From Glaciibacter superstes DSM 21135 (GTDB lineage Bacteria; Actinomycetota; Actinomycetes; Actinomycetales; Microbacteriaceae), in the NCBI RefSeq assembly GCF_000421145.1, contig NZ_ATWH01000002.1, positions 310,001 through 374,000 on the forward strand: a stretch of 64,000 nt of DNA, given 5' to 3'. Shown piece by piece: positions 1-64,000 of this stretch. The number at the start of each line of letters is the position of its first letter. The first letter of the stretch is position 1. Under the pieces are notes generated by a model. That model saw only the letters and a list, made by a program, of their open reading frames with translations. It searched no databases and had not been told where the DNA came from. The position numbers and the translations under genes are program-made.

Positions 1-344
1 GTGTATGGCTGGCCCTTGTTCGCGGCGATCGCGGCGATGATGCCGAATACGATCGCGAGGATCCAGGCGATGATGATGATGAAGATGCCGACGATCACAA
101 TCGACAGGATGCTGCCGACGATGTACGCAATCAGCAGGGTGATCTGGAAGTTGAGTGCCGTGGCCGTGTGCTGGCGGATGAACGGGCCCCTGTCCTTCAA
201 GACGAGGTAACCGATCAGGGCTGGCAGGAAGCCGAACAGAATTCCGCCGATGTGGATGAGCGTCGCCCACAACTTCTCGTCGGACGGGTTCATCGGCGTC
301 GGTGCCTGGTATGGGTTGGCGGGAGGGGGAGTTGCGTCAGACAT
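1..344 (-). CDS. DUF4870 membrane protein, 3' end cut by window edge
   Basis: The frame reads leftwards from an ATG at 342-344 and is still open at position 1. The visible part begins MSDATPPPANPYQAP, a Pro-rich cytoplasmic head. It continues with an LIHIGGILFGFLPALIGYLV membrane segment, a KDRGPFIRQH loop and a long hydrophobic stretch ending in ANKGQPYT. This layout matches DUF4870 proteins, which usually end about eight residues later in YRYPF-type sequence, so little is missing. A second member of the family lies immediately upstream on the same strand, which suggests tandem duplication. The molecular role of the family is unknown; small integral membrane proteins of this type are common in Gram-positive bacteria. 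Confidence 0.85.
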   Translation of the reverse strand, partial: MSDATPPPANPYQAPTPMNPSDEKLWATLIHIGGILFGFLPALIGYLVLKDRGPFIRQHTATALNFQITLLIAYIVGSILSIVIVGIFIIIIAWILAIVFGIIAAIAANKGQPY

Positions 345-462
345 TCAGTCTCCTATTTGTCGGCGCTCGAATTGAGCAGTCGAAATGACGGGTGTCGTGC
401 AGTGACCACAATAGCGGCACCCGTTTGCGGGGCGCGGGATCTGGCGCCACCGCGTTACGTGA

Positions 463-492
463 TGCCTCGCTATTTAATGCCTCGCTATTTAA
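463..492. repeat. 15-bp perfect tandem duplication over a stop codon
   Basis: TGCCTCGCTATTTAA occurs twice head to tail. On the minus strand each copy carries the codons around the TAG stop of the 485-931 gene, so the duplication has copied the end of the gene just beyond its stop. It looks like replication slippage and belongs to the series of short repeats seen through the window. Confidence 0.8.
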
Positions 493-931
493 TGAAGCGG
501 ATGCTGAACGGGTAGCGGTAGTGGTTGCCATCCTTGGCCTGCACGAAGCCGAGGATCGAGAAGATCACGCCGCCGATCCACACCACCCACACCAGCAGGC
601 CGATGAGGGACCCGATGCCGAACGTGACCATCGCGACCAGACCAGTGACAAACCAGATCACCACATAGGCGATGACCAGGGTGATCTGGAAGTTCAACGC
701 CTCCTTCGCCTCCGTCGCGGTGAACCGCCCCCGGTCCTTGAAAACCAGGTAGATGATCAGCGACGGCAGGAAGCTCAGGATCCCGCCCAGGTGGGCGAAC
801 GATGCCCATTGCTTGTCCTGGGCCTCAGTGAGCGGCGCTCCGGCGGCAGGTGCCGCCGGCTGGTATGGCTGCTGGGGTGGTTGCTGGCCCAGATTCGGAT
901 CGCCGGGGGCCTGGGCGTTTGGATCGCTCAT
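485..931 (-). CDS. DUF4870 membrane protein
   Basis: This encodes about 148 residues: a Pro/Gln/Ala-rich cytoplasmic head, then a DUF4870 core (FAHLGGILSFLPSLIIYLVF, FKDRGRFTATEAKEALNFQ, and two further membrane helices) ending in the typical HYRYPFSIRFIK. Three consecutive ATG codons occur at 937, 934 and 931. I chose 931 because it gives about 7 nt from the GAAAGG motif and leaves the usual MSDP start seen in the neighbouring paralog. The protein is probably an inner-membrane protein of unknown function. It shares family, orientation and N-terminal style with the gene at 1-344. Confidence 0.85.
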   Translation of the reverse strand: MSDPNAQAPGDPNLGQQPPQQPYQPAAPAAGAPLTEAQDKQWASFAHLGGILSFLPSLIIYLVFKDRGRFTATEAKEALNFQITLVIAYVVIWFVTGLVAMVTFGIGSLIGLLVWVVWIGGVIFSILGFVQAKDGNHYRYPFSIRFIK

Positions 932-1011
932 CATCATGCCTTTCAGACGGTGGTACTCGGGATCGAGGTGTCGGTATGTGCCTAAGCTACTGCGCCGCCG
1001 GGCCGTAGGCA

Positions 1012-1042
1012 ATGACCCTGATGCCCGATGTCACGATATGAT
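1012..1042 (+). promoter_or_regulatory. probable hrcA promoter
   Basis: ATGACC at 1012-1017 and TATGAT at 1037-1042 are separated by 19 bp and lie directly before the CIRCE operator and hrcA. The -10 is good and the -35 is weak. Confidence 0.5.
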
Positions 1043-1068
1043 TGGCACTCAGTCATTGCGAGTGCTAA
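1042..1068 (+). promoter_or_regulatory. CIRCE operator (HrcA binding site)
   Basis: TTGGCACTC, nine bases, then GAGTGCTAA. This is the canonical CIRCE inverted repeat with one mismatch from TTAGCACTC. It overlaps the expected transcription start of hrcA, so HrcA should repress its own gene and the linked dnaJ. Heat relieves CIRCE/HrcA repression in known systems. Confidence 0.93.
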
Positions 1069-1097
1069 CAACCGGTGAGCAAGGGAGGCGATCGTCG

Positions 1098-2120
1098 ATG
1101 GTGTCTGATCGCAGTCTTGAGGTCTTGCGCGTGATCGTGCAGGACTACGTCGCGTCGCGGGAACCGGTCGGATCGAAATCGATCGTCGATCGTCACGCGT
1201 TCGGTGTCTCTGCCGCAACCATCCGCAATGACATGGCACTTCTCGAAGAGGAAGAGCTGATCGCTGCTCCGCATACGTCGAGTGGGCGCATCCCCACAGA
1301 CAAGGGGTATCGGCTCTTCGTCGACCACCTGGCCGGCATCCGTCCGCTCAGCCAGGCGCAACGTCAGGCCATCGAGACCTTCCTCGGCCAGTCCGCAGAC
1401 CTCGATGAGGTGCTCGCGCGCAGTGTCAGACTGCTTTCTCAGCTGACGCATCAGGTCGCGCTCGTGCAGTACCCTTCCCTGTCGAAGGCGAAGGTGCGCC
1501 ATATCGAGCTGGTGCCGCTGAGCGACACCAGGCTGCTCAGCGTGCTGATCACCGACTCCGGTCATGTCGAACAGCGAGTGATCGACCTGCCGCACACCGT
1601 CGACGATGGCGTGCTCGGCGATGTGCGTGCACGCTTGAACGTCGCCGTCGGTGGGCGCGCGATGGGCGAAGCTGCGGCCGTGCTCCAGCATCCGGACGCA
1701 TTCGGACCGAAGGACCTTCACGAGGTGATCGGTTTGATCGCAGAGAACCTGGTCGACCAGATCGGCGCCAACCGGCAGGAGCGGCTGGTCATGGCGGGAG
1801 CCGCGAACCTGGTGCGAACGGAGGAAGACTTCACCGGAAGTATCTTCCCGGTACTCGAGGCGATCGAGGAACAGGTGGTGCTGTTGCGACTCTTCGGCGA
1901 GATGGCAACAGACCAGCACGGCGTCGCGGTGAGCATCGGCCGAGAGAATGCGCCGTTCGGCCTGGCCGAGACATCAGTTCTGACCAGCGGTTACCTGTCC
2001 AACGGTAGCGACCTGGCCCGGCTGGGAGTGCTCGGGCCGACTCGAATGGACTACTCAAACAACATGGCGGCCGTGCGCGCTGTTGCCAGGTATCTTTCAC
2101 GCCTGCTCGGCGAGAATTGA
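1098..2120 (+). CDS. hrcA: heat-inducible transcription repressor HrcA
   Basis: This is a 340-residue repressor of heat-shock genes that binds CIRCE elements. The N-terminal winged helix-turn-helix (residues about 1-75) contains SREPVGSKSIVDRH and VSAATIRNDMALLEEE followed by SSGRIPTDKGYR, which are hallmarks of HrcA. The remainder is the GAF-like dimerisation domain. The ATG at 1098 sits 9 nt after AAGGGAGG and starts exactly at the family N-terminus; the frame is open further upstream but that part is not conserved. A CIRCE site lies 30 bp upstream, so the gene is probably autoregulated. dnaJ follows about 110 bp downstream, the usual actinobacterial pair. Confidence 0.96.
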   Translation: MVSDRSLEVLRVIVQDYVASREPVGSKSIVDRHAFGVSAATIRNDMALLEEEELIAAPHTSSGRIPTDKGYRLFVDHLAGIRPLSQAQRQAIETFLGQSADLDEVLARSVRLLSQLTHQVALVQYPSLSKAKVRHIELVPLSDTRLLSVLITDSGHVEQRVIDLPHTVDDGVLGDVRARLNVAVGGRAMGEAAAVLQHPDAFGPKDLHEVIGLIAENLVDQIGANRQERLVMAGAANLVRTEEDFTGSIFPVLEAIEEQVVLLRLFGEMATDQHGVAVSIGRENAPFGLAETSVLTSGYLSNGSDLARLGVLGPTRMDYSNNMAAVRAVARYLSRLLGEN

Positions 2121-2131
2121 TCGCCCTGCCC

Positions 2132-2182
2132 CTGACTTATCACGATCACTGACTTATCACCATCACCGACTTATCACCATCA
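2132..2182. repeat. three 17-bp direct repeats between hrcA and dnaJ
   Basis: The unit CTGACTTATCACCATCA occurs three times head to tail at 2132, 2149 and 2166, each copy differing by one base. It is intergenic, and the unit length is not a multiple of three. No function is apparent. Confidence 0.85.
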
Positions 2183-2228
2183 CCGTTTCACACGACTGCA
2201 ACTGTTACAGAACTGAGGAGAGCCACGT

Positions 2229-3335
2229 TTGGCTGACCACTACGAAGTACTCGGCGTTTCCCGCGACGCCACCACAGACGAGATCAAGAAGGCGTACCGC
2301 AAACTGGCTCGCGAGCTACACCCAGATGTCAATCCGGGGGCGGATGCCTCAGAGCGATTCAAGTCGGTCACGCACGCGTACGACGTCCTGAGCGACGCGA
2401 AACAACGGCAGCAATATGACATGGGCGGCCAGAGCGGCGGGTTCGGTGACTCCGGCTTCGGAAACTTCGGTGACATCTTCGAGACCTTCTTCGGCGGAGG
2501 AGCCGGGGGCGCGGGCCGCGGCCCGAAGTCTCGTCGCGAGCGCGGGCAGGACGCCCTCATTCGCGTCGAGGTCGACCTTGACGAGATCATCTTCGGCACC
2601 CACAGGGACATCGAGGTCGACACTGCCATCGTCTGCCAGACCTGCAACGGTTCGTGTTGCCAACCGGGAACGTCGCCCGTCACCTGCGACATCTGCCATG
2701 GCACAGGCAGCGTGCAGCGTGCTGTCCGATCGCTGCTCGGCAACGTGATGACGTCGAGTCCCTGTGGCTCCTGCCGCGGGTACGGCACCATCATCGCAAC
2801 GCCCTGCGTCACCTGCCAGGGTCAGGGTCGCGTGCGGGCACGCCGAACTGTCGCCGTCGACATCCCCGCCGGGGTGGATACCGGTCTTCGCCTGCAGATG
2901 CCGGGAAGCGGCGAGGCCGGACCGGCCGGCGGGCCGAATGGTGACCTCTATCTCGAAATGAAAGTGCGTCACCACGATGTCTTCAGCCGCAACGGCGACG
3001 ACCTGTTGTGCACGCTCGAAGTGCAGATGACAGATGCCATCCTCGGGACCAACGTGACCCTGAAAGCACTCGACGGCGACATCGACGTCGAGCTTCATCC
3101 CGGCACGCAGAGCGCCGAGATCCTGACCATCAAAGATCGAGGAGTGACCAAGTTGCGCGGCAACGGCCGCGGCGACCTGCGGATCGGCGTTCAGGTGGTC
3201 ACTCCCACCAGGCTCGACCACAAGGATCGCGATCTCATCTCCCAGTTCGCTGCCAGGCACAAGGCGCCTGAACCCATACTCGGTCATTTTCAGCAGGGTC
3301 TGTTCGCCAAGCTCCGCGACCGCTTCCTCGGCTGA
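2229..3335 (+). CDS. dnaJ: molecular chaperone DnaJ
   Basis: This is an Hsp40 co-chaperone of 368 residues that stimulates the DnaK ATPase. The J domain carries HPD at residues 31-33. A Gly/Phe-rich linker ([20 protein letters not shown]) follows, then four zinc-binding motifs: [24 protein letters not shown] and CVTCQGQG. The C-terminal substrate-binding domains complete the protein. The first zinc motif has Cys in place of the usual last Gly. The TTG start at 2229 is supported by GAGGAG 8 nt upstream and the [10 protein letters not shown] start. Its position after hrcA marks it as the HrcA-linked DnaJ (often called DnaJ2) and not the dnaK-operon copy. rsmE follows after 8 bp. Confidence 0.96.
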
Positions 3336-3343
3336 GCGCTCCC

Positions 3344-4126
3344 ATGGCCCACTTCTTCCTCGATGAGTCGCTTGATCCCGGAGAGTGCACGCCAGGGTCA
3401 ACGGTCAGCATCGGCGGAACCGAGGCCAGGCACGCGGTGACCGTGAGCCGGGTGCGCGAGGGCGAACGACTTCTGATCGGCAACGGCAGCGGGCTGATGG
3501 TTTCGGGCACGGTTGCCGGTGCGGCGGCCACAGAACTGCGGCTGGTTATCACTGAGGCACGCATCGTGCCCGCGCCGTCACGGCGAATCACGCTGGTGCA
3601 GGCTCTGGCAAAGGGTGACCGCGACGAACTCGCCGTGCAGGCGGCGACGGAACTCGGAATCGATGAGGTCGTTCCTTGGTCCGCGTCTCGATCTGTCTCC
3701 CGCTGGGAAGGCGCGAAGCGCATCAAGGGGCGTAACCGCTGGACGAGCATCGTGCGTGAGGCGGCCAAACAGTCGATCCGCGCCTGGCTTCCCAGTGTCG
3801 CTGGATTGGCCACCACCAACGACCTCGCGCGCCGCGCGGCAGGCAGCCGGATGCTGGTGCTCGAGCCGACGGCATCCGTTCGCCTGACCGCGCTGGCGAT
3901 CGATTCGGTGGAGATCGATTCAGTGGAGATCGATTCGGTGGAGATCGATCCGCTCGCGGACTTCTGCCTCGTCGTCGGTCCTGAGGGCGGTATCACCCCG
4001 GCAGAACTCGAAGCGCTGACGGAAGCCGGCGCGCTCGCTGTGCGGCTGGGCGACACGGTTCTGCGTACCTCGACCGCAGGACCGGCCGCGCTGGCCGTGT
4101 TGAACCAGTCGCTCGGCCGCTGGTAG
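3344..4126 (+). CDS. rsmE: 16S rRNA (uracil1498-N3)-methyltransferase RsmE
   Basis: This is a 260-residue SPOUT-class methyltransferase that modifies U1498 of 16S rRNA. The N-terminal PUA-like part contains HFFLDESL and GTEARHAVTVSRVREGE. The C-terminal trefoil-knot part contains QALAKGDRDELAVQAATELG, the KGRNRWTSIVREAAKQS stretch, VVGPEGGITPAE and LGDTVLRTSTAGPAAL, all typical. Between them residues IDSVE are repeated three times through a 15-bp DNA repeat, an insertion in a surface loop just before the final strand. The gene sits 8 bp after dnaJ and is probably co-transcribed with it. Confidence 0.94.
   Translation: MAHFFLDESLDPGECTPGSTVSIGGTEARHAVTVSRVREGERLLIGNGSGLMVSGTVAGAAATELRLVITEARIVPAPSRRITLVQALAKGDRDELAVQAATELGIDEVVPWSASRSVSRWEGAKRIKGRNRWTSIVREAAKQSIRAWLPSVAGLATTNDLARRAAGSRMLVLEPTASVRLTALAIDSVEIDSVEIDSVEIDPLADFCLVVGPEGGITPAELEALTEAGALAVRLGDTVLRTSTAGPAALAVLNQSLGRW
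3901..3945 (+). repeat. three 15-bp repeats inside rsmE
   Basis: CGATTCGGTGGAGAT repeats three times, the middle copy with one change, adding IDSVE units in frame. Confidence 0.9.
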
Positions 4127-4133
4127 GGCCGCT

Positions 4134-4145
4134 TAAGATAGAGGC
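4134..4145 (+). promoter_or_regulatory. leaderless-type -10 box for the HIT gene
   Basis: TAAGAT lies six bases before the ATG at 4146 and there is no Shine-Dalgarno sequence, so a transcript starting at the ATG is likely. This would give the HIT-phoH-ybeY group its own promoter within the operon. Confidence 0.5.
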
Positions 4146-4502
4146 ATGGCTTCCACCGAACCGACAATCTTCGCCCGCATCGCTCTGCGGGAGATCCCGG
4201 CGAGCATCGTCGCTGAAACCGATCGGGTGATTGCGTTCGACGACATCTCCCCGCAGGCTCCGGTGCACGTGATCGTCGCGCCCAAGACACAGGAGTACCG
4301 CAACGTCGTTGAACTGGCGGCCGGAGACCCCGAGCTCCTCGTCGAATTGATCGACGTCGCCCGTGGTGTCGCCGACGAACGCACAGACGGGCAGTTCCGA
4401 TTGGTGTTCAATACCGGAGCAGAGGCCGGTCAGACGGTGTTCCACGTGCACGCACATGTGCTGGGCGGTCACTTGGAAGAGGGCTCGCTTGGCTCAGCTT
4501 GA
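4146..4502 (+). CDS. HIT family (HINT-like) nucleotide hydrolase
   Basis: This is a 118-residue histidine-triad protein, the full length expected for the HINT branch, which hydrolyses nucleoside phosphoramidates and AMP conjugates. The catalytic triad motif FHVHAHVLGG is at residues 99-108 with His100, His102 and His104. FNTGAEAGQTV just before it is the nucleotide-binding segment. A -10-like TAAGAT six bases upstream suggests leaderless expression. Its 3' end overlaps the start of phoH by 14 nt, implying translational coupling. Confidence 0.93.
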   Translation: MASTEPTIFARIALREIPASIVAETDRVIAFDDISPQAPVHVIVAPKTQEYRNVVELAAGDPELLVELIDVARGVADERTDGQFRLVFNTGAEAGQTVFHVHAHVLGGHLEEGSLGSA

Positions 4503-5586
4503 TGCCGGTGGCGGCACCGGAAATTCCGAAGGGGCCGTCGATGTGCGCATCCACATCGATGGAATTGCCATGGTGCGGCTCCTCGGGCCCCAGGACCGGT
4601 TCCTCAGCACGATTGAGAAGCAGTACCCGCTGGTCACTCTGCACGTGCGCGGAAACGAAATCACTCTCAGCGGCCAGGCCGAACAGGTCGAGGCTGTTCG
4701 TCGACTTATCGAGGAATTGCAACTCATGATCAGGGATGGACAGGACTTCGGCGAAGCAGACGTGACGACTTCTGCTCGCATGCTCGGTATTGACAGCACC
4801 CAGAGCCCATCCGAGCTGCTCGGACAGGCGATTCTCAGTTCACGGGGCAAGAGCATCAGGCCGAAGACCATCGGGCAGAAGCAGTACGTCGACGCGATCG
4901 ATGAGAACACCATCGTGTTCGGAATCGGTCCGGCGGGTACCGGAAAGACATATTTGGCCATGGCGAAGGCCGTGCAGGCACTGCAGCGCAAGGAAGTCGA
5001 CCGCATCATCCTGACTCGCCCGGCGGTCGAAGCCGGAGAACGACTGGGATTTCTCCCAGGAACGCTGACCGACAAGATCGATCCGTACCTGCGGCCACTG
5101 TACGACGCACTCAACGAGATGATGGATCCTGAGCTGGTTCCGAAGCTGCTTGCCGCAGGAACGATCGAGGTGGCGCCACTCGCGTACATGCGCGGTCGAA
5201 CCCTCAATTCGTCATTCGTTGTGCTCGACGAAGCACAGAACGCGACGCCGGAACAGATGAAGATGTTCCTGACCAGACTCGGTTTCGGCTCGAAAATGGT
5301 GGTCACCGGCGACATCACCCAGGTTGACCTGCCTGCCGGCACGAGCGGGCTTCGACTGGTGACACGGGTGCTGGAGAACATCGACGACATCCACTTCGCT
5401 CGGCTGACCAGTGCAGACGTCGTGCGGCATTCGCTCGTCGGGCGGATCGTGGATGCTTACACCGAATACGACGAGAAGAAGCAGGCGCAGCGGTTCGAAG
5501 GCGAGCAGGCGCGCGAGTTCGCCAACCGCGCCGAGCGCAGAAACAGTGGTCCGCACGACCGCTTTGTGAAACGGAGACCCAGTTGA
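4489..5586 (+). CDS. phoH: PhoH-like ATPase
   Basis: This encodes 365 residues. An N-terminal KH-like segment (residues about 15-85) precedes the PhoH ATPase domain with Walker A GPAGTGKT at 147-154 and a Walker B region FVVLDEAQN. Later helicase-like motifs include VVTGDITQVDLP. PhoH proteins are cytoplasmic ATPases linked to RNA metabolism; in many bacteria they lie beside ybeY, as here. I chose the TTG at 4489 because GAAGAGG lies 6 nt upstream and it keeps the usual protein length; the longer frame upstream is inside the HIT gene. It overlaps both HIT (14 nt) and ybeY (4 nt). Confidence 0.93.
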   Translation: MAQLDAGGGTGNSEGAVDVRIHIDGIAMVRLLGPQDRFLSTIEKQYPLVTLHVRGNEITLSGQAEQVEAVRRLIEELQLMIRDGQDFGEADVTTSARMLGIDSTQSPSELLGQAILSSRGKSIRPKTIGQKQYVDAIDENTIVFGIGPAGTGKTYLAMAKAVQALQRKEVDRIILTRPAVEAGERLGFLPGTLTDKIDPYLRPLYDALNEMMDPELVPKLLAAGTIEVAPLAYMRGRTLNSSFVVLDEAQNATPEQMKMFLTRLGFGSKMVVTGDITQVDLPAGTSGLRLVTRVLENIDDIHFARLTSADVVRHSLVGRIVDAYTEYDEKKQAQRFEGEQAREFANRAERRNSGPHDRFVKRRPS

Positions 5587-6050
5587 GCATCGAAATCAAC
5601 AATGAGTCGGCCATCCCGGTCGACGAGGCGGCCCTCCTGCGTCTCTCCGCCTTCGCGCTGGACGCCATGCACGTGCACCCAGACGCCGAACTCGCGATCG
5701 TGCTGGTCGATGAAGGCGCCATGGAGCAGCTGCATGTGCAGTGGATGGACGAACCCGGCCCGACCGACGTGCTGAGTTTCCCGATGGACGAGCTCCGCCC
5801 TGGCACGGAAGACGCAGAGACTCCGGCCGGCCTGCTGGGAGACATCGTGCTCTGCCCGCAGGTCGCGCAGGCTCAAGCCGAAACAGCCGGCCACTCGACG
5901 CTCGACGAGCTGTTGCTGTTGACGACCCACGGCATCCTGCACCTTCTCGGATTTGATCACGCCGAACCGAATGAAGAGAAGGAGATGTTCGGTATCCAGC
6001 GTGACATCCTCGTCGGATTTGCCATGCAGGAGAAACGCAGCCGATCATGA
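5583..6050 (+). CDS. ybeY: endoribonuclease YbeY (rRNA maturation factor)
   Basis: This is a 155-residue metalloprotein involved in 16S rRNA 3'-end maturation and ribosome quality control. The zinc-binding signature HGILHLLGFDH is present at residues 116-126 with His116, His120 and His126, followed by E-rich sequence. MDEPGPTDVLSFPMDE is the conserved UPF0054 segment. It starts with TTG overlapping the phoH stop and ends in an ATGA overlap with the next gene. The phoH-ybeY-CBS-era order is the conserved actinobacterial arrangement. Confidence 0.95.
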   Translation: MSIEINNESAIPVDEAALLRLSAFALDAMHVHPDAELAIVLVDEGAMEQLHVQWMDEPGPTDVLSFPMDELRPGTEDAETPAGLLGDIVLCPQVAQAQAETAGHSTLDELLLLTTHGILHLLGFDHAEPNEEKEMFGIQRDILVGFAMQEKRSRS

Positions 6051-7366
6051 TCGTCGGCTGGTTCGTCGGAGTCGCCGTCGCGCTGGTCGCGTTCGGCGGC
6101 CTGATGGCCGCCGTGGATGCTGCGCTGATGGCGCTGTCACGGGCGGACATCGCCGAGCTCGCCGTCGAATCGCGAGCGAAGAAGTCGCTCGAGGCCATCG
6201 CTGCAGACACCGGTGCGCACCTGAACGCGATCAACTTCATGCGGATCATCGCGGAAACCACTGCTGCAGTCCTGGTCACCCTGGTTTTCGCGACCACGAT
6301 CGAGCAGATCTGGCTCGCGTTGCTCTTGTCGGCTCTCATCATGACGGCGGTGTCATTTGTGCTGGTCGGCGCAAGCCCGCGCAGCGTCGGTCGGGCGCAT
6401 CCGGCTACGCTGCTTCGCCTGACCGCGCCCCTCGTGCACTTCCTGCGACTGCTGCTCGGTCCAATCGCCAACGCCCTCGTCGCCCTCGGCAACCGGGTGA
6501 CTCCCGGGCGGGCCAGACTGGTCAGCTTCACTTCTGAAGACCAGCTGCTCAGCATGGTCGACGAGGCCGCGGAACTCGAAGTGCTCGAAGAAGAGGACCG
6601 CGAGCTCATCCACTCGATCTTCGAGTTCAACGAGACAGTGGTGCGCGAGGTCATGGTGCCCCGCACCGACATGGTGACGATCGAAGCGGATTCCACGCTC
6701 GGCGCAGCGATGGGCCTGTTCCTGAGCAAGGGTTTCTCGCGGGTACCCGTGATCGACGGCGAGGTGGACGACGTCATCGGCGTGCTCTACCTGCGCGACG
6801 TGGCCCGGCTGGTCTACGAACGGCCGATCAACGCTGAAGGCCTGACAATCGGTGAACTCGCCCGGCCCGCCCTGTTTGTTCCGGAGTCGAAGAAGGCAGA
6901 TGATCTTCTTCGTCAGATGCAACTGGAGTCGAACCACCTGGCGATGGTCGTCGACGAGTACGGCGGAATCGCTGGCCTTGCTACGCTCGAAGACCTGATC
7001 GAGGAGCTGGTGGGCGACATCTCTGACGAGTACGACCGCGATGTGGTCGAGGTTGAAGACCTCGGTTCCGGTCGATACCGCGTGAGCGCCAGGCTCGCCG
7101 TCGACGAGGTCGGCGAACTCTTCGACCTCGATCTCGATGACGACGATGTCGACTCGATCGGCGGACTCCTGGCGAAGGCGCTCGGACGACTGCCTGTTGC
7201 CGGTTCTGTGGCCAGAGTCAGCGGTCTCATCCTGACAGCAGATCGCACAGAGGGTCGCCGCAAACGGATCAGCACAGTATTGGTTGAACGTGACGAAGCG
7301 CTCATCGATGCCCAATCGGCATTCCTCACCATGCCGGACGACGAAGGAGCCACCAGACGTGACTGA
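6047..7366 (+). CDS. CNNM/CorC-type membrane protein with CBS domains
   Basis: This encodes 439 residues. The first 180 form a DUF21-type transmembrane module with several hydrophobic helices. Next come a conserved linker (EEDRELIHSIFEFNETVVREV then MVPRTDMV) and two CBS domains (residues about 210-330; FSRVPVIDGEVDDVIGVLYL and LAMVVDEYGGIAGLATLEDL). The end is a CorC_HlyC domain. Proteins of this kind are annotated as hemolysin-like but are better understood as magnesium or cobalt handling proteins of the CNNM class. The start ATG overlaps the ybeY stop, and its end overlaps era by 8 nt. Confidence 0.92.
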   Translation: MIVGWFVGVAVALVAFGGLMAAVDAALMALSRADIAELAVESRAKKSLEAIAADTGAHLNAINFMRIIAETTAAVLVTLVFATTIEQIWLALLLSALIMTAVSFVLVGASPRSVGRAHPATLLRLTAPLVHFLRLLLGPIANALVALGNRVTPGRARLVSFTSEDQLLSMVDEAAELEVLEEEDRELIHSIFEFNETVVREVMVPRTDMVTIEADSTLGAAMGLFLSKGFSRVPVIDGEVDDVIGVLYLRDVARLVYERPINAEGLTIGELARPALFVPESKKADDLLRQMQLESNHLAMVVDEYGGIAGLATLEDLIEELVGDISDEYDRDVVEVEDLGSGRYRVSARLAVDEVGELFDLDLDDDDVDSIGGLLAKALGRLPVAGSVARVSGLILTADRTEGRRKRISTVLVERDEALIDAQSAFLTMPDDEGATRRD

Positions 7367-8258
7367 ACAAGAATACCGAGCGGGGTTCGTGTCGTTCGTC
7401 GGCCGTCCGAACGTGGGAAAGTCGACCCTCACCAATGCGTTGGTGGGGGAGAAGGTGGCGATCACCTCATCGAAGCCGCAGACGACGCGGCGTGCCATCA
7501 GGGGCATCGTTCACCAAAAGGACGGCCAGCTGATCCTCGTCGACACACCCGGCATCCACCGGCCGCGCACCCTGCTCGGCGAACGCTTGAACTCGCTGGT
7601 GCAGGCGACACTCGGCGACGTCGACGTGATCGGGCTGTGCATTCCGGCGAATGAGCCGATCGGTCCTGGTGACCGGTTCATCAACGAGCAGCTCGATGAG
7701 TTCCCGCGTGCCAAAAAAGTCGCGATCGTCACCAAGATCGATGCGGCCTCAAAGACGACGGTCGCGGCGCAGTTGCTCGCTGTGTCGCAGTTGCGGGAGT
7801 GGGAGGCGATCGTGCCGATTTCGGCGACCAGCAGCATCCAGCTCGACACGCTGACAGCGCAACTGCTGCGACTTCTTCCTCCGTCGTCTGCGCCGCTGTA
7901 TCCGGCCGATACCGTGACGGACGAGACCCTCGAATCACGAATCTCCGAGTACATTCGCGAGGCTGCGCTCGAGGGAGTCACAGACGAGCTGCCGCACTCG
8001 ATCGCGGTGACGATCGACGACATCATCGAACGCGACGACCAGGACCTGGTCGAGATCTACGCCAACCTCTTCGTTGAGCGAGACAGCCAGAAAGGCATCA
8101 TCATCGGCAAGTCCGGCGGCCGCCTGAAAGATGTCGGAGTGCGCGCCCGCAAACAGATCGAGCCGCTGATCGGAAAACGGGTGTTCCTATCGTTGCGGGT
8201 CAAGGTCGCGAAGGAATGGCAGCGCGATCCCAAGCAGCTTGGCCGGCTCGGCTTCTAG
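7359..8258 (+). CDS. era: GTPase Era
   Basis: This is a 299-residue GTPase that binds 16S rRNA and aids 30S assembly. G1 is GRPNVGKS at residues 15-22, followed by the TTRR switch I region, DTPGIH (G3) and TKID (G4). The C-terminal KH domain contains GIIIGKSGGRLKDVGVRARK. The GTG start at 7359 gives MTEQEYRAGFVSFVG, matching the family; the longer upstream frame lies in the preceding CBS gene. The 3' end meets the convergent ArsR-type gene with a 4-nt overlap. Confidence 0.96.
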   Translation: MTEQEYRAGFVSFVGRPNVGKSTLTNALVGEKVAITSSKPQTTRRAIRGIVHQKDGQLILVDTPGIHRPRTLLGERLNSLVQATLGDVDVIGLCIPANEPIGPGDRFINEQLDEFPRAKKVAIVTKIDAASKTTVAAQLLAVSQLREWEAIVPISATSSIQLDTLTAQLLRLLPPSSAPLYPADTVTDETLESRISEYIREAALEGVTDELPHSIAVTIDDIIERDDQDLVEIYANLFVERDSQKGIIIGKSGGRLKDVGVRARKQIEPLIGKRVFLSLRVKVAKEWQRDPKQLGRLGF

Positions 8259-8971
8259 CGCGCAGCAGGAGAGCTTTCATCGTCAAGCACAACGCCGAGC
8301 CGCCGCAATTCGCTGCGGCCAAGCGCGGTGAAACGGATCCCGCGGCCGGTGCGTGCGCGTTCAGCCCAGCCGTGCTCGAGAATCGACGTGAACAATCGCG
8401 CTCCCAGCGCCCCGGCCAGATGCGGGCGCCTCTGGGTCCAGTCGAGGCAGCCGCGAACCAGCGGGCGGCGTGAAGCAACCACCGGTTCCACATCCATCTC
8501 GAGCGCGGTGAAGATCGGATGCCCGGTCGCGGCGACGGTTCCGTTCGCACCGTTCTCGAGCGGGGCGATGGCCTCATCGTGGATGAGGCGGTCGGCAATG
8601 GCGAGAGCGGCAGCACCGGCAAGGTGGTCGTAGCAGCTTCGGGCGAAGCCGAGCTGTGCGGCCGATTTCGACTGTGCGAGCGATTGCACCGTGTGTCGCG
8701 GGGCGATCGCAGAGAGAGCTTCGATCGCGTTCGCTGTGTCCGGTCCGGAGAGCGTGAAGTACCGGTGTCTTCCTGATCGGGTCGCGGTGACCAGGCCGGC
8801 AGAAGTGAGCCTGGCCAGGTGTTCGCTGGCTGTCGACGGCTTGACCCCGGCAATGGCCGCGAGGTCGGAAGCCGGCAGCGATCGGCCTCCGAGCATGGCC
8901 ATCAGCATGGCAGCCCTTGCCGGGTCGCCGATGAGCATCGCGGGGTGAGAGATCTGCGCGTCGCCTTCCAT
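8255..8971 (-). CDS. ArsR-family transcriptional regulator
   Basis: This encodes 238 residues. The N-terminal winged helix-turn-helix (residues about 8-85) contains LIGDPARAAMLMAMLGGRSL and VKPSTASEHLARLTSAGLV, the typical ArsR reading head. TATRSGRHRYFTLSG forms the wing. The remaining 150 residues are a C-terminal extension with EHGWAERARTGRGIRFTALG near the end, seen in larger ArsR-like regulators; no metal-binding Cys pair is present. I chose the ATG at 8971 because a TAGGCT -10-like box lies 7 nt upstream; longer in-frame starts exist. It is divergent from the P450-like and PEP mutase-like pair and probably controls them. Confidence 0.8.
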   Translation of the reverse strand: MEGDAQISHPAMLIGDPARAAMLMAMLGGRSLPASDLAAIAGVKPSTASEHLARLTSAGLVTATRSGRHRYFTLSGPDTANAIEALSAIAPRHTVQSLAQSKSAAQLGFARSCYDHLAGAAALAIADRLIHDEAIAPLENGANGTVAATGHPIFTALEMDVEPVVASRRPLVRGCLDWTQRRPHLAGALGARLFTSILEHGWAERARTGRGIRFTALGRSELRRLGVVLDDESSPAAR

Positions 8972-8978
8972 ACAGATC

Positions 8979-8984
8979 AGCCTA
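8979..8984 (-). promoter_or_regulatory. leaderless-type -10 box for the ArsR-family gene
   Basis: On the minus strand TAGGCT precedes the ATG at 8971 by seven bases, with no ribosome binding site between them. Confidence 0.4.
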
Positions 8985-9065
8985 GAACGCGCATACTTCG
9001 GCCGGGGCCGAACTGTTCCGCACCTACCGTAGATACACAGCAGACCAGGAACTGAGGGTGAGGCA

Positions 9066-10004
9066 ATGAGCACCAACGGAGTGGATACGGCGAACAGTGA
9101 TCAAGGGCTAGCGCAGGACATCAGAATCACCGACCGAATCACTGACCGAATCACCGACCGCGAGCGAATTGTCGCCGTGCTCACAGATCCCGCGTACACC
9201 GTGCCGGAGCCGCCGCAGGACGGCGTGCCAGGCACGCTCGCCTGGCTGCGAGCATCGGCGTCGCGTTTCGCCAACGGCGATGCACACCAGATGCGGCGTG
9301 AACGCGTGCAGGCCGAACTGTCTGGGCTCGCCGCGTGCGACCTGTCCGAGATGGCCGCGGTTCGTACCAGGGCGAGATGTGCGAACTCCGATGCCGGAGC
9401 GTCGAACTGCATCGATGCGATCGCCTTCCACGTGCCGGTCGCCGTTCTCGCTGAAGCACTGGGCTTCGCCGAGCCGGAGCGAATGCCGGCATTGGTCGGC
9501 GTTGTTGCGCCATCGTATTTCACGGGCGAAGGCACGCAGGCGACGGATGCCGCGGTGCAGGAACTTCTCGCCGCCGCAACAGCGGACGCTCCGGGTGTCG
9601 ACACAGCCCTCGCGCGTGTCAGTATTCTCATTCAGTCATATGACGCCACTGGGCGGCTGATCGAGCGCGCGGTGGGGTGGGCAGCGCGCGCGGACCCGGG
9701 GATGTCCGTCGAGGCGATTCTCGATGAGGTGCTGCGTCTCGCCCCACCGGTTGCCGTGCTGCGCCGACAGGATTCCGTCGGCCGGATCGTCGAAATCGAT
9801 GTGACGTCCGCCGAGTTCTCCGGTGCTTCCGAACAGTACGACGGGCAGCCGCCGCTCACCTTCGGTTTCGGCGAGAGGCGCTGTCCGGGAATCTCGGAAT
9901 CGATCGATATCGCGACCGGGGTTGTGTCCGCGATTCGGGCCGACCTTCGGAACAGAGCTGGCCGTCGGAACAGTGCTGACCGCCGGAACAGTGGGGAGGC
10001 ATGA
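9066..10004 (+). CDS. short cytochrome P450-like protein
   Basis: This encodes 312 residues, about 90 fewer than a usual bacterial P450. The heme-ligand loop is intact (FGFGERRCPG, Cys273), as is the K-helix ExxR motif (EVLRLAPP, Glu221 and Arg224). An I-helix equivalent lies near LIQSYDATGRLIE (188-200), but it lacks the AGxxT pattern. Sequence between the K-helix and the heme loop is compressed. The head carries RITD three times from a 12-bp repeat, and the tail carries an 18-bp repeat giving RNRAG/RNSAD/RNSGE. GAGGGTGAGG precedes the ATG. The stop overlaps the next start in ATGA form. I infer a heme-thiolate protein; whether it is a monooxygenase is uncertain. Confidence 0.7.
   Translation: MSTNGVDTANSDQGLAQDIRITDRITDRITDRERIVAVLTDPAYTVPEPPQDGVPGTLAWLRASASRFANGDAHQMRRERVQAELSGLAACDLSEMAAVRTRARCANSDAGASNCIDAIAFHVPVAVLAEALGFAEPERMPALVGVVAPSYFTGEGTQATDAAVQELLAAATADAPGVDTALARVSILIQSYDATGRLIERAVGWAARADPGMSVEAILDEVLRLAPPVAVLRRQDSVGRIVEIDVTSAEFSGASEQYDGQPPLTFGFGERRCPGISESIDIATGVVSAIRADLRNRAGRRNSADRRNSGEA
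9124..9159 (+). repeat. three 12-bp repeats in the P450-like gene head
   Basis: GAATCACCGACC repeats three times with one change in the middle copy, encoding the RITD repeats. Confidence 0.85.
9948..9999 (+). repeat. 18-bp repeats at the end of the P450-like gene
   Basis: Two full copies and one partial copy of CGGAACAGTGCTGACCGC extend the C-terminus in frame just before the stop. Confidence 0.8.
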
Positions 10005-10783
10005 TGCACCCGGTAGAGCGTTTTCACCGCCTGCACGTTCCTGGGGACCCGATTCTGTTGCCGAACGCGTGGGACCTTCCGTCAGCGCGCGTGCTCGAGC
10101 GTTCTGGCTTCGATTTCATCGGCACCACCAGCCTCGGGGTGTCCGCCGTGGCGGGAAAATCCGATGGCACAGGGTCCGCGCGGGACGAGACCGTTGACCT
10201 TGCCCGGTTGCTTGGCCGGCTCGGTGCCGGCGTCACGGTCGACATAGAAGCTGGCTTCGATGATGATCCGGCTGTTGTCGCCGACCTGGTTGCGGAACTC
10301 GCATCGTTCGGCATCGTCGGAGTCAATATCGAAGACGGCCGGCCAGACGAAACGCTCGCACCGGTGGAATTGCAGGTGCAGAAGATCGAAGCAATCAGGC
10401 TTGCAGCTCCGGTGTTCTTCATCAATGCGCGGACCGACCCGTATTGGGTGAAACAGGACGATGACTCGTTCAGCGTCGCCCTGGAACGGGCTCTGAGGTA
10501 CTGCGATGCCGGGGCCGACGGCATCTTTGTTCCCGGTGTGAGCGAATCAGGCGTGATCGCCGACCTGGCTGAAGCCGTGCCGGCGCCGTTGAATATTCTC
10601 TATCAGCCGGGCGGGCCGACTGTTCTAGACCTCGCCCGTCTTGGGGTCGCGCGCGTGAGTTGCGGATCGTTGCTCTTCCGCGGCGCTCTGGGAGCGATTG
10701 AAGCGTTGGCCGCCGACATCCGTTCCGGCCGTCAGGTCTCCGGAGCGGGGATACCGTCTTACTCCGCACTGCAGTCCTGGTGA
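10001..10783 (+). CDS. isocitrate lyase/PEP mutase family protein
   Basis: This is a 260-residue TIM-barrel protein of the PEP mutase/isocitrate lyase superfamily, whose members make or break C-C or P-C bonds next to a carboxylate. Family segments are LPNAWDLPSARVLERSGF near the N-terminus, GVTVDIEAGF and VGVNIEDG (metal-binding acidic residues), FFINARTDPYW, and ADGIFVPGV. The substrate cannot be read from sequence. It is coupled by an ATGA overlap to the P450-like gene, so the two products probably act together. Confidence 0.88.
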   Translation: MMHPVERFHRLHVPGDPILLPNAWDLPSARVLERSGFDFIGTTSLGVSAVAGKSDGTGSARDETVDLARLLGRLGAGVTVDIEAGFDDDPAVVADLVAELASFGIVGVNIEDGRPDETLAPVELQVQKIEAIRLAAPVFFINARTDPYWVKQDDDSFSVALERALRYCDAGADGIFVPGVSESGVIADLAEAVPAPLNILYQPGGPTVLDLARLGVARVSCGSLLFRGALGAIEALAADIRSGRQVSGAGIPSYSALQSW

Positions 10784-10798
10784 CGCAAGCGCACCAGT

Positions 10799-11617
10799 TC
10801 AGTGGTGTACCGAGATGTCGCCGACGGTGGTCTCGAGGCGAACCAGGGTGTCAGCATCGGGGTCGTCCGCGATGTCGACGTGCATGTCTCCGACGTTCGT
10901 CGATGTTTCCACCCGATACTGTCCGCGTGGGAGGCGAAGCTCGAGCTCACCGACGTTGGAGACGAGTGTGACGCCGGTTGGAGCGGACGCCAGCTCTGCC
11001 GTGATGTCGCCGACGGAGGATTCGGCGCGGAAGTCGCCGGAGACACGATAGCGATCCGCGGTGATCTCACCGGCCGTCGTCTCCAGGTTGGCACTGTCCG
11101 CCGAGCCGGCCAGGCGCAGGTCGCCCGCGGTTCCAACGAACTCGACATTTCCGAAGTCGCCGGCGAGTGAGACGTCCCCGACATCGCTGTCGGCGGTGAA
11201 GTCGACTCCGGTCTGCGAATCGGGGAGCACGATGGTCAGGTGTGGTGATCTGCTGAAGTCACCCGGCAGCCACCAGCCTCCGCCGTGCTCGATGACGCTG
11301 ACTCGCAGCGTTTTGCCGACCACCTCGACATCGAATGTCATGTTTCGTCGGTTATTGTTCTGCTCGAAGGTGAGCACGGGCTCCGTGACGGTGCCGTGTT
11401 CAACCGTGACATCGGCGACTTCGGCCGTCAGGTCGACAGCCTCGAAGTCCTGGTCGATCGTGATCTCTCGCGAGGCATCCGTTCTGGTGGCGGCCGACAC
11501 GCTGGTCACGACGACGCCGCCGATGAGACCGGCGACAACAACTGAACCGACGATCAGCAGGGTGCGCCGCAGGGCTGGGGACGATGGTGCGGGTGAGGTG
11601 GGCGTCGAATCCGACAT
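10799..11617 (-). CDS. DUF4097-type membrane-anchored beta-repeat protein
   Basis: This encodes 272 residues. A short Pro/Ser-rich cytoplasmic head is followed by one membrane helix (residues about 19-41, LLIVGSVVVAGLIGGVVV) and an extracytoplasmic region made of repeated short strands with VGDV/VGDI/VGEL turns. This is typical of DUF4097, predicted beta-helix folds. Proteins of this kind are often encoded beside a NarL-type or PadR-type regulator and may sense or respond to the envelope. It is the last gene of a minus-strand group with the histidine kinase and response regulator upstream, 53 bp after the regulator start-to-stop boundary. Confidence 0.85.
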   Translation of the reverse strand: MSDSTPTSPAPSSPALRRTLLIVGSVVVAGLIGGVVVTSVSAATRTDASREITIDQDFEAVDLTAEVADVTVEHGTVTEPVLTFEQNNNRRNMTFDVEVVGKTLRVSVIEHGGGWWLPGDFSRSPHLTIVLPDSQTGVDFTADSDVGDVSLAGDFGNVEFVGTAGDLRLAGSADSANLETTAGEITADRYRVSGDFRAESSVGDITAELASAPTGVTLVSNVGELELRLPRGQYRVETSTNVGDMHVDIADDPDADTLVRLETTVGDISVHH

Positions 11618-11670
11618 GGTGTTCTCCTGATGCTGACTGCGGGCTGGTCGATGGGGTGGATGATTCCTGA

Positions 11671-12330
11671 TCAGAGCGAGCGGATGTCGCTCTCGAGATA
11701 ACGAAGGACGGCGAGGACACGGCGGTTGCCGGTGTCTTCCTGGGACAGGCGAAGCTTGGTGAAGATCGCCGAGATGTGCTTTTCGACAGAGCCTTCCGTC
11801 ACGGAGAGCTCGCGGGCTACGGAACTGTTGGAGCGCCCTTCCGCGATCAGCCCGAGCACAACGCGTTCGCGCTCGGTGAGGCGATCGAGTCCATCGGTGC
11901 GCCGAGAGCGCACCACAAGCTGGGCGACAACTTCCGGGTCGAGCACGGTACCGCCGGATCCAACGTCCGACACCGCGGCGAGGAAGGTGTCGACGTCGGC
12001 GACTCTGTCCTTGAGGAGGTAGCCGAGGCCGGCGGACCGGTCGGCGATGAGCTCTCCCGCGTAGCGTTCCTCGACGTACTGGGACAACACCAGCACGCGC
12101 ACACCCGGGTTCTGCGACCGGACGATGACAGCGGCTCTGATGCCCTCGTCGGAGAAGGTCGGCGGCATGCGCACATCAACGATCGCCAGATCGGGCTCGT
12201 GCTCCGCGACGGCCCGGAGCAGTGCCGGGGCAGTATCGACGGCGCCGAGCACGGTGTGACCGGCGTCGGTGAGAAGCAGTTCGAGTCCCCGACGGAGCAG
12301 TACAGAGTCTTCGGCAATCACGATGCGCAT
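11671..12330 (-). CDS. NarL/LuxR-type response regulator
   Basis: This encodes 219 residues. The receiver domain (1-120) has the acidic pocket ED at 7-8, the phospho-acceptor Asp52 in AIVDVRMPP and a conserved Lys in GYLLKDRV. The C-terminal LuxR helix-turn-helix contains LTERERVVLGLIAEGRSNSS and VEKHISAIFTKL. It overlaps the histidine kinase gene 12318-13556 by 13 nt, so the two are co-translated partners. Likely targets include its own operon with the DUF4097 gene. Confidence 0.93.
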   Translation of the reverse strand: MRIVIAEDSVLLRRGLELLLTDAGHTVLGAVDTAPALLRAVAEHEPDLAIVDVRMPPTFSDEGIRAAVIVRSQNPGVRVLVLSQYVEERYAGELIADRSAGLGYLLKDRVADVDTFLAAVSDVGSGGTVLDPEVVAQLVVRSRRTDGLDRLTERERVVLGLIAEGRSNSSVARELSVTEGSVEKHISAIFTKLRLSQEDTGNRRVLAVLRYLESDIRSL

Positions 12331-13556
12331 GGCAGCTCCATAGTCAGTCTGGTCGGCCCGCCTGCTGGGCTGTCAATGGTCAGGGTCCCGCCGGCCGCGC
12401 GTACCCGCGCATCGATCCCGGCGAGGCCTCCGCGCACAAGATCGTCGCCGACCGCCGCGCTTCCGCGGCCGTCGTCGGTCACGGTGGTGGAGAGGATGCC
12501 GTCGGTACAGCTGACGGAGACCTGGCAGTTCTTCGCCAGAGAATGCTTGGAGACGTTGGTGAGCGCCTCGGCGATTGTGAAGTAGACCACAGCCTCGATC
12601 TCGGCGCTCTGCCGCTCCCGGAGTTGGACGTCGACCCTCGTCGGCACGCTGCACCGGGAAGCCAGCGCAGAAAGCGCCGCGTCAAGGCCGCGATCGGTAA
12701 GAACAGCCGGGTGGATGCCGCGGGCCAGTTGCCTGAGGTCGGTGATGGCCAGCTTTGCATCAGCGTGCGCCTGCTCGAGCAGCATTCGGGCCGTCGCCGG
12801 GTCGGTGTCCAGCTTTGACCTCGCCATGCCGAGTGTCATTGCGACCGCAACGAGCCTGGGCTGTGCGCCGTCGTGTAGGTCGCGTTCGATCCGTGTGCGT
12901 TCGATGGTCGCTGCATCCACCGCGGCCTGACGTTCGCCGGCGAGGGTGTCGATCTCCTGTCGAAGCGCGGCGCTTTTCGGCGAGCCGAGCAGGGGCGCAA
13001 GCACCGTGCGGTCGAACACGCCGGCGAAATAGACCAGGACTCCGATCAGGGCGAGGGCGACGATGGCGATCACCGTGCTCGGCAGGCGGCCAACGGTGTC
13101 GAGAAGAGGGGCAGTGAACGACGTCCTGCTGCCCAGGACCAGGTCGACGGCAGTGATGAGTCCGGCCCACACGATCGTGACGGCGAGCGTGCCGAGCAGC
13201 ATGCTGGCGAAGTGGTGCAGGAGGACACGCCACGTGTTCGCGTCGCGGAGATCCTCGATTGCCTGCGCGAATGGGCGCTTCCAGCCTGTCTGAGTGGAAA
13301 CCGGTCGAACGGGGACGGTGATGCGTGTGGACAGGAGGGCATCTGCCCGTACCCGTTCAACCCATCCTGTGAAGCGCGTGAGGGAGGCGGCCAGGCCGAG
13401 AAAAATCAATCCGAAGCCGAGCGCAGGCAAGGTCGCAACGCCCGTGATGAGGAGGGCAAAGAGGGCAGCAAACCAGAGTGTGCCAAGGACGGCATCGAGC
13501 AACAGGTCGATGCCCGCAGCCCAGGTGAAGGTGAGCGCTCTTCTCATGTCACTCAC
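12318..13556 (-). CDS. NarL-type sensor histidine kinase
   Basis: This encodes 412 residues. The N-terminal half is a sensor-type membrane domain with about four hydrophobic helices. A HisKA_3 dimerisation domain carries the phospho-accepting His228 in ERDLHDGAQPRLVAVAM. The HATPase part has an N-box around FTIAEALTNVSKHS and a G-box DDGRGSA. No large extracellular domain is present, so sensing probably happens at or in the membrane. The GTG at 13556 is the first plausible start. The gene is divergent from the YhhN-family gene, with a GGGGGATAACCCCC palindrome in the shared region. Confidence 0.92.
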   Translation of the reverse strand: MSDMRRALTFTWAAGIDLLLDAVLGTLWFAALFALLITGVATLPALGFGLIFLGLAASLTRFTGWVERVRADALLSTRITVPVRPVSTQTGWKRPFAQAIEDLRDANTWRVLLHHFASMLLGTLAVTIVWAGLITAVDLVLGSRTSFTAPLLDTVGRLPSTVIAIVALALIGVLVYFAGVFDRTVLAPLLGSPKSAALRQEIDTLAGERQAAVDAATIERTRIERDLHDGAQPRLVAVAMTLGMARSKLDTDPATARMLLEQAHADAKLAITDLRQLARGIHPAVLTDRGLDAALSALASRCSVPTRVDVQLRERQSAEIEAVVYFTIAEALTNVSKHSLAKNCQVSVSCTDGILSTTVTDDGRGSAAVGDDLVRGGLAGIDARVRAAGGTLTIDSPAGGPTRLTMELPCAS

Positions 13557-13605
13557 GGTACGGCGTCGGGCAGAGGATCTCGCCCCGGTACCTGCAGACT
13601 TCTGT

Positions 13606-13619
13606 GGGGGATAACCCCC
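13606..13619. promoter_or_regulatory. perfect palindrome in divergent promoter region
   Basis: GGGGG-ATAA-CCCCC lies between the divergent histidine kinase and YhhN-family genes, 44 bp before the latter. It is a candidate operator, possibly for the response regulator at 11671-12330; that link is inference. Confidence 0.35.
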
Positions 13620-13663
13620 GGGGTTCGGTCTGCGCTCTAGGGTGAGGGCAGGAGGCGTCCGTC

Positions 13664-14434
13664 ATGAAGCAAGAACCAGAGCCGGGGGTGCCCAGCCTGA
13701 CAGAGGTGCCCAGCCTGACAGAGGAGCCCATCCGGACAGCGGAGCCCGCGAAGAGGACCGGCCTTCAGCTTGCTGGTTTCATTCCTTTCGTCGCCATCGG
13801 CATCCTGCACCTGGCCGGGCTGATTTCAGACCAGACGTGGCTGTCGACGGCGACCAAGCCGCTGATCCTCCTGAGCCTGGCGTTCGCGCTGGTGTGGACA
13901 GTGCCCTCGCCCAGTAGTCGTACTCTTTCTCGCCCGGTGGTTATGGCTCTGGTCGGGCTGGGTCTCGGGTGGGTGGGTGACATTGCCCTGATGGTGGAAG
14001 GGCAGACCTGGTTCCTGGTGGGATTGGGCACCTTCCTCCTCGCGCATGTCGCCTATGTCGTCCTGTTCGTGCGCTACTTTGGCCACGGTCGCGTTCGGGC
14101 GGCCGCGCTGGTGTACCTGCTCTGGTTCGCCGGGCTGATGGCGCTGCTCTGGCCGCATCTGGGCGGGATGCTGGTACCGGTGCTCCTCTACGGCGTGGTG
14201 ATCGGCGCAATGGCGGTTGCGGCCACCAGATGTGGTCCCACGGTTGCGATCGGCGCCGCCCTCTTCCTGCTGTCGGATTCCCTGCTCGCCGTGAACAGGT
14301 TCGTACCGGATGCCGGGCTCTGGCAACCTGATGTCCTGATCATGCTCAGCTACATCGCCGGGCAGGGCCTGATCGTCCTGGGCGTTGCGCGTGCTGCCGT
14401 CGCCACAGCACAACGGCCGGGGTCTCGGCGTTGA
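13664..14434 (+). CDS. YhhN family (lysoplasmalogenase-like) membrane protein
   Basis: This is a 256-residue integral membrane protein with about eight helices. Family features are STATKPLILLSLAFAL, the GWVGDIALM segment and ALFLLSDSLLAVNRF, which carry the acidic residues conserved in YhhN/TMEM86 proteins. Characterised members hydrolyse the vinyl-ether bond of lysoplasmalogens; the substrate here is unknown. The N-terminal 25 residues include SLTEVP/SLTEEP from an 18-bp DNA repeat and are not part of the family core. A GGAGG motif precedes the ATG. Confidence 0.85.
   Translation: MKQEPEPGVPSLTEVPSLTEEPIRTAEPAKRTGLQLAGFIPFVAIGILHLAGLISDQTWLSTATKPLILLSLAFALVWTVPSPSSRTLSRPVVMALVGLGLGWVGDIALMVEGQTWFLVGLGTFLLAHVAYVVLFVRYFGHGRVRAAALVYLLWFAGLMALLWPHLGGMLVPVLLYGVVIGAMAVAATRCGPTVAIGAALFLLSDSLLAVNRFVPDAGLWQPDVLIMLSYIAGQGLIVLGVARAAVATAQRPGSRR
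13689..13742 (+). repeat. 18-bp repeats in the YhhN-family gene head
   Basis: TGCCCAGCCTGACAGAGG occurs twice perfectly and a third time in decayed form, lengthening the N-terminus in frame. Confidence 0.85.
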
Positions 14435-14471
14435 TTACAGGCGTCGATTACAGGCGTCGATTACAGGCGTT
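14433..14471. repeat. three 13-bp repeats after the YhhN-family gene
   Basis: GATTACAGGCGTC repeats three times starting within the stop codon. The unit is not a multiple of three and lies outside the reading frame apart from the stop codon bases. Confidence 0.9.
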
Positions 14472-14605
14472 GACTACATCTCGAGGATGATTTGTGCGGA
14501 CCGGAGGCTGACTTCGGGGCACCTGACGCGGCTCGCAGGCTCCACGCGCCGTACTGTGGAATCGTGCCAGGGACGTCGAGCAAATCGAGATCGCAGGAAA
14601 CAACT

Positions 14606-16492
14606 GTGTCCGCGATGAGACCCGAAATGCCCGAGTTCGCTGTGCGCTATCGGTGGTTGCTCGAACCCACGATTTCTCTGGTCGTGCTTGGTGCCTGGAT
14701 CTTCGTTTCGTTGCCGTCGGGGACGCTGCCAGCAGCCGGCGTCGCCATCCTGCTGACGGCCTCGATAGCCATTTCACGGGTGACGCCTGGTTGGGCCCTG
14801 GCCGCAGGAGGACTCGCCGTTGTCGGTCAGCTCACTGTCTCGTCTGCGGATCTCTTCTCGCAGGTCTGGGTGTATCCGCTTGCCGGGGTCGTTGTCTTCT
14901 TTGCGGCCGGGGCATTCGGGAATCGGATCGTGCGTTGGCTCGGATTCTCGGCAGCTCTCGTATCTGTCTGGATGGCCACAGCGGTCATACTCATCGGCAT
15001 CGGTGAAGAGAGGCCCGACGGTCTCCTTTCCTTCCAATTCCTCTTCGCGTTTCTCCTGGTGGGGCAGCTGCTGGGAGTCGTTCTGGTCGGCTCGTGGTGC
15101 ATCGGCGTATCGCTCCGCGAGCGTTCATCGGTGCCGGCACGCGTAGCCTCTGCGCCGCAATTGGAAGCGTGGCTGATACGACCAGAGGTGGTGGCCACCA
15201 ACGCGCACACGGCTGCGACAACCGACGTGTTTCGGCGAATGACGCCGAGTCAGATTGTGCTCGACGCGGGAATCGCGATCGCGTTCTTCCTGTTCTGCAC
15301 GTCAACGCAGGCCGATGCGAATCCCGTGGCGCTTGTTGTGCTCCTGGTGTTCTCCCTCGCGGTTGGATTCAGGCGCATTGCACCGGCGGTGGCGTTGTCG
15401 CTCGCCTGGGTTGCGGCGATCCTGCAGATGACGCTCGGACTCAGCGTTCTGAACAGTGACCTTGCAGTGCTTGCCGTGCTCTACACGTCTGCTGCATATG
15501 GAAAGAGCATCACACGGTGGCTCGGACTGGCTTCGGCAGGGTTCGGCGCCCTCGTCGGGGCGATCTACATCGTGATTCTCGGCGGTACCGCGGGCTTCAC
15601 GAACTCCATCCTGCCGGACATCGCATTCGGCACCGCGCGGTTCGGCCAACTGGTGGTGGGTTTCGCGGCCACCCTGGTGGCATCGCTCGGCGTGCTCGGC
15701 CTTGCGTGGACCGTCGGCCTCCTGGTGCGCACCTGGCGGAAGGCCATCGAGAGCCGGGAGCTGGAGAAACTCGCGATCGAAGAGCAGCGGCTCGCTGAGC
15801 GCACTGTTGTCGTGGAGCAGGAGCGCAATCGAATCGCCCGTGACATGCACGATGTCGTCGCCCATTCGCTCGCCGTCGTCATCGCCCAGGCAGACGGCGC
15901 ACGGTACGTCAGGTCGAGCGATCCAGCAGCGGTCGACACCGCACTGACGACGATCTCCGCCACGGCGAGAGAAGCCCTCGGAGACGTTCGAATCCTCCTT
16001 GCACAGCTCAGGCAGGACGAAACCCGAGGACCACAGCCGGTACTCGCCGACCTGGACCGGCTGGTCGAGCAGATGCGCGGTGCGGGCCTCAGCATCGCCT
16101 GGACGGTGACCGGCACGCCGCGGCCCCTCGGATCCGGCGCCCAGCTCGCGGTGTATCGCGTCATTCAGGAAGCGCTCACCAATGCGCTTCGTCACGGCGA
16201 TCGGGAGCGGAAGGTGCAGCTGAACGTGAATTGGGAACATGACACGATCGCGGTGGGAATCGACAACGCCGTTCGGTTGGGTGCCCAGACAGCGGCCGGA
16301 GCCGATGTCGGCCATGGGATTCCCGGTATGCGAGAGCGTGCGCTGCTGGCAGGTGGCGTGCTGACGACGGATGCCGCAGGCGAGCGATTTGTTGTCTCCC
16401 TGCGGGTACCCGCCGTCGCATCGCCGACCGGAAGTGCAGCGACTGGCAACGCACCGGCCGGTGGCGCGCCGACAACTAGGGAGTCTGCGTGA
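14606..16492 (+). CDS. NarL-type sensor histidine kinase with long membrane region
   Basis: This encodes about 628 residues. The first 390 residues carry two groups of hydrophobic helices (residues about 10-150 and 215-360), so this is a polytopic membrane sensor. The HisKA_3 domain has His415 in RIARDMHDVVAHSLAVVIAQ. The HATPase domain has VIQEALTNALRHG as N-box and a GIPGMRERALLAGG end. The C-terminal tail is Gly/Ala-rich. I chose the GTG at 14606, shortly after AGGAAAC; upstream in-frame starts exist. It overlaps the response regulator start in GTGA form. Confidence 0.9.
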   Translation: MSAMRPEMPEFAVRYRWLLEPTISLVVLGAWIFVSLPSGTLPAAGVAILLTASIAISRVTPGWALAAGGLAVVGQLTVSSADLFSQVWVYPLAGVVVFFAAGAFGNRIVRWLGFSAALVSVWMATAVILIGIGEERPDGLLSFQFLFAFLLVGQLLGVVLVGSWCIGVSLRERSSVPARVASAPQLEAWLIRPEVVATNAHTAATTDVFRRMTPSQIVLDAGIAIAFFLFCTSTQADANPVALVVLLVFSLAVGFRRIAPAVALSLAWVAAILQMTLGLSVLNSDLAVLAVLYTSAAYGKSITRWLGLASAGFGALVGAIYIVILGGTAGFTNSILPDIAFGTARFGQLVVGFAATLVASLGVLGLAWTVGLLVRTWRKAIESRELEKLAIEEQRLAERTVVVEQERNRIARDMHDVVAHSLAVVIAQADGARYVRSSDPAAVDTALTTISATAREALGDVRILLAQLRQDETRGPQPVLADLDRLVEQMRGAGLSIAWTVTGTPRPLGSGAQLAVYRVIQEALTNALRHGDRERKVQLNVNWEHDTIAVGIDNAVRLGAQTAAGADVGHGIPGMRERALLAGGVLTTDAAGERFVVSLRVPAVASPTGSAATGNAPAGGAPTTRESA

Positions 16493-17181
16493 GCGGCATG
16501 AATGATCGTGGGGCCGACCGTATCCGCGTCGGTCTGGTCGATGACCAGGCGCTGTTCCGAGCGGGTATCCGGATGTTGGTCTCATCCCAGGCCGACCTCG
16601 AGTTCGCCGGGGAGGCCGGCAACGGCGCAGAGGGTGTGCTGATGGCGGCACGAGATCAGCCGGACGTCATCCTCATGGACATCCGGATGCCGGTCATGGA
16701 CGGAATTCAGGCGACGGAGAAGATCCTGACCGCGGCTGACAGGAGCGGCAGCGCTCCTCCGCGGATCATCGTGCTCACCACATTCGACCTCGATGAGAGC
16801 GCCACGCGAGCGATCAGGGGAGGGGCGAGCGGATTTGTCCTCAAAGATGCCGACCCCGAATTTCTGCTCGCCGCGATTCGTACCGTTCACGCCGGAACCG
16901 CTGTGATCGCGGCATCCGCAACGCGTGAACTGTTCGAGCACTTCGATGCGCGCGCTGCGGCCCGGCCGGACGAACCGCCGTCGTTTGCCAGCCTCACCAG
17001 CCGGGAGCGCGACATTTTCCTGCTCGCCGCACGGGGCCTCAGCAATTCGGAGATTGCCGCGGGGGAATACCTCTCCGAGGCCACGGTGAAGACCCACATC
17101 AGTCGTATTCTCGCGAAGTTGTCTCTGCGCGATCGCGTTCAGCTTGTCGTGTTCGCCTTCGAACACCGACTCACGGTCTGA
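16489..17181 (+). CDS. NarL/LuxR-type response regulator
   Basis: This encodes 230 residues. The receiver domain has acidic residues DD at 18-19 and phospho-acceptor Asp64 in VILMDIRMPVMDG, with the conserved Lys in FVLKDADP. The LuxR-type DNA-binding end contains LTSRERDIFLLAARGLSNSE and VKTHISRILAKL. The start overlaps the kinase stop. Its likely target is the ABC exporter pair that begins 125 bp downstream, a common arrangement for this class. Confidence 0.93.
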   Translation: MSGMNDRGADRIRVGLVDDQALFRAGIRMLVSSQADLEFAGEAGNGAEGVLMAARDQPDVILMDIRMPVMDGIQATEKILTAADRSGSAPPRIIVLTTFDLDESATRAIRGGASGFVLKDADPEFLLAAIRTVHAGTAVIAASATRELFEHFDARAAARPDEPPSFASLTSRERDIFLLAARGLSNSEIAAGEYLSEATVKTHISRILAKLSLRDRVQLVVFAFEHRLTV

Positions 17182-17293
17182 CCGCTCGCATCTCGAGCAC
17201 TGGGAGAGGGCAGAGCCGAGTATCGCGATGAATCATCCTTCAGAGTGATGCCGGATACACCTGTGGCGGGATTCGCCATTCCGGGCGACTTCC

Positions 17294-17305
17294 TAGCGTT
17301 GAAGT
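17294..17305 (+). promoter_or_regulatory. leaderless-type -10 box for the ABC ATPase
   Basis: TAGCGT lies six bases before the ATG at 17306 with no Shine-Dalgarno motif, consistent with transcription starting at the start codon. Confidence 0.5.
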
Positions 17306-18067
17306 ATGGAAATCACACCATCAGAACTCGGCCTGGTTGCCAGGGTCACCAACCTCACAAAATCCTACGGAAGCGCCCCGAACACCGTCACCGCGCTCGA
17401 CGACGTCTCCATCGGCATCCGTCGTGGCGAGTTCACGGCCATCATGGGTCCCAGTGGCTCCGGCAAGTCGACGCTGATGCACATCATGGCCGGCCTCGAC
17501 ACTCCGACGGATGGTCGCGCCTGGCTGGCCGACACTGAGATCACCGCCATGGGTGACTCGGAATTGACCGTGCTGCGCCGCCGACGCGTCGGCTTCGTTT
17601 TCCAGGCGTTCAACCTGGTGCCGACGCTCGATGTGCGCGGCAACATCGTGCTTCCGTTCGAGCTCGACGGACGCCGCCCGACTGTTGTGGAGAAGGACTG
17701 GATCGAACAGCTCATCGATTCTCTCGGGCTGGCCAACCGGCTCACCCACCGACCATACGAGCTCTCGGGCGGGCAGCAGCAGCGCGTTGCGATCGCGCGC
17801 GCGCTGGCGACCAAGCCCGACCTGGTCTTCGCAGACGAGCCCACCGGCAACCTCGACTCCCGTTCCGGCCGCGAGGTGCTCGCGCTCCTCGCCGCCGCGA
17901 GTGCCAGCTATGGCCAGAGCATCGCCATGGTCACCCATGACCCGATTGCAGCGAGCCACGCCGACCGCATCATCTTCCTCGCGGACGGACGGGTTGTCGA
18001 AGAACGAGGGCGATCGAGCGCCGAGGAGATCTCGCGCATCATGCTCGGAATGGAGCAGAGGGTATGA
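17306..18067 (+). CDS. MacB/LolD-type ABC transporter ATP-binding protein
   Basis: This encodes 253 residues. Walker [11 protein letters not shown]-loop [10 protein letters not shown], signature [15 protein letters not shown], Walker [13 protein letters not shown] and the switch His in VTHDP are all present. The FNLVP sequence after the Q-loop and the GNLDS D-loop are typical of the MacB/LolD/FtsE group that partners FtsX-like permeases. It overlaps the permease start (ATGA). Such pairs export antimicrobial peptides or lipids or act in envelope stress responses; the upstream two-component system fits a detoxification role. Confidence 0.95.
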
Positions 18068-19461
18068 GGGCGATGGGACGAGGCCGCGAACACGGTTCCA
18101 GCATTCTGGTTGCCGCCCTGAGTTCGGCATTCGGAGTGGTGCTCATCCAGGTGACCGGTGCGCTCAGCTTCATGATCTCCGCCGACAACATCGGACGCAG
18201 CACAACGGTGCGCATGATGCTGGCGATCGTGGCTTTCGTGTTCATCGTGATCGCCGTGTATGTGGGGTCGATCGTGACAGTGAACACGTTTGCCACGATC
18301 ATCGCCGGCCGCACCCGTACCATCGCATTGCTTCGCCTGATCGGGTCGAGCGCCAGGGCACAGCGACGCGCAGTCGCCGCCGAAGGCTTCTGGGTCGGGG
18401 TTGTCGGAGCCTCGATTGGCGCGCTGGCCGGAACCGCCATGTCGATCGGAACGGTGCGCATCGCCGTCGCACAGTCTGTTGTGCCAGATCTCGACTACCC
18501 GCTGTTCGATCCGCTCATCGCCGCACCGATCCTGATCGTGGTGCTGTCGACCTGGCTCGCCTCGTGGGTCGGTTCCCGCCGTGTACTCACCGTCAGCCCG
18601 ATGCAGGCCGTCGGAGCGTCGGGAGAACTCTCACGCGAGGAGACTCTCAGCCGCACCGGCAGGAACTTAACCGCTGTCGTACTCGGCGTTACCGGGTTAC
18701 TGCTGCTCGGCGGGGGAGTCCTGCTCGGACTGATCTCCCCGTTGGGAATCCTGGTCGGGATGGTCGGCGGGATGCTGTCATTCAGCGGGCTGATCCTCGG
18801 CTCACACCTGGTGATGCCGTCGATCCTGCGTTTGACCGGCAGGCTGCTCGGGCGAAGCGCATCAGCACGCCTGGCAGCGGCCAACGCATTGCGCTACCCG
18901 GAGCGGTCATCCAGGGCGACAATCGGGCTCGTCATCGGCGTGACGCTGATCACCATGTTCGCTGTCGCCGGAGCGAGTTACCAGGACATGATGGCCCGTG
19001 CACAGGCCGCCCAACCTGAGGTGTACCAGGGTGTCGACAAGGTCGTCGCTGTCACCGTCGCGATCTTCTCCGTGCTCATTGGCTTCAGCGCACTGATCGC
19101 CGCAGTCGGCATGGTCAACAACCTGGCGCTCAGCGTTCTCCAGCGCACGCGGGAACTCGGTCTGCTGCGCGCGCTCGGCTTCACTGCGAAGCAGGTGCGA
19201 CGGATGATTCTGGCCGAAAGCACGCAGATGACCATCGCCGCCGTCGGGCTGGGCCTTATTCTCGGCGTGTTTTATGGCTGGGCGGGTGCGCAGTCGCTCC
19301 TCGGCGCACAGGACGGAGTCGGTGTGATCGCCCCGAGCATCCCGTGGCTTCTGGTCGTGTTGTGCGTGGTCGGTGCCGCTGCGCTCACGCTGGCCGCGTC
19401 TGTCTCGCCCGCCCGCCGGGCCACCACGGTGTCGCCGGTCGTCGCCCTCGCTGCCGACTGA
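18064..19461 (+). CDS. FtsX-like ABC transporter permease
   Basis: This is a 465-residue permease with two FtsX modules. The first spans residues about 40-190, with NTFATIIAGRTRTIALLRLIGSS cut by helices. The second spans about 330-460, with LALSVLQRTRELGLLRALG, a coupling-helix motif that contacts the ATPase. About eight membrane helices are predicted. There is no large MacB-type periplasmic domain. The gene is translationally coupled to the ATPase. A stable hairpin lies 60 bp downstream. Confidence 0.92.
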   Translation: MRAMGRGREHGSSILVAALSSAFGVVLIQVTGALSFMISADNIGRSTTVRMMLAIVAFVFIVIAVYVGSIVTVNTFATIIAGRTRTIALLRLIGSSARAQRRAVAAEGFWVGVVGASIGALAGTAMSIGTVRIAVAQSVVPDLDYPLFDPLIAAPILIVVLSTWLASWVGSRRVLTVSPMQAVGASGELSREETLSRTGRNLTAVVLGVTGLLLLGGGVLLGLISPLGILVGMVGGMLSFSGLILGSHLVMPSILRLTGRLLGRSASARLAAANALRYPERSSRATIGLVIGVTLITMFAVAGASYQDMMARAQAAQPEVYQGVDKVVAVTVAIFSVLIGFSALIAAVGMVNNLALSVLQRTRELGLLRALGFTAKQVRRMILAESTQMTIAAVGLGLILGVFYGWAGAQSLLGAQDGVGVIAPSIPWLLVVLCVVGAAALTLAASVSPARRATTVSPVVALAAD

Positions 19462-19519
19462 CGCCGGCGGCCCTTCGCTCTGTCCACTGTCGCCGTTCGC
19501 CCACGGATACCGCCCACTG

Positions 19520-19575
19520 TCGCCGTTTGCGCCGAGATGACCCGCTGTGCCGGCGATTCTCGGAGCAAACGGCGA
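19520..19575. repeat. 18-bp stem hairpin, possible dispersed palindromic repeat
   Basis: TCGCCGTTTGCGCCGAGA at 19520-19537 pairs with TCTCGGAGCAAACGGCGA at 19558-19575 with one mismatch and a 20-nt loop. A partial direct copy (CCACTGTCGCCGTT) precedes it near 19486, and a related sequence (TCGCCGTTCGC...GGCGATTCTCG) occurs at 41709-41772. It may terminate the exporter operon, but no T-run follows. Confidence 0.6.
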
Positions 19576-19649
19576 TTCCCGGGCAGCGGAACTCACAGCG
19601 CCGCGGCATCCGTTGCCCGATCGTAAGCATCACACTGTCCGATTGGTGT

Positions 19650-19728
19650 TAGCCTGTTTCTGTGTTGTTTGGTGCGCTCCTTCTTAGCTGCCGCGACGAG
19701 TCCTAATCTGAGGCCTCCCTCGTCGCGG
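19650..19728 (+). promoter_or_regulatory. leuA leader with attenuator-like stem
   Basis: A TAGCCT box (19650-19655) stands six bases before a 14-codon leader ORF. Its distal end overlaps a perfect 10-bp stem: CCGCGACGAG at 19691-19700 with CTCGTCGCGG at 19719-19728, loop 18 nt. Ribosome position on the Leu codons could decide whether this stem forms. Comparative work on Actinobacteria has proposed a leader-peptide RNA element before leuA; this looks like that element. Confidence 0.75.
19662..19706 (+). CDS. leuA leader peptide
   Basis: This is a 14-codon ORF starting with GTG and reading MLFGALLLSCRDES. It contains four Leu codons, three of them consecutive (CTC CTT CTT). The peptide likely senses charged tRNA-Leu and has no other function. 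No ribosome binding site is visible; the -10 box six bases before the GTG suggests a leaderless start. leuA begins 66 bp after its stop. Confidence 0.72.
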   Translation: MLFGALLLSCRDES

Positions 19729-19745
19729 AGTTCGTCGTCGGCTGA

Positions 19746-21542
<1,797 letters not shown>

Positions 21543-21557
21543 GCGAGAGGGCAAAGC

Positions 21558-21929
21558 GTGATGGTGCAGTTCGAGTCCGTGGAAGCGTGGGTCGACCGTT
21601 ACCGTGTCGCCTGGGAATCAAACAAACCCGACGACATCCGTTCACTGTTCACAGAGGATGCGCAGTACCGCACCGAACCGTATGCCGAGCCCTGGATCGG
21701 CCACGACGAGATCGTCGCCGGCTGGCTCTCCGCGGCAGACGACCCGGGGGAGACCACGTTCGACTGGTCTCTTCTCGGGGTGACGGCTGAGGTCACCGTC
21801 ATCGAAGGAAGGGCGGTGTACAGCGGCGGCGCGAACTACCGCAACCTCTGGGTCATCCGTTTCGCCGACGACGGGCGCGCCACCAGTTTCACCGAGTGGT
21901 GGATGACCGAGCCAGACCCCGAAGCCTGA
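21558..21929 (+). CDS. SnoaL/NTF2-like protein
   Basis: This is a 123-residue single-domain protein. VDRYRVAWESNKPDDIRSLF, FTEDAQYRTEPY and WIGHDEIVAGW followed by C-terminal beta strands (FADDGRATSFTEWWM) match the NTF2-like cone fold used by SnoaL-type enzymes and many ligand-binding proteins. The catalytic role is unknown. It starts 16 bp after leuA with GAGAGG upstream, so it may be read through from leuA. GTG at 21558 and ATG at 21561 are both possible starts. Confidence 0.75.
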   Translation: MMVQFESVEAWVDRYRVAWESNKPDDIRSLFTEDAQYRTEPYAEPWIGHDEIVAGWLSAADDPGETTFDWSLLGVTAEVTVIEGRAVYSGGANYRNLWVIRFADDGRATSFTEWWMTEPDPEA

Positions 21930-21963
21930 TTTGTGGGTGTCGCGACAGGTGTCGTGGCAGGCG

Positions 21964-22665
21964 TCAGCGGAGCACCGGCATCCGCCACTCGGTCACTGCT
22001 TCGACCGTTGTTGCCACGGGGATGGCCCTCGCGACGTCGTCGATCGCACCGGAGAGCAGGTCGAAGAGGCGCTCATCCGGGTTGTCGATGCAGGCCTCTG
22101 CGATGCCCTGCACCGCCACCCGGAGAACCGATTCCGCCTCTCGTTCGGTGAACTTGGTGTGCGACCAGTTGCCGAACGATTCGATGAACTCGTGGGCCCA
22201 TTTCAGGGTGTCAGGCGCCTGACTGAACGCGGTGCGGATCATGACGTCGGTGCCCGGGTCAGTGCCGCCGGTGAGCGTCAGTTGCCGTTCACAACTCAGG
22301 ATGCCGACGGCGAGTCCCCGTTGGCGCTCCCCGTTGGCGACGGGCAATGCCGCCGTGGCGGCGCGCAGTGCGACCAGCAGCTTGATGCGTGGATCGTCGC
22401 CGTTCAACCCGATCACCGAGGGGATCAGGCCGGTGAGCCGTGACCTGGCCTTGTCGGTGGTGCAGTCGTTCACCATTCTGGCCAGGGACGCGAGTGTCGG
22501 ATGGGTGCAGGCCGGATGGTCGCTCCACGATTCGCCAGCGAGGTAGGAGGCGAATTCCATGAAGCATCCGCCAGATCGCGCTGTGCGGTGCTTGCCCCTG
22601 GAGAGCACGGGCATCAGCCACGGGGTATCAGTGTGCACCTGTTGTGATTTCCGTGCCGGTTTCAT
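21964..22665 (-). CDS. conserved hypothetical protein
   Basis: This encodes 233 residues with no domain I recognise. The head is basic (MKPARKSQQ) and is followed by [20 protein letters not shown], a [20 protein letters not shown] segment with paired Cys and His residues, and an all-helical remainder. The spacing of Cys and His could bind a metal, but that is inference. The ATG at 22665 is favoured because GGAGG lies 5 nt before it; a GTG at 22677 overlaps that motif. It is divergent from recO and convergent with the SnoaL-like gene. Confidence 0.75.
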
Positions 22666-22826
22666 CGAGACCTCCACATAATCATCTGCTTCTGTCCAGT
22701 TTCCTCCCGGTTCAACGGAAAGGCCAGAGGTATCGCGGATTGGTGAAAAGCGCTGCGGTCACGACACTTCCTCTCACATGCCTGTCGGCACACTGCAATC
22801 GCAGGGTGGGGACCGATAATGGAGAG

Positions 22827-23549
22827 GTGCCTGTCTACCGTGATGAAGCCGTCGTGCTGCGAACCCACAAACTGGGCGAAGCCGACCGGATCGTCACCAT
22901 GCTCACCAGGCAGCACGGCAAGGTGCGCGCAGTTGCCAAGGGCGTTCGCCGCACCGCTTCGAAGTTCGGTGCACGCCTCGAACCGTTCATGGTCGCCGAC
23001 GTGCAGTTGTACGAGGGCCGCAGCCTCGACATCGTCACCCAGGCGGAGTCCATCGGCTCCTATGGAGCACAGATCACCGCCGACTACGGCAGCTACACCG
23101 CGGCAAGCGCCATGGTGGAGACGGCCGACAAGCTCACAGAGGCGGAAGGGTCGCTCCAGCAGTACCTCCTGCTGGTCGGCGCGCTCCGCTCACTGTCTCG
23201 TCGAGAGCACGGCACCAGCCTGACCCTGGATTCCTACCTTCTGCGCGCGCTGTCGATGGCAGGCTGGGCCCCGAGCTTTCAGGACTGTTCGCGCTGCGCT
23301 GCCGTCGGGGATCACTCAGCGGTCGTCGTGCAGCTCGGTGGCATCGTCTGCGACGATTGCGCCCCTCCCGGTTCGCCGCGTCTGGGAACGGAGGCCATCA
23401 CTCTCCTGAGCGCGCTCCTCACCGGCGACTGGGTGTATGCAGAGGCGGCGGAAGAGCGCACCAAGGCACAGGCGACCGGCATCGTCTCCGCCTACACGCA
23501 GTGGCACCTGGAACGCAGCCTCCGTTCGCTGGAGCACGTCAGCCGATGA
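22827..23549 (+). CDS. recO: DNA repair protein RecO
   Basis: This is a 240-residue RecF-pathway protein that anneals single strands and loads RecA. The N-terminal OB fold begins [20 protein letters not shown], the usual RecO start, and contains [17 protein letters not shown]. The C-terminal zinc site is CSRC...CDDC. The GTG at 22827 matches the family start although the ribosome binding site is poorly spaced; the upstream open frame is not conserved. The stop overlaps the uppS start in ATGA form, the standard actinobacterial pairing. Confidence 0.93.
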
Positions 23550-24394
23550 GCGGGAAGAACTCCGGATCGGGAAGGAACGCCACGCAGAAGCCATACACAC
23601 ACCGCGACGCCGTCGCTTTCCGGCCGCTGGACTGGACCGGTCTCTACCCGCCTGACCTCCCGGCGAAGTCGGTGCCAGAGCACGTCGCCATCGTGATGGA
23701 CGGCAACGGCCGCTGGGCCAACGCGAGGGGACTCACCCGCATCGAGGGCCACAAGGCCGGCGAGGAGGTGCTGCTCGACGTCGTCGCCGGTGCCATCCAG
23801 GCCGGCGTGAAGCACCTCAGCGTGTACGCCTTCTCCACCGAGAACTGGAAACGGTCGCCGTCTGAGGTGCGCTTCCTGATGGGATACAACCGCGACGTGC
23901 TGCACCGGCGCCGAGACCAGCTGAACGAGTGGGGCGTGCGGGTGCGGTGGGCAGGGCGAAAGCCGCGGCTGTGGGCATCCGTTGTCAAAGAATTGCAGTT
24001 CGCGGAACGCCTGACCGTCGGCAATAACGTTCTCACCCTGACCATGTGCGTGAACTACGGAGGGCGTAACGAGATAACGGATGCCGTGCGCCAGTTGGCA
24101 GAAGAGGTGGCGGCCGGTCGGTTGAAACCGTCAGGAATCACTGAGAAGTCGATCCAGCGACACCTCTATACGCCCGACCTGCCCGATGTCGACCTGTTCG
24201 TGCGGAGCTCGGGGGAGCAGCGCACCAGCAACTTCTTGCTCTGGCAGAGCGCCTATGCCGAGATGGTGTTCCTCGACACCCTGTGGCCGGACTTCAGCCG
24301 AGTCGACCTCTGGCACGCCATCGACCTCTACGCCTCCCGCACCCGCCGCTTCGGTGGCGCTGCCGATGCCCCGACGGACACACAGACCACCTGA
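23546..24394 (+). CDS. uppS: isoprenyl (polyprenyl) diphosphate synthase, UppS-type
   Basis: This is a 282-residue cis-prenyltransferase that makes the lipid carrier for cell-wall synthesis. [16 protein letters not shown] gives catalytic Asp52. ENWKRS and the [18 protein letters not shown] segment bind diphosphate and substrate. [11 protein letters not shown] is also typical. The first 30 residues are a hydrophilic extension. The start overlaps recO; the end is followed by 60 bp before the DsbA-like gene. Confidence 0.95.
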
Positions 24395-24455
24395 TCGTGC
24401 GGCGGGAATACCGGAGCGGATGCTTCGCGTTGGCACCAGAGTGAGTGAAAAGACA

Positions 24456-25172
24456 ATGACGGAAACCATCAAAGTAGACATCTGGTCTGATATCGCGTGC
24501 CCGTGGTGCTACATCGGCAAGCGCAAGTTCGAAAGCGGCGCAGCGTCTTTCGGCGCCGCAACGGGTGATGGCGCGCCAGACGTGGTCATCGAGTACCACA
24601 GCTACGAGCTTTCGCCCGATACCCCTGTCGACTTCGACGGCAGCGAGATCGACTTCCTCGCCAAGCACAAGGGGATGCCGGCCGACCAGGTGCAGGGGAT
24701 GCTCGACCGCGTCACCGGCATCGCCGCCGACGTCGGCCTCAACTACGACTACGACGCCCTCCAACACACCAACACCGTCAAGGCACACCAGCTTTTGCAC
24801 TACGCGAAGGCGCACGGCGTTCAGCTCGAGGCGGTTGAGCGGCTGCTCAAGGCCTATTTCGTCGAGGGCAGGCATGTCGGCCGGATCGAAGACCTCGCCG
24901 ATCTCGGAGCCGAGGTCGGACTCGATCGCGACGACATCGTGCGTTCGCTGACCGCCGACGAACACCTCGCCGCAGTTCGAGCCGACCAGGCACTCGCGGG
25001 GGAGTACGGCATCAACGGCGTGCCCTTCTTCGTCATCAACGGCAAGTACGGCGTGTCGGGCGCCCAGGATCCTGAGACGTTCGCCGACGTGCTCAGGCAG
25101 GTCTGGGCAGAAGAGACCACCGACGTCGACACCACAACAACCACATCCACAACCGAGGAGCAGACCGCATGA
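24456..25172 (+). CDS. DsbA/FrnE-family oxidoreductase
   Basis: This is a 238-residue cytoplasmic thioredoxin-fold protein with a helical insertion. The redox motif CPWC is at residues 15-18 in WSDIACPWCYIGKRKFE, and the cis-Pro loop is NGVPFFVINGKYGVSGAQDP. This is the FrnE type of DsbA, which includes disulfide isomerases and polyketide-linked oxidoreductases. There is no signal peptide. The C-terminal 20 residues are Thr-rich low complexity. I chose the ATG at 24456; a GTG at 24441 is an alternative. It is coupled by ATGA to a tiny Cys-rich gene, which suggests a shared redox task. Confidence 0.88.
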   Translation: MTETIKVDIWSDIACPWCYIGKRKFESGAASFGAATGDGAPDVVIEYHSYELSPDTPVDFDGSEIDFLAKHKGMPADQVQGMLDRVTGIAADVGLNYDYDALQHTNTVKAHQLLHYAKAHGVQLEAVERLLKAYFVEGRHVGRIEDLADLGAEVGLDRDDIVRSLTADEHLAAVRADQALAGEYGINGVPFFVINGKYGVSGAQDPETFADVLRQVWAEETTDVDTTTTTSTTEEQTA

Positions 25173-25327
25173 GCGAGACCACCAGCACCATCGACACTGC
25201 CACAGTCGACATCAACGTCACCGACCCGCAAGACGCCGCACGGACGGCAGATGGCCGCCCAATCATCGCGATGCTGGGTGAGGCCGAGGCCGGCGGATGC
25301 TGCGGTGGCGGTTCCTGCGCGATCTAA
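25169..25327 (+). CDS. 52-residue Cys-rich microprotein
   Basis: This small gene overlaps the stop of the DsbA-like gene (ATGA). The product is MSETTSTIDTATVDINV, then a short linker, RPIIAMLGEAEAGG and a terminal CCGGGSCAI. The three Cys residues lie within the last nine positions, resembling metal-binding or thiol-exchange tails. Ser/Thr-rich composition in the head resembles the tail of the preceding protein. Coding character is supported by the overlap, in-frame termination and high third-position GC. I infer either a substrate or partner of the oxidoreductase or a small metal binder. Confidence 0.7.
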   Translation: MSETTSTIDTATVDINVTDPQDAARTADGRPIIAMLGEAEAGGCCGGGSCAI

Positions 25328-25356
25328 CGTCGACCACACCTTCAACCGCATACCCG

Positions 25357-25429
25357 TTCGACGGAGATTCTGCCCAAAGACGGGGCGAATCGGCTCGAAA
25401 CACCGCGCTGGAGCGAAATCTCCGTCGAA
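25357..25429. repeat. 13-bp perfect inverted repeat between convergent genes
   Basis: TTCGACGGAGATT at 25357-25369 and AATCTCCGTCGAA at 25417-25429 are exact complements separated by 47 bp. The element lies between the Cys-rich microprotein and the convergent ybaK-like gene, where it could act as a two-way terminator structure, though T-runs are absent. Confidence 0.6.
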
Positions 25430-25457
25430 TGGTCAGGGACGTTCGGGATGCGGGTGG

Positions 25458-25952
25458 TTACTCCGGGTCGCTGATGTCGGCGATCGTGGCTTCGAACGAG
25501 GCGAGCAGCGCATCAGCGTCGACGAAGGCGCCGTAGCCGTGCTCACCGGCACCCATGGCAACCTCACGCCCGACCAGGGTCGCGTCGGCGAACACCGGCC
25601 AAGCGACGCGGCTTCCGAGCGGGGTGATCGTTCCCCGCTCATGGCCGGTCGCCTCGAGAGCCAGCGATTCGTGAGGCAACGAGAGCTTGTTCACCCCGAC
25701 CACGGTGCGCAGTTTCGCCCAGGAGACTTTGCGTCCGCCCGGAACCAGCGCGAACAGGTAGCCGCCGTCATGCCGCTTCACCACCAAGGTCTTCACGATG
25801 TCGGACGGCTCGACTCCCATCAGCTCTGCTGCCTCATGGAGACTGCCTGCCGCGGGCCGTTCGACGATGCGAACCTCGAGTGATCGCCTCGCAGCATCCC
25901 TCAACACCCGCTCGTGTCCGGTGGTTTCCACATCCTGCAGGCTCTCGTCCAT
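25458..25952 (-). CDS. YbaK/EbsC-family aminoacyl-tRNA deacylase
   Basis: This is a 164-residue single-domain protein. EAAELMGVEPSDIVKTLVVK, LFALVPGGRKVSWAKLRTVV, and ATGHERGTITPLGSR contain the conserved Lys, the GxxP loop and the TGxxxGxxxP pattern of the YbaK fold. Members hydrolyse mischarged aminoacyl-tRNA, for example Cys-tRNA-Pro. The ATG at 25952 gives the family length. It is divergent from dusB with 36 bp between the starts. Confidence 0.88.
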   Translation of the reverse strand: MDESLQDVETTGHERVLRDAARRSLEVRIVERPAAGSLHEAAELMGVEPSDIVKTLVVKRHDGGYLFALVPGGRKVSWAKLRTVVGVNKLSLPHESLALEATGHERGTITPLGSRVAWPVFADATLVGREVAMGAGEHGYGAFVDADALLASFEATIADISDPE

Positions 25953-25988
25953 GTTCGGCTCGCTCTTTCTGGGAGAATTGAGGTAATC

Positions 25989-27164
25989 ATGACTTTCCCT
26001 TCCACGATACGCCAGGCGGCGCCGCTGAAGATCGGCCCCCTGAACCTCGACGTGCCCGTTGTGCTTGCCCCGATGGCCGGCATCACGAACACGGCATTCC
26101 GTCTGCTCTGCCGTGAGTTCGGCGCCGGTCTCTACGTGAGCGAAATGATCACGTCGCGTGCGCTGGTCGAGCGCACGCGAGAGTCCATGCGCCTGATCAC
26201 GCATCATGAGAGTGAGACCACTCGCTCCATCCAGCTCTACGGCGTCGACCCGAAGACGGTGTCTGAAGCCGTGACCATGCTCGTCGCAGAAGACCGGGCA
26301 GACCACATCGACCTGAACTTCGGATGCCCGGTGCCGAAAGTCACCCGCAAGGGCGGGGGAGCGGCCCTTCCGTGGAAGCTCGAGCTTTTCCGGCAGATCG
26401 TGGAGGCGGCCGTCAGAGCCGCAGGGCCGATCCCGCTGACGATCAAGATGCGCAAGGGCATCGATTCCGACCACCTCACCTACCTGGAGGCGGGCAAAGC
26501 GGCTGAGGGCGCGGGTGTCGCTTCGATCGCACTGCACGCACGTACCGCGGCCGAGTTCTACTCGGGCCAGGCCGACTGGTCAGCCATCGAGAAGCTGAAG
26601 AACGTCATCACCGGTACCCCTGTTCTCGGCAACGGCGACATCTGGTCGGCTGACGATGCACTCCGCATGGTCGAAGAGACCGGATGCGACGGTGTTGTCG
26701 TTGGGCGCGGCTGCCTGGGCCGTCCGTGGCTGTTCGGCGACCTGGCAGCGGCGTTCGGCGCACCAGCAGCACCAGGGGCACCGGCCAAGGCTGAGCCGGG
26801 GCTCGGCCAGGTTGCGGCGACCTTCCGGCGGCACGCAGAGCTTCTCTCGGAGTTCTTCGAGAGCGAGGAACGCGGCTGCCGCGACATCCGTAAGCATGTC
26901 GCCTGGTACTTCAAGGGCTATCCGGTCGGCGGAGACCTGCGCGCCAGGCTGGCCACCGTCGAATCGCTCGCTCAGCTCGATGATCTTCTGGGCACGCTCG
27001 ACTGGGAGCAGCCCTATCCCGGCGTCGGGGCCGAAGGTCCCCGCGGGCGAGCGGGTACCCCGAAGAAACCGGCGCTCCCAGAGGACTGGCTGCAATCGCG
27101 AACGCTCGCGGGTGCGGAGCGAGTGAACCTCACCGAGGGCGAAGGGGATACCAGCGGTGGCTGA
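25989..27164 (+). CDS. dusB: tRNA-dihydrouridine synthase (DusB-type)
   Basis: This is a 391-residue FMN enzyme that reduces uridines in tRNA. VVLAPMAGITNTAFRLLCRE begins the barrel. DHIDLNFGCPVPKVTRKGGG carries the catalytic Cys, HARTAAEFYSGQADW the FMN-contact His, and GNGDIWSADDA and GVVVGRGCLGRPWLF the phosphate-binding loops. The ATG at 25989 follows TTGAGGT. The C-terminus extends about 40 residues past the usual end and overlaps dgt by 8 nt. Confidence 0.95.
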   Translation: MTFPSTIRQAAPLKIGPLNLDVPVVLAPMAGITNTAFRLLCREFGAGLYVSEMITSRALVERTRESMRLITHHESETTRSIQLYGVDPKTVSEAVTMLVAEDRADHIDLNFGCPVPKVTRKGGGAALPWKLELFRQIVEAAVRAAGPIPLTIKMRKGIDSDHLTYLEAGKAAEGAGVASIALHARTAAEFYSGQADWSAIEKLKNVITGTPVLGNGDIWSADDALRMVEETGCDGVVVGRGCLGRPWLFGDLAAAFGAPAAPGAPAKAEPGLGQVAATFRRHAELLSEFFESEERGCRDIRKHVAWYFKGYPVGGDLRARLATVESLAQLDDLLGTLDWEQPYPGVGAEGPRGRAGTPKKPALPEDWLQSRTLAGAERVNLTEGEGDTSGG

Positions 27165-28458
27165 GTCTGCGATGTCCAAAACTGACGCTTCCCGGGCCGA
27201 GACGTCCGGGAGCGGCACGTCCGCATACGGCGAATTCGACGCGGAACGCTGGCTTGGGGAGCAGCACCATTCGCAGCGCAGCGACTTCGCGCGTGATCGC
27301 GCACGACTGCTGCATTCCAGCGCGCTTCGCAGGCTGGCCGCGAAGACCCAGGTTCTGAGTCCGACCGCCGGGCTCGATTTTGCCCGCAACCGCCTCACTC
27401 ACTCCCTCGAGGTCGCTCAGATCGGCCGCGAGCTTGCTCTTCGGCTTGGGCTCGACCCAGACATCGTCGACACCGCCTGCCTTGCCCACGACATCGGCCA
27501 TCCGCCATTCGGGCACAATGGTGAACGAGCCCTGAACAGCTGGTCAGACGACATCGGCGGATTCGAGGGCAACGCCCAGACACTCCGGCTGTTGACCAGG
27601 CTGGAACCGAAGGTTTTCGGCGATGACGGCCGCAGCTACGGGCTGAACCTCACCCGCGCCAGTCTCGACGCGAGTTGCAAGTACCCGTGGCCGGAGAACG
27701 CGTCGGTGTCCGACCCGAGCGGCCGGGCAAAGTTCGGCTTTTATGACGACGACATCGCCGCGTTCGAATGGCTCCGCCAGGGTGCTCCGGAGCGCCGGCT
27801 GTGCATCGAAGCGCAGGTCATGGACCTCTCAGACGACATCGCCTATTCGGTTCACGACTTCGAAGACGCCGTCTTCAACGGCTACGTCGACGTCGGCGCG
27901 CTCGGCAGCCGGGTCGAGCATAACGACCTGGTGTCGTCGATGTACGAGTGGATCGGTGGCGAGATCGGCCACGATGAACTAATCGCCGCATTCGACCGCC
28001 TGGACTCATTGGATGTCTGGCTCGATGACTGGAACGACGGGCGGCGTGACCAGGGACGCCTGAAGAACCTCACCAGCCAGCTGATCGGCCGGTTTTCCGG
28101 TGCAGCGGTGCAGGCGACGCGGGCTGCGTTCAGACAGGACGACCTCATCCGTTTCGGGGGTGCCGTAGTGGTGCCACGCGAGATCAAGGCCGAGATCGCA
28201 GTGCTGAAGGGCATCGTCGCCGCGTTTGTGATGTCGACAAATACCCGTAAACCGATTTACTCCCGGCAGCGCGATGTGCTCACAGACCTGGCCGAAATTC
28301 TCTTCAACTCCGGCGATGCGCACCTCGACCCCGGGTTCGGCGAGGACTGGCGCGGCGCCGCAGACGATGCCGCCAGGAAGCGTGTTGTCGTCGACCAGGT
28401 CGCCAGCCTGACTGACCAGTCAGCGCTGGCCTGGCACGAACGGCTCGTACAGGACTGA
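27157..28458 (+). CDS. dgt: deoxyguanosinetriphosphate triphosphohydrolase-like protein
   Basis: This is a 433-residue HD-domain enzyme expected to release triphosphate from dNTPs. The HD residues are in RLTHSLEVAQIGRELA and CLAHDIGHPPFGHNGE. RLLHSSALRRLAAKTQV and DLSDDIAYSVHDFEDA are further family signatures. GTG at 27157 is preceded by GAAGGGG at 9 nt; an ATG at 27172 would remove five residues. The dusB-dgt-dnaG order is conserved in Actinobacteria. Confidence 0.93.
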   Translation: MAESAMSKTDASRAETSGSGTSAYGEFDAERWLGEQHHSQRSDFARDRARLLHSSALRRLAAKTQVLSPTAGLDFARNRLTHSLEVAQIGRELALRLGLDPDIVDTACLAHDIGHPPFGHNGERALNSWSDDIGGFEGNAQTLRLLTRLEPKVFGDDGRSYGLNLTRASLDASCKYPWPENASVSDPSGRAKFGFYDDDIAAFEWLRQGAPERRLCIEAQVMDLSDDIAYSVHDFEDAVFNGYVDVGALGSRVEHNDLVSSMYEWIGGEIGHDELIAAFDRLDSLDVWLDDWNDGRRDQGRLKNLTSQLIGRFSGAAVQATRAAFRQDDLIRFGGAVVVPREIKAEIAVLKGIVAAFVMSTNTRKPIYSRQRDVLTDLAEILFNSGDAHLDPGFGEDWRGAADDAARKRVVVDQVASLTDQSALAWHERLVQD

Positions 28459-28508
28459 TCGGGTACCTCAACTTCGGCCGCGGCCCCTTCGACTACCCCA
28501 GAGAAAGC

Positions 28509-28521
28509 TAGGATTCGCACT
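28509..28521 (+). promoter_or_regulatory. leaderless-type -10 box for dnaG
   Basis: TAGGAT at 28509-28514 stands seven bases before the dnaG ATG and there is no ribosome binding site. Confidence 0.5.
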
Positions 28522-30384
28522 ATGGCAGGCCGGATTCGACAGAGCGACATCGAGGAGGTCAAGGCCCGCACGAATATCGCCGACATCGTTGGCGACTACG
28601 TCAGCCTCAAGTCTGCCGGCGTCGGTTCGATGAAGGGCCTCTGCCCGTTCCATGATGAGCGCAGTCCGAGTTTCCACGTGCGGCCGCAGGTGGGCTTCTA
28701 TCACTGCTTCGGCTGCGGTGAGTCCGGCGATGTCTATTCCTTCCTGCAGCGGATGGACCACGTGAGCTTCACCGAGGCCGTCGAGCGCCTCGCCGGCCGG
28801 GCGGGCTTCGAACTGCACTACGAAGACGGGCAGGGTGCCGCCCCCGATCACAGCAATCGTGCACGGATCCTGGCGGCGAACCAGGCCGCTGCCGACTTCT
28901 TCGTAGAACAGCTCGCCGGCCCTGGCGCCCAGGTCGGACGCGACTTCCTCGGCGAGCGCGGCTTCGACCAGATTGCGGCAGAGCGGTTCGGAATCGGTTT
29001 CGCTCCAAAAAGCTGGGACAGCCTGACCAATCACCTGCGATCGAAGGGTTTCAGCACGGAGGAACTCACCGTCTCTGGACTGGTCTCGGCCGGCGACCGG
29101 GGTGTGTACGACCGGTTCCGCGGCCGTCTGATCTGGCCGATTCGCGACATCACCGGCCAGACCATCGGGTTCGGTGCGCGCAAGCTTCTCGAAGACGACA
29201 AAGGCCCGAAATACCTGAACACCCCTGAGACGCCGGTCTACCACAAGGCCCAGGTGCTCTACGGGCTCGACCTTGCCAAACGCGACATCTCCCGCAGCCA
29301 CCAGGTGGTGGTGGTCGAGGGCTACACCGACGTGATGGCCTGCCACCTGGCCGGCGTCACCACCGCCGTTGCCACCTGCGGAACCTCTTTCGGCGTCGAC
29401 CACATCAAGGTGCTGCGCCGGGTTCTCGGTGACGACAGCCGCGTTGGAGAGGTCATCTTCACGTTCGACCCGGATGCCGCCGGCGAGAAGGCCGCGGTAC
29501 GTGCGTTCGGTGAGGAACAGCGTTTTGCGGCGCAGACCTACGTTGCCGTGCCTCCGGAGGGCCTCGACCCCTGCGACCTGCGGCTGAAACGTGGCGACGA
29601 TGCGGTGCGCCGCCTGGTGGATTCGAAGAAGCCCATGTTCGAGTTCATGATCAGGCAGCTGCTCGGCCAGTACAACCTCGACACTGTCGAGGGTCGGGTC
29701 GCAGCTCTCCGCGCGACGGCGCCGGTGGTCAGCGACATCCGTGACCCAGCGCTGCGCCCTGGCTACACGCACCAGCTGTCGCGCATGCTCGGCGTCGACC
29801 TCGCCGAGGTCACCAGGGCGGTGCGCACAGCGCAGTCTCGTTCCCGCACGCCGGACGCGGCGCCCCAGGGCAGGTCGGGGGACCGGAACCCGGAGCCCCA
29901 ACCTGAACCGCCGTTCTCGATCGTGGAGCTCCCGACAGACCCGACCACGCGCCTGGAACGCGACGGCCTGATGGCCATGCTGCAGCATCCGGATGTCATC
30001 GGCGCCGACCTGATGACCAGGGCAGCCCAGACGACCTTCACGAACCAGTCCCTCGCCATCGTGCGTGACGGGGTCGCAGCGAACGCCGATCATGCCAGCG
30101 CTGCAGACTGGATCAGCCGTGTGGTCGCCGACGTGCCGGAACCGCTCGCGAACCTGGTGAAACAGCTGGCGGTCGCGCCATTGCCTGAGCGCACGGAAGG
30201 CGACGTCAGACGCTACGTGCGTGACATCGCCGTCGCCCTCGTCGACCGCGACCTGCTTCGGCAGAAGGCCGACCTGCTCGGAAGGCTGCAACGCACGGAT
30301 GCGGCCAATCGGGAGATCTACGTGGCTGTGCAGCGGGAACTGGTGCGGGTGGAGACCGAACGGCGCAGCCTGCGAGAGGAATAA
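28522..30384 (+). CDS. dnaG: DNA primase
   Basis: This is a 620-residue primase that makes RNA primers at the fork. The zinc ribbon is CPFHDERSPSFHVRP followed by FYHCFGCGESGDVYSF. The RNA polymerase core contains the Toprim motifs VVVEGYTDVMACHLAG and FTFDPDAAGEKAA. The C-terminal region after residue 440 is the helicase-binding part, preceded by a Pro-rich linker. A TAGGAT box just upstream of the ATG suggests its own leaderless transcript in addition to any read-through from dgt. Confidence 0.97.
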   Translation: MAGRIRQSDIEEVKARTNIADIVGDYVSLKSAGVGSMKGLCPFHDERSPSFHVRPQVGFYHCFGCGESGDVYSFLQRMDHVSFTEAVERLAGRAGFELHYEDGQGAAPDHSNRARILAANQAAADFFVEQLAGPGAQVGRDFLGERGFDQIAAERFGIGFAPKSWDSLTNHLRSKGFSTEELTVSGLVSAGDRGVYDRFRGRLIWPIRDITGQTIGFGARKLLEDDKGPKYLNTPETPVYHKAQVLYGLDLAKRDISRSHQVVVVEGYTDVMACHLAGVTTAVATCGTSFGVDHIKVLRRVLGDDSRVGEVIFTFDPDAAGEKAAVRAFGEEQRFAAQTYVAVPPEGLDPCDLRLKRGDDAVRRLVDSKKPMFEFMIRQLLGQYNLDTVEGRVAALRATAPVVSDIRDPALRPGYTHQLSRMLGVDLAEVTRAVRTAQSRSRTPDAAPQGRSGDRNPEPQPEPPFSIVELPTDPTTRLERDGLMAMLQHPDVIGADLMTRAAQTTFTNQSLAIVRDGVAANADHASAADWISRVVADVPEPLANLVKQLAVAPLPERTEGDVRRYVRDIAVALVDRDLLRQKADLLGRLQRTDAANREIYVAVQRELVRVETERRSLREE

Positions 30385-30533
30385 GCGCGCGGCAACGTTG
30401 CAGCTCGGTAAAGATGCCATGTTTGGCTAGGGCAAAGTGAACAATCTGTGCTAGTTCTAGGCATAACCCAATGCACGAATGGCGCCTCGGCGCGCATGAG
30501 TGCAGGAGACACAATAGGAAGAGGTTTACGGAT

Positions 30534-32168
30534 ATGACATCCGCATCCACGAACCGGAAGCGCGCCATTGCTGCCGCGGCAGCCTTCGCAGCCGCCGCGC
30601 TCGTGCTTTCCGGCTGCGCCAGCGGTGGAGACACCGGCGGCGACGGTGGCAGCGCCGCCATCACGGTTGGCACCACCGACAAGGTCACCACGCTCGACCC
30701 GGCTGGATCGTACGACAACGGTTCATTCGCCGTGCAGAACCAGGTGTTCCCGTTCCTCATGAACACGCCGTACGGCAGCCCAGATGTCGAACCGGACATC
30801 GCCACCAAGGCGGAGTTCACCTCGCCGACCGACTATACGGTCACCCTGAAGCCCGACCTCAAGTGGGCGAACGGCAACGACCTGACTTCCTCTGACGTGA
30901 AGTTCACCTTCGAGCGTAACCTCGCCATCGCTGACGAGAACGGCCCGTCGTCGCTGCTCTACAACATCGACACCATCGACGCGCCAGACGACACGACGGT
31001 GGTCTTTCACCTCAAACAGCCGAACGACCAGACATTCGCGCAGGTGCTCTCCAGCCCCGCGGGTCCGATCGTCGACGAGGAGTCCTTCTCCGCCGACAGC
31101 GTCACGCCAGACGACGAGATCGTCGACGCGAATGCCTTCGCCGGGCAGTACGTGATCACCTCGTACAAGTTCAACGAGCTGATCGGCTACAAGGCGAACC
31201 CTGATTATCAGGGGCTGCTCGAGCCGGCGGAAACCGACGTGGTCAACGTTAAGTACTACGCGGAGGCTTCGAACCTGAAGCTGGCCGTGCAGGAGAACGA
31301 GATCGACGTGGCGTTCCGAAGCCTCTCCGCGACCGACATTGACGACTTGCGTGGCAATGACAAGGTGAAGGTCGTCGACGGACCGGGTGGCGAACTCCGC
31401 TACATCGTCTTCAACTTCGATTCCCAGCCGTACGGCGCGACGACTCCAGAAGCCGACCCGGCCAAGGCACTCGCCGTTCGCCAGGCGGTTGCCGACCTCG
31501 TCGACCGCGAAGAGATCGCCGACCAGGTCTACAAGGGCACATACACGCCCGTGTACTCCTACATTCCAGAAGGCCTCACCGGCGCGACTGAGTCCCTGAA
31601 GGGCCTCTATGGCGACGGGAACGGCGGTCCGGATGCCGACAAGGCCAAGGCCACTCTCGAGGCCGCAGGTGTGACGACTCCTGTTGAACTGAACCTCCAG
31701 TACAGCAACGACCACTATGGTCCGTCGTCCGGCGACGAATATGCACTGGTCAAGGACCAGTTGGAGGCCTCAGGCCTGTTCACGGTGAACCTGCAGACCA
31801 CCGAGTGGGTGCAGTACTCGAAGGACCGCACAGAGGACGTCTACCCGGCGTACCAGCTGGGCTGGTTCCCCGACTACTCCGACGCGGACAACTACCTGAC
31901 GCCGTTCTTCCTGACCGAGAACTTCCTCTCGAACCACTACAGCGACCAGGAAGTCAACGACCTGATCCTGCAGCAGGCCGTCACGGCAGACCCGGCAGAA
32001 CGAACCGCACTGATCGAGGAGATCCAGGACAAGGTCGCTGCCCAGCTGTCGACAGTCCCGCTGCTCCAGGGTGCACAGGTCGCCGTCACCGGAACGGATG
32101 TCACGGGCACAGAGAACGCGCTCGACCCGTCCTTCAAGTTCCGTTACGCCGCATTGGCGAAGGGCTGA
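30534..32168 (+). CDS. peptide ABC transporter substrate-binding lipoprotein
   Basis: This is a 544-residue family 5 extracellular solute-binding protein. The signal peptide ends in lipobox LVLSGC with Cys28 as lipid anchor. A Gly-rich linker follows, then a DppA/OppA-type fold with TVGTTDKVTTLDPAGSYDNG and DLTSSDVKFTFERNLA. AGGAAGAGG precedes the ATG. It heads a five-gene operon with two permeases and ATPases. A strong hairpin immediately downstream may keep its mRNA level above that of the permeases. Confidence 0.94.
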   Translation: MTSASTNRKRAIAAAAAFAAAALVLSGCASGGDTGGDGGSAAITVGTTDKVTTLDPAGSYDNGSFAVQNQVFPFLMNTPYGSPDVEPDIATKAEFTSPTDYTVTLKPDLKWANGNDLTSSDVKFTFERNLAIADENGPSSLLYNIDTIDAPDDTTVVFHLKQPNDQTFAQVLSSPAGPIVDEESFSADSVTPDDEIVDANAFAGQYVITSYKFNELIGYKANPDYQGLLEPAETDVVNVKYYAEASNLKLAVQENEIDVAFRSLSATDIDDLRGNDKVKVVDGPGGELRYIVFNFDSQPYGATTPEADPAKALAVRQAVADLVDREEIADQVYKGTYTPVYSYIPEGLTGATESLKGLYGDGNGGPDADKAKATLEAAGVTTPVELNLQYSNDHYGPSSGDEYALVKDQLEASGLFTVNLQTTEWVQYSKDRTEDVYPAYQLGWFPDYSDADNYLTPFFLTENFLSNHYSDQEVNDLILQQAVTADPAERTALIEEIQDKVAAQLSTVPLLQGAQVAVTGTDVTGTENALDPSFKFRYAALAKG

Positions 32169-32210
32169 GTCATTCGCAGGTAAGCTGATTTAGATTTATT
32201 GTGCAAACAC

Positions 32211-32245
32211 GGGGGTATCCTGCGGAATTCGCGCAGGATACCCCC
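32211..32245 (+). terminator. intercistronic hairpin after the binding protein gene
   Basis: GGGGGTATCCTGCG and CGCAGGATACCCCC form a perfect 14-bp stem with a 7-nt loop, 42 bp after the lipoprotein stop. No T-run follows, so it is more likely a partial terminator or mRNA-stabilising element than a full stop. Confidence 0.75.
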
Positions 32246-32270
32246 GACCCGTGTCAAACGTGAGGTAAGA

Positions 32271-33359
32271 ATGACCACTGTGGCAACGAAGCCGCCAGCG
32301 CAGGCCGCCAGGCCAGCCCGGCGAAAGCGTCCGAAAGGAGGAGGGCTCGGCCGCTACATCCTGGTCAGGTTCCTCCTCATCATCCCGACCATCTTCATCC
32401 TGGTTTCGATGGTTTTCTGGCTGATGCGAACGACGGGGGATCCGATTACCGCGGCTCTCGGCGGCCGGCTCTCGGCCGACCAGCTCGCGGAGAGAATCCA
32501 TGCCGCCGGCTACGATCGGCCCGTGATCGTCCAGTACTTCGAGTACCTCGGACAGGTCTTCACCGGCAACTTCGGAACAACCATCAGCACCAACCGCCCG
32601 GTGTCCGAGATTCTCACCACCTACGGTGCCGCAACGGCGGAGCTCGCCTTCTATGCACTGATCGTTGCGTTCATGGTCGGAATCCCGCTCGGAATGCTGG
32701 CCGCCTACCTGCGGGACAAGGCAACGGATGCAACGCTGCGCATCTTCGCGATCCTCTGTTACGCCACCCCGGTGTTCTTCTCCGGCCTGCTGTTCAAACT
32801 GGTCTTCTCCGTGTGGTTCAAGGTTCTCCCCGTCTCCGGTCGCGCGAACACCAGCTCTGAGCTGCAACTGCAACTGCTTCCAGACCCGACGGGCATCTAT
32901 ACGATCGACGCGTTGCGAACCGGCAATCCTGAGGTAATCGGCGATGTGCTGGCACACGCGGTTCTTCCGGCCCTGGCACTCGGACTCCTGACGGCGGGCG
33001 TCTTCCTCCGTCTGGTGCGCACCAATGTCATCGGCACTCTCGGCACCGACTACGTCGATGCGGCCAGGTCGCGTGGCGTGAACGAGTTCCGCCTGGTCAG
33101 TAAGCACGCCTATCGACCGGCGCTCATCCCGATCATCACCGTCATCGGCCTGCAGATCGCGCTCCTCCTCGGCGGAGCGGTGCTGACAGAGACGACCTTC
33201 GAATGGAAGGGCCTCGGCTTCATGCTCATCGAGTTCATCAAGGCACGCGACTTCGTGGCGGTGCAGGGCATCGTCGCACTGCTGGCGGTGATCGTGGCGG
33301 TCTCCAACTTCATCGTCGACATCATCGCCGCGCTCATCGACCCGAGGGTGAGGTACTGA
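32271..33359 (+). CDS. peptide ABC transporter permease (DppB-type)
   Basis: This is a 362-residue permease. LGRYILVRFLLIIPTIFILV opens the typical DppB/OppB N-terminus, and the ATPase-contact loop is TDYVDAARSRGVNEFRLV. Six membrane helices are visible. Residues 1-28 form a basic Lys/Arg/Pro-rich cytoplasmic head. GAGGTAAGA precedes the ATG at 32271. Two bases separate it from the second permease gene. Confidence 0.94.
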   Translation: MTTVATKPPAQAARPARRKRPKGGGLGRYILVRFLLIIPTIFILVSMVFWLMRTTGDPITAALGGRLSADQLAERIHAAGYDRPVIVQYFEYLGQVFTGNFGTTISTNRPVSEILTTYGAATAELAFYALIVAFMVGIPLGMLAAYLRDKATDATLRIFAILCYATPVFFSGLLFKLVFSVWFKVLPVSGRANTSSELQLQLLPDPTGIYTIDALRTGNPEVIGDVLAHAVLPALALGLLTAGVFLRLVRTNVIGTLGTDYVDAARSRGVNEFRLVSKHAYRPALIPIITVIGLQIALLLGGAVLTETTFEWKGLGFMLIEFIKARDFVAVQGIVALLAVIVAVSNFIVDIIAALIDPRVRY

Positions 33360-33361
33360 GC

Positions 33362-34480
33362 ATGACCGCAGTGGCCACACCACCGAAGCCTCAGCAGAAG
33401 CCCAAACAAAAGAAGAGCCTGTTCTCCCGGTTGCCGATCGTGCACCAGTTGCGGCAGAGCGTCGGTCTGCAGCGCGGAATGCTGGTTGCCGGCCTGATCA
33501 TTACCGCTCTCTTCATTCTGACCGCCATCTTTGCCCCCATACTCGCGCCATTCGGCTACAGCCAGCTGCGCGGTGACGAGGGCGCATTCGGCGCCCAGCA
33601 GCCTCCGGGCGGCCAGCACCTCCTCGGCACCACCGTCGGTGGCTACGACGTGCTTTCGCGTGTCATCTGGGGCTCGCAGACCGCCATCTTCGTGATCGTC
33701 GTCGCTGTTGCGCTCTCGATCGTCGCGGGCGTTCTGCTCGGGCTGGTCTCCGGATACTTCGGCGGCTGGCTCGACCGGATCCTCGTTGTCATCTGCGACG
33801 CCGTGTACGCTTTCCCGTCGCTGCTGCTCGCCATCGTCATGTCGATCGTGATCTCGGGGGGCAAATCAGACCTCGTCGGCGGGGTATTCGCTGCGGCGAT
33901 CTCCATCACGGTCGTCTTCATCCCGCAGTATTTCCGCGTGATCAGGGCAGAGACCGTGCGGATCAAGGCTGAGGCATATGTCGAGTCGGCCAGGGTGCTG
34001 GGTGCCAGCAACAGCCGGATCATGTTCCGTCACGTGCTGCGGAACGCGACCCGCACACTGCCGCTCATTTTTACCCTGAACGCCTCCGAGGCCATCCTCA
34101 CCCTGGCCGGCCTCGGCTTCATCGGGTTTGGTATCGAACCGACCGCAGCGGCGGAATGGGGTTATGACCTCAACAAGGCACTCGCCGATGTGAGCAGTGG
34201 AATCTGGTGGACCGCGCTGTTCCCCGGCCTCGCCATCGTGCTGGTCGTTCTGGGAATCACCCTGGTCGGAGAGAGCCTCAACGACCTGGCCGACCCGCGC
34301 CTGCGTGGGCGCCGTGCGGCTGGTGAGGAGTCGGGTGAGATCGCCGAGACCTCCGTCGTTCCCGGCGGCACCCTCGAGGCGGGCCCTGGAGGGCTTGTTG
34401 GCCTGGAGTACCAGCGGAATGACATCCGGGATACCGCCGAGAATGACAGTACCGAGAACAGAACGGAGGACCGGCTATGA
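33362..34480 (+). CDS. peptide ABC transporter permease (DppC-type)
   Basis: This is a 372-residue permease with the OppC-type N-terminal helix (MLVAGLIITALFILTAIFA) and coupling loop EAYVESARVLGASNSRIMF. The family core ends at DPRLRGRRA. A further 55 or so residues form a hydrophilic acidic tail (ENDSTENRTEDRL at the end) not seen in standard members. The stop overlaps the ATPase start. Confidence 0.93.
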   Translation: MTAVATPPKPQQKPKQKKSLFSRLPIVHQLRQSVGLQRGMLVAGLIITALFILTAIFAPILAPFGYSQLRGDEGAFGAQQPPGGQHLLGTTVGGYDVLSRVIWGSQTAIFVIVVAVALSIVAGVLLGLVSGYFGGWLDRILVVICDAVYAFPSLLLAIVMSIVISGGKSDLVGGVFAAAISITVVFIPQYFRVIRAETVRIKAEAYVESARVLGASNSRIMFRHVLRNATRTLPLIFTLNASEAILTLAGLGFIGFGIEPTAAAEWGYDLNKALADVSSGIWWTALFPGLAIVLVVLGITLVGESLNDLADPRLRGRRAAGEESGEIAETSVVPGGTLEAGPGGLVGLEYQRNDIRDTAENDSTENRTEDRL

Positions 34481-36165
34481 GCGACGTCGTAACCATCACT
34501 GACCTGGGTGTTTCGTTCGCCACCGACGCCGGCGTGGTGCGGGCGGTCGACGGAGTCAGCCTCAGCGTTGCCCCCGGCGAAGTGCTCGCCATCGTCGGCG
34601 AGAGCGGCAGCGGAAAGACGGTCACCGCCAAGGCAATCCTCGGGCTCCTCCCGGAGACGGCGACGGCCAGGGGTGCGGTGCTGCTCACCAGCAAAGACGG
34701 AAAGAGTGAGAACAACGTCATCGCACTAAGCCGTCAGCAGCTGCGCAAGGTACGCGGCACGGATGTCTCGATGGTCTTCCAGGAACCCTCCACTTCCCTC
34801 AACCCCGTCTACACGGTGGGGTGGCAGATCATGGAGGGGATCCGCGCGCACGGCGAGTTCAGCCGCGCGGAAGCGAAGGCCAAGGCCATCGAGATCCTGG
34901 GCAGGGTCGGGATCCCCGAGCCTGAGGTTCGGGTCAACTACTACCCGCACCAGTTCTCCGGTGGCCAGAAGCAGCGCGTGGTCATCGCGATGGCGCTTGT
35001 GCTCGATCCTGGTCTGATCGTCGCTGACGAACCGACCACAGCCCTGGATGTGACCGTCCAGGCGGAGATCCTCGACCTCCTTCGGCGCTGCCGCGACGAG
35101 TTCGGCACCGCGATCGTGCTGATCACCCACAACATGGGCGTCGTCGCCGATCTCGCCGACCGTGTCGTCGTGATGTACCAGGGCAAGGTCGTCGAAGAGG
35201 CAGACGCACAGACGCTCTTCAGCTCCCCGAAGGATGAATACACCAGGAAGCTGCTTGCGGCAGTTCCACACGTCGGCCAGGGCATCGTGCGCGCGACGGA
35301 ACGGCTCGAGGCGCGAGCGCCGGGCTGGGCAGAGGTCGAACCGATTGTGCGTGCACAGGATCTCCGCATCGAGTATCCCGGTCGCCTCGGCCGGGGTGGA
35401 TTCACCGCCGTCGATGGTGTGAGTTTCGACATCCGTCCCGGCGAAGTGCTGGGGCTGGTCGGGGAGAGCGGATCAGGCAAGACCACGATCGGGCGTGCGA
35501 TCGGCGGGCTCACCCGAGTGACCGGCGGATCGCTGAGCGTGCTCGGCCACGAGATGAACGGTTTCCGGGAACGCCGGTTCAAGAAATTACGAAGCGACAT
35601 CGGGTTCGTTTTCCAGGACCCGGCGTCGAGCTTCAACCCGCTCCTCACGATCGCCGAGTGTGTTGCAGAACCCCTCATTGTGCACGGCAGGGCATCGAGT
35701 CCTTCCACCGCCCGATCGCGCGTCGACGACCTTCTGGAGGCAGTGCAACTGCCGCGCGCCTATGGCGACCGGTATCCGCACGAACTCAGCGGAGGCCAGC
35801 GCCAGCGTGCGAGCCTGGCTCGGTCGCTCGCTCTCGAGCCGACGCTGCTGATCGCCGACGAACCGACGTCTGCGCTCGACGTGTCTGTGCAGGCGCGGGT
35901 GCTCGAGCTGTTCGCAGAGCTGCAGCGTGAGTTCGGCTTCGCAGCACTGTTCATCAGCCACGATCTTGCCGTCGTCGACATCCTGGCAGACCGTATCGCG
36001 GTGCTCTACAAGGGCAAACTGGTGGAGGAAGGCACGGGTTCCGAGGTGCTCGGGAACCCGCAAGATCCGTACACCCAGAGATTGCTTGCGTCGCTTCCGG
36101 TGCCCGACCCGGCGGAGCAGGCCGACAGGCGGGAAGAACTTCGCAGGCTGCGTACGGCAGGATAG
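34477..36165 (+). CDS. fused peptide ABC transporter ATP-binding protein (DppD-DppF)
   Basis: This encodes 562 residues with two complete nucleotide-binding domains. Domain 1 (about 1-270) has GESGSGKTVTAKA, FSGGQKQRVVIAMAL and LIVADEPTTALDVT. Domain 2 (about 290-555) has GESGSGKTTIGRA, LSGGQRQRASLARSL and LLIADEPTSALDVS. Each ends in the oligopeptide-type tail with a DPYTQRLLAS-like motif. Together the two domains would suffice to drive the transporter, which makes the third ATPase downstream notable. Confidence 0.95.
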   Translation: MSDVVTITDLGVSFATDAGVVRAVDGVSLSVAPGEVLAIVGESGSGKTVTAKAILGLLPETATARGAVLLTSKDGKSENNVIALSRQQLRKVRGTDVSMVFQEPSTSLNPVYTVGWQIMEGIRAHGEFSRAEAKAKAIEILGRVGIPEPEVRVNYYPHQFSGGQKQRVVIAMALVLDPGLIVADEPTTALDVTVQAEILDLLRRCRDEFGTAIVLITHNMGVVADLADRVVVMYQGKVVEEADAQTLFSSPKDEYTRKLLAAVPHVGQGIVRATERLEARAPGWAEVEPIVRAQDLRIEYPGRLGRGGFTAVDGVSFDIRPGEVLGLVGESGSGKTTIGRAIGGLTRVTGGSLSVLGHEMNGFRERRFKKLRSDIGFVFQDPASSFNPLLTIAECVAEPLIVHGRASSPSTARSRVDDLLEAVQLPRAYGDRYPHELSGGQRQRASLARSLALEPTLLIADEPTSALDVSVQARVLELFAELQREFGFAALFISHDLAVVDILADRIAVLYKGKLVEEGTGSEVLGNPQDPYTQRLLASLPVPDPAEQADRREELRRLRTAG

Positions 36166-36169
36166 AGCC

Positions 36170-37195
36170 ATGAAACGCGGTGCGGCATCCGTCTACCCGG
36201 TCACGACGAGTGATCTGACGATTGAGTATCCGCCGCACGGTGCGAGCCCGGCTTTTGTCGCCGTGCACGGTCTCAACCTGCGCATTGCACCCGGCGAGGT
36301 GGTAGGGCTCCTCGGTGAGAGCGGCTCCGGCAAGAGCACGCTGGCCAGGGTACTCTCCGGCGATGCCGCGTCACCCGCGACGGCCGCCGGAGGTTCGGCC
36401 GAGGTACGCCCCCAGATCACCGGGGGAGAGGCCACGGTGCTCGGCCACGAGCTGCGAAGGATCAACCGTCGTACGCTCGCCAAACTGACGTTCGAGGTCG
36501 GCTTGCTGGCACAGGATGCCGCAGAGACGCTTCCGTCGACGATGAGCGTTGCAGAGATCGTCGCCTCTCCCATCCTGGAACGCGACCGGCATTACAACCG
36601 CCGTTCGCTGAACACCCGGGTGGCGACGATGATCGACGCCGTGCGGCTGCCGCTCGCGTTTCTCGGAAAGTTTCCGTACGAACTCAGCAGTGGGCAGCGC
36701 CAGCGGGTTGCGCTGGCGCGCGCCCTGGTCTTCGGCCCGACGCTTCTGATCGCCGATGAGCCGACAGCGGGCATCGATGTCACCGTGCGCGACGCGGTCA
36801 TCGATCTCATCGGGGAACTGCAGCGAGAGCGTGCGTTCTCTGCGTTGATCATCAGCCACGATCTGGCCGTCCTCCGCCGGGTCGCCAACCGCATCGCGGT
36901 CATGCACCAGGGGGTGCTGGTCGGCCTCGGAACGATCCAGGAGGTGTTCGACGACCCGTGGCATCCGTACGTCGCCGGGCTCGCCGACGCACTGTCCGTG
37001 CCGATGGACGATGAGGCGTACGAGCCCGATGACGACGACGCCGATGACGAACAAGCCGATGACGAACAAGCCGATGACGACGAAGCCGGTGGCGAACCCG
37101 CTGCCGAGGCCGTCAACGCGACCGCACCGAACCTGAAGTCTCTCCCGAAGGACACTGGTGCCATGCTGCCGCACCCACGGATGCCTCCACGGTGA
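36170..37195 (+). CDS. third ATP-binding protein of the peptide transporter operon
   Basis: This encodes 341 residues. Walker [14 protein letters not shown], a modified signature LSSGQRQRVALARAL (Ser for Gly), Walker B LLIADEPTAGIDVT and switch ISHD are present. The insert PATAAGGSAEVRPQITGGEA after Walker A and the Q-loop LLAQDAAETLP are unusual. The family part ends near residue 285. The tail is acidic low complexity with ADDEQ repeats from a 15-bp DNA unit. It may be an alternative subunit or a regulator; the Walker motifs suggest it is active. Confidence 0.88.
   Translation: MKRGAASVYPVTTSDLTIEYPPHGASPAFVAVHGLNLRIAPGEVVGLLGESGSGKSTLARVLSGDAASPATAAGGSAEVRPQITGGEATVLGHELRRINRRTLAKLTFEVGLLAQDAAETLPSTMSVAEIVASPILERDRHYNRRSLNTRVATMIDAVRLPLAFLGKFPYELSSGQRQRVALARALVFGPTLLIADEPTAGIDVTVRDAVIDLIGELQRERAFSALIISHDLAVLRRVANRIAVMHQGVLVGLGTIQEVFDDPWHPYVAGLADALSVPMDDEAYEPDDDDADDEQADDEQADDDEAGGEPAAEAVNATAPNLKSLPKDTGAMLPHPRMPPR
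37040..37084 (+). repeat. 15-bp repeats in the tail of the third ATPase gene
   Basis: GCCGATGACGAACAA occurs twice perfectly and a third time with changes, encoding ADDEQ ADDEQ ADDDE. Confidence 0.9.
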
Positions 37196-37269
37196 CCTCG
37201 AGTGCATCGGTTTCGCCTGCAGCGTCTTCTCCGAAAGCGGTTGCCGACATCCCCGGGGTCGCCGCCGAT

Positions 37270-37297
37270 TTGGTACACGGCCAACCTTTGGTAAAGT
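37270..37297 (+). promoter_or_regulatory. promoter of tRNA-Asn
   Basis: TTGGTA (37270-37275) and TAAAGT (37292-37297) are separated by 16 bp and end 19 bp before the tRNA. Confidence 0.6.
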
Positions 37298-37316
37298 AGC
37301 AACGCTGTTCAAGCAT

Positions 37317-37389
37317 TCCTCGATAGCTCAATTGGCAGAGCAGCCGGCTGTTAACCGGCAGGTTGTTGGTTCGAGTCCAACTCGGGGAG
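37317..37389 (+). tRNA. tRNA-Asn (anticodon GTT)
   Basis: This is a 73-nt cloverleaf. The acceptor arms TCCTCGA and TCGGGGA pair with one G-U. The D-arm is AGCTCAATTGGCAGAGC. The anticodon arm GCCGGCTGTTAACCGGC gives GTT, and the T-arm contains GGTTCGAGTCC. The discriminator base is G; CCA is not encoded. Confidence 0.95.
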
Positions 37390-37390
37390 C

Positions 37391-37435
37391 GAAAGGCCGT
37401 TCCGGGCTCCACCCTGGACGGCCTTTCACATTCTT
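37391..37435 (+). terminator. terminator after tRNA-Asn
   Basis: GAAAGGCCGT (37391-37400) pairs perfectly with ACGGCCTTTC (37418-37427), and CACATTCTTGTG follows. Confidence 0.65.
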
Positions 37436-37498
37436 GTGAAGGGCGTGCGCGGTGGATCTCTGGCTGATGGTCAGCGCACTCGCCTTCGCAGCGCAATC

Positions 37499-38272
37499 AT
37501 GAACGCGTCGGGCACCATCGGCGGCGCGGATGCCGAACGCCTGGCGGCGCGTGAAGCCGTCAGGGACAGCATGGCCGTCGGCATTGCGACCGCCGCCTAT
37601 GGGGTCTCATTCGGAGCACTGGCCGTGGCCGCAGGGCTCGACATCTGGCAGAGCTGCTTCATCAGCCTGGTGATGTTCTCCGGCGGCTCCCAGTTCGCTC
37701 TGATCGGTGTTCTCGCGGCCGGTGGCGTGGCTGCCGGGCCTGCCGCGATCGCCAGCGCAGCACTTCTCGGCACCCGCAACGGGATCTACGGTATCCGAAC
37801 GTCTCCGATCGTCGGGCGCGGGTGGCTGAAACGGATCGCCGCCGCCTGGATCACCATCGACGAATCGACCGCCGTCGCGCTTGCACAGCCGACCCCGCGC
37901 AGCCGCCGGATCGGGTTCTGGGCGACCGGGCTCGCTGTCTTCATCGGCTGGAACCTGACGACGCTGATCGGAGCGTTCGTCGGTGACGCACTGGGTGACA
38001 CCCGTGCGTATGGCCTCGACGCGGCCGCGGCGGCGGCCTTCGTCGGTCTGCTGTGGCCGCGACTGAAGCGGCTGCAGGCTGTTGCAGTGGCTGCGGCCGC
38101 CGCCGTTGTCGCAGCGGCGCTGACGCCGGTGCTCATGCCCGGGCTTCCTGTGCTGGTGGCCGCCGTCGTCGCCGTGATTGTCGGCCTGTTCAACCTGCTG
38201 GGTTCTCCGGTGACGGATGCCGCAACATCCGTCACGCAAGCCGGCGCAGCACGTGAGGGGTCGCCATCATGA
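37499..38272 (+). CDS. azlC: AzlC-family branched-chain amino acid exporter subunit
   Basis: This is a 257-residue membrane protein, the large subunit of AzlCD transporters that export branched-chain amino acids or related compounds. GIATAAYGVSFGALAVAAG and VMFSGGSQFALIGVLAAGG are the family signature, with the SGGSQFA motif intact. About seven helices are seen. The start is uncertain: no clear ribosome binding site precedes the ATG at 37499, and the frame is open back to a GTG at 37436. It overlaps azlD in ATGA form. Confidence 0.9.
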   Translation: MNASGTIGGADAERLAAREAVRDSMAVGIATAAYGVSFGALAVAAGLDIWQSCFISLVMFSGGSQFALIGVLAAGGVAAGPAAIASAALLGTRNGIYGIRTSPIVGRGWLKRIAAAWITIDESTAVALAQPTPRSRRIGFWATGLAVFIGWNLTTLIGAFVGDALGDTRAYGLDAAAAAAFVGLLWPRLKRLQAVAVAAAAAVVAAALTPVLMPGLPVLVAAVVAVIVGLFNLLGSPVTDAATSVTQAGAAREGSPS

Positions 38273-38574
38273 CCATGTGGCAGATCATCATCCTGGCGTC
38301 GATCGCCTGCCTGCTGCTGAAGCTCGCCGGCTATCTGGTTCCACCGTCGCTGCTGGAACGACCGGCACCCGCTCGTATCGCCGATCTGTTGACGGTTGCC
38401 TTGCTCGCTGCCCTGATCGCGGTGCGGACGCTCGGTGTCGGTGAGGCAATCGTCGTCGATGCCAGGGTGCCGGCAGTGATCGTTGCCGTCGCGCTGTTTG
38501 CGCTTCGTGTGCCGTTCATCGTGGTGGTTCTGGTGGCCGCGTTGGTGGCCGCCGGCATCCGCGCATTCACCTGA
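38269..38574 (+). CDS. azlD: AzlD-family transporter subunit
   Basis: This is a 101-residue small subunit with three membrane helices. LASIACLLLKLAGYLVPPSL and VALLAALIAVRTLG correspond to the AzlD family (PF05437). It starts within the azlC stop and ends before the convergent def gene. AzlC and AzlD act as a pair in the cytoplasmic membrane. Confidence 0.92.
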   Translation: MTMWQIIILASIACLLLKLAGYLVPPSLLERPAPARIADLLTVALLAALIAVRTLGVGEAIVVDARVPAVIVAVALFALRVPFIVVVLVAALVAAGIRAFT

Positions 38575-38613
38575 CCCGGCTGTGCCAGTGTTGTGCGGGG
38601 CCTGGCAACGGGT

Positions 38614-39180
38614 TCAGCTCTCGAGGTTGTCGATACCGGGAACCCAGCTCTGACCTGGCACGCCCCAGCTACGTTTGCGCTCGATCTTGGCAGCGACCTT
38701 GGCGTACGGATGCTCGAGCCGATCGACGTACAGGGTTCCGTCGAGATGGTCGAACTCGTGCTGGAAGATTCGAGCGAGCCAGCCGTCTGCCCGGATCTCG
38801 AAAGGTCTCTGGTCGAGATCGACCGCGCGAAGGAGTGCCGACCTGGCGCGCTGCAAAGGAAAACGCTCGCCGGGGAATGACAGGCACCCCTCCGCGTCCT
38901 CGTCTTCGTCTGGCGCATGGGCCGAAACCGGGGTGATCCATAGCTCAGGGTTGATCGCGACCCCCCGCCAACTGACGTCGTCGTCGTCTGAGTAACCGAA
39001 GGTGAAGAGCCGCAGTCCCACCCCGACCTGCGGGCCGGCCAGGCCGACGCCGGGGGCGGCATCCATGGTCTCGAACATATCGCTCACCAGGGTGCGTAGT
39101 CCGTCGTCGAAGTCGACAACGGGGGAGGCGGGGGAGTGGAGCACGGGATCTCCGGAAATTACTATCGGTCGCACGGCCAT
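38614..39180 (-). CDS. def: peptide deformylase
   Basis: This is a 188-residue metalloenzyme that removes the N-formyl group from new proteins. Motif 1 GVGLAGPQVGV, motif 2 EGCLSFPGE with metal ligand Cys99, and motif 3 FQHEFDHLDG with His141, Glu142 and His145 are intact. An acidic stretch DEDEDAE precedes motif 2. TATTCT lies six bases before the ATG on this strand, suggesting a leaderless transcript. It is divergent from the DMT transporter with only 40 bp between the starts. Confidence 0.96.
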   Translation of the reverse strand: MAVRPIVISGDPVLHSPASPVVDFDDGLRTLVSDMFETMDAAPGVGLAGPQVGVGLRLFTFGYSDDDDVSWRGVAINPELWITPVSAHAPDEDEDAEGCLSFPGERFPLQRARSALLRAVDLDQRPFEIRADGWLARIFQHEFDHLDGTLYVDRLEHPYAKVAAKIERKRSWGVPGQSWVPGIDNLES

Positions 39181-39220
39181 TCAGCAAGAATATCGGCACC
39201 ATTCTGGGTAGGGTCGACAG
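39181..39220. promoter_or_regulatory. compact divergent leaderless-type promoters
   Basis: The 40-bp gap holds a -10 box for each gene: TATTCT on the minus strand (39187-39192), six bases from the def ATG, and TAGGGT on the plus strand (39209-39214), six bases from the transporter GTG. Neither gene has a Shine-Dalgarno motif. The two polymerase sites would overlap. Confidence 0.55.
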
Positions 39221-40132
39221 GTGACCCTCGACCTGCCCGAACTCGCCGTGGATATCGCTATTGATCCTGCCCAGGCCATCGGTATCCCGCTCGCGCTCGT
39301 CGGTGCGGTGTTCCTGTCGCTCGGTGCCCAGTTCCAGCATCGTGGCGTCGCCAAGGTCGAGGCGAACACGGTGGAGGTCACCGGCGGGCTGAACATGCAC
39401 CAGCTCGCCCTGCTGCTGGCCAGGCCGTCGTGGGTGTTCGGTTCGCTGATGCTCGGGTTGGCGATTGTCTTCCAGCTCTCCAGCCTGTCGTTCGCGCCGA
39501 TCATCGTTGTGCAGCCACTTGGCGCTGTGGCACTTGTCATCACCTCGATATTGAACGCACGGGTGAGTAAAGTCAGCCTCAATCGGCAATCGGTCATCGC
39601 GATTGTCATGTGCGTCGGCGGTGTTGGGCTGTTCGTGACCGTTGCGGCGTTCACCGCTGTCGACAAACCGGTCACCGACCAGAACCTGGTCACTATCCTG
39701 ATCATCCTGGCGTGTGTGCTTGCCGCGTTCGCCGTAGCGTTCGGGATGCTGCGCAACCGGTTCAAGGCGATTTTCTACATCATCGGCGCCGGAGTGCTCT
39801 ACGGGTTCGTGGCGACCTTGGCCAAGGTTGTCATCAGCCGCATCCAGGACGGCAACGTCGAGTGGCTGACGTTGCTGTGCCTGCTGGGGCTGCTCCTCGC
39901 AGCTGCCCTCGGTGCCTACTTCGTGCAGAACGCATACTCCTCAGGTCCGCCCGACCTGGTGATCGCTGGCCTGACCGTCGTCGATCCACTCATCGCCGTC
40001 GGCATCGGCATCATCGTGCTCGGCGAAGCGTCGCAGGCGCCGCTGTGGGCGGCGATCCTGTTCGTCCTGGCGGGCGCCGTCGCCATCTGGGGCGTGTTCG
40101 TGCTGGCCAAATACCACCCGCAGTCCGAGTGA
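39221..40132 (+). CDS. DMT superfamily transporter (EamA/NIPA-like)
   Basis: This is a 303-residue protein with about nine membrane helices in a DMT layout. ALVGAVFLSLGAQFQHRGVAK opens the first half; PIIVVQPLGAVALVITSILN and DPLIAVGIGIIVLGE mark the internal pseudo-repeat. Conserved family features include the VQPLGA and VDPLIA pairs typical of NIPA-like or EamA-like members. The substrate is not evident. Confidence 0.85.
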   Translation: MTLDLPELAVDIAIDPAQAIGIPLALVGAVFLSLGAQFQHRGVAKVEANTVEVTGGLNMHQLALLLARPSWVFGSLMLGLAIVFQLSSLSFAPIIVVQPLGAVALVITSILNARVSKVSLNRQSVIAIVMCVGGVGLFVTVAAFTAVDKPVTDQNLVTILIILACVLAAFAVAFGMLRNRFKAIFYIIGAGVLYGFVATLAKVVISRIQDGNVEWLTLLCLLGLLLAAALGAYFVQNAYSSGPPDLVIAGLTVVDPLIAVGIGIIVLGEASQAPLWAAILFVLAGAVAIWGVFVLAKYHPQSE

Positions 40133-40204
40133 GAAACCGTCACCGAATTGATGACGCGCCGTTTTGAGCCGCACGCCGAACCGGGGCCGTTTAGAATAAA
40201 GTGC

Positions 40205-40282
40205 ATGGATACCCCTCCGGCGTCTGCTTCGGGGGTACAAGACTTTTTCAGCCGGATGTCGATTCCCGGCCCGCCAACGTAG
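40205..40282 (+). CDS. possible leaderless upstream ORF before the glycosyltransferase
   Basis: This is a 25-codon ORF starting ATG, seven bases after TAGAAT, and ending 12 bases before the glycosyltransferase TTG. The peptide reads MDTPPASASGVQDFFSRMS and then IPGPPT. Its stop TAG overlaps the AGGGA ribosome binding site of the next gene, so translation of the two may be coupled. A 7-bp hairpin (TACCCC with GGGGTA plus one wobble pair, 40210-40237) followed by ACTTTTT lies within the ORF, giving the appearance of an attenuator. It has no similarity I recognise. Confidence 0.45.
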   Translation: MDTPPASASGVQDFFSRMSIPGPPT

Positions 40283-40294
40283 GGATTACGCCAC

Positions 40295-41554
40295 TTGTCA
40301 GATCCGATCTATCCGCCAAGCGATTCGCCGGCAGGCGATGCCCACGCGGCGAAGAAGCCGATCCGCGTCCTGATCGCGGCCGACACTTTCGCGCCAGACG
40401 TGAACGGCGCTGCCCGGTTCGCAGAACGACTGGCGGCCGGCCTGGTGTCGCGTGGACACGACGTGCACGTGATGGCGCCTGCTGCGTCTCGCAAGAGCGG
40501 CACCTGGACTGAGACGCACGAGGGCCAGCCGATGACCGTGCATCGCTTGCACAGCTGGCGCTGGTACCCCCACGACTGGTTGCGATTCGCACTTCCGTGG
40601 CTGGTTCGGCGCGACAGTCGTCGCATTCTCGACTCCGTGAAGCCAGACGTCGTGCACTTCCAGTCACACCTCAATGTCGGGCGCGGTGTGACGATCGAGG
40701 CTGAGAAACGCGGCATCCGCATCATCGGCACCAATCACTTCATGCCAGAGAACATGGTGGAGTTCTCTTTGATTCCCAAGGGCTTCCAGGACCGCGTGAT
40801 CAAGGCAGCGTGGCGTGCCGCCCGGCGCACGTTCGGTCGGGCGGAAGCGGTGACGACCCCGACGGTGCGTGCGGCGCAGTTCTTGAAGAAGTACACGGGG
40901 CTCACCGAGGTTCACGCGATCTCCTGCGGGATCAACGCAGACAACTATTCGCCGAGTTTCGAACCACGCACCGAGAACCGCATCCTGTTCGTCGGCCGGG
41001 TCACTGGTGAGAAGCAGATCGACGTCCTGCTGAACGCCGTTGCATTGCTTTCGCCCGAGCTCGACGTGAAAGTCGAGATCGTCGGCGGAGGCGACCAGAA
41101 GCGCAACCTCGAGCACCTGGCCGACACCCTCGGCATCAGTGATCGGGTGTCGTTCACCGGCTATGTGACGGATGAGGAATTGCGGGCCGCCTATTCGCGC
41201 GCGACGGTCTTTGCGATGCCGTCGATTGCCGAGCTGCAGAGCATTGCCACCATGGAGGCGATGGCGTCTGGGCTCCCCGTGGTCGCAGCCAACGCCATGG
41301 CGCTGCCGCACCTGGTGCACGACAAGGAGAACGGGTACCTGTTCGAGCCAGGCAATGCCCAGGACCTCGCGGACAAGCTGACGCAGGTGTTGACGGCCGC
41401 ACCAGCCGAGCTGACTGCGCAGAAGCGCGAGTCGCTCAAACTGATCGGCTCGCACGATATCAACCGCACCTTGAACACCTTCGAAAGCCTGTATCGTGGT
41501 GAACCGGTGGTCGATCCGATCATCGACGGAGCCTCCGCACACTCGTCAGAGTAG
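40295..41554 (+). CDS. GT4-family glycosyltransferase
   Basis: This is a 419-residue retaining glycosyltransferase with GT-B fold. RVLIAADTFAPDVNGAARFA is the N-terminal Rossmann loop and RILFVGRVTGEKQIDVLLNA the hinge. SIAELQSIATMEAMASGLPV holds the ExxxxxxxE nucleotide-sugar motif. The pattern resembles diacylglycerol glucosyltransferases and mannosyltransferases of membrane glycolipid synthesis; the exact donor is not clear. It starts with TTG after AGGGA. tRNA-Met follows 10 bp after its stop. Confidence 0.9.
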   Translation: MSDPIYPPSDSPAGDAHAAKKPIRVLIAADTFAPDVNGAARFAERLAAGLVSRGHDVHVMAPAASRKSGTWTETHEGQPMTVHRLHSWRWYPHDWLRFALPWLVRRDSRRILDSVKPDVVHFQSHLNVGRGVTIEAEKRGIRIIGTNHFMPENMVEFSLIPKGFQDRVIKAAWRAARRTFGRAEAVTTPTVRAAQFLKKYTGLTEVHAISCGINADNYSPSFEPRTENRILFVGRVTGEKQIDVLLNAVALLSPELDVKVEIVGGGDQKRNLEHLADTLGISDRVSFTGYVTDEELRAAYSRATVFAMPSIAELQSIATMEAMASGLPVVAANAMALPHLVHDKENGYLFEPGNAQDLADKLTQVLTAAPAELTAQKRESLKLIGSHDINRTLNTFESLYRGEPVVDPIIDGASAHSSE

Positions 41555-41564
41555 GCGGATTCTC

Positions 41565-41638
41565 GGGGCGGTAGCTCAGCTGGTTAGAGCAGCGGACTCA
41601 TAATCCGTCGGTCACGGGTTCAAGTCCCGTCCGCCCTA
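41565..41638 (+). tRNA. tRNA-Met (anticodon CAT)
   Basis: This is a 74-nt cloverleaf. Acceptor GGGGCGG pairs with CCGCCCT with one terminal G-U. The anticodon arm CGGACTCATAATCCG reads CAT. The T-arm is CACGGGTTCAAGTCCCGT and the discriminator is A. There is no C1-A72 mismatch, so it is not the initiator by that criterion. It could instead be the lysidine-modified Ile tRNA, which also carries CAT; I favour elongator Met. Confidence 0.85.
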
Positions 41639-41737
41639 CTGAGAGCGTGGCGTATCGACGTAGACGAGGCGTCGTGTCCGAAGCCACGACGATCGTCGTG
41701 CGCCGATCGTCGCCGTTCGCACCCACAATCGCCGGCG

Positions 41738-41790
41738 TAGCGGGGTCAACGGGTGGAGGCGGCGATTCTCGACGGGAGGCGACCCCGCTA
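41738..41790. repeat. 10-bp inverted repeat overlapping a stop codon
   Basis: TAGCGGGGTC (41738-41747) and GACCCCGCTA (41781-41790) are perfect complements with a 33-nt loop. The right arm contains the stop codon of the Gly-rich gene read on the minus strand. It may end transcription of that gene. Confidence 0.5.
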
Positions 41791-42471
41791 GAAGTCGAAA
41801 CCGCCACCGAAATCGCCTCCACCACCGAAGTCTCCGCCTCCGAAGTCTCCGCCTCCGAAGTCGCCACCGCCACCGTCGGCCGTGGCTTCGCCGCCGGAGC
41901 CGGAGCCGGCATCCGTGCCACCTGAATCTCCACCACCTGAATCTCCACCACCTGAATCTCCACCACCTGAATCTCCACCGTCTCCGCCGCTGTCAGTGTT
42001 ACCGTCGGCCGCGGCAGTGTCAGCCGGGCCAGGCAGGAATGCCGACGCGATCGCGGAACCGATGACAAAACCCGTTACCGTTCCGAGCAGAGAACTGGCG
42101 AACATGCTGCCGAGGCCGGGGCCACCGCGTTGGCCGGCAGAGTCAAGTGTGCGCTCCATGGTGCCCGGGCTCCGCAGTTCCTGCCTCGTCGCGGCCTGGG
42201 CGAGGCTGGCCGGAGCGTTGTCGCGCGGACGCTCGCTCGGAGGAGCATCGGCCATCAACTGCTGGAACAGCAATTCCCGTTGTTCTTCAGTCAGCTTCGC
42301 GAAAGCCTCCGTGTGTACCTGCTCGATCGTCTCTGGCGGTGCCGTACGCAGCAGATACCGGTAGCGTTCGACGGCGATTTCGTCTGCAGAACGCTCAGGT
42401 TGGGACGCCGGGCGTTGCTGCGGAGGTGTTTCGGGCTCTTCGCGGCCCAGAAGTCGGTCGAGGAATCCCAT
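41788..42471 (-). CDS. hypothetical protein with Gly/Asp-rich repeat tail
   Basis: This encodes 227 residues. The head (1-110) is hydrophilic and helical (MGFLDRLLGREEPETPPQQ; ADEIAVERYRYLLRTAPPE; FAKLTEEQRELLFQQLMAD). Then comes one hydrophobic segment, SSLLGTVTGFVIGSAIASAF, and a tail built from GGDSG and GGGDF repeats. Four perfect 15-bp units encode the first series. AAGGAGA precedes the ATG at 42471. The head resembles a family of actinobacterial proteins of unknown function; the tail looks intrinsically disordered. Confidence 0.78.
   Translation of the reverse strand: MGFLDRLLGREEPETPPQQRPASQPERSADEIAVERYRYLLRTAPPETIEQVHTEAFAKLTEEQRELLFQQLMADAPPSERPRDNAPASLAQAATRQELRSPGTMERTLDSAGQRGGPGLGSMFASSLLGTVTGFVIGSAIASAFLPGPADTAAADGNTDSGGDGGDSGGGDSGGGDSGGGDSGGTDAGSGSGGEATADGGGGDFGGGDFGGGDFGGGGDFGGGFDF
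41918..41977 (-). repeat. four perfect 15-bp repeats in the Gly-rich gene
   Basis: CCACCTGAATCTCCA repeats four times without a change on the plus strand, encoding GGDSG units on the minus strand. A second series with unit TCTCCGCCTCCGAAG lies at 41831-41860. Confidence 0.95.
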
Positions 42472-42586
42472 GGTCGTGTCTCCTTGCAGATCGGGGTATC
42501 CAGAGTATTCTCGGCAACTCGACTGAAGCTGGGAACTCGGCACGGATATGTGCGACCTTGCATGATCGGATGGCGGAAGGACAGGC

Positions 42587-42709
42587 ATGGAACCCGGTCT
42601 CTTCCTGATCGGACCGAACTGGCTCATCACGGTGTCTTTGGGCACGGATCCGAATGAGCTCGCCATCCTTCAGACCTCGCTCGGCGGGGAATTGTTGCCG
42701 CTCGCGTGA
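42587..42709 (+). CDS. possible 40-residue small protein
   Basis: An ATG preceded by GGAAGG at 7 nt opens a 40-codon frame reading MEPGLFLIGPNWLITVSLG, then TDPNELAILQ and TSLGGELLPLA. It has no recognised domain; the first 20 residues are moderately hydrophobic. It lies between the divergent Gly-rich gene and the phosphoribosyltransferase gene. The good ribosome binding site is the main support. Confidence 0.4.
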   Translation: MEPGLFLIGPNWLITVSLGTDPNELAILQTSLGGELLPLA

Positions 42710-42855
42710 CTCGGCCGTGCGCCGGCGCCCTGCCCTGACACTTTTTGAGACGAACTCCGCAGGCAGAACGGATGCCCTGCGCTGAAGATCAGAAATTCTG
42801 CGACAGTGCCGAAATGCGAGTTACGCTGCTTTCGAGGGCCGAGGAGAGGGTGGAC

Positions 42856-43521
42856 ATGTTTCGAGACCGCTCCGAGGCCGGTCGGCTGCTGGCTACCGAA
42901 CTCACCAGACGCCTACCTGACGACAAACTGCACGATCCCATTGTGTACGCCCTGCCGCGCGGCGGTGTCCCCGTCGCTATCGAGGTAGCCAGGATGCTCC
43001 GCGCCCCACTCGACCTGCTCATCGTGCGCAAGATCGGCGCGCCGGGGTATCCGGAAGTTGCTCTCGGCGCGGTCGTCGACGGCGACGACCCCCAGACGAT
43101 CATCAACGACGACGTCTACGCGGCGACCGGCCGTGATGCCGAAGCGCTGGAACGCATCCGTCGTCGCGAACTCGCTGAAATCGAACGGCGCAGGAGTCGC
43201 TACCTCGGTGACCGGGCACCGCTCGATCCGTCCGGCCGCACAGCGATCGTGGTCGATGACGGCCTCGCAACCGGCGCAACCGCGAAGGCAGCTCTCACCG
43301 CCGTGCGGCGAATGGGCGCGTCCAGGACGGTTCTGGCGGTGCCAGTCGCACCCGACGACACCGAGCGAGAGCTGAACGGATACGCCGACCAGGTCATTGC
43401 ACTCGAGATGCCAACGGAGTTCTGGGCGATCGGCCAGTTCTACACCGACTTCCATCAGCTCACCGATGACGAGACGATAGGCATGCTGCGGCAGATGTGG
43501 TCAGGTGACGGCGAGTCCTGA
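42856..43521 (+). CDS. phosphoribosyltransferase family protein
   Basis: This is a 221-residue type I PRTase fold. IVYALPRGGVPVAIEVARML is the N-terminal loop, LIVRKIGAPGYPEVALGAV the flexible-loop region, and TAIVVDDGLATGATAKAAL the PRPP-binding motif with the adjacent Asp pair. The protein matches the stand-alone PRTase-like group often linked to stress genes; the base acceptor is unknown. The ATG at 42856 is chosen because GGAGAGG lies 5-8 nt upstream. Confidence 0.9.
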   Translation: MFRDRSEAGRLLATELTRRLPDDKLHDPIVYALPRGGVPVAIEVARMLRAPLDLLIVRKIGAPGYPEVALGAVVDGDDPQTIINDDVYAATGRDAEALERIRRRELAEIERRRSRYLGDRAPLDPSGRTAIVVDDGLATGATAKAALTAVRRMGASRTVLAVPVAPDDTERELNGYADQVIALEMPTEFWAIGQFYTDFHQLTDDETIGMLRQMWSGDGES

Positions 43522-43632
43522 TGAGCGTGAGCATACGGGAGCCACGAATGGTTCAAATAGGACAGAAACTGTCCGAGGCAGACGACAGAATAGATCTGTG
43601 CCGAAATTCCTGTCTGCCGATGCCGGGTTGCC

Positions 43633-45393
43633 GTGTACATCCTGGTGACTCGAACCGGCAATCAGGGCGTTCTGGCCGCGCCTCTTAACTCGGCCGGGCA
43701 GCCGATTCGGCCGGCGCTCACTTTGTCTTACGACGAGTTCACCGAGTACGTGCGCACCACGGAGTTGGAATCCACACAAACGGATGCGCCCCGCTGGGTG
43801 TGGGACGACACCTCACGCTGGTATCCCGCCCTGCTCGCCTCCGGAATCCGTGTGCAGCGCTGCCACGACCTGCGGCTCAGCCACGCTATCCTCCGTTCCT
43901 CCGAGCTCACGGCGTCGAGCGGACTTGCCGGAGCGGTTCCCGGGCGATGGGATGCTGCGCCGCCGTTCGAGCCGCAGCAGCAGGCTCCGGGAATGACCCT
44001 GTTCGATCTCGACGGTGACTTCACGGCGGGGGAGCACGGCGACGACGACCCGGGACGAAGCGACCACCCCGTCGACGACGACACCCTCACCGAGTTGCTC
44101 CGGCAGCTCGATGCCGTCTCTTTCTGCGCGAACCCCGGCCGGTTGCGACTGCTCCTCGCGGCCGAATCTGCCGGCGCACTCATCGCCGCGGAGATGCAGT
44201 TCGCCGGGCTGCCCTGGAGCACCGACATCCACGATCGACTGCTCACGGCTGAACTCGGCCCTCGCGTCGCTCACGGACGGCGTCCGGAACGCCTGGAGTC
44301 ATTGGCCGGGAACATCCGAACGGCGCTGGACGATGCATCCGTCAACCCCGACTCGAACCAGGACCTCCTGAAGGCCCTGCGGAGGGCCGGTCTCTCCGTG
44401 ACGTCAACCAGGGCCTGGGAGCTGATGGAGCTCGAACATCCGGTCATTGCACCGCTCCTCGAGTACAAGAAGCTTGCTCGCCTGCTGAGTGCCAACGGCT
44501 GGTACTGGATGGACACCTGGATCGTCGACGGCCGCTTCCACCCTGAATACGTGCCAGGAGGCGTCGTCACCGGCAGGTGGGCCACCCGTGGCGGGGGAGC
44601 GTTGCAGCTTCCCAAACAGGTGCGCGGAGCCGTCATCGCCGACGACGGCTGGAAACTGGTTGTGGCGGACGCCGCCCAATTGGAACCTCGTATCCTCGCG
44701 GCACTGTCCACCGACACGGAGATGGCCGCGGCCGGCCGTGGCACAGACCTCTACGCCGGAATCGTTGCGAGCGGAGTCGTCGAGACCCGTGCGCACGCAA
44801 AGATCGCCATGCTCGGAGCAATGTACGGAGCGACGACGGGGGAGAGCGGCAGGCTCCTGCCACGGCTGGCGCGCGCGTACCCCCGCGCACTCGGTCTGAC
44901 GGAGGAAGCTGCGCGAGCAGGCGAACGCGGCGACATCGTGACGACGCGGCTCGGTCGCTCGTCACCACGGCCGGGGGAGAGCTGGCAAGCGGTGCAGGCC
45001 CAGGCGTATGACCCGGCGGCATCGGCGGTCGACGAACGCCGCGCACGCAGCCAGGCGCGCGACTGGGGACGCTTCACGCGCAACTTTGTCGTGCAGGGCA
45101 GCGCTGCTGAGTGGGCACTGTGCTGGATGGCCGAGATTCGCAAGACACTCCGCGCTTTGTCGGAGCCGAATACGGGTCGTGACACGGCAGCATCCGTCTT
45201 CGCCGACACGCCACATTTGGTTTTCTTCCTGCACGACGAGGTCATCGTGCACTCTCCGGCTGACCTGGCCGATCGGGTGTCCGCTATCGTGACGGATGCC
45301 GCCGCAACCGCCGGACGGCTGCTGTTCGGTGATTTCCCCGTCGACTTCCCACTCACGGTGGCGGTCGTCGACAGCTACGCAGAGGCCACGTAG
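43633..45393 (+). CDS. bifunctional 3'-5' exonuclease/DNA polymerase (PolA family)
   Basis: This is a 586-residue family A polymerase without the 5' nuclease domain. The N-terminal exonuclease-like part is degenerate. Polymerase motif A is VVADAAQLEPRILAALS, motif B AHAKIAMLGAMYGATTG and motif C FLHDEVIVHS. Motif A has AAQLEP in place of the usual YSQIEL, and motif B has LGAMYG in place of FGxxYG, as in the actinobacterial accessory group. Catalytic Asp residues of motifs A and C are kept. It starts with GTG and ends 4 bp before the convergent padR gene. Confidence 0.9.
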   Translation: MYILVTRTGNQGVLAAPLNSAGQPIRPALTLSYDEFTEYVRTTELESTQTDAPRWVWDDTSRWYPALLASGIRVQRCHDLRLSHAILRSSELTASSGLAGAVPGRWDAAPPFEPQQQAPGMTLFDLDGDFTAGEHGDDDPGRSDHPVDDDTLTELLRQLDAVSFCANPGRLRLLLAAESAGALIAAEMQFAGLPWSTDIHDRLLTAELGPRVAHGRRPERLESLAGNIRTALDDASVNPDSNQDLLKALRRAGLSVTSTRAWELMELEHPVIAPLLEYKKLARLLSANGWYWMDTWIVDGRFHPEYVPGGVVTGRWATRGGGALQLPKQVRGAVIADDGWKLVVADAAQLEPRILAALSTDTEMAAAGRGTDLYAGIVASGVVETRAHAKIAMLGAMYGATTGESGRLLPRLARAYPRALGLTEEAARAGERGDIVTTRLGRSSPRPGESWQAVQAQAYDPAASAVDERRARSQARDWGRFTRNFVVQGSAAEWALCWMAEIRKTLRALSEPNTGRDTAASVFADTPHLVFFLHDEVIVHSPADLADRVSAIVTDAAATAGRLLFGDFPVDFPLTVAVVDSYAEAT

Positions 45394-45397
45394 TCGG

Positions 45398-46015
45398 TCA
45401 GCCGGCTGCCGACATCGGTGCGCCAGACGCAGACGCAGTCGCCGGTCGGCGGCCGCGTCGTGGCCGCACGGCGCTGAGGTCGCGTCTGAACGAGTCGGAT
45501 GATCCGTCCTCCACGAGTCGACGTGCGTGTTCCAACCAGTCCAGCGCCGCAGTTGCCAGAGCCTGGTCTGCCCCGGCGGCCAGACGATCCTGGCCGGATG
45601 CGCCGAGGTTCCCACCCACACCCAGCCAGTGCTCGCGGTAGGCGGCAATCAGGCCGAGCGCGTCGCCATCGGGCAGCGAAGACGCAAGCAGCACACGATC
45701 GATGAGGTCATTCCATTCCTCACCGACAGCGCTCTCGGTGCTGGTCAGCCACTCTGAAGCCTCCGCGCGGCCGGCAGCTGTCAGGCGATACAACGGCAGC
45801 CCGTCGTCGGTGGAACCTGCCGACTCGATGGAGCCCTGGCGTGCCAGCCGTTCCAGGGTCCCGTAGACCTGCCCGACGTTGACGTTTCGTCTGCCTGCCG
45901 TGCGAGAGCTGAGTTCACCGTGCAACTGAAATCCGTATGCGGGTCCGATGGTCAGGATCGACAACAGGCCATTGCGAACCGTCCCGTTCCGCACGGTTCC
46001 ATTCCGTACCGCCAC
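45398..46015 (-). CDS. PadR-family transcriptional regulator
   Basis: This encodes 205 residues. The winged helix-turn-helix is GLLSILTIGPAYGFQLHGEL, NVGQVYGTLERLARQGSIES and GLPLYRLTAAGRAEASEWL. The C-terminal half is the helical dimerisation domain of the larger PadR class. It begins with VAVRNGTVRNGTVRNG, a repeated five-residue pattern that is degenerate at DNA level. The GTG at 46015 follows AGGAGG. A 15-bp palindrome 22 bp before the start suggests autoregulation. Confidence 0.9.
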   Translation of the reverse strand: MAVRNGTVRNGTVRNGLLSILTIGPAYGFQLHGELSSRTAGRRNVNVGQVYGTLERLARQGSIESAGSTDDGLPLYRLTAAGRAEASEWLTSTESAVGEEWNDLIDRVLLASSLPDGDALGLIAAYREHWLGVGGNLGASGQDRLAAGADQALATAALDWLEHARRLVEDGSSDSFRRDLSAVRPRRGRRPATASASGAPMSAAG

Positions 46016-46037
46016 GCTGCCTCCTGGATCTGAATAC

Positions 46038-46052
46038 CTATACCGAGTATAG
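46038..46052 (-). promoter_or_regulatory. candidate PadR operator
   Basis: CTATAC-CGA-GTATAG is a perfect palindrome with 6-bp arms that overlaps a TATACT promoter-like box on the padR strand. PadR proteins commonly bind AT-rich palindromes of this size near their own promoter. Confidence 0.6.
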
Positions 46053-46264
46053 AGAACAGAGAGAGGCGTGACCGGCCACGACACCAGCGACACGCCCCCG
46101 ACATTGGAATGACAGGCTTGTCATTATGGTGTGGACTGGGGCATAATTCAGCTAGTGGCCACGATGTATCACAACATCTGATCCGCACAACTTCACACGC
46201 ATACCGCACATCATCCGTTCAGAGGTCGTTGGGGAAGACGCACCTCAGAGGAACGGAGAAAACG

Positions 46265-46786
46265 ATGGCGGCAACACCAGCCCGTCAGGCACCAACTGCG
46301 CGAGGCGTGCTTTTTGTGCACTCTTCGCCCCGAGCGTTGTGCCCCCACGTCGAGTGGGCGGCCGGCACGGCTCTCGGTGAGGCGGTGAATTTTGAGTGGT
46401 CGGAGCAGCCAGTGCAGAAGGGCGCGCAACGCGCCGAGTTCTACTGGGAAGGCGAACGAGGCACCGGCGCGAAGCTCGCATCGGCGCTGCGTGGCTGGGA
46501 ACACCTGCGTTTCGAAGTGACGGAGGATGCAGGGCTCGGAACGGATGGCGGTCGCTGGCTGCACACCCCAGACCTCGGTATCTTCTACGCCCAGACCGAC
46601 ACCGCAGGCAACATCGTGATTCCTGAGGACCGTGTGCGCTATGCGATCGAAGTCGCCGGTGCCAACACGATCGAGCTGCATCGCGAATTGCGGCTCGCCC
46701 TCGGCCAGGCCTGGGACGACGAGCTCGAACCGTTCCGCCACGCCAGCGATATGAACTCGGTCGTCTGGCTTCACCAGGTCGGCTGA
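46265..46786 (+). CDS. DUF3145 family protein
   Basis: This is a 173-residue soluble protein typical of Actinobacteria. RGVLFVHSSPRALCPHVEWA, FYWEGERGTGAKLASALRGW and LHRELRLALGQAWDDELEPF are family segments. The function is unknown. An ACGGAGA motif precedes the ATG at 6 nt, with a long 5' region of about 170 bp from padR. Its place next to the fab block is common in Micrococcales. A bidirectional terminator separates it from fabF. Confidence 0.9.
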   Translation: MAATPARQAPTARGVLFVHSSPRALCPHVEWAAGTALGEAVNFEWSEQPVQKGAQRAEFYWEGERGTGAKLASALRGWEHLRFEVTEDAGLGTDGGRWLHTPDLGIFYAQTDTAGNIVIPEDRVRYAIEVAGANTIELHRELRLALGQAWDDELEPFRHASDMNSVVWLHQVG

Positions 46787-46926
46787 CGGCACAGGTTGGC
46801 TGACGGCACAGATCGACAGCGCAACCCCACAATCGTGCGAGTCAGGCAACGTGGCGCAATAAGCGCGGGTCGGTGAGTTTCCCGAACAGCGTGTACGCGA
46901 AACACCTGGATCGCATTCAAGAGAAC

Positions 46927-46959
46927 AGACCCCGACCGGTGGCTTCCCGGTCGGGGTCT
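46927..46959. terminator. bidirectional terminator between DUF3145 and fabF
   Basis: AGACCCCGACCGG and CCGGTCGGGGTCT form a perfect 13-bp stem with a 7-nt loop. It lies between convergent genes, 140 bp after the DUF3145 stop and 35 bp after the fabF stop, and a short T-run follows on the plus strand. Confidence 0.85.
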
Positions 46960-46994
46960 TTCCCGTTCAGACGTGAGGCTGTTGGTCGAACCCG

Positions 46995-48230
46995 CTACAC
47001 GCTCCGGAAGGCGACGACAGCATTGTGTCCGCCGAAACCGAATGAGTTGCTGATGGCGAGAAGGTCGCCGTCCGGCAGAGCCCGCGGCTTGGTCACGACG
47101 TCGAGTGGGATCTGCGGATCTTGCTCGGTCAGGTTGATGGTCGGCGGCGCCACTCGCTCGGAGAGTGACATCACAGTGAAGAGAGCTTCGATGGCACCAG
47201 CGCCACCGAGCAGGTGCCCGGTCGACCCCTTGGTGGCCGAGACGGGGATGCCGTCGAGGAGACCGCCGAACACGCGCCGGAGTGCGTTGTACTCTGCGAT
47301 GTCCCCGACCGGGGTGCTGGTGGCGTGCGCATTGATGTGAGCGACGTCGCCCAGCTCTGCTCCCGCATTCTGCACTGCAGCGATCATCGCACGTGCGGCA
47401 GCAGTACCTTCTGGGTCAGGCGCCGTGATGTGGTAGGCGTCGCTGGTCACCGAACCACCGAGAAGCTCGGCGTAGATTCGCGCGCCGCGTGCCTTGGCAT
47501 GCTCTTCCGTTTCGACGACGAGCGCCGCAGCACCTTCGCCGAGCACAAAGCCGTCTCGAGTGACGTCGTATGGCCTTGAGGCGGTGGCCGGGTCGTCATT
47601 TCGCTTGGAGAGCGCCTGCATGGCGGCAAACGATGCGATCGGCAGCGGGTGGATCGCGGCCTCAGAACCACCGGCGATGATGACATCGGCGAGACCCTGC
47701 TGCAGATGGTCGTATGCGTTCGCCAGCGACTCCGTGCTCGAGGCACACGCCGAGACGACGGTACGGATGCCTGCACGGGCGTGCAGGTCCATTCCGATCG
47801 CCGCTCCAGGGCCGTTCGGCATCAGCATGGGAACCGTCATCGGCAGTACCCGGCGTGGGCCGCGTTCGCGCAGGGTGTCCCAGGCGTCGAGGAGCGTCCA
47901 CACCCCGCCGATACCGGTTGCCCAGTCGACGGCGAGCCGGCCGGGTTCGACCTCGGGGGAGCCGGCGTCTGCCCAGGCTTCACGGCCTGCGATCAAAGCG
48001 AACTGGCTTGAAGGGTCGAGGCGCTTCTGTTCGTGGCGCTCGAGCACGCTGTTCGAGGGCACTTTGGCCTGTGCGGCGAAGGTCACCGGTATCTGGGTCC
48101 GTGCGACCCACTCCTGTTCAAGGGTGCTGGCTCCGGATTCGCCTGCCAGCAGTGCAGACCAGCTGTCGGCGGCCGTGCCGCCGAGGGGCGACGTGGCGCC
48201 GAGGCCGGTGATAACGATCTTCTTGGTCAT
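46995..48230 (-). CDS. fabF: beta-ketoacyl-ACP synthase II
   Basis: This is a 411-residue condensing enzyme that elongates acyl-ACP with malonyl-ACP. The nucleophile Cys162 lies in VVSACASSTESL. The catalytic His residues are in INAHATSTPVGD and GSTGHLLGGAG. The ATG at 48230 follows GGAGAG at 8 nt. It is the last gene of the fab operon. Confidence 0.96.
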   Translation of the reverse strand: MTKKIVITGLGATSPLGGTAADSWSALLAGESGASTLEQEWVARTQIPVTFAAQAKVPSNSVLERHEQKRLDPSSQFALIAGREAWADAGSPEVEPGRLAVDWATGIGGVWTLLDAWDTLRERGPRRVLPMTVPMLMPNGPGAAIGMDLHARAGIRTVVSACASSTESLANAYDHLQQGLADVIIAGGSEAAIHPLPIASFAAMQALSKRNDDPATASRPYDVTRDGFVLGEGAAALVVETEEHAKARGARIYAELLGGSVTSDAYHITAPDPEGTAAARAMIAAVQNAGAELGDVAHINAHATSTPVGDIAEYNALRRVFGGLLDGIPVSATKGSTGHLLGGAGAIEALFTVMSLSERVAPPTINLTEQDPQIPLDVVTKPRALPDGDLLAISNSFGFGGHNAVVAFRSV

Positions 48231-48325
48231 AACGTCAACTCTCCGTGGAACGGTAGAACGGTTGGCTGCCAGCACGAGGCGGACCGGTCGACGGGAGTCG
48301 GCCGGCCTGCCCTGTGCGAGAGGTG

Positions 48326-48574
48326 CTAGTCCTGCGCCTTGACGATGAACTCGACAGCGTCTCCGACAGTCTTGAGGTTCTTCACCTCTTCGTCAGGAAT
48401 CTTCACGTCGAACTTCTCCTCCGCGTTGACGACAATGGTCATCATCGAGATGGAGTCGATGTCCAGGTCGTCGGTGAACGACTTGTCCAGCTCAACCGTG
48501 TCGGTTGCAATGCCGGTCTCGTCGTTGATGAGTTCGGCCAGGCCGGCAAGAACTTCTTCGGTGGACAATGCCAT
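48326..48574 (-). CDS. acpP: acyl carrier protein
   Basis: This is an 82-residue four-helix carrier. Ser41 in DLDIDSISMMT is the phosphopantetheine site. Length and acidic composition match bacterial ACP. Fatty-acid intermediates are carried on it between FabH and FabF, whose genes flank it. AAGGAGAT precedes the ATG. Confidence 0.97.
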   Translation of the reverse strand: MALSTEEVLAGLAELINDETGIATDTVELDKSFTDDLDIDSISMMTIVVNAEEKFDVKIPDEEVKNLKTVGDAVEFIVKAQD

Positions 48575-48635
48575 TGTTATATCTCCTTGGGGTGTCGCGT
48601 TTGACCGAGACTCAGTTTAGGGGGAGTGCGCCCGA

Positions 48636-49640
48636 CTAAGGCAGCACCACGACCTGCGCGCCGAACACCAGACCGGCTCCGAAGCCGATCTGGAGTGCGA
48701 GGCCGCCGCTGAGTTCGGGGTTCTCTTCGAGAAGTCGGTGGGTGGCAAGCGGGATGGATGCGGCCGACGTGTTGCCGGTGGTCGCGATGTCACGCGCAAT
48801 CACAACGGATTCCGGCAGCTTCAGTTGCTTGGCGAACTCGTCGATGATGCGCATGTTCGCCTGGTGGGGGATGAAGGCCGAGAGCTGATCGCTGGTGATG
48901 CCGGCCGCGTCGAGTGCCCGCTTGGCGACCTTGGCCATGTCCCACACCGCCCAGCGGAAAACAGTCTGGCCCTCCTGGCGGAGGGTGGGCCAGGCGGCCT
49001 CACCCCTGCGGAACTCCTGCAGCGTGTGGTCCATGCCGACGGCATCCGCTTTCGAGCCGTCTGAGCCCCACACCGTGCTGGAGATCCCCGGGAACTCGCT
49101 CGGTCCGATCACCACCGCGCCGGCGCCGTCGCCGAGCAGGAACGAGATGGATCGGTCGGTCGGGTCGACGACATCAGAGAGCTTCTCGGCGCCGATCACG
49201 AGTGCGAAGTGGGCGACACCGGTGCGGATGAGCGCATCGGCCTGGGCGATCGCATAGGTGTACCCGGCACACGCGGCGTTCATGTCGTATGCCGCCGCGG
49301 GATTGGCGCCGACCCGTTCGGCGACGACGGCGGCCATTGAGGGCGTCTGCTGGGTATTGCTGATCGTGGCGATGATGACGGCATCGATCAACTCAGGGGC
49401 GATTCCGGAGCGTTGGATCGCTTCCCGGGCGGCGTCCGTTGCCAGGTCGACGGCCAACACGTCTTGGCTGGCCCTGGTGCGCGTGATGATGCCGGTGCGC
49501 TGTTGAATCCATTCGTCTGAGGAGTTGATCGGCCCGATCAGGTCGTCGTTCGGCACGATCTGGTCGCCCCTCGCGGCCCCGACCGAGAGGATACGGGTGT
49601 ACTGGGGGCCGTGTGACTGCTGCAGTGTTGGCTTCGTCAT
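48636..49640 (-). CDS. fabH: beta-ketoacyl-ACP synthase III
   Basis: This is a 334-residue enzyme that starts fatty-acid synthesis by joining an acyl-CoA primer to malonyl-ACP. Cys124 in MNAACAGYTYA, His in FIPHQANMRI and Asn in TTGNTSAASIP form the triad. WIQQRTGIITR is the CoA-contact segment. In this phylum the primer is usually branched-chain acyl-CoA. Confidence 0.96.
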   Translation of the reverse strand: MTKPTLQQSHGPQYTRILSVGAARGDQIVPNDDLIGPINSSDEWIQQRTGIITRTRASQDVLAVDLATDAAREAIQRSGIAPELIDAVIIATISNTQQTPSMAAVVAERVGANPAAAYDMNAACAGYTYAIAQADALIRTGVAHFALVIGAEKLSDVVDPTDRSISFLLGDGAGAVVIGPSEFPGISSTVWGSDGSKADAVGMDHTLQEFRRGEAAWPTLRQEGQTVFRWAVWDMAKVAKRALDAAGITSDQLSAFIPHQANMRIIDEFAKQLKLPESVVIARDIATTGNTSAASIPLATHRLLEENPELSGGLALQIGFGAGLVFGAQVVVLP

Positions 49641-49691
49641 TCGTCTCTCTCTGGGTATGTATGTCAGGCCGGTCGGTGCACGCGGTGCGGG

Positions 49692-50621
49692 TCAGGCGAT
49701 CGGTGCGGACGCGTCGATGAGTTCGATTGCTCTGGGGAGATCGTCCGGTGTCTTGATGGCGACGCTCGGCACTCCTTTGAGCGCACGCTTTGCGAGCCCG
49801 ACCAGTGCACCGGCGGGCGCAACCTCGATGATCCCGGTGACACCGGCACTCGCGAACGACTCCATGCAGCGATCCCAACGGACGGGGGAGTGCACCTGTC
49901 CGACCAGAAGGCTGACGAATTCCGCACCGCTGTGCACCCGGCTGCCGTCTCGGTTCGTCCAGATCCGGGTGGTGGGATCGCTGGTGGCCAGGCCGTCTGC
50001 GACGCCGGCGAGGTGCGCCGCTGCCGGCTGCATGTAACGCGTATGGAACGCTCCTGCGACCTGCAGCGGAATGACACGTGCCCGCGCCGGCGGGTTTTCG
50101 CCGAGTGCTGCCAACGCATCACGAGCGCCGGCTACCACGATCTGGCCGCCGCCGTTGAAGTTCGCCGGGGAGAGACCGAGCGAATCCAGTTGTGCCAGGA
50201 GTTCGGTCTCGTCCGCCCCGATGACGGCGCTCATGCCGGTTGGCTCGAGGGCGGCCGCAGCAGCCATCGCCGTTCCGCGTTCGCGCACGAACCGAACGGC
50301 ATCCGCGTTGCTCAGGATGCCGGCGCCGGCTGCGGCGGTCACTTCGCCGACCGAGTGCCCGGCTATTCCGGCGATGCGATCCTGTCGGCCGTCCGCCAGC
50401 AGCGCACCTAGTGTGAGCAGCCCGGCCGCGACGATCAACGGTTGAGCAATCGCTGTATCGCGAATGGTGTCCGCGTCGCTTACGGTTCCATGTGCGACCA
50501 GGTCGATGCCGACGGCGTCGGAGATCTCCTGTAACTCGCGGGCGTATTCCGGAATCTCGAGCCAGGGTTCGAGGAAGCCAGGGGTCTGGGAGCCCTGACC
50601 TGGGCAGACGACGACAATCAC
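49692..50621 (-). CDS. fabD: malonyl-CoA:ACP transacylase
   Basis: This is a 309-residue transferase. The N-terminal VVCPGQGSQTPGF and the nucleophile elbow GHSVGE with Ser90 are intact, as is the later AGAFHTRYM segment with the catalytic His. It starts with GTG at 50621. It lies 107 bp downstream of the regulator gene stop, so it may have its own promoter; a palindrome lies in that gap. Confidence 0.96.
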   Translation of the reverse strand: MIVVVCPGQGSQTPGFLEPWLEIPEYARELQEISDAVGIDLVAHGTVSDADTIRDTAIAQPLIVAAGLLTLGALLADGRQDRIAGIAGHSVGEVTAAAGAGILSNADAVRFVRERGTAMAAAAALEPTGMSAVIGADETELLAQLDSLGLSPANFNGGGQIVVAGARDALAALGENPPARARVIPLQVAGAFHTRYMQPAAAHLAGVADGLATSDPTTRIWTNRDGSRVHSGAEFVSLLVGQVHSPVRWDRCMESFASAGVTGIIEVAPAGALVGLAKRALKGVPSVAIKTPDDLPRAIELIDASAPIA

Positions 50622-50675
50622 GTGTTCTAGTTTCTCAATCTCACGCCCGAGGCGTGTGTCGAAGATGCACTAAGT

Positions 50676-50685
50676 ATTCGCGAAT
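50676..50685. promoter_or_regulatory. 10-bp palindrome before fabD
   Basis: ATTCGCGAAT lies 55 bp upstream of the fabD GTG. It could be the binding site of the adjacent FasR-type regulator, but I cannot match it to a known FasR consensus. Confidence 0.3.
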
Positions 50686-50728
50686 CCATTATCGCGTATC
50701 GACAGTTTGCAGTCGCGTCGGTGCAGCG

Positions 50729-51934
50729 TCAGCGACGACGAGTCGATCCGTCGTGATCGCTGATCGATCCGATGATCAATGCCGCCTGGAGAATGAGCGC
50801 CTCTCGCGAGCCTGTCGCGTCGTAGCCGATCACCTCGGAGACCCGCTTCAGGCGGTAGCGCACCGTGTTCGGGTGTACGAAGAGTTCCCTGGCCGTCGCT
50901 TCGAGTGATCGACCGTTGTCGAGGTAACACCAGAGCGTGGTGAGGAGCTCGGTAGAGTGCGCCTGCAACGGACGGTAGATCCGGTGGATGAGTGTTGCCC
51001 TGGCCAGCGGATCGCCGGCGAGAGCACGCTCTGGCAGGAGATCGTCTGCCGGAACGGGGCGCGGTGCATTGCGCCACGATCTGGCAACGGCGAAACCGGC
51101 CAGGGCGGCTTTGGCGCTCTTTGAGGCGTCGACGAGGTTCGGTACTTCGTGCCCCAGCACCAGGTGCCCGGGCCCGAAGCTCGGTTCCAGTTGCATGGCG
51201 ATCTCCATGAACGACAGGATGGGCGCCGTACCGATCGTCTCGTCGCCTTCTGCTGGGGTCGGATGCGCGCGCCCGATGACCAGAACCAGACGATTACCCT
51301 GCACGCCGATCAGCACGTCGGCGGTCATATGGCGTGCCGAGCGACGCAACTGGTCGACGTCGAGCATTTTCGGAGTGGTGCCGACGAGCACGCAGACCTC
51401 GCCGTGGCCGTGCCACCCCAGTGCGGCGATTCGGCTGGGGAGCTCATCGTCGTACTCGCCACTGAGAATGGAGTCGACGACGAGCGCCTCAAGCCTGGCG
51501 TCCCAGAGCCCGCGTGCCTCTGCCGCGCGGGCGTAGACATCCGCTGCGCCGAATGCGATCTCCCTCGAGTAGAGCAGGATCGCTTCCCGGAGTGACTCGC
51601 CGCCGTCTTTGACCCGTTCTTCGACCACTTCGACGGTGACCCTGATCAGCTGGAGGGTCTGTTGCAGGCTGATCGAGCGCAGCAGTTCACGTGGGGCGGC
51701 GCCGAAGACGTCGGCGGCGATCCACGGTGTCGATTTCGGGTCGTCGAACCAGGAGATGAACGAGGTGATACCCGCCTGGGCCACAAGGCCGACGGCAGAC
51801 CGCCTCCCCGGCGGCATGTCGCCATACCAGGACAGGGTGTCTTCGAGACGTTTCAGGGTCGCGGTCGACAACTCGCCTGAGATCGTGCGAAGCCAGGCGA
51901 GTGTCTGCTGTTTGGTCTTGGGCGCCGGTGCCAC
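50729..51934 (-). CDS. PucR/CdaR-type regulator, FasR-like
   Basis: This encodes 401 residues. The C-terminal helix-turn-helix of the PucR family is LLTTLWCYLDNGRSLEATAR and LFVHPNTVRYRLKRVSEVIG. The central part is a GGDEF-like CdaR domain. The protein lies between aceE and fabD, exactly the place of FasR, the activator of the fatty-acid synthase operon known from Streptomyces and Mycobacterium. I therefore infer that it regulates fabD-fabH-acpP-fabF. It starts 7 bp after the aceE stop. Confidence 0.88.
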   Translation of the reverse strand: MAPAPKTKQQTLAWLRTISGELSTATLKRLEDTLSWYGDMPPGRRSAVGLVAQAGITSFISWFDDPKSTPWIAADVFGAAPRELLRSISLQQTLQLIRVTVEVVEERVKDGGESLREAILLYSREIAFGAADVYARAAEARGLWDARLEALVVDSILSGEYDDELPSRIAALGWHGHGEVCVLVGTTPKMLDVDQLRRSARHMTADVLIGVQGNRLVLVIGRAHPTPAEGDETIGTAPILSFMEIAMQLEPSFGPGHLVLGHEVPNLVDASKSAKAALAGFAVARSWRNAPRPVPADDLLPERALAGDPLARATLIHRIYRPLQAHSTELLTTLWCYLDNGRSLEATARELFVHPNTVRYRLKRVSEVIGYDATGSREALILQAALIIGSISDHDGSTRRR

Positions 51935-51941
51935 GGGGAGG

Positions 51942-54668
51942 CTAGCTCTCGCCCCCGGCTGAGCCGGTGGTTCCTGCCGTCACCTCGTGCAGCCGGTACT
52001 TCTCGATCGCCTGCTGTGCCAGAGAGCGATCGACGTCGCCGCGGCGGCCGAGCATCTCGAGGGTGCGAACGACCATCGACGGTCCGTCGATCTTGAAGAA
52101 TCGGCGAGCGGCGGCGCGGGTGTCGGAGAAGCCGAAATCGTCTGCTCCGAGTGTCGCGAAGTCGCCGGGGACGAACTGACGAATCTGGTCCGGTACGGCG
52201 TGCATGTAATCGGAGACCGCCACGAAGGGGCCCTGGGCGTTCGCCAGCTTCTGCGTGACGTACGCCGTACGCTCCTCGTCGTTCGGGTTGAGGAAGTTGT
52301 GCTCCTCTGCGGCCAGGCCGTCGCGGCGCAGTTCGGTCCATGACGTCACTGACCAGACATCGGCGGAGACGCCCCAGTCATCGGCCAGTAGCTGCTGGGC
52401 CTCGAGTGCCCAGGGAACGGATACGCCGGATGCCAGCAGCTGTGCCTTCGGACCGGTGACGGCGGATTCGTTCAGGCGGTAGATGCCGCGCACGATTCCG
52501 TCGGAGTCGACGCCTTCTGGTTCTTTGGGCTGCACGAGCGGCTCGTTGTAGAGGGTGATGTAGTACATCACGTTCGGGTCTGGGTGCGTTCCGCCGTACA
52601 TCCGGTCGAGGCCGGAGTGCACGATGTGGCCGATCTCGTAACCATAGGCGGGGTCATACGACACCACGGCCGGGTTTGTCGACGCGAGCAGGTGCGAGTG
52701 GCCATCTGCGTGCTGCAGGCCTTCGCCGGTCAGTGTCGTGCGACCGGCGGTGGCCCCCATGATGAAGCCGCGGGCCATCTGGTCGCCCGCAGCCCACATG
52801 GCGTCGCCGGTGCGCTGGAATCCGAACATCGAATAGAACACGTAGATCGGGATGAGCGGCTCGCCCTGGGTCGAGTACGACGTACCGACGTTGGTGAACG
52901 CGGCCATCGCGCCGGCTTCGTTGATGCCGACGTGAAGAATCTGACCCTGCGCGCTTTCCTTGTATGCCAGCAGCAGCTCACGGTCGACAGACGTGTAGTG
53001 CTGACCATTGGGGTTGTAGATCTTCGCGTTCGGGAAGAAGGCGTCGATGCCGAAGGTGCGGGCTTCGTCCGGGATGATCGGCACGATGCGATTGCCGAAG
53101 TCCTTCGACCGGAGCAGGTCTTTGAGCAGGCGGACGAAGGCCATGGTGGTGGCAATCTCCTGGGTGCCCGAACCCTTCTTCGCGATGGCGTAGGTGGAGT
53201 CTTCAGGGAGGTTCAGCTGGGTGTACTTGGTGCGGCGTTCTGGAATGTAGCCGCCGAGCGCGCGGCGGCGCTCGTGCAGGTACTGGATCGCCTCATCGGA
53301 ATCGCCCGGCGTGTAATACGGCGGAAGATACGGGTTCTCCTCGAGCTGGGCATCCGTGATTGGCACGTGCATGCTGTCGCGGAAGGTCTTGAGGTTCTCC
53401 AGCGTCATCTTCTTCATCTGGTGGGTCGCGTTGCGGCCCTCGAAACTCGGGCCGAGGCCGTAACCCTTGACAGTCTTGGCCAGGATGACGGTGGGCTGGC
53501 CGGTGTGCTCAGCTGCCGCTTTGAAGGCGGCAAAGACCTTGCGGTAGTCGTGACCGCCGCGCTTGAGGTTCCAGACCTGGTCGTCTGTGTAGCCTTCGAC
53601 GAGCTGGAGGGCGCGCGGGTCGCGGCCGAAGAAGTTCTCGCGAACGTATGCGCCGCTCTCGGCCTTGTAGGTCTGGTAGTCGCCATCCGGCGTGACGTTC
53701 ATGAGGTTCAGCAGCGCGCCGTCGGTGTCGCGGGCGAGCAGGTCGTCCCATTCGCGGCCCCAGACCACCTTGATGACGTTCCAGCCGGCGCCCCGGAAGA
53801 AGCTTTCCAGTTCCTGGATGATCTTGCCATTGCCGCGCACCGGGCCGTCGAGGCGTTGGAGGTTGCAGTTGATGACGAAGTTCAGGTTGTCGAGGCCCTC
53901 GTTCGCGGCGACCTGGAGCTGACCGCGGCTCTCGACCTCGTCCATCTCCCCGTCGCCGAGAAACGCCCAGACCTGCTGGTCGCTGGCATCTTTGATGCCA
54001 CGGTTGGTGAGGTACTTGTTGACCTGAGCCTGATAGATCGCGTTGATCGGGCCGAGGCCCATCGATACCGTTGGGAACTGCCAGAATTCCGGCATCAGGC
54101 GCGGGTGCGGGTAGGAGGAGAGACCGTTGGGGGCGTGTGACTTCTCCTGGCGGAATCCGTCGAGCTGGTCTGTGCTGAGCCGGCCCTCGAGGAATGCCCT
54201 CGCATAGGTACCGGGGGAGGCGTGGCCCTGGATGAAGATCTGGTCGCCGCCGCCCGGGTGGTTCTGGCCGCGGAAGAAGTGGTTGAAGCCCACCTCGTAG
54301 AGGGCGGCGGAGGAAGCATAGGTGGAGATGTGGCCGCCGACGGCGATACCGGGGCGCTGGGCGCGGTGCACCAGGATGGCGGCGTTCCAGCGGATCCAGG
54401 CGCGGTAGCGGCGTTCGATCTCTTCGTTGCCCGGGAAGGAGGGCTCGTTTCCCGCCGCGATGGTGTTGATGTAATCGGTGGTCGGAACCATCGGCACACC
54501 GAGGTGGAGTTCTTTCGAGCGCTTGAGCAGGCTGAGCATGATCTCGCGGCCGCGCTGGTGGCCGTGTTCGGCGACGAGGGCATCCAGCGACTCAGACCAT
54601 TCGGCCGTCTCCTCCGGATCGGTGTCAGTGTTGTCCATCGAGTACGGGTCCTGGTCGTTGACGGTCAC
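51942..54668 (-). CDS. aceE: pyruvate dehydrogenase E1 component (homodimeric)
   Basis: This is a 908-residue thiamine-diphosphate enzyme, full length for the AceE type, that decarboxylates pyruvate in the pyruvate dehydrogenase complex. [20 protein letters not shown] is in the N-terminal domain, and the ThDP site has FLGDGEMDE with later [11 protein letters not shown]. Transketolase-like central and C-terminal domains follow. The GTG at 54668 follows GAGAGAGGT; an ATG at 54638 would give a slightly shorter protein. It supplies acetyl-CoA for the fatty-acid genes downstream. Confidence 0.96.
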
Positions 54669-54690
54669 ACTCGACCTCTCTCTGTTGTTG

Positions 54691-54732
54691 AGATCCTGTT
54701 GTTCAGATCCTGTTGTTCAGATCCCGTTGATG
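54691..54732. repeat. three 14-bp repeats in the aceE 5' region
   Basis: AGATCCTGTTGTTC occurs twice perfectly and a third time with changes, 23-64 bp before the aceE start and so probably inside its 5' untranslated region. Confidence 0.9.
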
Positions 54733-54832
54733 AGATCATGCTGGCGCAGATCGTGCCGGGTATTTGTGGTGCCGCACATGGTGGGTCGGATCACGACCGG
54801 CGGCATCCTCACAAGCCTACTGATTCTTCCCT

Positions 54833-54845
54833 CGTACTGCGTACG
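54833..54845. promoter_or_regulatory. palindrome in the aceE upstream region
   Basis: CGTAC-TGC-GTACG is perfect and lies just upstream of a TAGGCT box on the minus strand. The gap between aceE and the peroxiredoxin gene (54669-55124) otherwise holds only the 14-bp repeats and the two promoters; I see no gene in it. Confidence 0.35.
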
Positions 54846-55043
54846 CGCCAGAAAGCACGCGTTCCGCCGCCGAGGCGCTCGAAACCCGGTGGCCCGATCT
54901 TCAGAGCCGTGGATTAGAAGGGTGGGTCTTCCGGTAGTACTTTCTTGCGGAGTTCGGCCGTCTAGGGCAGAGGAATAGATCACGGAACACGTCCGCCTTC
55001 AACTGGGTCAACGTCCAGCTGTAGTGCTTGTTTAACCGCGTTC

Positions 55044-55072
55044 TTGGTTCCAGCGAGCAGCGGGTCTAGGCT
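55044..55072 (+). promoter_or_regulatory. promoter of the peroxiredoxin gene
   Basis: TTGGTT (55044-55049) and TAGGCT (55067-55072) are separated by 17 bp and lie 52 bp before the ATG. Confidence 0.6.
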
Positions 55073-55124
55073 AGGCAACCGTGTCAGCCGCGGATCCTCT
55101 CGCGGCACGGAAAGGAAGCGCACC

Positions 55125-55592
55125 ATGGCTCTGGAGAACGACACTCAGGCACCCGACTTCGAACTGATCAACCAGTTCGGCCAGCGGATCCAGCTCAGCC
55201 AGTTTCGTGAACTGAAATCCGTGGCGCTGGTGTTCTTCCCGCTGGCATTCTCTGGGATCTGCAGCAACGAGTTCTGCGAGTTGCGCGACAACCTGGGTCT
55301 CTTCGAGGACAGTTCCGTTGAACTCATCGGGATCTCGGTGGATTCCCGCCACACCCTGCGGGCCTGGGGTGACCAGGAGGGCTACCGGTTCAACCTGGTT
55401 GCAGATTTCTGGCCGCACGGCGCCGTCGCCAAGGAATACGGGGTGTTCCTTGAGGAAAAGGGGTTCGCGAACCGCGCGACATTCCTCATCGATCAGGGCG
55501 GAATCATCCGTTCGAGTTTCATCACCGCACCCGGCGAAGCGCGTTCCCTGCTCGCCTACCGCGCGGCCCTTGAGGAACTACAGCCAGCGTAG
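55125..55592 (+). CDS. AhpE-type peroxiredoxin
   Basis: This is a 155-residue thiol peroxidase. The peroxidatic Cys46 lies in FFPLAFSGICSNEF, equivalent to the PxxxTxxC motif with Ser for Thr. The rest fits the AhpE group (ISVDSRHTLRAWGDQEGY, ATFLIDQGGIIRSSF). A second Cys at 51 in the same helix is unusual for this one-Cys class. AAAGGAAG precedes the ATG. The gene stands alone with its own promoter. Confidence 0.92.
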   Translation: MALENDTQAPDFELINQFGQRIQLSQFRELKSVALVFFPLAFSGICSNEFCELRDNLGLFEDSSVELIGISVDSRHTLRAWGDQEGYRFNLVADFWPHGAVAKEYGVFLEEKGFANRATFLIDQGGIIRSSFITAPGEARSLLAYRAALEELQPA

Positions 55593-55661
55593 CCTCGCGG
55601 TGCATCCCGGCCACGGCGCCTGTATGCTGTACAACGATCTGTTCGGGTTTCGACTCGGCGG

Positions 55662-55734
55662 GGGCCTTTAGCTCAGTTGGTAGAGCGCCACGTTTACACC
55701 GTGGATGTCATCGGTTCGAGCCCGGTAGGGCCCA
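55662..55734 (+). tRNA. tRNA-Val (anticodon TAC)
   Basis: This is a 73-nt cloverleaf. GGGCCTT and AGGGCCC form the acceptor stem with one G-U. The anticodon arm CCACGTTTACACCGTGG reads TAC. The T-arm contains GGTTCGAGCCC and the discriminator is A. CCA is not encoded. Confidence 0.95.
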
Positions 55735-55779
55735 CTTTCCATCCACCTGAGATGTCCACGATGTTGGACCTCGTTGAAG

Positions 55780-55814
55780 CCCCCGCGCGACCACCGGTTG
55801 CTGCGGGGGTTTTC
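55780..55814 (+). terminator. terminator after tRNA-Val
   Basis: CCCCCGC (55780-55786) pairs with GCGGGGG (55803-55809), followed directly by TTTT. Confidence 0.8.
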
Positions 55815-56113
55815 CCTGCGTTCGAAGGCGTGTTCCCTGTGCGGTGGGCGAAGAGCGCGCCTGGGTCGATTTCGAAAGAAATCGGCGATGTAGTCCTTCG
55901 CTGCCGCTCAGCGCCCCGCACGCTACAGAGCCGCGCCAAATAACAGCGGGAGACCCGCGAAGCGCTCGTGCTCGCAGCGGAGATGCTGCGCGGTGAGGGC
56001 TGGGACCCGTTCTCGACGGTCGAAACGACTGCCGCGGACACGTCAGAACGCGAATCGATCTGCGCCTCCGCCGCTCTGGAAGTGCGTCGATACAGACAGG
56101 CGATACTGGAGTC
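55815..56113. other. non-coding stretch before the OmpR-type kinase
   Basis: Together with the terminator, this leaves about 380 bp from tRNA-Val to the kinase without a convincing gene. A GTG-started frame from 55968 runs into the kinase gene and has no recognisable domain, so I leave it unannotated. No clear promoter is visible apart from GATACT close to the kinase start. Confidence 0.5.
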
Positions 56114-57565
56114 ATGCCTTCTTCCCGCCTGCCGCGCTGGTCGGTGCGCACGCGTATCCTGGCCGCCATACTCGCGGTCACGGCCCTGAGCATGGCGGGG
56201 GCAGGATTCACGGCATACCTCGTTCAGCGGGATCGGGTCATGCACGAGATCGATGATCGGCTGCTGTCCAGGGTGGAAGCGGTGCGGGTTGTGGTGAGCG
56301 GGTCCCCGGCAACGGATGTCTCGGGCACTGAAGGCAGTGCGCCGGCCCCTTCTTCGCATGCCACCACCAGGGAAGCCCTGGAGGCCGTGTTCTCCCGCGT
56401 ACTGCCTGGCCGCAACGAGAGCTCACTGGGCGTGATTGACGGCAAGCCGGCACTCGTGTCGGCAATCGACGTCGATGCTCACCTGGAGGAAGATCCCGCG
56501 CTGGTCGACCGCATCGTCGCTGAGGTTTCAGACGGAACGGTTCGCCTCGGAACGTCGGTGGGTCCGCTCGGCTCGCTGCGGTATGTCGCGACACCGGTCA
56601 ACATTGAGGGCGACCCACAGCAGGGCCTCTACATCGCCGCGTTCGACATCGATGCCGAGTTGAAGGACAGCATCAGCGCGTTCTCGACATACGCGATTGT
56701 TGCTGCTGGCGGGCTGGTGGCCGTCGGACTGGTGGGCTGGCTCGTCGCCGGGCGGTTGCTCAGGCCGTTGCGCGACCTGCGGGATGCAGCGTCTCGCATC
56801 AGCGCAACCGACCTGACCAAGCGCATCCCGGTGCAGGGCAACGACGACCTTTCCGGTCTGACCTCCACCGTGAACACCATGCTCGATCGCATCGACGGGG
56901 CGGTCAGCGCGCAAAAACAGCTGCTCAATGACGTGCGGCACGAGCTGAAGACGCCCATCACGATCGTGCGCGGGCAGCTTGAGGTGGCCAACCCTGAAGA
57001 TCCAGACGACATGCGGCAGGCGATAGCGATCGCGATCGACGAACTCGATCGGATGTCTGCACTGGTTGACGAGATCGAGTCTCTGGCCGACAGCCAGCAG
57101 TCGCTGCTCAACCGGTCGCCGATAGACATCCGCGACTTCACAGAGCAGGTGTTCGCCAAGGCCTCCACCGACGGCAACCATAAGTGGAATCTCGCCGAGT
57201 TTGCGGAGGTCGCGTGTCTCATCGATTCGGCGAGGATCACGCAGGCATGGTTGCAGTTGGCCGACAACGCAGGCAAGTACGCGCCACCGGGCTCGCCGAT
57301 CTCGCTCGGCAGCCGGATCACCGATGGCCAGCTTCTCGAGTTCTGGGTGGCGGATCAGGGCCCGGGTATCCCGAAAGACATGGAGGATCGTATCTTCGAT
57401 CGCTTCGGGAGGGTGGGTGCCCAGCGAGGGGTGCGTGGCTCGGGCCTTGGACTTCCCATTGTGGCCGCGATCGCCAAAGCACACGGTGGGCGGGTGGCAC
57501 TGCAGAGCTCTCCGGTCGGTTCGCGCTTCGCCATTGAGATCCCATTGCAGGAGGCGAACGGATGA
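56114..57565 (+). CDS. OmpR-type sensor histidine kinase
   Basis: This is a 483-residue kinase with two membrane helices (residues about 14-36 and 190-215) enclosing an extracellular sensor of about 150 residues. HAMP follows, then HisKA with His276 in LLNDVRHELKTPITIVRGQL. The HATPase domain carries WLQLADNAGKYAPPG, VADQGPGIP and RGSGLGLPIV. It overlaps the response regulator start (ATGA). The sensor domain has no recognised ligand pocket. Confidence 0.93.
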   Translation: MPSSRLPRWSVRTRILAAILAVTALSMAGAGFTAYLVQRDRVMHEIDDRLLSRVEAVRVVVSGSPATDVSGTEGSAPAPSSHATTREALEAVFSRVLPGRNESSLGVIDGKPALVSAIDVDAHLEEDPALVDRIVAEVSDGTVRLGTSVGPLGSLRYVATPVNIEGDPQQGLYIAAFDIDAELKDSISAFSTYAIVAAGGLVAVGLVGWLVAGRLLRPLRDLRDAASRISATDLTKRIPVQGNDDLSGLTSTVNTMLDRIDGAVSAQKQLLNDVRHELKTPITIVRGQLEVANPEDPDDMRQAIAIAIDELDRMSALVDEIESLADSQQSLLNRSPIDIRDFTEQVFAKASTDGNHKWNLAEFAEVACLIDSARITQAWLQLADNAGKYAPPGSPISLGSRITDGQLLEFWVADQGPGIPKDMEDRIFDRFGRVGAQRGVRGSGLGLPIVAAIAKAHGGRVALQSSPVGSRFAIEIPLQEANG

Positions 57566-58242
57566 GCAGCATCCTGATTATTGAGGACGAAGAGCGCATC
57601 TCCAGCTTCGTGAGCAAGGGCCTGAAGGCGCAGGGCTATGCCTGCACCGTCGTCGAGGATGGTGTCGACGGACTGCAACTGGCTCTCTCCGGTGAGTTCG
57701 ACCTGGTGTTGCTGGATGTCGGACTTCCCGGTATCGACGGGTTCGAGGTGTTGCGTCGCATCCGCAAGCACGACACACAGTTGCCGATCGTCATGCTGAC
57801 CGCACGAACGGCGACCGAAGACACCGTCGCCGGTCTGGACGGCGGCGCCAACGACTACCTGGTCAAGCCGTTCAAGTTCGACGAACTGGCGGCGCGGGTG
57901 CGCAGCCGGCTGAGGGATGCCGCGGGCGGGGTCCAGGAGGCGAGCCTGACCATCGCGCATGAGGGGCTCAGCATCGACCTCAAATCGCGGCGAGCCGCTG
58001 TCGATGGCCGCACCGTGGAGCTATCGGTTCGCGAGTTCGCGCTCACTGAGGAGTTCCTGCGACACCCAGACCAGGTGCTGAGCCGTGAGCAGCTGTTGAG
58101 CCGGGTGTGGGGCTACGACTTCGATCCAGGGTCGAACGTGGTGGATGTGTACGTCAGCTACCTGCGCGCGAAGCTCGGGCCCGGGCGCATCGAGACGGTG
58201 CGGGGGATGGGCTACCGCCTGAGGGAGCACGCCGCCGAATAG
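57562..58242 (+). CDS. OmpR-type response regulator
   Basis: This encodes 226 residues. The receiver has acidic residues at 8-10, phospho-acceptor Asp52 in LVLLDVGLPGIDG and Lys in DYLVKPFKFDEL. The winged helix contains VELSVREFALTEEFLRHPDQ and VDVYVSYLRAKLG. It is co-translated with the kinase and followed by a strong terminator. Confidence 0.95.
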   Translation: MSSILIIEDEERISSFVSKGLKAQGYACTVVEDGVDGLQLALSGEFDLVLLDVGLPGIDGFEVLRRIRKHDTQLPIVMLTARTATEDTVAGLDGGANDYLVKPFKFDELAARVRSRLRDAAGGVQEASLTIAHEGLSIDLKSRRAAVDGRTVELSVREFALTEEFLRHPDQVLSREQLLSRVWGYDFDPGSNVVDVYVSYLRAKLGPGRIETVRGMGYRLREHAAE

Positions 58243-58244
58243 CG

Positions 58245-58276
58245 AAAGCCGCTGCCCATCTGGGCAGCGGCTTTGT
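58245..58276 (+). terminator. rho-independent-like terminator after the response regulator
   Basis: AAAGCCGCTGCCC and GGGCAGCGGCTTT form a perfect 13-bp stem with a 4-nt loop immediately after the stop codon. Confidence 0.9.
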
Positions 58277-58288
58277 TCGCGTGTTGGG

Positions 58289-58687
58289 TCAGTCGGCGCT
58301 CTGAGCGGACACCGCGCTCTGTGCTGAAACTGCGCTCTGTGCTGAAACCGCGGTCTGTGCTGAAGCCGCGCTCTGTGCTGAAACCGTGCTCTGTACCGAA
58401 ACCGCACTCTGTGCCGAAACTGCACTGACCGGGCTCACCGCACTCGCGCCGGCGGTGGCGACGCTAGTGGTTGCCGGCGTGCTGGTCGTGGTGATGGGGG
58501 CATCCGTTGCCGACGTCGCCGACTGGATGCTCGAGTTCGACGTACCAGACGACAGCGTGCCGACCTTCTCACCGCTGGTGTCGTGGATGGTCATAGCATT
58601 GGCGGCCATGACTCCTCCGCCGGCAACCAAGCCGAGGCCGAGAGCGGATGCTGCGCCGACGACGGTCCATTTGCGCTTGTTGTTCAT
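58289..58687 (-). CDS. secreted or surface protein with VSAQSA repeats
   Basis: This is a 132-residue protein. MNNKRKWTVVGAASALGLG then LVAGGGVMAANA forms a signal peptide or anchor. About 30 further residues contain IHDTSGEKVGTLSSG, and the rest is Ser/Thr/Ala-rich, ending in several VSAQSA units from an 18-bp repeat. The product is likely exported and unstructured. AAGGAGA lies 7 nt before the ATG at 58687. It is convergent with the two-component operon and may be one of its targets, which is inference. Confidence 0.75.
   Translation of the reverse strand: MNNKRKWTVVGAASALGLGLVAGGGVMAANAMTIHDTSGEKVGTLSSGTSNSSIQSATSATDAPITTTSTPATTSVATAGASAVSPVSAVSAQSAVSVQSTVSAQSAASAQTAVSAQSAVSAQSAVSAQSAD
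58297..58422 (-). repeat. seven 18-bp tandem repeats
   Basis: The unit CGCTCTGTGCTGAAACCG (plus strand) occurs seven times head to tail with a few changes per copy. An eighth, decayed copy follows to about 58440. Confidence 0.93.
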
Positions 58688-58792
58688 GGGAGTCTCCTTC
58701 ATGCTGTTCTGCGGACGGTGCCGCACGATCACTGACAGGAACTACTATTCAGGCTGGATCTAAGGCAATCGTCAGGGGTCGGTTACAACCCT

Positions 58793-59995
58793 CTAATGTT
58801 TGTCGTCGGCTCCGTTTGTCAGCAGTTCCGCAGCGCGTTCGAGCAGCGCGTCGGTGTCGAGCGCCTGGTTCAAGGCGTGAGCGATCAGGTGTGTGGCGGC
58901 GATCGCAGATGCTCGTCGGGCAAAGGCAGGGTCTTCGCTCCAGCTCTCGCGCCACTGGGTGGCGATCCTCTTGCAACCGGTCGTGACCGCATGGTGGTCG
59001 GCGTTGATGGCGGCGGTGACGATGAGGTGGGCGTAGAGCGCCGCCGCATCGTCGGCAGGGTCTCCGAGCCCCGCGGTGTCGATGTCGAGAAGACCGCTGA
59101 CAGCATCCGTTGTTTCACTCAGGAAAAGCTGGCCGATGTGGAGGTCCCCGTGCACTGTGACCTGCGGCGGCACCGCGGCGCCGGAGAGCGCCGTCTCGAT
59201 GCGGCGCGCGATCTCGTGGACGCGTGTCGCCTGGGTCGGAGACGACTGCGCCAGACGACGCTCGTACCAGGACAGGCGCGATGACAGCGATGCGCGCGCG
59301 GAGGTTGTGCTCGGCACTGCGGCCATGAGTTGCTGGAGATGGGAGATCTCTTGGCTGAACTGGTGCGCGTCGAGGTGAGCAATCGCGTCGATCGCGGGAG
59401 TGCCGCCCAGCGCGGAGAGCGCGAGCAGGCCTTCTACGCTCCAGCCGAGCACTCGCGGCACCGGGAGTCCAGCCTCGAGCCAGGCGTTGTGGCGCTGGGC
59501 AAAGGTTTCGGCAATTCCAGGGGCAACGATCTTCAGGAAGAGCGTGGACCGGTCGGTGTCCACGCGGATCACCGCCCGTTTGCCGGGGCGATAGGCCGCC
59601 AGCGTCAGCGCGATTCCCGTGCCGGTGTCGACTCCGAGACGCTGGAGAATCACCTCGGCACCATCCGGCGAGGCCGCGGCCTGGAGCGCAGGGAGGGCAG
59701 GGTCGCGAGGGTAGACCCAGACGGACACCTGATCGCCGCTCTCCTCATCGCGCATCGTGAGCACACCGTCGCGGTCTTCGGCGCGCGGACTGGTCTCGAT
59801 ATAGATCAGGTGGCTCTCACGCGTCCCGTCCACAGTGTCGAACTCGACCTGATGGGCGACGACGAGCCCATCGCCGCTGATCTCAGAGCTGACGGGGGAA
59901 TGTGAGATGAGCCGCCTGTCGAGCGATTCGGCGATGGCTTCAAGCAGCGCCACATCCGGTTCTGCACTCCTCTGGCCCGGCTGCTGCTCAGCCAT
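58793..59995 (-). CDS. APH-like phosphotransferase
   Basis: This is about 400 residues. The kinase-like catalytic region has VTVHGDLHIGQLFL (Asp catalytic loop) and GLLDIDTAGLGDPADDAAA (metal-binding DxD), as in aminoglycoside and homoserine/choline kinases. The N-terminal third lacks known motifs. The substrate is unknown. The start ATG is duplicated by a 15-bp repeat (59992-60021), giving starts at 59995 and 60010; I use 59995. It overlaps the Pro-rich membrane protein gene by 8 nt. Confidence 0.85.
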   Translation of the reverse strand: MAEQQPGQRSAEPDVALLEAIAESLDRRLISHSPVSSEISGDGLVVAHQVEFDTVDGTRESHLIYIETSPRAEDRDGVLTMRDEESGDQVSVWVYPRDPALPALQAAASPDGAEVILQRLGVDTGTGIALTLAAYRPGKRAVIRVDTDRSTLFLKIVAPGIAETFAQRHNAWLEAGLPVPRVLGWSVEGLLALSALGGTPAIDAIAHLDAHQFSQEISHLQQLMAAVPSTTSARASLSSRLSWYERRLAQSSPTQATRVHEIARRIETALSGAAVPPQVTVHGDLHIGQLFLSETTDAVSGLLDIDTAGLGDPADDAAALYAHLIVTAAINADHHAVTTGCKRIATQWRESWSEDPAFARRASAIAATHLIAHALNQALDTDALLERAAELLTNGADDKH

Positions 59996-60263
59996 TGTCC
60001 GGGTCACCATTGTCCGGATCGTCGTCATCCACGTCTTGCGGTGGCGCCGGCGGAATCGGGGCCGGTGTCGGCGCAGTGGTGGGTTCCCTGGACGGCTCCG
60101 GGGTTGGGGTCGGAAGCGTGGGGTCTGGGGTGGCGACGACGGGCTCGATGGACTGTATCTCGCCCGGCTGGTCGCGCACGATCATGATGTTCGCCGTGGA
60201 AGCGCCCGCGCCGATGACCGCCAGCACGATACCGGCGGCGATCACAACTCCACTTCGACGCAC
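59988..60263 (-). CDS. small Pro-rich membrane-anchored protein
   Basis: This encodes 91 residues. RRSGVVIAAGIVLAVIGAGA is one membrane helix or signal anchor. The rest is a Pro/Thr/Glu-rich region (TPDPTLPTPTPEPS; TTAPTPAPIPPAPPQ) ending in DDDDPDNGDPDNG. The DPDNG pair comes from a 15-bp duplication. It starts with GTG and its last 8 nt overlap the APH-like gene, which implies co-expression. The exposed tail looks like a wall-spanning linker without a functional domain. Confidence 0.7.
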   Translation of the reverse strand: MRRSGVVIAAGIVLAVIGAGASTANIMIVRDQPGEIQSIEPVVATPDPTLPTPTPEPSREPTTAPTPAPIPPAPPQDVDDDDPDNGDPDNG

Positions 60264-60356
60264 ATAACCATCTTGCCCGTCTTCGCTGCGCGCGGCGAAT
60301 GTTGGCTCCGCTCACTCTGGCGCACGACCGGGCTGGAGTGGGTTGTCTCCCGCGAC

Positions 60357-61043
60357 CTACTTGTCGTGCTGTCTGCGCACGATCTCGTTGATCCAGATGG
60401 GCGCGAACGGAGAGGTGCAATTCGGGGGAGTCGGGTAGTCCTTGAGCACCTCCAAGCGCTCACCGATGTTGATGGCGCGTGCGCGAAGCTTCACGTTCTC
60501 GATCCCGATCTGGGCGAGGCAGTGGTTCATCGCCCATTGCAGACGATCCGGAGCGTCCTTCATCTCCGCTTCGATGACATCGAGCAGTCCTGAAAGTTCA
60601 AGACCCTCTGGCTTCTTTGCCACGCGCTCAGTGGTCAGCGCCCAACCGGCACTCGCGACCACCGGGTCCGAATCGGCGAACCACGCCAGACGCAGCTCTT
60701 CGGCGTGCTGGTTCTTCTTCACCACGTAGTTCACCAGCCAATCGTTCACCTTGGGAATGCGCGCCTGGCGCAACATGGCGTCCAGTTCCTCGCGCCCAAA
60801 GGCCTTCGGTCGGCAGATCAGGATCGCCAGCAGCCTCGCCGCGGTGTCACCGGTATCCCACAACTCCAGTGCCAGCTCCTGTTGGGTTTTCAGGCGCTTG
60901 GCAATCACGCGAAGCTTGCCCAGGTTCACCCCGTGGTCGTCACCGTGCCGCTCATTCACCTCGCGTGCCTTCGGGTCCTCAAGTGCGGCCAGCTCGGCCA
61001 TCAACTCGGCTACGGGCGTCCGGGCAATCGTCGTCTGTGCCAC
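60357..61043 (-). CDS. DNA alkylation repair (AlkD-like) protein
   Basis: This is a 228-residue all-helical HEAT-like repeat protein. YGVNLGKLR-type sequence appears as DDHGVNLGKLRVIAKRLK, and LAILICRPKAFGREELDAML, VNDWLVNYVVKKN and LQWAMNHCLAQIGIENVKLR are family segments. AlkD-type glycosylases excise bulky alkylated bases without base flipping. The GTG start at 61043 follows AGGAGG. Confidence 0.88.
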   Translation of the reverse strand: MAQTTIARTPVAELMAELAALEDPKAREVNERHGDDHGVNLGKLRVIAKRLKTQQELALELWDTGDTAARLLAILICRPKAFGREELDAMLRQARIPKVNDWLVNYVVKKNQHAEELRLAWFADSDPVVASAGWALTTERVAKKPEGLELSGLLDVIEAEMKDAPDRLQWAMNHCLAQIGIENVKLRARAINIGERLEVLKDYPTPPNCTSPFAPIWINEIVRRQHDK

Positions 61044-61101
61044 CTCAGCCTCCTCTCGATCGCGTGTGGGATTCAGCCTAGGCCGGACGACATCTCACGG
61101 G

Positions 61102-61809
61102 TCAGGCAGCGGCCCGCTCCGCATCAGCGCGTGCGTCGTGGATGGCGATGCCATGAGGCGAGCTGGGAAATCGGTCAAGCATTGCGCGCACATCAGAAGC
61201 TTCGACGTTCGCACCGAACAGTTCCGCGCCCGGTTCAAGCCGCACGCTTTCTGCCAGGGGCCCCGCAAACACCGGGTCAAAACCGACAGCATCCACGAGA
61301 TTGGAGACCACAGACACGGCGTCCACATCATCCCCGGTGATCGCCAGGGCCTTACGTCCCGCTGTTCCCGCCGGGCGCGCTTCTGCTTCCAGATCGTGGT
61401 AACCCATGTGGTTGAACGCCTTCACCACTCGAGAACTCGGAAGAAATGACTGAACGGTCTCGCTCGACGACGTGTGCAGGTCGCTGAGCTCTTCGCGGAT
61501 GCCATCGACCTCCCACCAGTAGTTCATCGCGTCAATGACGAGCTTCCCCTGCAAGCCGACAGCAGGCAGGCTGCGGTACTTTCCGAGAGGCAGCGCCAGG
61601 ACCACGATGTCGGCGCTGTCAATCGCCGCCGCGGCGTCGGTTGCGGTGGCGCCGCGCGCGAGCACGTCTACCGTCAACGCGATCTTCGCCGGGTCTCCGG
61701 AACCGGCGATGAGCACCCGGTAGCCCGCGGCCAAGGCGAGGCGGGCGAGCACCGTACCGACTTTGCCTGCCCCCAGGATTCCTATCGTGTGGGCGCCGTT
61801 GTTCATCAT
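61102..61809 (-). CDS. F420-dependent NADP reductase-like oxidoreductase
   Basis: This is a 235-residue Rossmann-fold protein. [20 protein letters not shown] binds the dinucleotide; [25 protein letters not shown] and [14 protein letters not shown] match the F420-dependent NADP oxidoreductase family. AAGGAG precedes the ATG pair. It lies downstream of two luciferase-like genes that may use F420 or FMN, so it may supply or recycle reduced cofactor. Confidence 0.85.
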
Positions 61810-61819
61810 CTCTCTCTCC

Positions 61820-62670
61820 TTACTTGATTTCTGCCGGTCGGCCGGCGAGGATATCGCGGACCAGTGGGATGACCCGTGTTCCGAAAAGCTCTACTGCCTT
61901 CATACGGGCGCTCATCGGCAGAGTCCCGGACGTGTAGATGAGGTCGAACCGATCAACGCCGAGGGTTGCGATTGATGACGCCATCCTTCGCGCCACTGTT
62001 TCAGGCGAGCCCACATACATGGAGCCGAATTCGAGTTCCGTGTCGAACTCTTGCCGGCGCAACGGCGGCCAGCCGCGGGTCGCGCCGATTCTGTCGCGAA
62101 TCACTTTGTACCGCGGGTAGAACAACTCACGCGCTTCCTCGTCGGTCTCTGCGATGAACCCAGGGGAGTGCATCCCGACCGACTGGGGAGCCGTACCCGA
62201 CTGCTCCGCGGCCTGGCGATACAGGTCGATGTACGGTGCGAAGCGTTCTGGCTGGCCGCCGACCACTGCAAGCATCAGCGGTAGCCCATAATGTGCTGCG
62301 CGAATCACGGACTGTGGCGACCCGCCGACACCCACCCACGTGCGGAGATGCCCCGACTCGGTTTTAGGGAACACGTCGGCGTCCTCAAGAGACGCCCTCA
62401 CTGTGCCGGACCAGGTGACCGGTTTCTCGTCAAGTATTCTCACGAACAGGTCGATCTTCTCTTCGAAGAGGATGTCGTAATCGCTGAGGTCGTATCCGAA
62501 GAGCGGGAACGATTCCGTGCGCCGAGAGCGATGGCGTCGACACCGATTTGGTCGGCTAAGACTGCTTCGTCGACGACTTGACGGATCGCCTGTGCGTACG
62601 ATGCCAGAGCGCCGGTGTCGTCCTCCGGAACATCACCGAATGTGTCGAGGCCGAAAATGACGTCAGACAT
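61820..62670 (-). pseudogene. luciferase-like oxidoreductase, broken by internal deletion
   Basis: The N-terminal part (MSDVIFGLDTFGDVPEDD to GVDAIALG, from 62670) is in one frame. After about 62520 homology resumes in another frame with TESFPLFGYDLSDY and continues to the end (TWSGTVRASL, RTWVGVGGSPQSVIRAAHYG). By comparison with the intact paralog at 62663-63712, about 65-70 residues are missing between the two parts, including the conserved VGEHYRAGHN and TERIRLGTSVTVLS regions, and the frame is shifted. The C-terminal frame alone cannot form the TIM barrel. Its start overlaps the paralog stop by 8 nt, so the two were once co-translated. Confidence 0.85.
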
Positions 62671-63712
62671 TGGCGGGCTCCTTCGCAAGCAGCCGTTCCA
62701 GGCGGGGCGCGACCTCGCCGCCCAGAAGTTCGATGGTTCGCTTCCTCGCCTCGCGGGGCAGATGCATGATGTCGTACTTCAAATCGAATCGACCAAGGCT
62801 GAGGTCGCGAGCGCTTTCGGCGATCTTGCCCGCAACAGTGTCAGGCGACCCGACATACAGTGCACCGTCATCGATTTCCCTCTCGAAACGGTCGCGCGTC
62901 GGTGCGTAGAACCCGCGCTCGGCGGCAAGCGCTGAGACAACGGGCTCCCAGTACCGCCACCAGGTTTCACGAGCTTCCTCGTCTGTGTCGGCGACGAGGC
63001 CAAGAGAGTGTTGACCGACCGGCCCAGCCGGCTTCCCGAATTCCAGAAGAGCACGGTGATACAGCTCGACATGGCCTGCGAACCGTTTCGGGTGCCCTCC
63101 GATGATCGCGAGCATCAGAGGCAGCCCGTAGCGCGCGGCGCGGATAACCGAGTTCGGGCTGCCGCCCACACCGATCCAGGTGGGGATGCCGCCCTCCCGC
63201 ATGCGAGGGTGGAGGGTCTGATTCACGAGAGGTGCGCGCACGGTGCCAGACCAGGTGACCGACTCTTTCTGCTGTAGTTCCATGAACAACTCCAGTTTTT
63301 CCTCGAAGAGTTGCTCATAGTCGGCGAGGTCATAGCCGAAGAGCGGGAACGACTCCGTCGCTGAAGCGCGGCCGAGTACGAGCTGGGCGCGACCGTTGGA
63401 CACCGCGTCGACCGTTGAGAACTCCTGATACAACCGAACGGGGTCGTTGGTGCTGAGGACCGTCACCGAGGTGCCCAGCCTGATCCGCTCAGTGGCGGTG
63501 GCTATCGCTGCCAGCAACACAGGGGATGACGAGTCGTTATGCCCGGCCCGGTAGTGCTCACCGACACTGAAGATGTCCAGCCCGGCGGCCTCGGCCAGTT
63601 GCGCCTCCTCGACGAGAAGTCTTACGGTCTCCGCGTCCGAGAACACGCGTCCGTTCGCATCGGTCGCGACCTCCCCGAACGAGTCGAGTCCCAGTTCAAA
63701 TTTCACAGTCAT
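62663..63712 (-). CDS. LLM-class flavin-dependent oxidoreductase
   Basis: This is a 349-residue luciferase-like monooxygenase with TIM-barrel fold. GLDSFGEVATDANGRVFSD, FSVGEHYRAGHN, IRLGTSVTVLSTNDPVRLYQ, NGRAQLVLGRASATESFPLF and IGVGGSPNSVIRAARYGLPL are family signatures. It may use FMN or F420 with a small-molecule substrate. GGAG lies 6 nt before the ATG. It heads an operon with a broken paralog and the F420-dependent reductase-like gene. Confidence 0.93.
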   Translation of the reverse strand: MTVKFELGLDSFGEVATDANGRVFSDAETVRLLVEEAQLAEAAGLDIFSVGEHYRAGHNDSSSPVLLAAIATATERIRLGTSVTVLSTNDPVRLYQEFSTVDAVSNGRAQLVLGRASATESFPLFGYDLADYEQLFEEKLELFMELQQKESVTWSGTVRAPLVNQTLHPRMREGGIPTWIGVGGSPNSVIRAARYGLPLMLAIIGGHPKRFAGHVELYHRALLEFGKPAGPVGQHSLGLVADTDEEARETWWRYWEPVVSALAAERGFYAPTRDRFEREIDDGALYVGSPDTVAGKIAESARDLSLGRFDLKYDIMHLPREARKRTIELLGGEVAPRLERLLAKEPANV

Positions 63713-64000
63713 CGTTTCTCCGTTTGCGTGCGTTGGTCGTTCGGCCGAGGTCGAACAGTCTGACGAGACGTGCCGCCGGTGGCGAGCTGCATCTCACAGA
63801 AGCCAAACAACATGACTGCGCATGTATTCCCCAGCGATGTCGAATCGCCGGGTTGGCTACAGCAATCGTCTCCGCGAACCCGGACGATCGCACCCGTAGG
63901 AGTCACCGGCGTCCGTCCCGCAACCACCGGTGGCGGCTCGCGGTGCGACTGTGAGAAGCGGCTCCTACAGACGGATGCTTACCTAATTGGAGGTCGGTAT
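63713..64000. other. right-end intergenic stretch
   Basis: No convincing gene is seen here on either strand. It probably holds the promoter of the oxidoreductase operon and of a divergent neighbour beyond the window. One ACGGATGC octamer lies at 63971-63978. Confidence 0.5.

What the first reader, a model, noticed from the sequence alone, without database searches (positions are those of the whole stretch)
24456..25327. DsbA/FrnE-like gene coupled to a 52-residue CCGGGSC microprotein
A gene too short for usual annotation overlaps the oxidoreductase stop by ATGA and ends in CCGGGSCAI. Coupling to a thiol-disulfide enzyme, together with three terminal Cys residues, suggests a dedicated substrate, thiol carrier or metal-binding peptide. 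The Ser/Thr-rich regions at the gene junction are similar in style.
Basis: partly seen in the sequence, partly recalled or inferred. Interest (0 to 1): 0.55.

Follow-up and report, generated by a model that had tools for sequence, protein, structure and literature searches.

The report
Detached redox tail beside FrnE
A tiny 52-residue protein encoded right after a cell-interior disulfide enzyme is very probably that enzyme's own cysteine-bearing tail, split off into a separate gene, which would make an enzyme's electron-passing arm work as a free-standing partner.

Summary
An FrnE-type DsbA gene (24456-25172, CPWC) overlaps by ATGA a 52-codon ORF (25169-25327) ending GGCCGGGSCAI. The small gene is real: 54 of 57 genomes of the window's genus carry a recognisable homologue directly downstream of frnE.

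Its conserved core is P-x-hydrophobic-LLG...C-x4-C, not 'three terminal Cys'. The same core occurs in two forms that exclude each other. Of 312 distinct FrnE genes sampled from Actinomycetota, 59 have it fused at the FrnE C-terminus, 183 as a separate downstream ORF, 70 have neither, none has both. In a FrnE tree the separate forms lie in one clade whose sister is almost all fused. The fused tail is the CXXXXC tail of Deinococcus FrnE, which a review reports to reach the active site of another FrnE molecule and form a Cys244-Cys22 disulfide (PMC8945050, passages).

Best explanation: gene fission turned FrnE's C-terminal redox arm into a translationally coupled microprotein that regenerates FrnE in trans. 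The detachment is well supported; the biochemistry is inferred. The forms tested match no Pfam or NCBIfam model, and the paper searches named found no description. Novelty: new variant of a known kind.

The parts
24456..25172 (+). frnE: DsbA-family oxidoreductase of the FrnE type, 238 aa, without its own C-terminal CX4C tail
   Evidence: PF01323 E 3.2e-38; D. radiodurans FrnE 5cnw/5cp1 E 3.9e-56, SCO1869 3gl5 E 4.4e-37
24498..24509 (+). CPWC active site (C15, C18)
   Evidence: sequence; CPWC in 184 of 184 FrnE with a separate tail ORF, one of them a repeat
25116..25169 (+). non-conserved Thr-rich C-terminal extension of FrnE, where fused homologues carry linker plus tail
25155..25160 (+). GAGGAG, Shine-Dalgarno-like, 8 nt before the small ORF's ATG
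   Evidence: sequence; GAGGAG at the same place in many of the 29 genus ORFs
25169..25327 (+). detached FrnE tail microprotein, 52 aa, ATGA overlap with frnE
   Evidence: no Pfam or NCBIfam match up to E 1
25169..25258 (+). N-terminal low-complexity linker of the microprotein (residues 1-30)
   Evidence: variable in length and sequence; pN/pS 0.91
25259..25324 (+). conserved core PIIAMLGEAEAGGCCGGGSCAI (residues 31-52)
   Evidence: alignment; pN/pS 0.52
25301..25318 (+). CX4C motif, Cys45 to Cys50
   Evidence: invariant columns in 29 genus sequences; CX4C in 175 of 183 separate ORFs, CX5C only in the other 8

Best explanation
The small ORF encodes the C-terminal CX4C redox tail of FrnE as a separate protein. 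Shown by sequence: (a) FrnE enzymes in several phyla carry a fused tail of the form PLTLVGD...C-x4-C-A-[VI]; (b) in one Actinomycetota FrnE clade centred on Microbacteriaceae the enzyme mostly ends before that tail, and a small ORF, usually start-stop overlapped with frnE, carries the same core behind a free-form linker; (c) the two forms exclude each other in the sample. Inferred: an ancestral fission inside the linker of a fused FrnE produced the pair. Termination-reinitiation at ATGA would couple their synthesis. The peptide would dock its PxxxLLG segment near the FrnE active site and use C45/C50 to resolve and re-reduce (or re-oxidise) the CPWC disulfide, as the drFrnE tail is proposed to do between molecules, linking FrnE to an upstream reductase such as the thioredoxin system.
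For: Mutual exclusion over 312 distinct FrnE: fused 59 (54 CX4C, 4 with looser Cys spacing, 1 degenerate CGPDGG), separate 183, neither 70, both 0; separate ORFs were sought from -45 to +130 nt of the FrnE stop. Cross-scoring by HMM: a model of separate cores scores 15 of 18 fused tails above the best of 461 unrelated CX4C windows, and a model of fused tails does so for 107 of 153 separate cores. Profile-profile comparison of the two core alignments: probability 95.5, E 1.6e-8 for one comparison. The tail of solved drFrnE reads APLTMLGQDAPAEGCEDGQCAVP and that of SCO1869 PLKLIDDGGAEACGPDGCAVP; the separate ORF of L278 reads GPLQMVGADDAATCEDGVCALP and that of L210 APFTLIGDPAAEACGPDGCAIP. Tree of 192 FrnE cores, midpoint-rooted: the 93 rows labelled separate lie in one clade (SH-aLRT 99), sister (SH-aLRT 89) to a clade with 17 of 18 fused. 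115 of 128 core-HMM hits in 199 family genomes lie just downstream of a listed frnE on the same strand. In 155 of 184 (one a repeat) the ORF starts at -1, but other offsets use all three frames, so a conserved frameshift fusion is unlikely. The AlphaFold model of a fused FrnE is confident except for the tail (last two 10-residue blocks pLDDT 62 and 53), that is, a flexible arm; the model matches drFrnE 5cp1 and 5cnw first (E 5.0e-24, 5.9e-24). Literature: drFrnE tail near another molecule's active site, Cys244-Cys22 disulfide, loss of the C-terminal Cys lowers TrxR-dependent DTNB reduction (PMC8945050, passages).
Against: No expression, interaction or activity data. The shared core is only about 22 residues, so its homology rests on position, mutual exclusion and intermediates as much as on score. 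The window's own CCGGGSC type is the most divergent: several own-genus cores are among the lowest scorers against the fused-tail model, linked mainly by L233 (separate), L324 (a fused GGGGGCCGGSCCG tail, on a long branch) and adjacency. 70 of 312 FrnE have neither form (most sampled Microbacterium; G012 and G022 of the own genus), so the tail is dispensable or replaceable. A Paracoccus relative has no Cys tail, and its next annotated gene is a glutathione S-transferase. L268 and L274 are fused inside the separate clade, so fission may not be a single clean event; the tree needs 12 changes for 'separate', at least 6 forced by well-supported branches. 13 of 128 core hits are not beside a listed frnE. 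The review also states that the C-terminal Cys of drFrnE are not needed for DTT-driven insulin reduction.
Confidence: 0.7

Rival explanations
1. The microprotein is a dedicated client or substrate of FrnE (the enzyme forms or breaks its C45-C50 disulfide) with its own function elsewhere, for example as a diffusible thiol carrier or redox signal.
For: Conserved adjacency and coupling; a free peptide could diffuse; one orphan-like copy away from frnE in G358 (L368).
Against: The same core is part of the enzyme itself in 59 of 312 FrnE and was found in both forms in none, which fits a part of the enzyme better than a substrate. In the genus the only non-adjacent hits were 2 weak ones, E 0.003-0.005.
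Confidence: 0.15
2. The peptide is mainly a metal-binding or metal-delivery peptide (Cu, Zn, Cd), with FrnE keeping its thiols reduced.
For: The own-genus type is CC-rich; a CopZ-like HMA protein in genus g222 carries a look-alike N-terminal PPLNLLGD...GGCCGGGGCG module, upstream of a frame that reads like a copper ATPase. drFrnE expression rises after cadmium (PMC8945050).
Against: 140 of 183 separate peptides have only two Cys, mostly in contexts such as CEGDSC or CVDGVC, a poor metal site by itself (inference). The five neighbouring ORFs scanned are RecO, UppS-type, tRNA-editing domain, Dus and HD-domain genes, not metal genes.
Confidence: 0.08
3. The small ORF is a decaying remnant of a former fused tail, no longer functional.
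For: Some lineages have neither form; what reads as a relic frnE locus exists in G391 (L369).
Against: Both Cys and the hydrophobic-LLG segment persist across the family while the linker drifts; core pN/pS is 0.52.
Confidence: 0.04

Closest known systems
FrnE subfamily of DsbA (cd03024 per PMC8945050), D. radiodurans FrnE DR_0659 (5cnw, 5co3, 5coh, 5e59, 5xwh, 5cp1)
   Same: P0002 aligns with it over residues 2-220 (E 3.9e-56), with the CPWC site and GVPFF loop; the drFrnE tail has the same PLTMLG...CX4C-AVP core as the separate ORFs.
   Different: In drFrnE the CX4C tail is fused; here it is a separate gene product.
SCO1869 of Streptomyces coelicolor (3gl5)
   Same: Same family; tail ...PLKLIDDGGAEACGPDGCAVP.
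   Different: Tail fused.
FrnE of D. maricopensis and Streptomyces roseofulvus
   Same: FrnE without a CXXXXC tail, as P0002 (PMC8945050).
   Different: Whether a separate tail ORF follows those genes was not checked here.
Swinging C-terminal Cys arms of ribonucleotide reductase (NrdA) and mercuric reductase (recalled, no call)
   Same: A flexible C-terminal Cys pair passes electrons to an active site, across subunits.
   Different: There the arm is part of the enzyme; no homology claimed.

Membership tests
FrnE-type DsbA (for P0002) | DSBA thioredoxin-like domain with CPxC near the N-terminus | tested here: met
   PF01323 E 3.2e-38; CPWC at residues 15-18
FrnE-type DsbA (for P0002) | closer to FrnE structures than to periplasmic DsbA | tested here: met
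   5cnw E 3.9e-56 and 3gl5 E 4.4e-37 against DsbA chains 2mbt and 3h93 at about 6e-4
FrnE-type DsbA (for P0002) | C-terminal CXXXXC (present in many, not all, FrnE) | tested here: not met
   no Cys after the active site in P0002; the motif is in the next ORF. The source says 'many', so it is not defining
FrnE-type DsbA (for P0002) | cytoplasmic, disulfide reductase/isomerase activity | not testable with these tools
   activity needs a bench assay; no signal-peptide program was run
FrnE CX4C tail module (for the 52-aa protein) | CX4C at the C-terminus | tested here: met
   C45-C50 invariant in 29 genus sequences; 175 of 183 separate ORFs
FrnE CX4C tail module (for the 52-aa protein) | hydrophobic P-x-[hydrophobic]-x-L-[LV]-G segment before CX4C | tested here: met
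   PIIAMLG; core alignments; cross-HMM for the family as a whole, weak for several own-genus cores
FrnE CX4C tail module (for the 52-aa protein) | acts on the FrnE active site | not testable with these tools
Known small-protein family | match to a curated family | tested here: not met
   P0001: 0 families in NCBIfam and Pfam up to E 1. Five other forms: 0 of 5 in NCBIfam, 0 of 5 above cut-off in Pfam (one DUF7622 at E 0.081, 13.4 bits against a cut-off of 28.2)

The most novel reading that the evidence does not exclude
A whole bacterial family runs a disulfide enzyme whose electron-relay arm is a free, translationally coupled microprotein: a 'redoxin' reduced to a linker and one CX4C loop. Because it is detached, it may diffuse and serve partners beyond FrnE (a general low-mass electron shuttle), and in lineages such as the window's genus it may have gained metal chemistry through extra cysteines.
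Probability: 0.25. Interest if true: 0.8.

Novelty: new variant of a known kind. Interest (0 to 1): 0.6.

Why it matters
It turns an ORF that the two curated libraries searched do not cover into a part with a predicted partner, site and chemistry. It gives a natural experiment on FrnE: the same tail in cis, in trans and absent, in close relatives. The drFrnE proposal that the CX4C tail regenerates the active site could be tested by adding or withholding a 52-residue protein. It also shows how a redox arm can become a gene of its own by fission inside a disordered linker, and tells annotators that ORFs of about 30-90 aa after frnE in this family are likely genes.

Tried and rejected
Frameshift fusion: rejected as the general rule, because separate ORFs start at offsets from -11 to +100 in all three frames. 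RiPP precursor: nothing points to it; the five neighbouring ORFs scanned are RecO, UppS-type, tRNA-editing domain, Dus and HD-domain proteins, but no search for modification enzymes was made. Chance ORF: rejected. First filter (CX4C within the last 22 residues) missed many true ORFs and was replaced after reading the misses. First background for the cross-HMM test appears to have held true microproteins (background scores up to 42 bits); a clean one was made. L093 passed the HMM threshold but was judged by eye a spurious ORF in Microbacterium and moved to 'neither'; in the tree it is still labelled separate. L258-L261 scored below the threshold and were added to 'separate' by eye; L315 (CGPDGG) was moved by eye to 'fused'. 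A recount found two genes counted twice (L251 = L215, L262 = L234), so the 314 became 312. Stretches left out of the core model by eye: L075, L093, L100, L105, L128, L141, L225, and L115, which repeats the window's own gene. Non-adjacent core hits: G267 is beside an frnE that was not in the listed places (L148); ten others were fetched: L369 reads as a relic locus, L374 sits at a contig start, L375 and L376 look like unrelated proteins, L370, L372 and L373 hold an frnE homologue, L371 has a partial second copy, L368 is a possible orphan, L377 was not resolved. The hit in G321 had been read as an unrelated frame (L154); one weak hit in G429 was not read. Of the 731 plasmid records with a match (40 listed) six were read. 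Papers: the drFrnE papers of 2013 and 2018 are not held and are known here only through the review; passages on a Listeria DsbA protein (PMC10715225) were read and not used.

Full report
What is in the window. Around the finding lie a RecO gene, a UppS-type prenyltransferase gene, the FrnE-like gene and the small ORF on the + strand, then a tRNA-editing-domain gene on the - strand, and Dus and HD-domain genes on the + strand. The genome has 4.8 Mb in 38 contigs; its nearest named relatives by this FrnE are mostly Microbacteriaceae such as Okibacterium, Mycetocola and Subtercola. FrnE (24456-25172) is a DSBA-domain protein with CPWC, closest among solved structures to D. radiodurans FrnE. Its C-terminus is Thr-rich and it has no Cys after the active site. 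The small ORF (25169-25327) overlaps by ATGA, has GAGGAG 8 nt before its ATG and encodes 52 residues.

The small gene is real. A protein search gave homologues in the genus. Of 29 small ORFs extracted (the window's included), all follow FrnE, the 28 others with FrnE 62-71% identical to the window's, and 26 start at the -1 overlap. With a profile (A1) 54 of 57 genus genomes have a match at E 0.01 or better, and in all 54 one match lies directly after frnE; the two further matches are weak and elsewhere. Of the three others, G044 has a divergent form (CEGDHC) beside frnE, and none was found in G012 and G022. Only M1, C45, G46 and C50 are invariant in 29 sequences; P31, I33, L35, L36, G42, G43, C44 and G48 are 90% or more.

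It is far wider than the genus. I read downstream of 80 named FrnE loci and of FrnE loci of the family sample: 29 new loci returned and 57 fetched. About ten genera whose FrnE places were not listed were left out. The same kind of ORF occurs in Herbiconiux, Agreia, Leifsonia, Subtercola, Curtobacterium, Frigoribacterium, Okibacterium, Agromyces, Naasia and others, in Gordonia and Williamsia, and in two of three Solirubrobacter records. It is separate in 54 of the 80 named loci and in 67 of 74 distinct family loci brought in by FrnE similarity. The common core is xxxxLxxLGxxxAxxCxGDxCxxP. Of 183 distinct separate ORFs, 175 have CX4C and 8 CX5C only, 140 have two Cys only, and lengths run from 32 to 92 aa; 155 of 184 (one a repeat) start at -1. 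Sampled Microbacterium mostly have neither ORF nor tail. A short core profile (A2) hit 123 of 199 family genomes; 115 of the 128 places lie just downstream of a listed frnE on the same strand, while frnE itself was found in 172 of the 199 at E 1e-30.

What it is. FrnE proteins elsewhere carry the same core fused at their C-terminus: 18 of 29 phylum loci by the CX4C test, 39 of 86 distinct loci newly added from the order and class samples, and four of six named plasmid records read (Arthrobacter, Priestia, Lysinibacillus, Rhizobium). Of the other two, a Streptomyces plasmid has the separate form, and Paracoccus has no Cys tail and a glutathione S-transferase gene next. The solved proteins drFrnE and SCO1869 have the fused tail. 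Some pairs are almost the same text: drFrnE PLTMLGQDAPAEGCEDGQCAVP, separate L278 PLQMVGADDAATCEDGVCALP; SCO1869 PLKLIDDGGAEACGPDGCAVP, separate L210 PFTLIGDPAAEACGPDGCAIP. The own-genus type also has a fused counterpart, GGGGGCCGGSCCG in L324. In 312 distinct FrnE the counts are: fused 59, separate 183, neither 70, both 0. The raw script table, on 314, was fused 54 + 4, separate 181, neither 75, both 0; changes by eye: L093 out of separate, L258-L261 into separate, L315 into fused; then two repeats dropped. Separate ORFs were sought only from -45 to +130 nt of the FrnE stop. The sample was drawn by similarity to P0002, and part of it (the genus loci and L145-L158) through the microprotein, so these are not frequencies in nature, and related genes are not independent.

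Statistical support for the match. Cross-scoring against 461 unrelated CX4C windows put 15 of 18 fused tails and 107 of 153 separate cores above the best background window. Profile-profile comparison gave probability 95.5 and E 1.6e-8. Several own-genus cores are among the lowest scorers, so for the window itself adjacency and intermediates carry more of the weight.

History. In a quick ML tree of 192 FrnE cores with the tails removed, rooted at the midpoint, the 93 rows labelled separate (92 after removing L093) fall in one clade of 117 rows (SH-aLRT 99) that also holds 22 neither and 2 fused. Its sister (joint node SH-aLRT 89) is a clade of 17 fused and 1 neither. The label 'separate' needs 12 changes on the tree, 6 of them forced by starred branches, against 64 for shuffled labels. 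Fused forms in Deinococcus, Bacillota and Alphaproteobacteria make fused the likely ancestral state. The two fused rows inside (L268, L274) may be retained or re-fused. The disordered linker, Thr-rich on both sides of ATGA in the window, is where the cut lies.

How it probably works. [quoted passage not shown] A genome paper notes the same CxxxxC in Metabacillus FrnE (PMC11164402, passages). An arm that already works between molecules could be cut free without losing its site, and the AlphaFold model of a fused homologue leaves the tail poorly placed (pLDDT 62 and 53 in the last two blocks, mean 90.7). Hence the proposal: the coupled peptide docks its PxxxLLG segment at FrnE and uses C45/C50 to regenerate the CPWC pair. 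Steps shown: gene pair, conservation, shared core, mutual exclusion, clade structure. Steps inferred: translation, binding, electron transfer, in vivo role.

Novelty. The forms tested have no Pfam or NCBIfam match above cut-off. Searches for FrnE with disulfide and Deinococcus, drFrnE, FrnE with small protein, with CXXXXC and with Microbacteriaceae, DsbA with microprotein, DsbA with small open reading frame and Actinobacteria, and gene fission with thioredoxin and small protein showed no paper on it in the listings seen; the library lacks most subscription journals. FrnE and its fused tail are known; the free-standing coupled form is, to that extent, a new variant.

Noticed in passing
25357-25429: Dispersed palindromic element of about 73 nt just after the small ORF: conserved ends TTCGACGGAGATT...AATCTCCGTCGAA with a variable interior. 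24 places for one 15-mer end (12 per strand, up to 1 mismatch) in the own genome against 1 and 0 for the reversed control; four copies read, the window's included, have 73-74 nt.
   Followed up: partly
L338 (same gene as in L153), L339 and L340, three genomes of genus g222: CopZ-like HMA proteins with an N-terminal CCGGGxC module; L338 and L340 (2 of 30 loci read) also show an LNLLGD segment before it, much like the own-genus microprotein, and in L153 the next frame reads like a copper ATPase (not searched). Many other family CopZ proteins have a different short Cys extension (DLGLTD..SGCxC).
   Followed up: partly
L189, L190, L206, L208, L214, L216, L217, L226, L242, L243, L374: A subset of the microproteins continues after CX4C with a second similar stretch such as HHEQAVINRRLDEDLV; meaning unknown.
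   Followed up: no
L368 1183-1317 (genome G358): An orphan-like microprotein (SPIGLDLLGDTDAGACSGGFCVLPTEK) away from frnE in a genome whose frnE has no adjacent tail ORF.
   Followed up: partly
L378 1845-2042 (Streptomyces griseorubiginosus plasmid): The separate ORF after a DsbA family oxidoreductase here seems to hold a repeated core, the first copy with one Cys lost (TGIDGTC), the second CIDGVC; annotated as a hypothetical protein.
   Followed up: no
genome G381 (contig C1), genome G313 (contig C2, L371): Two FrnE copies close together in G381, and a partial second FrnE end with its tail ORF in G313, suggesting local duplication of the pair.
   Followed up: no
G000:C10:153706-154323: A second, distant FrnE-like protein in the own genome (29% identity, E 1.3e-24); its tail and neighbours were not read.
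   Followed up: no
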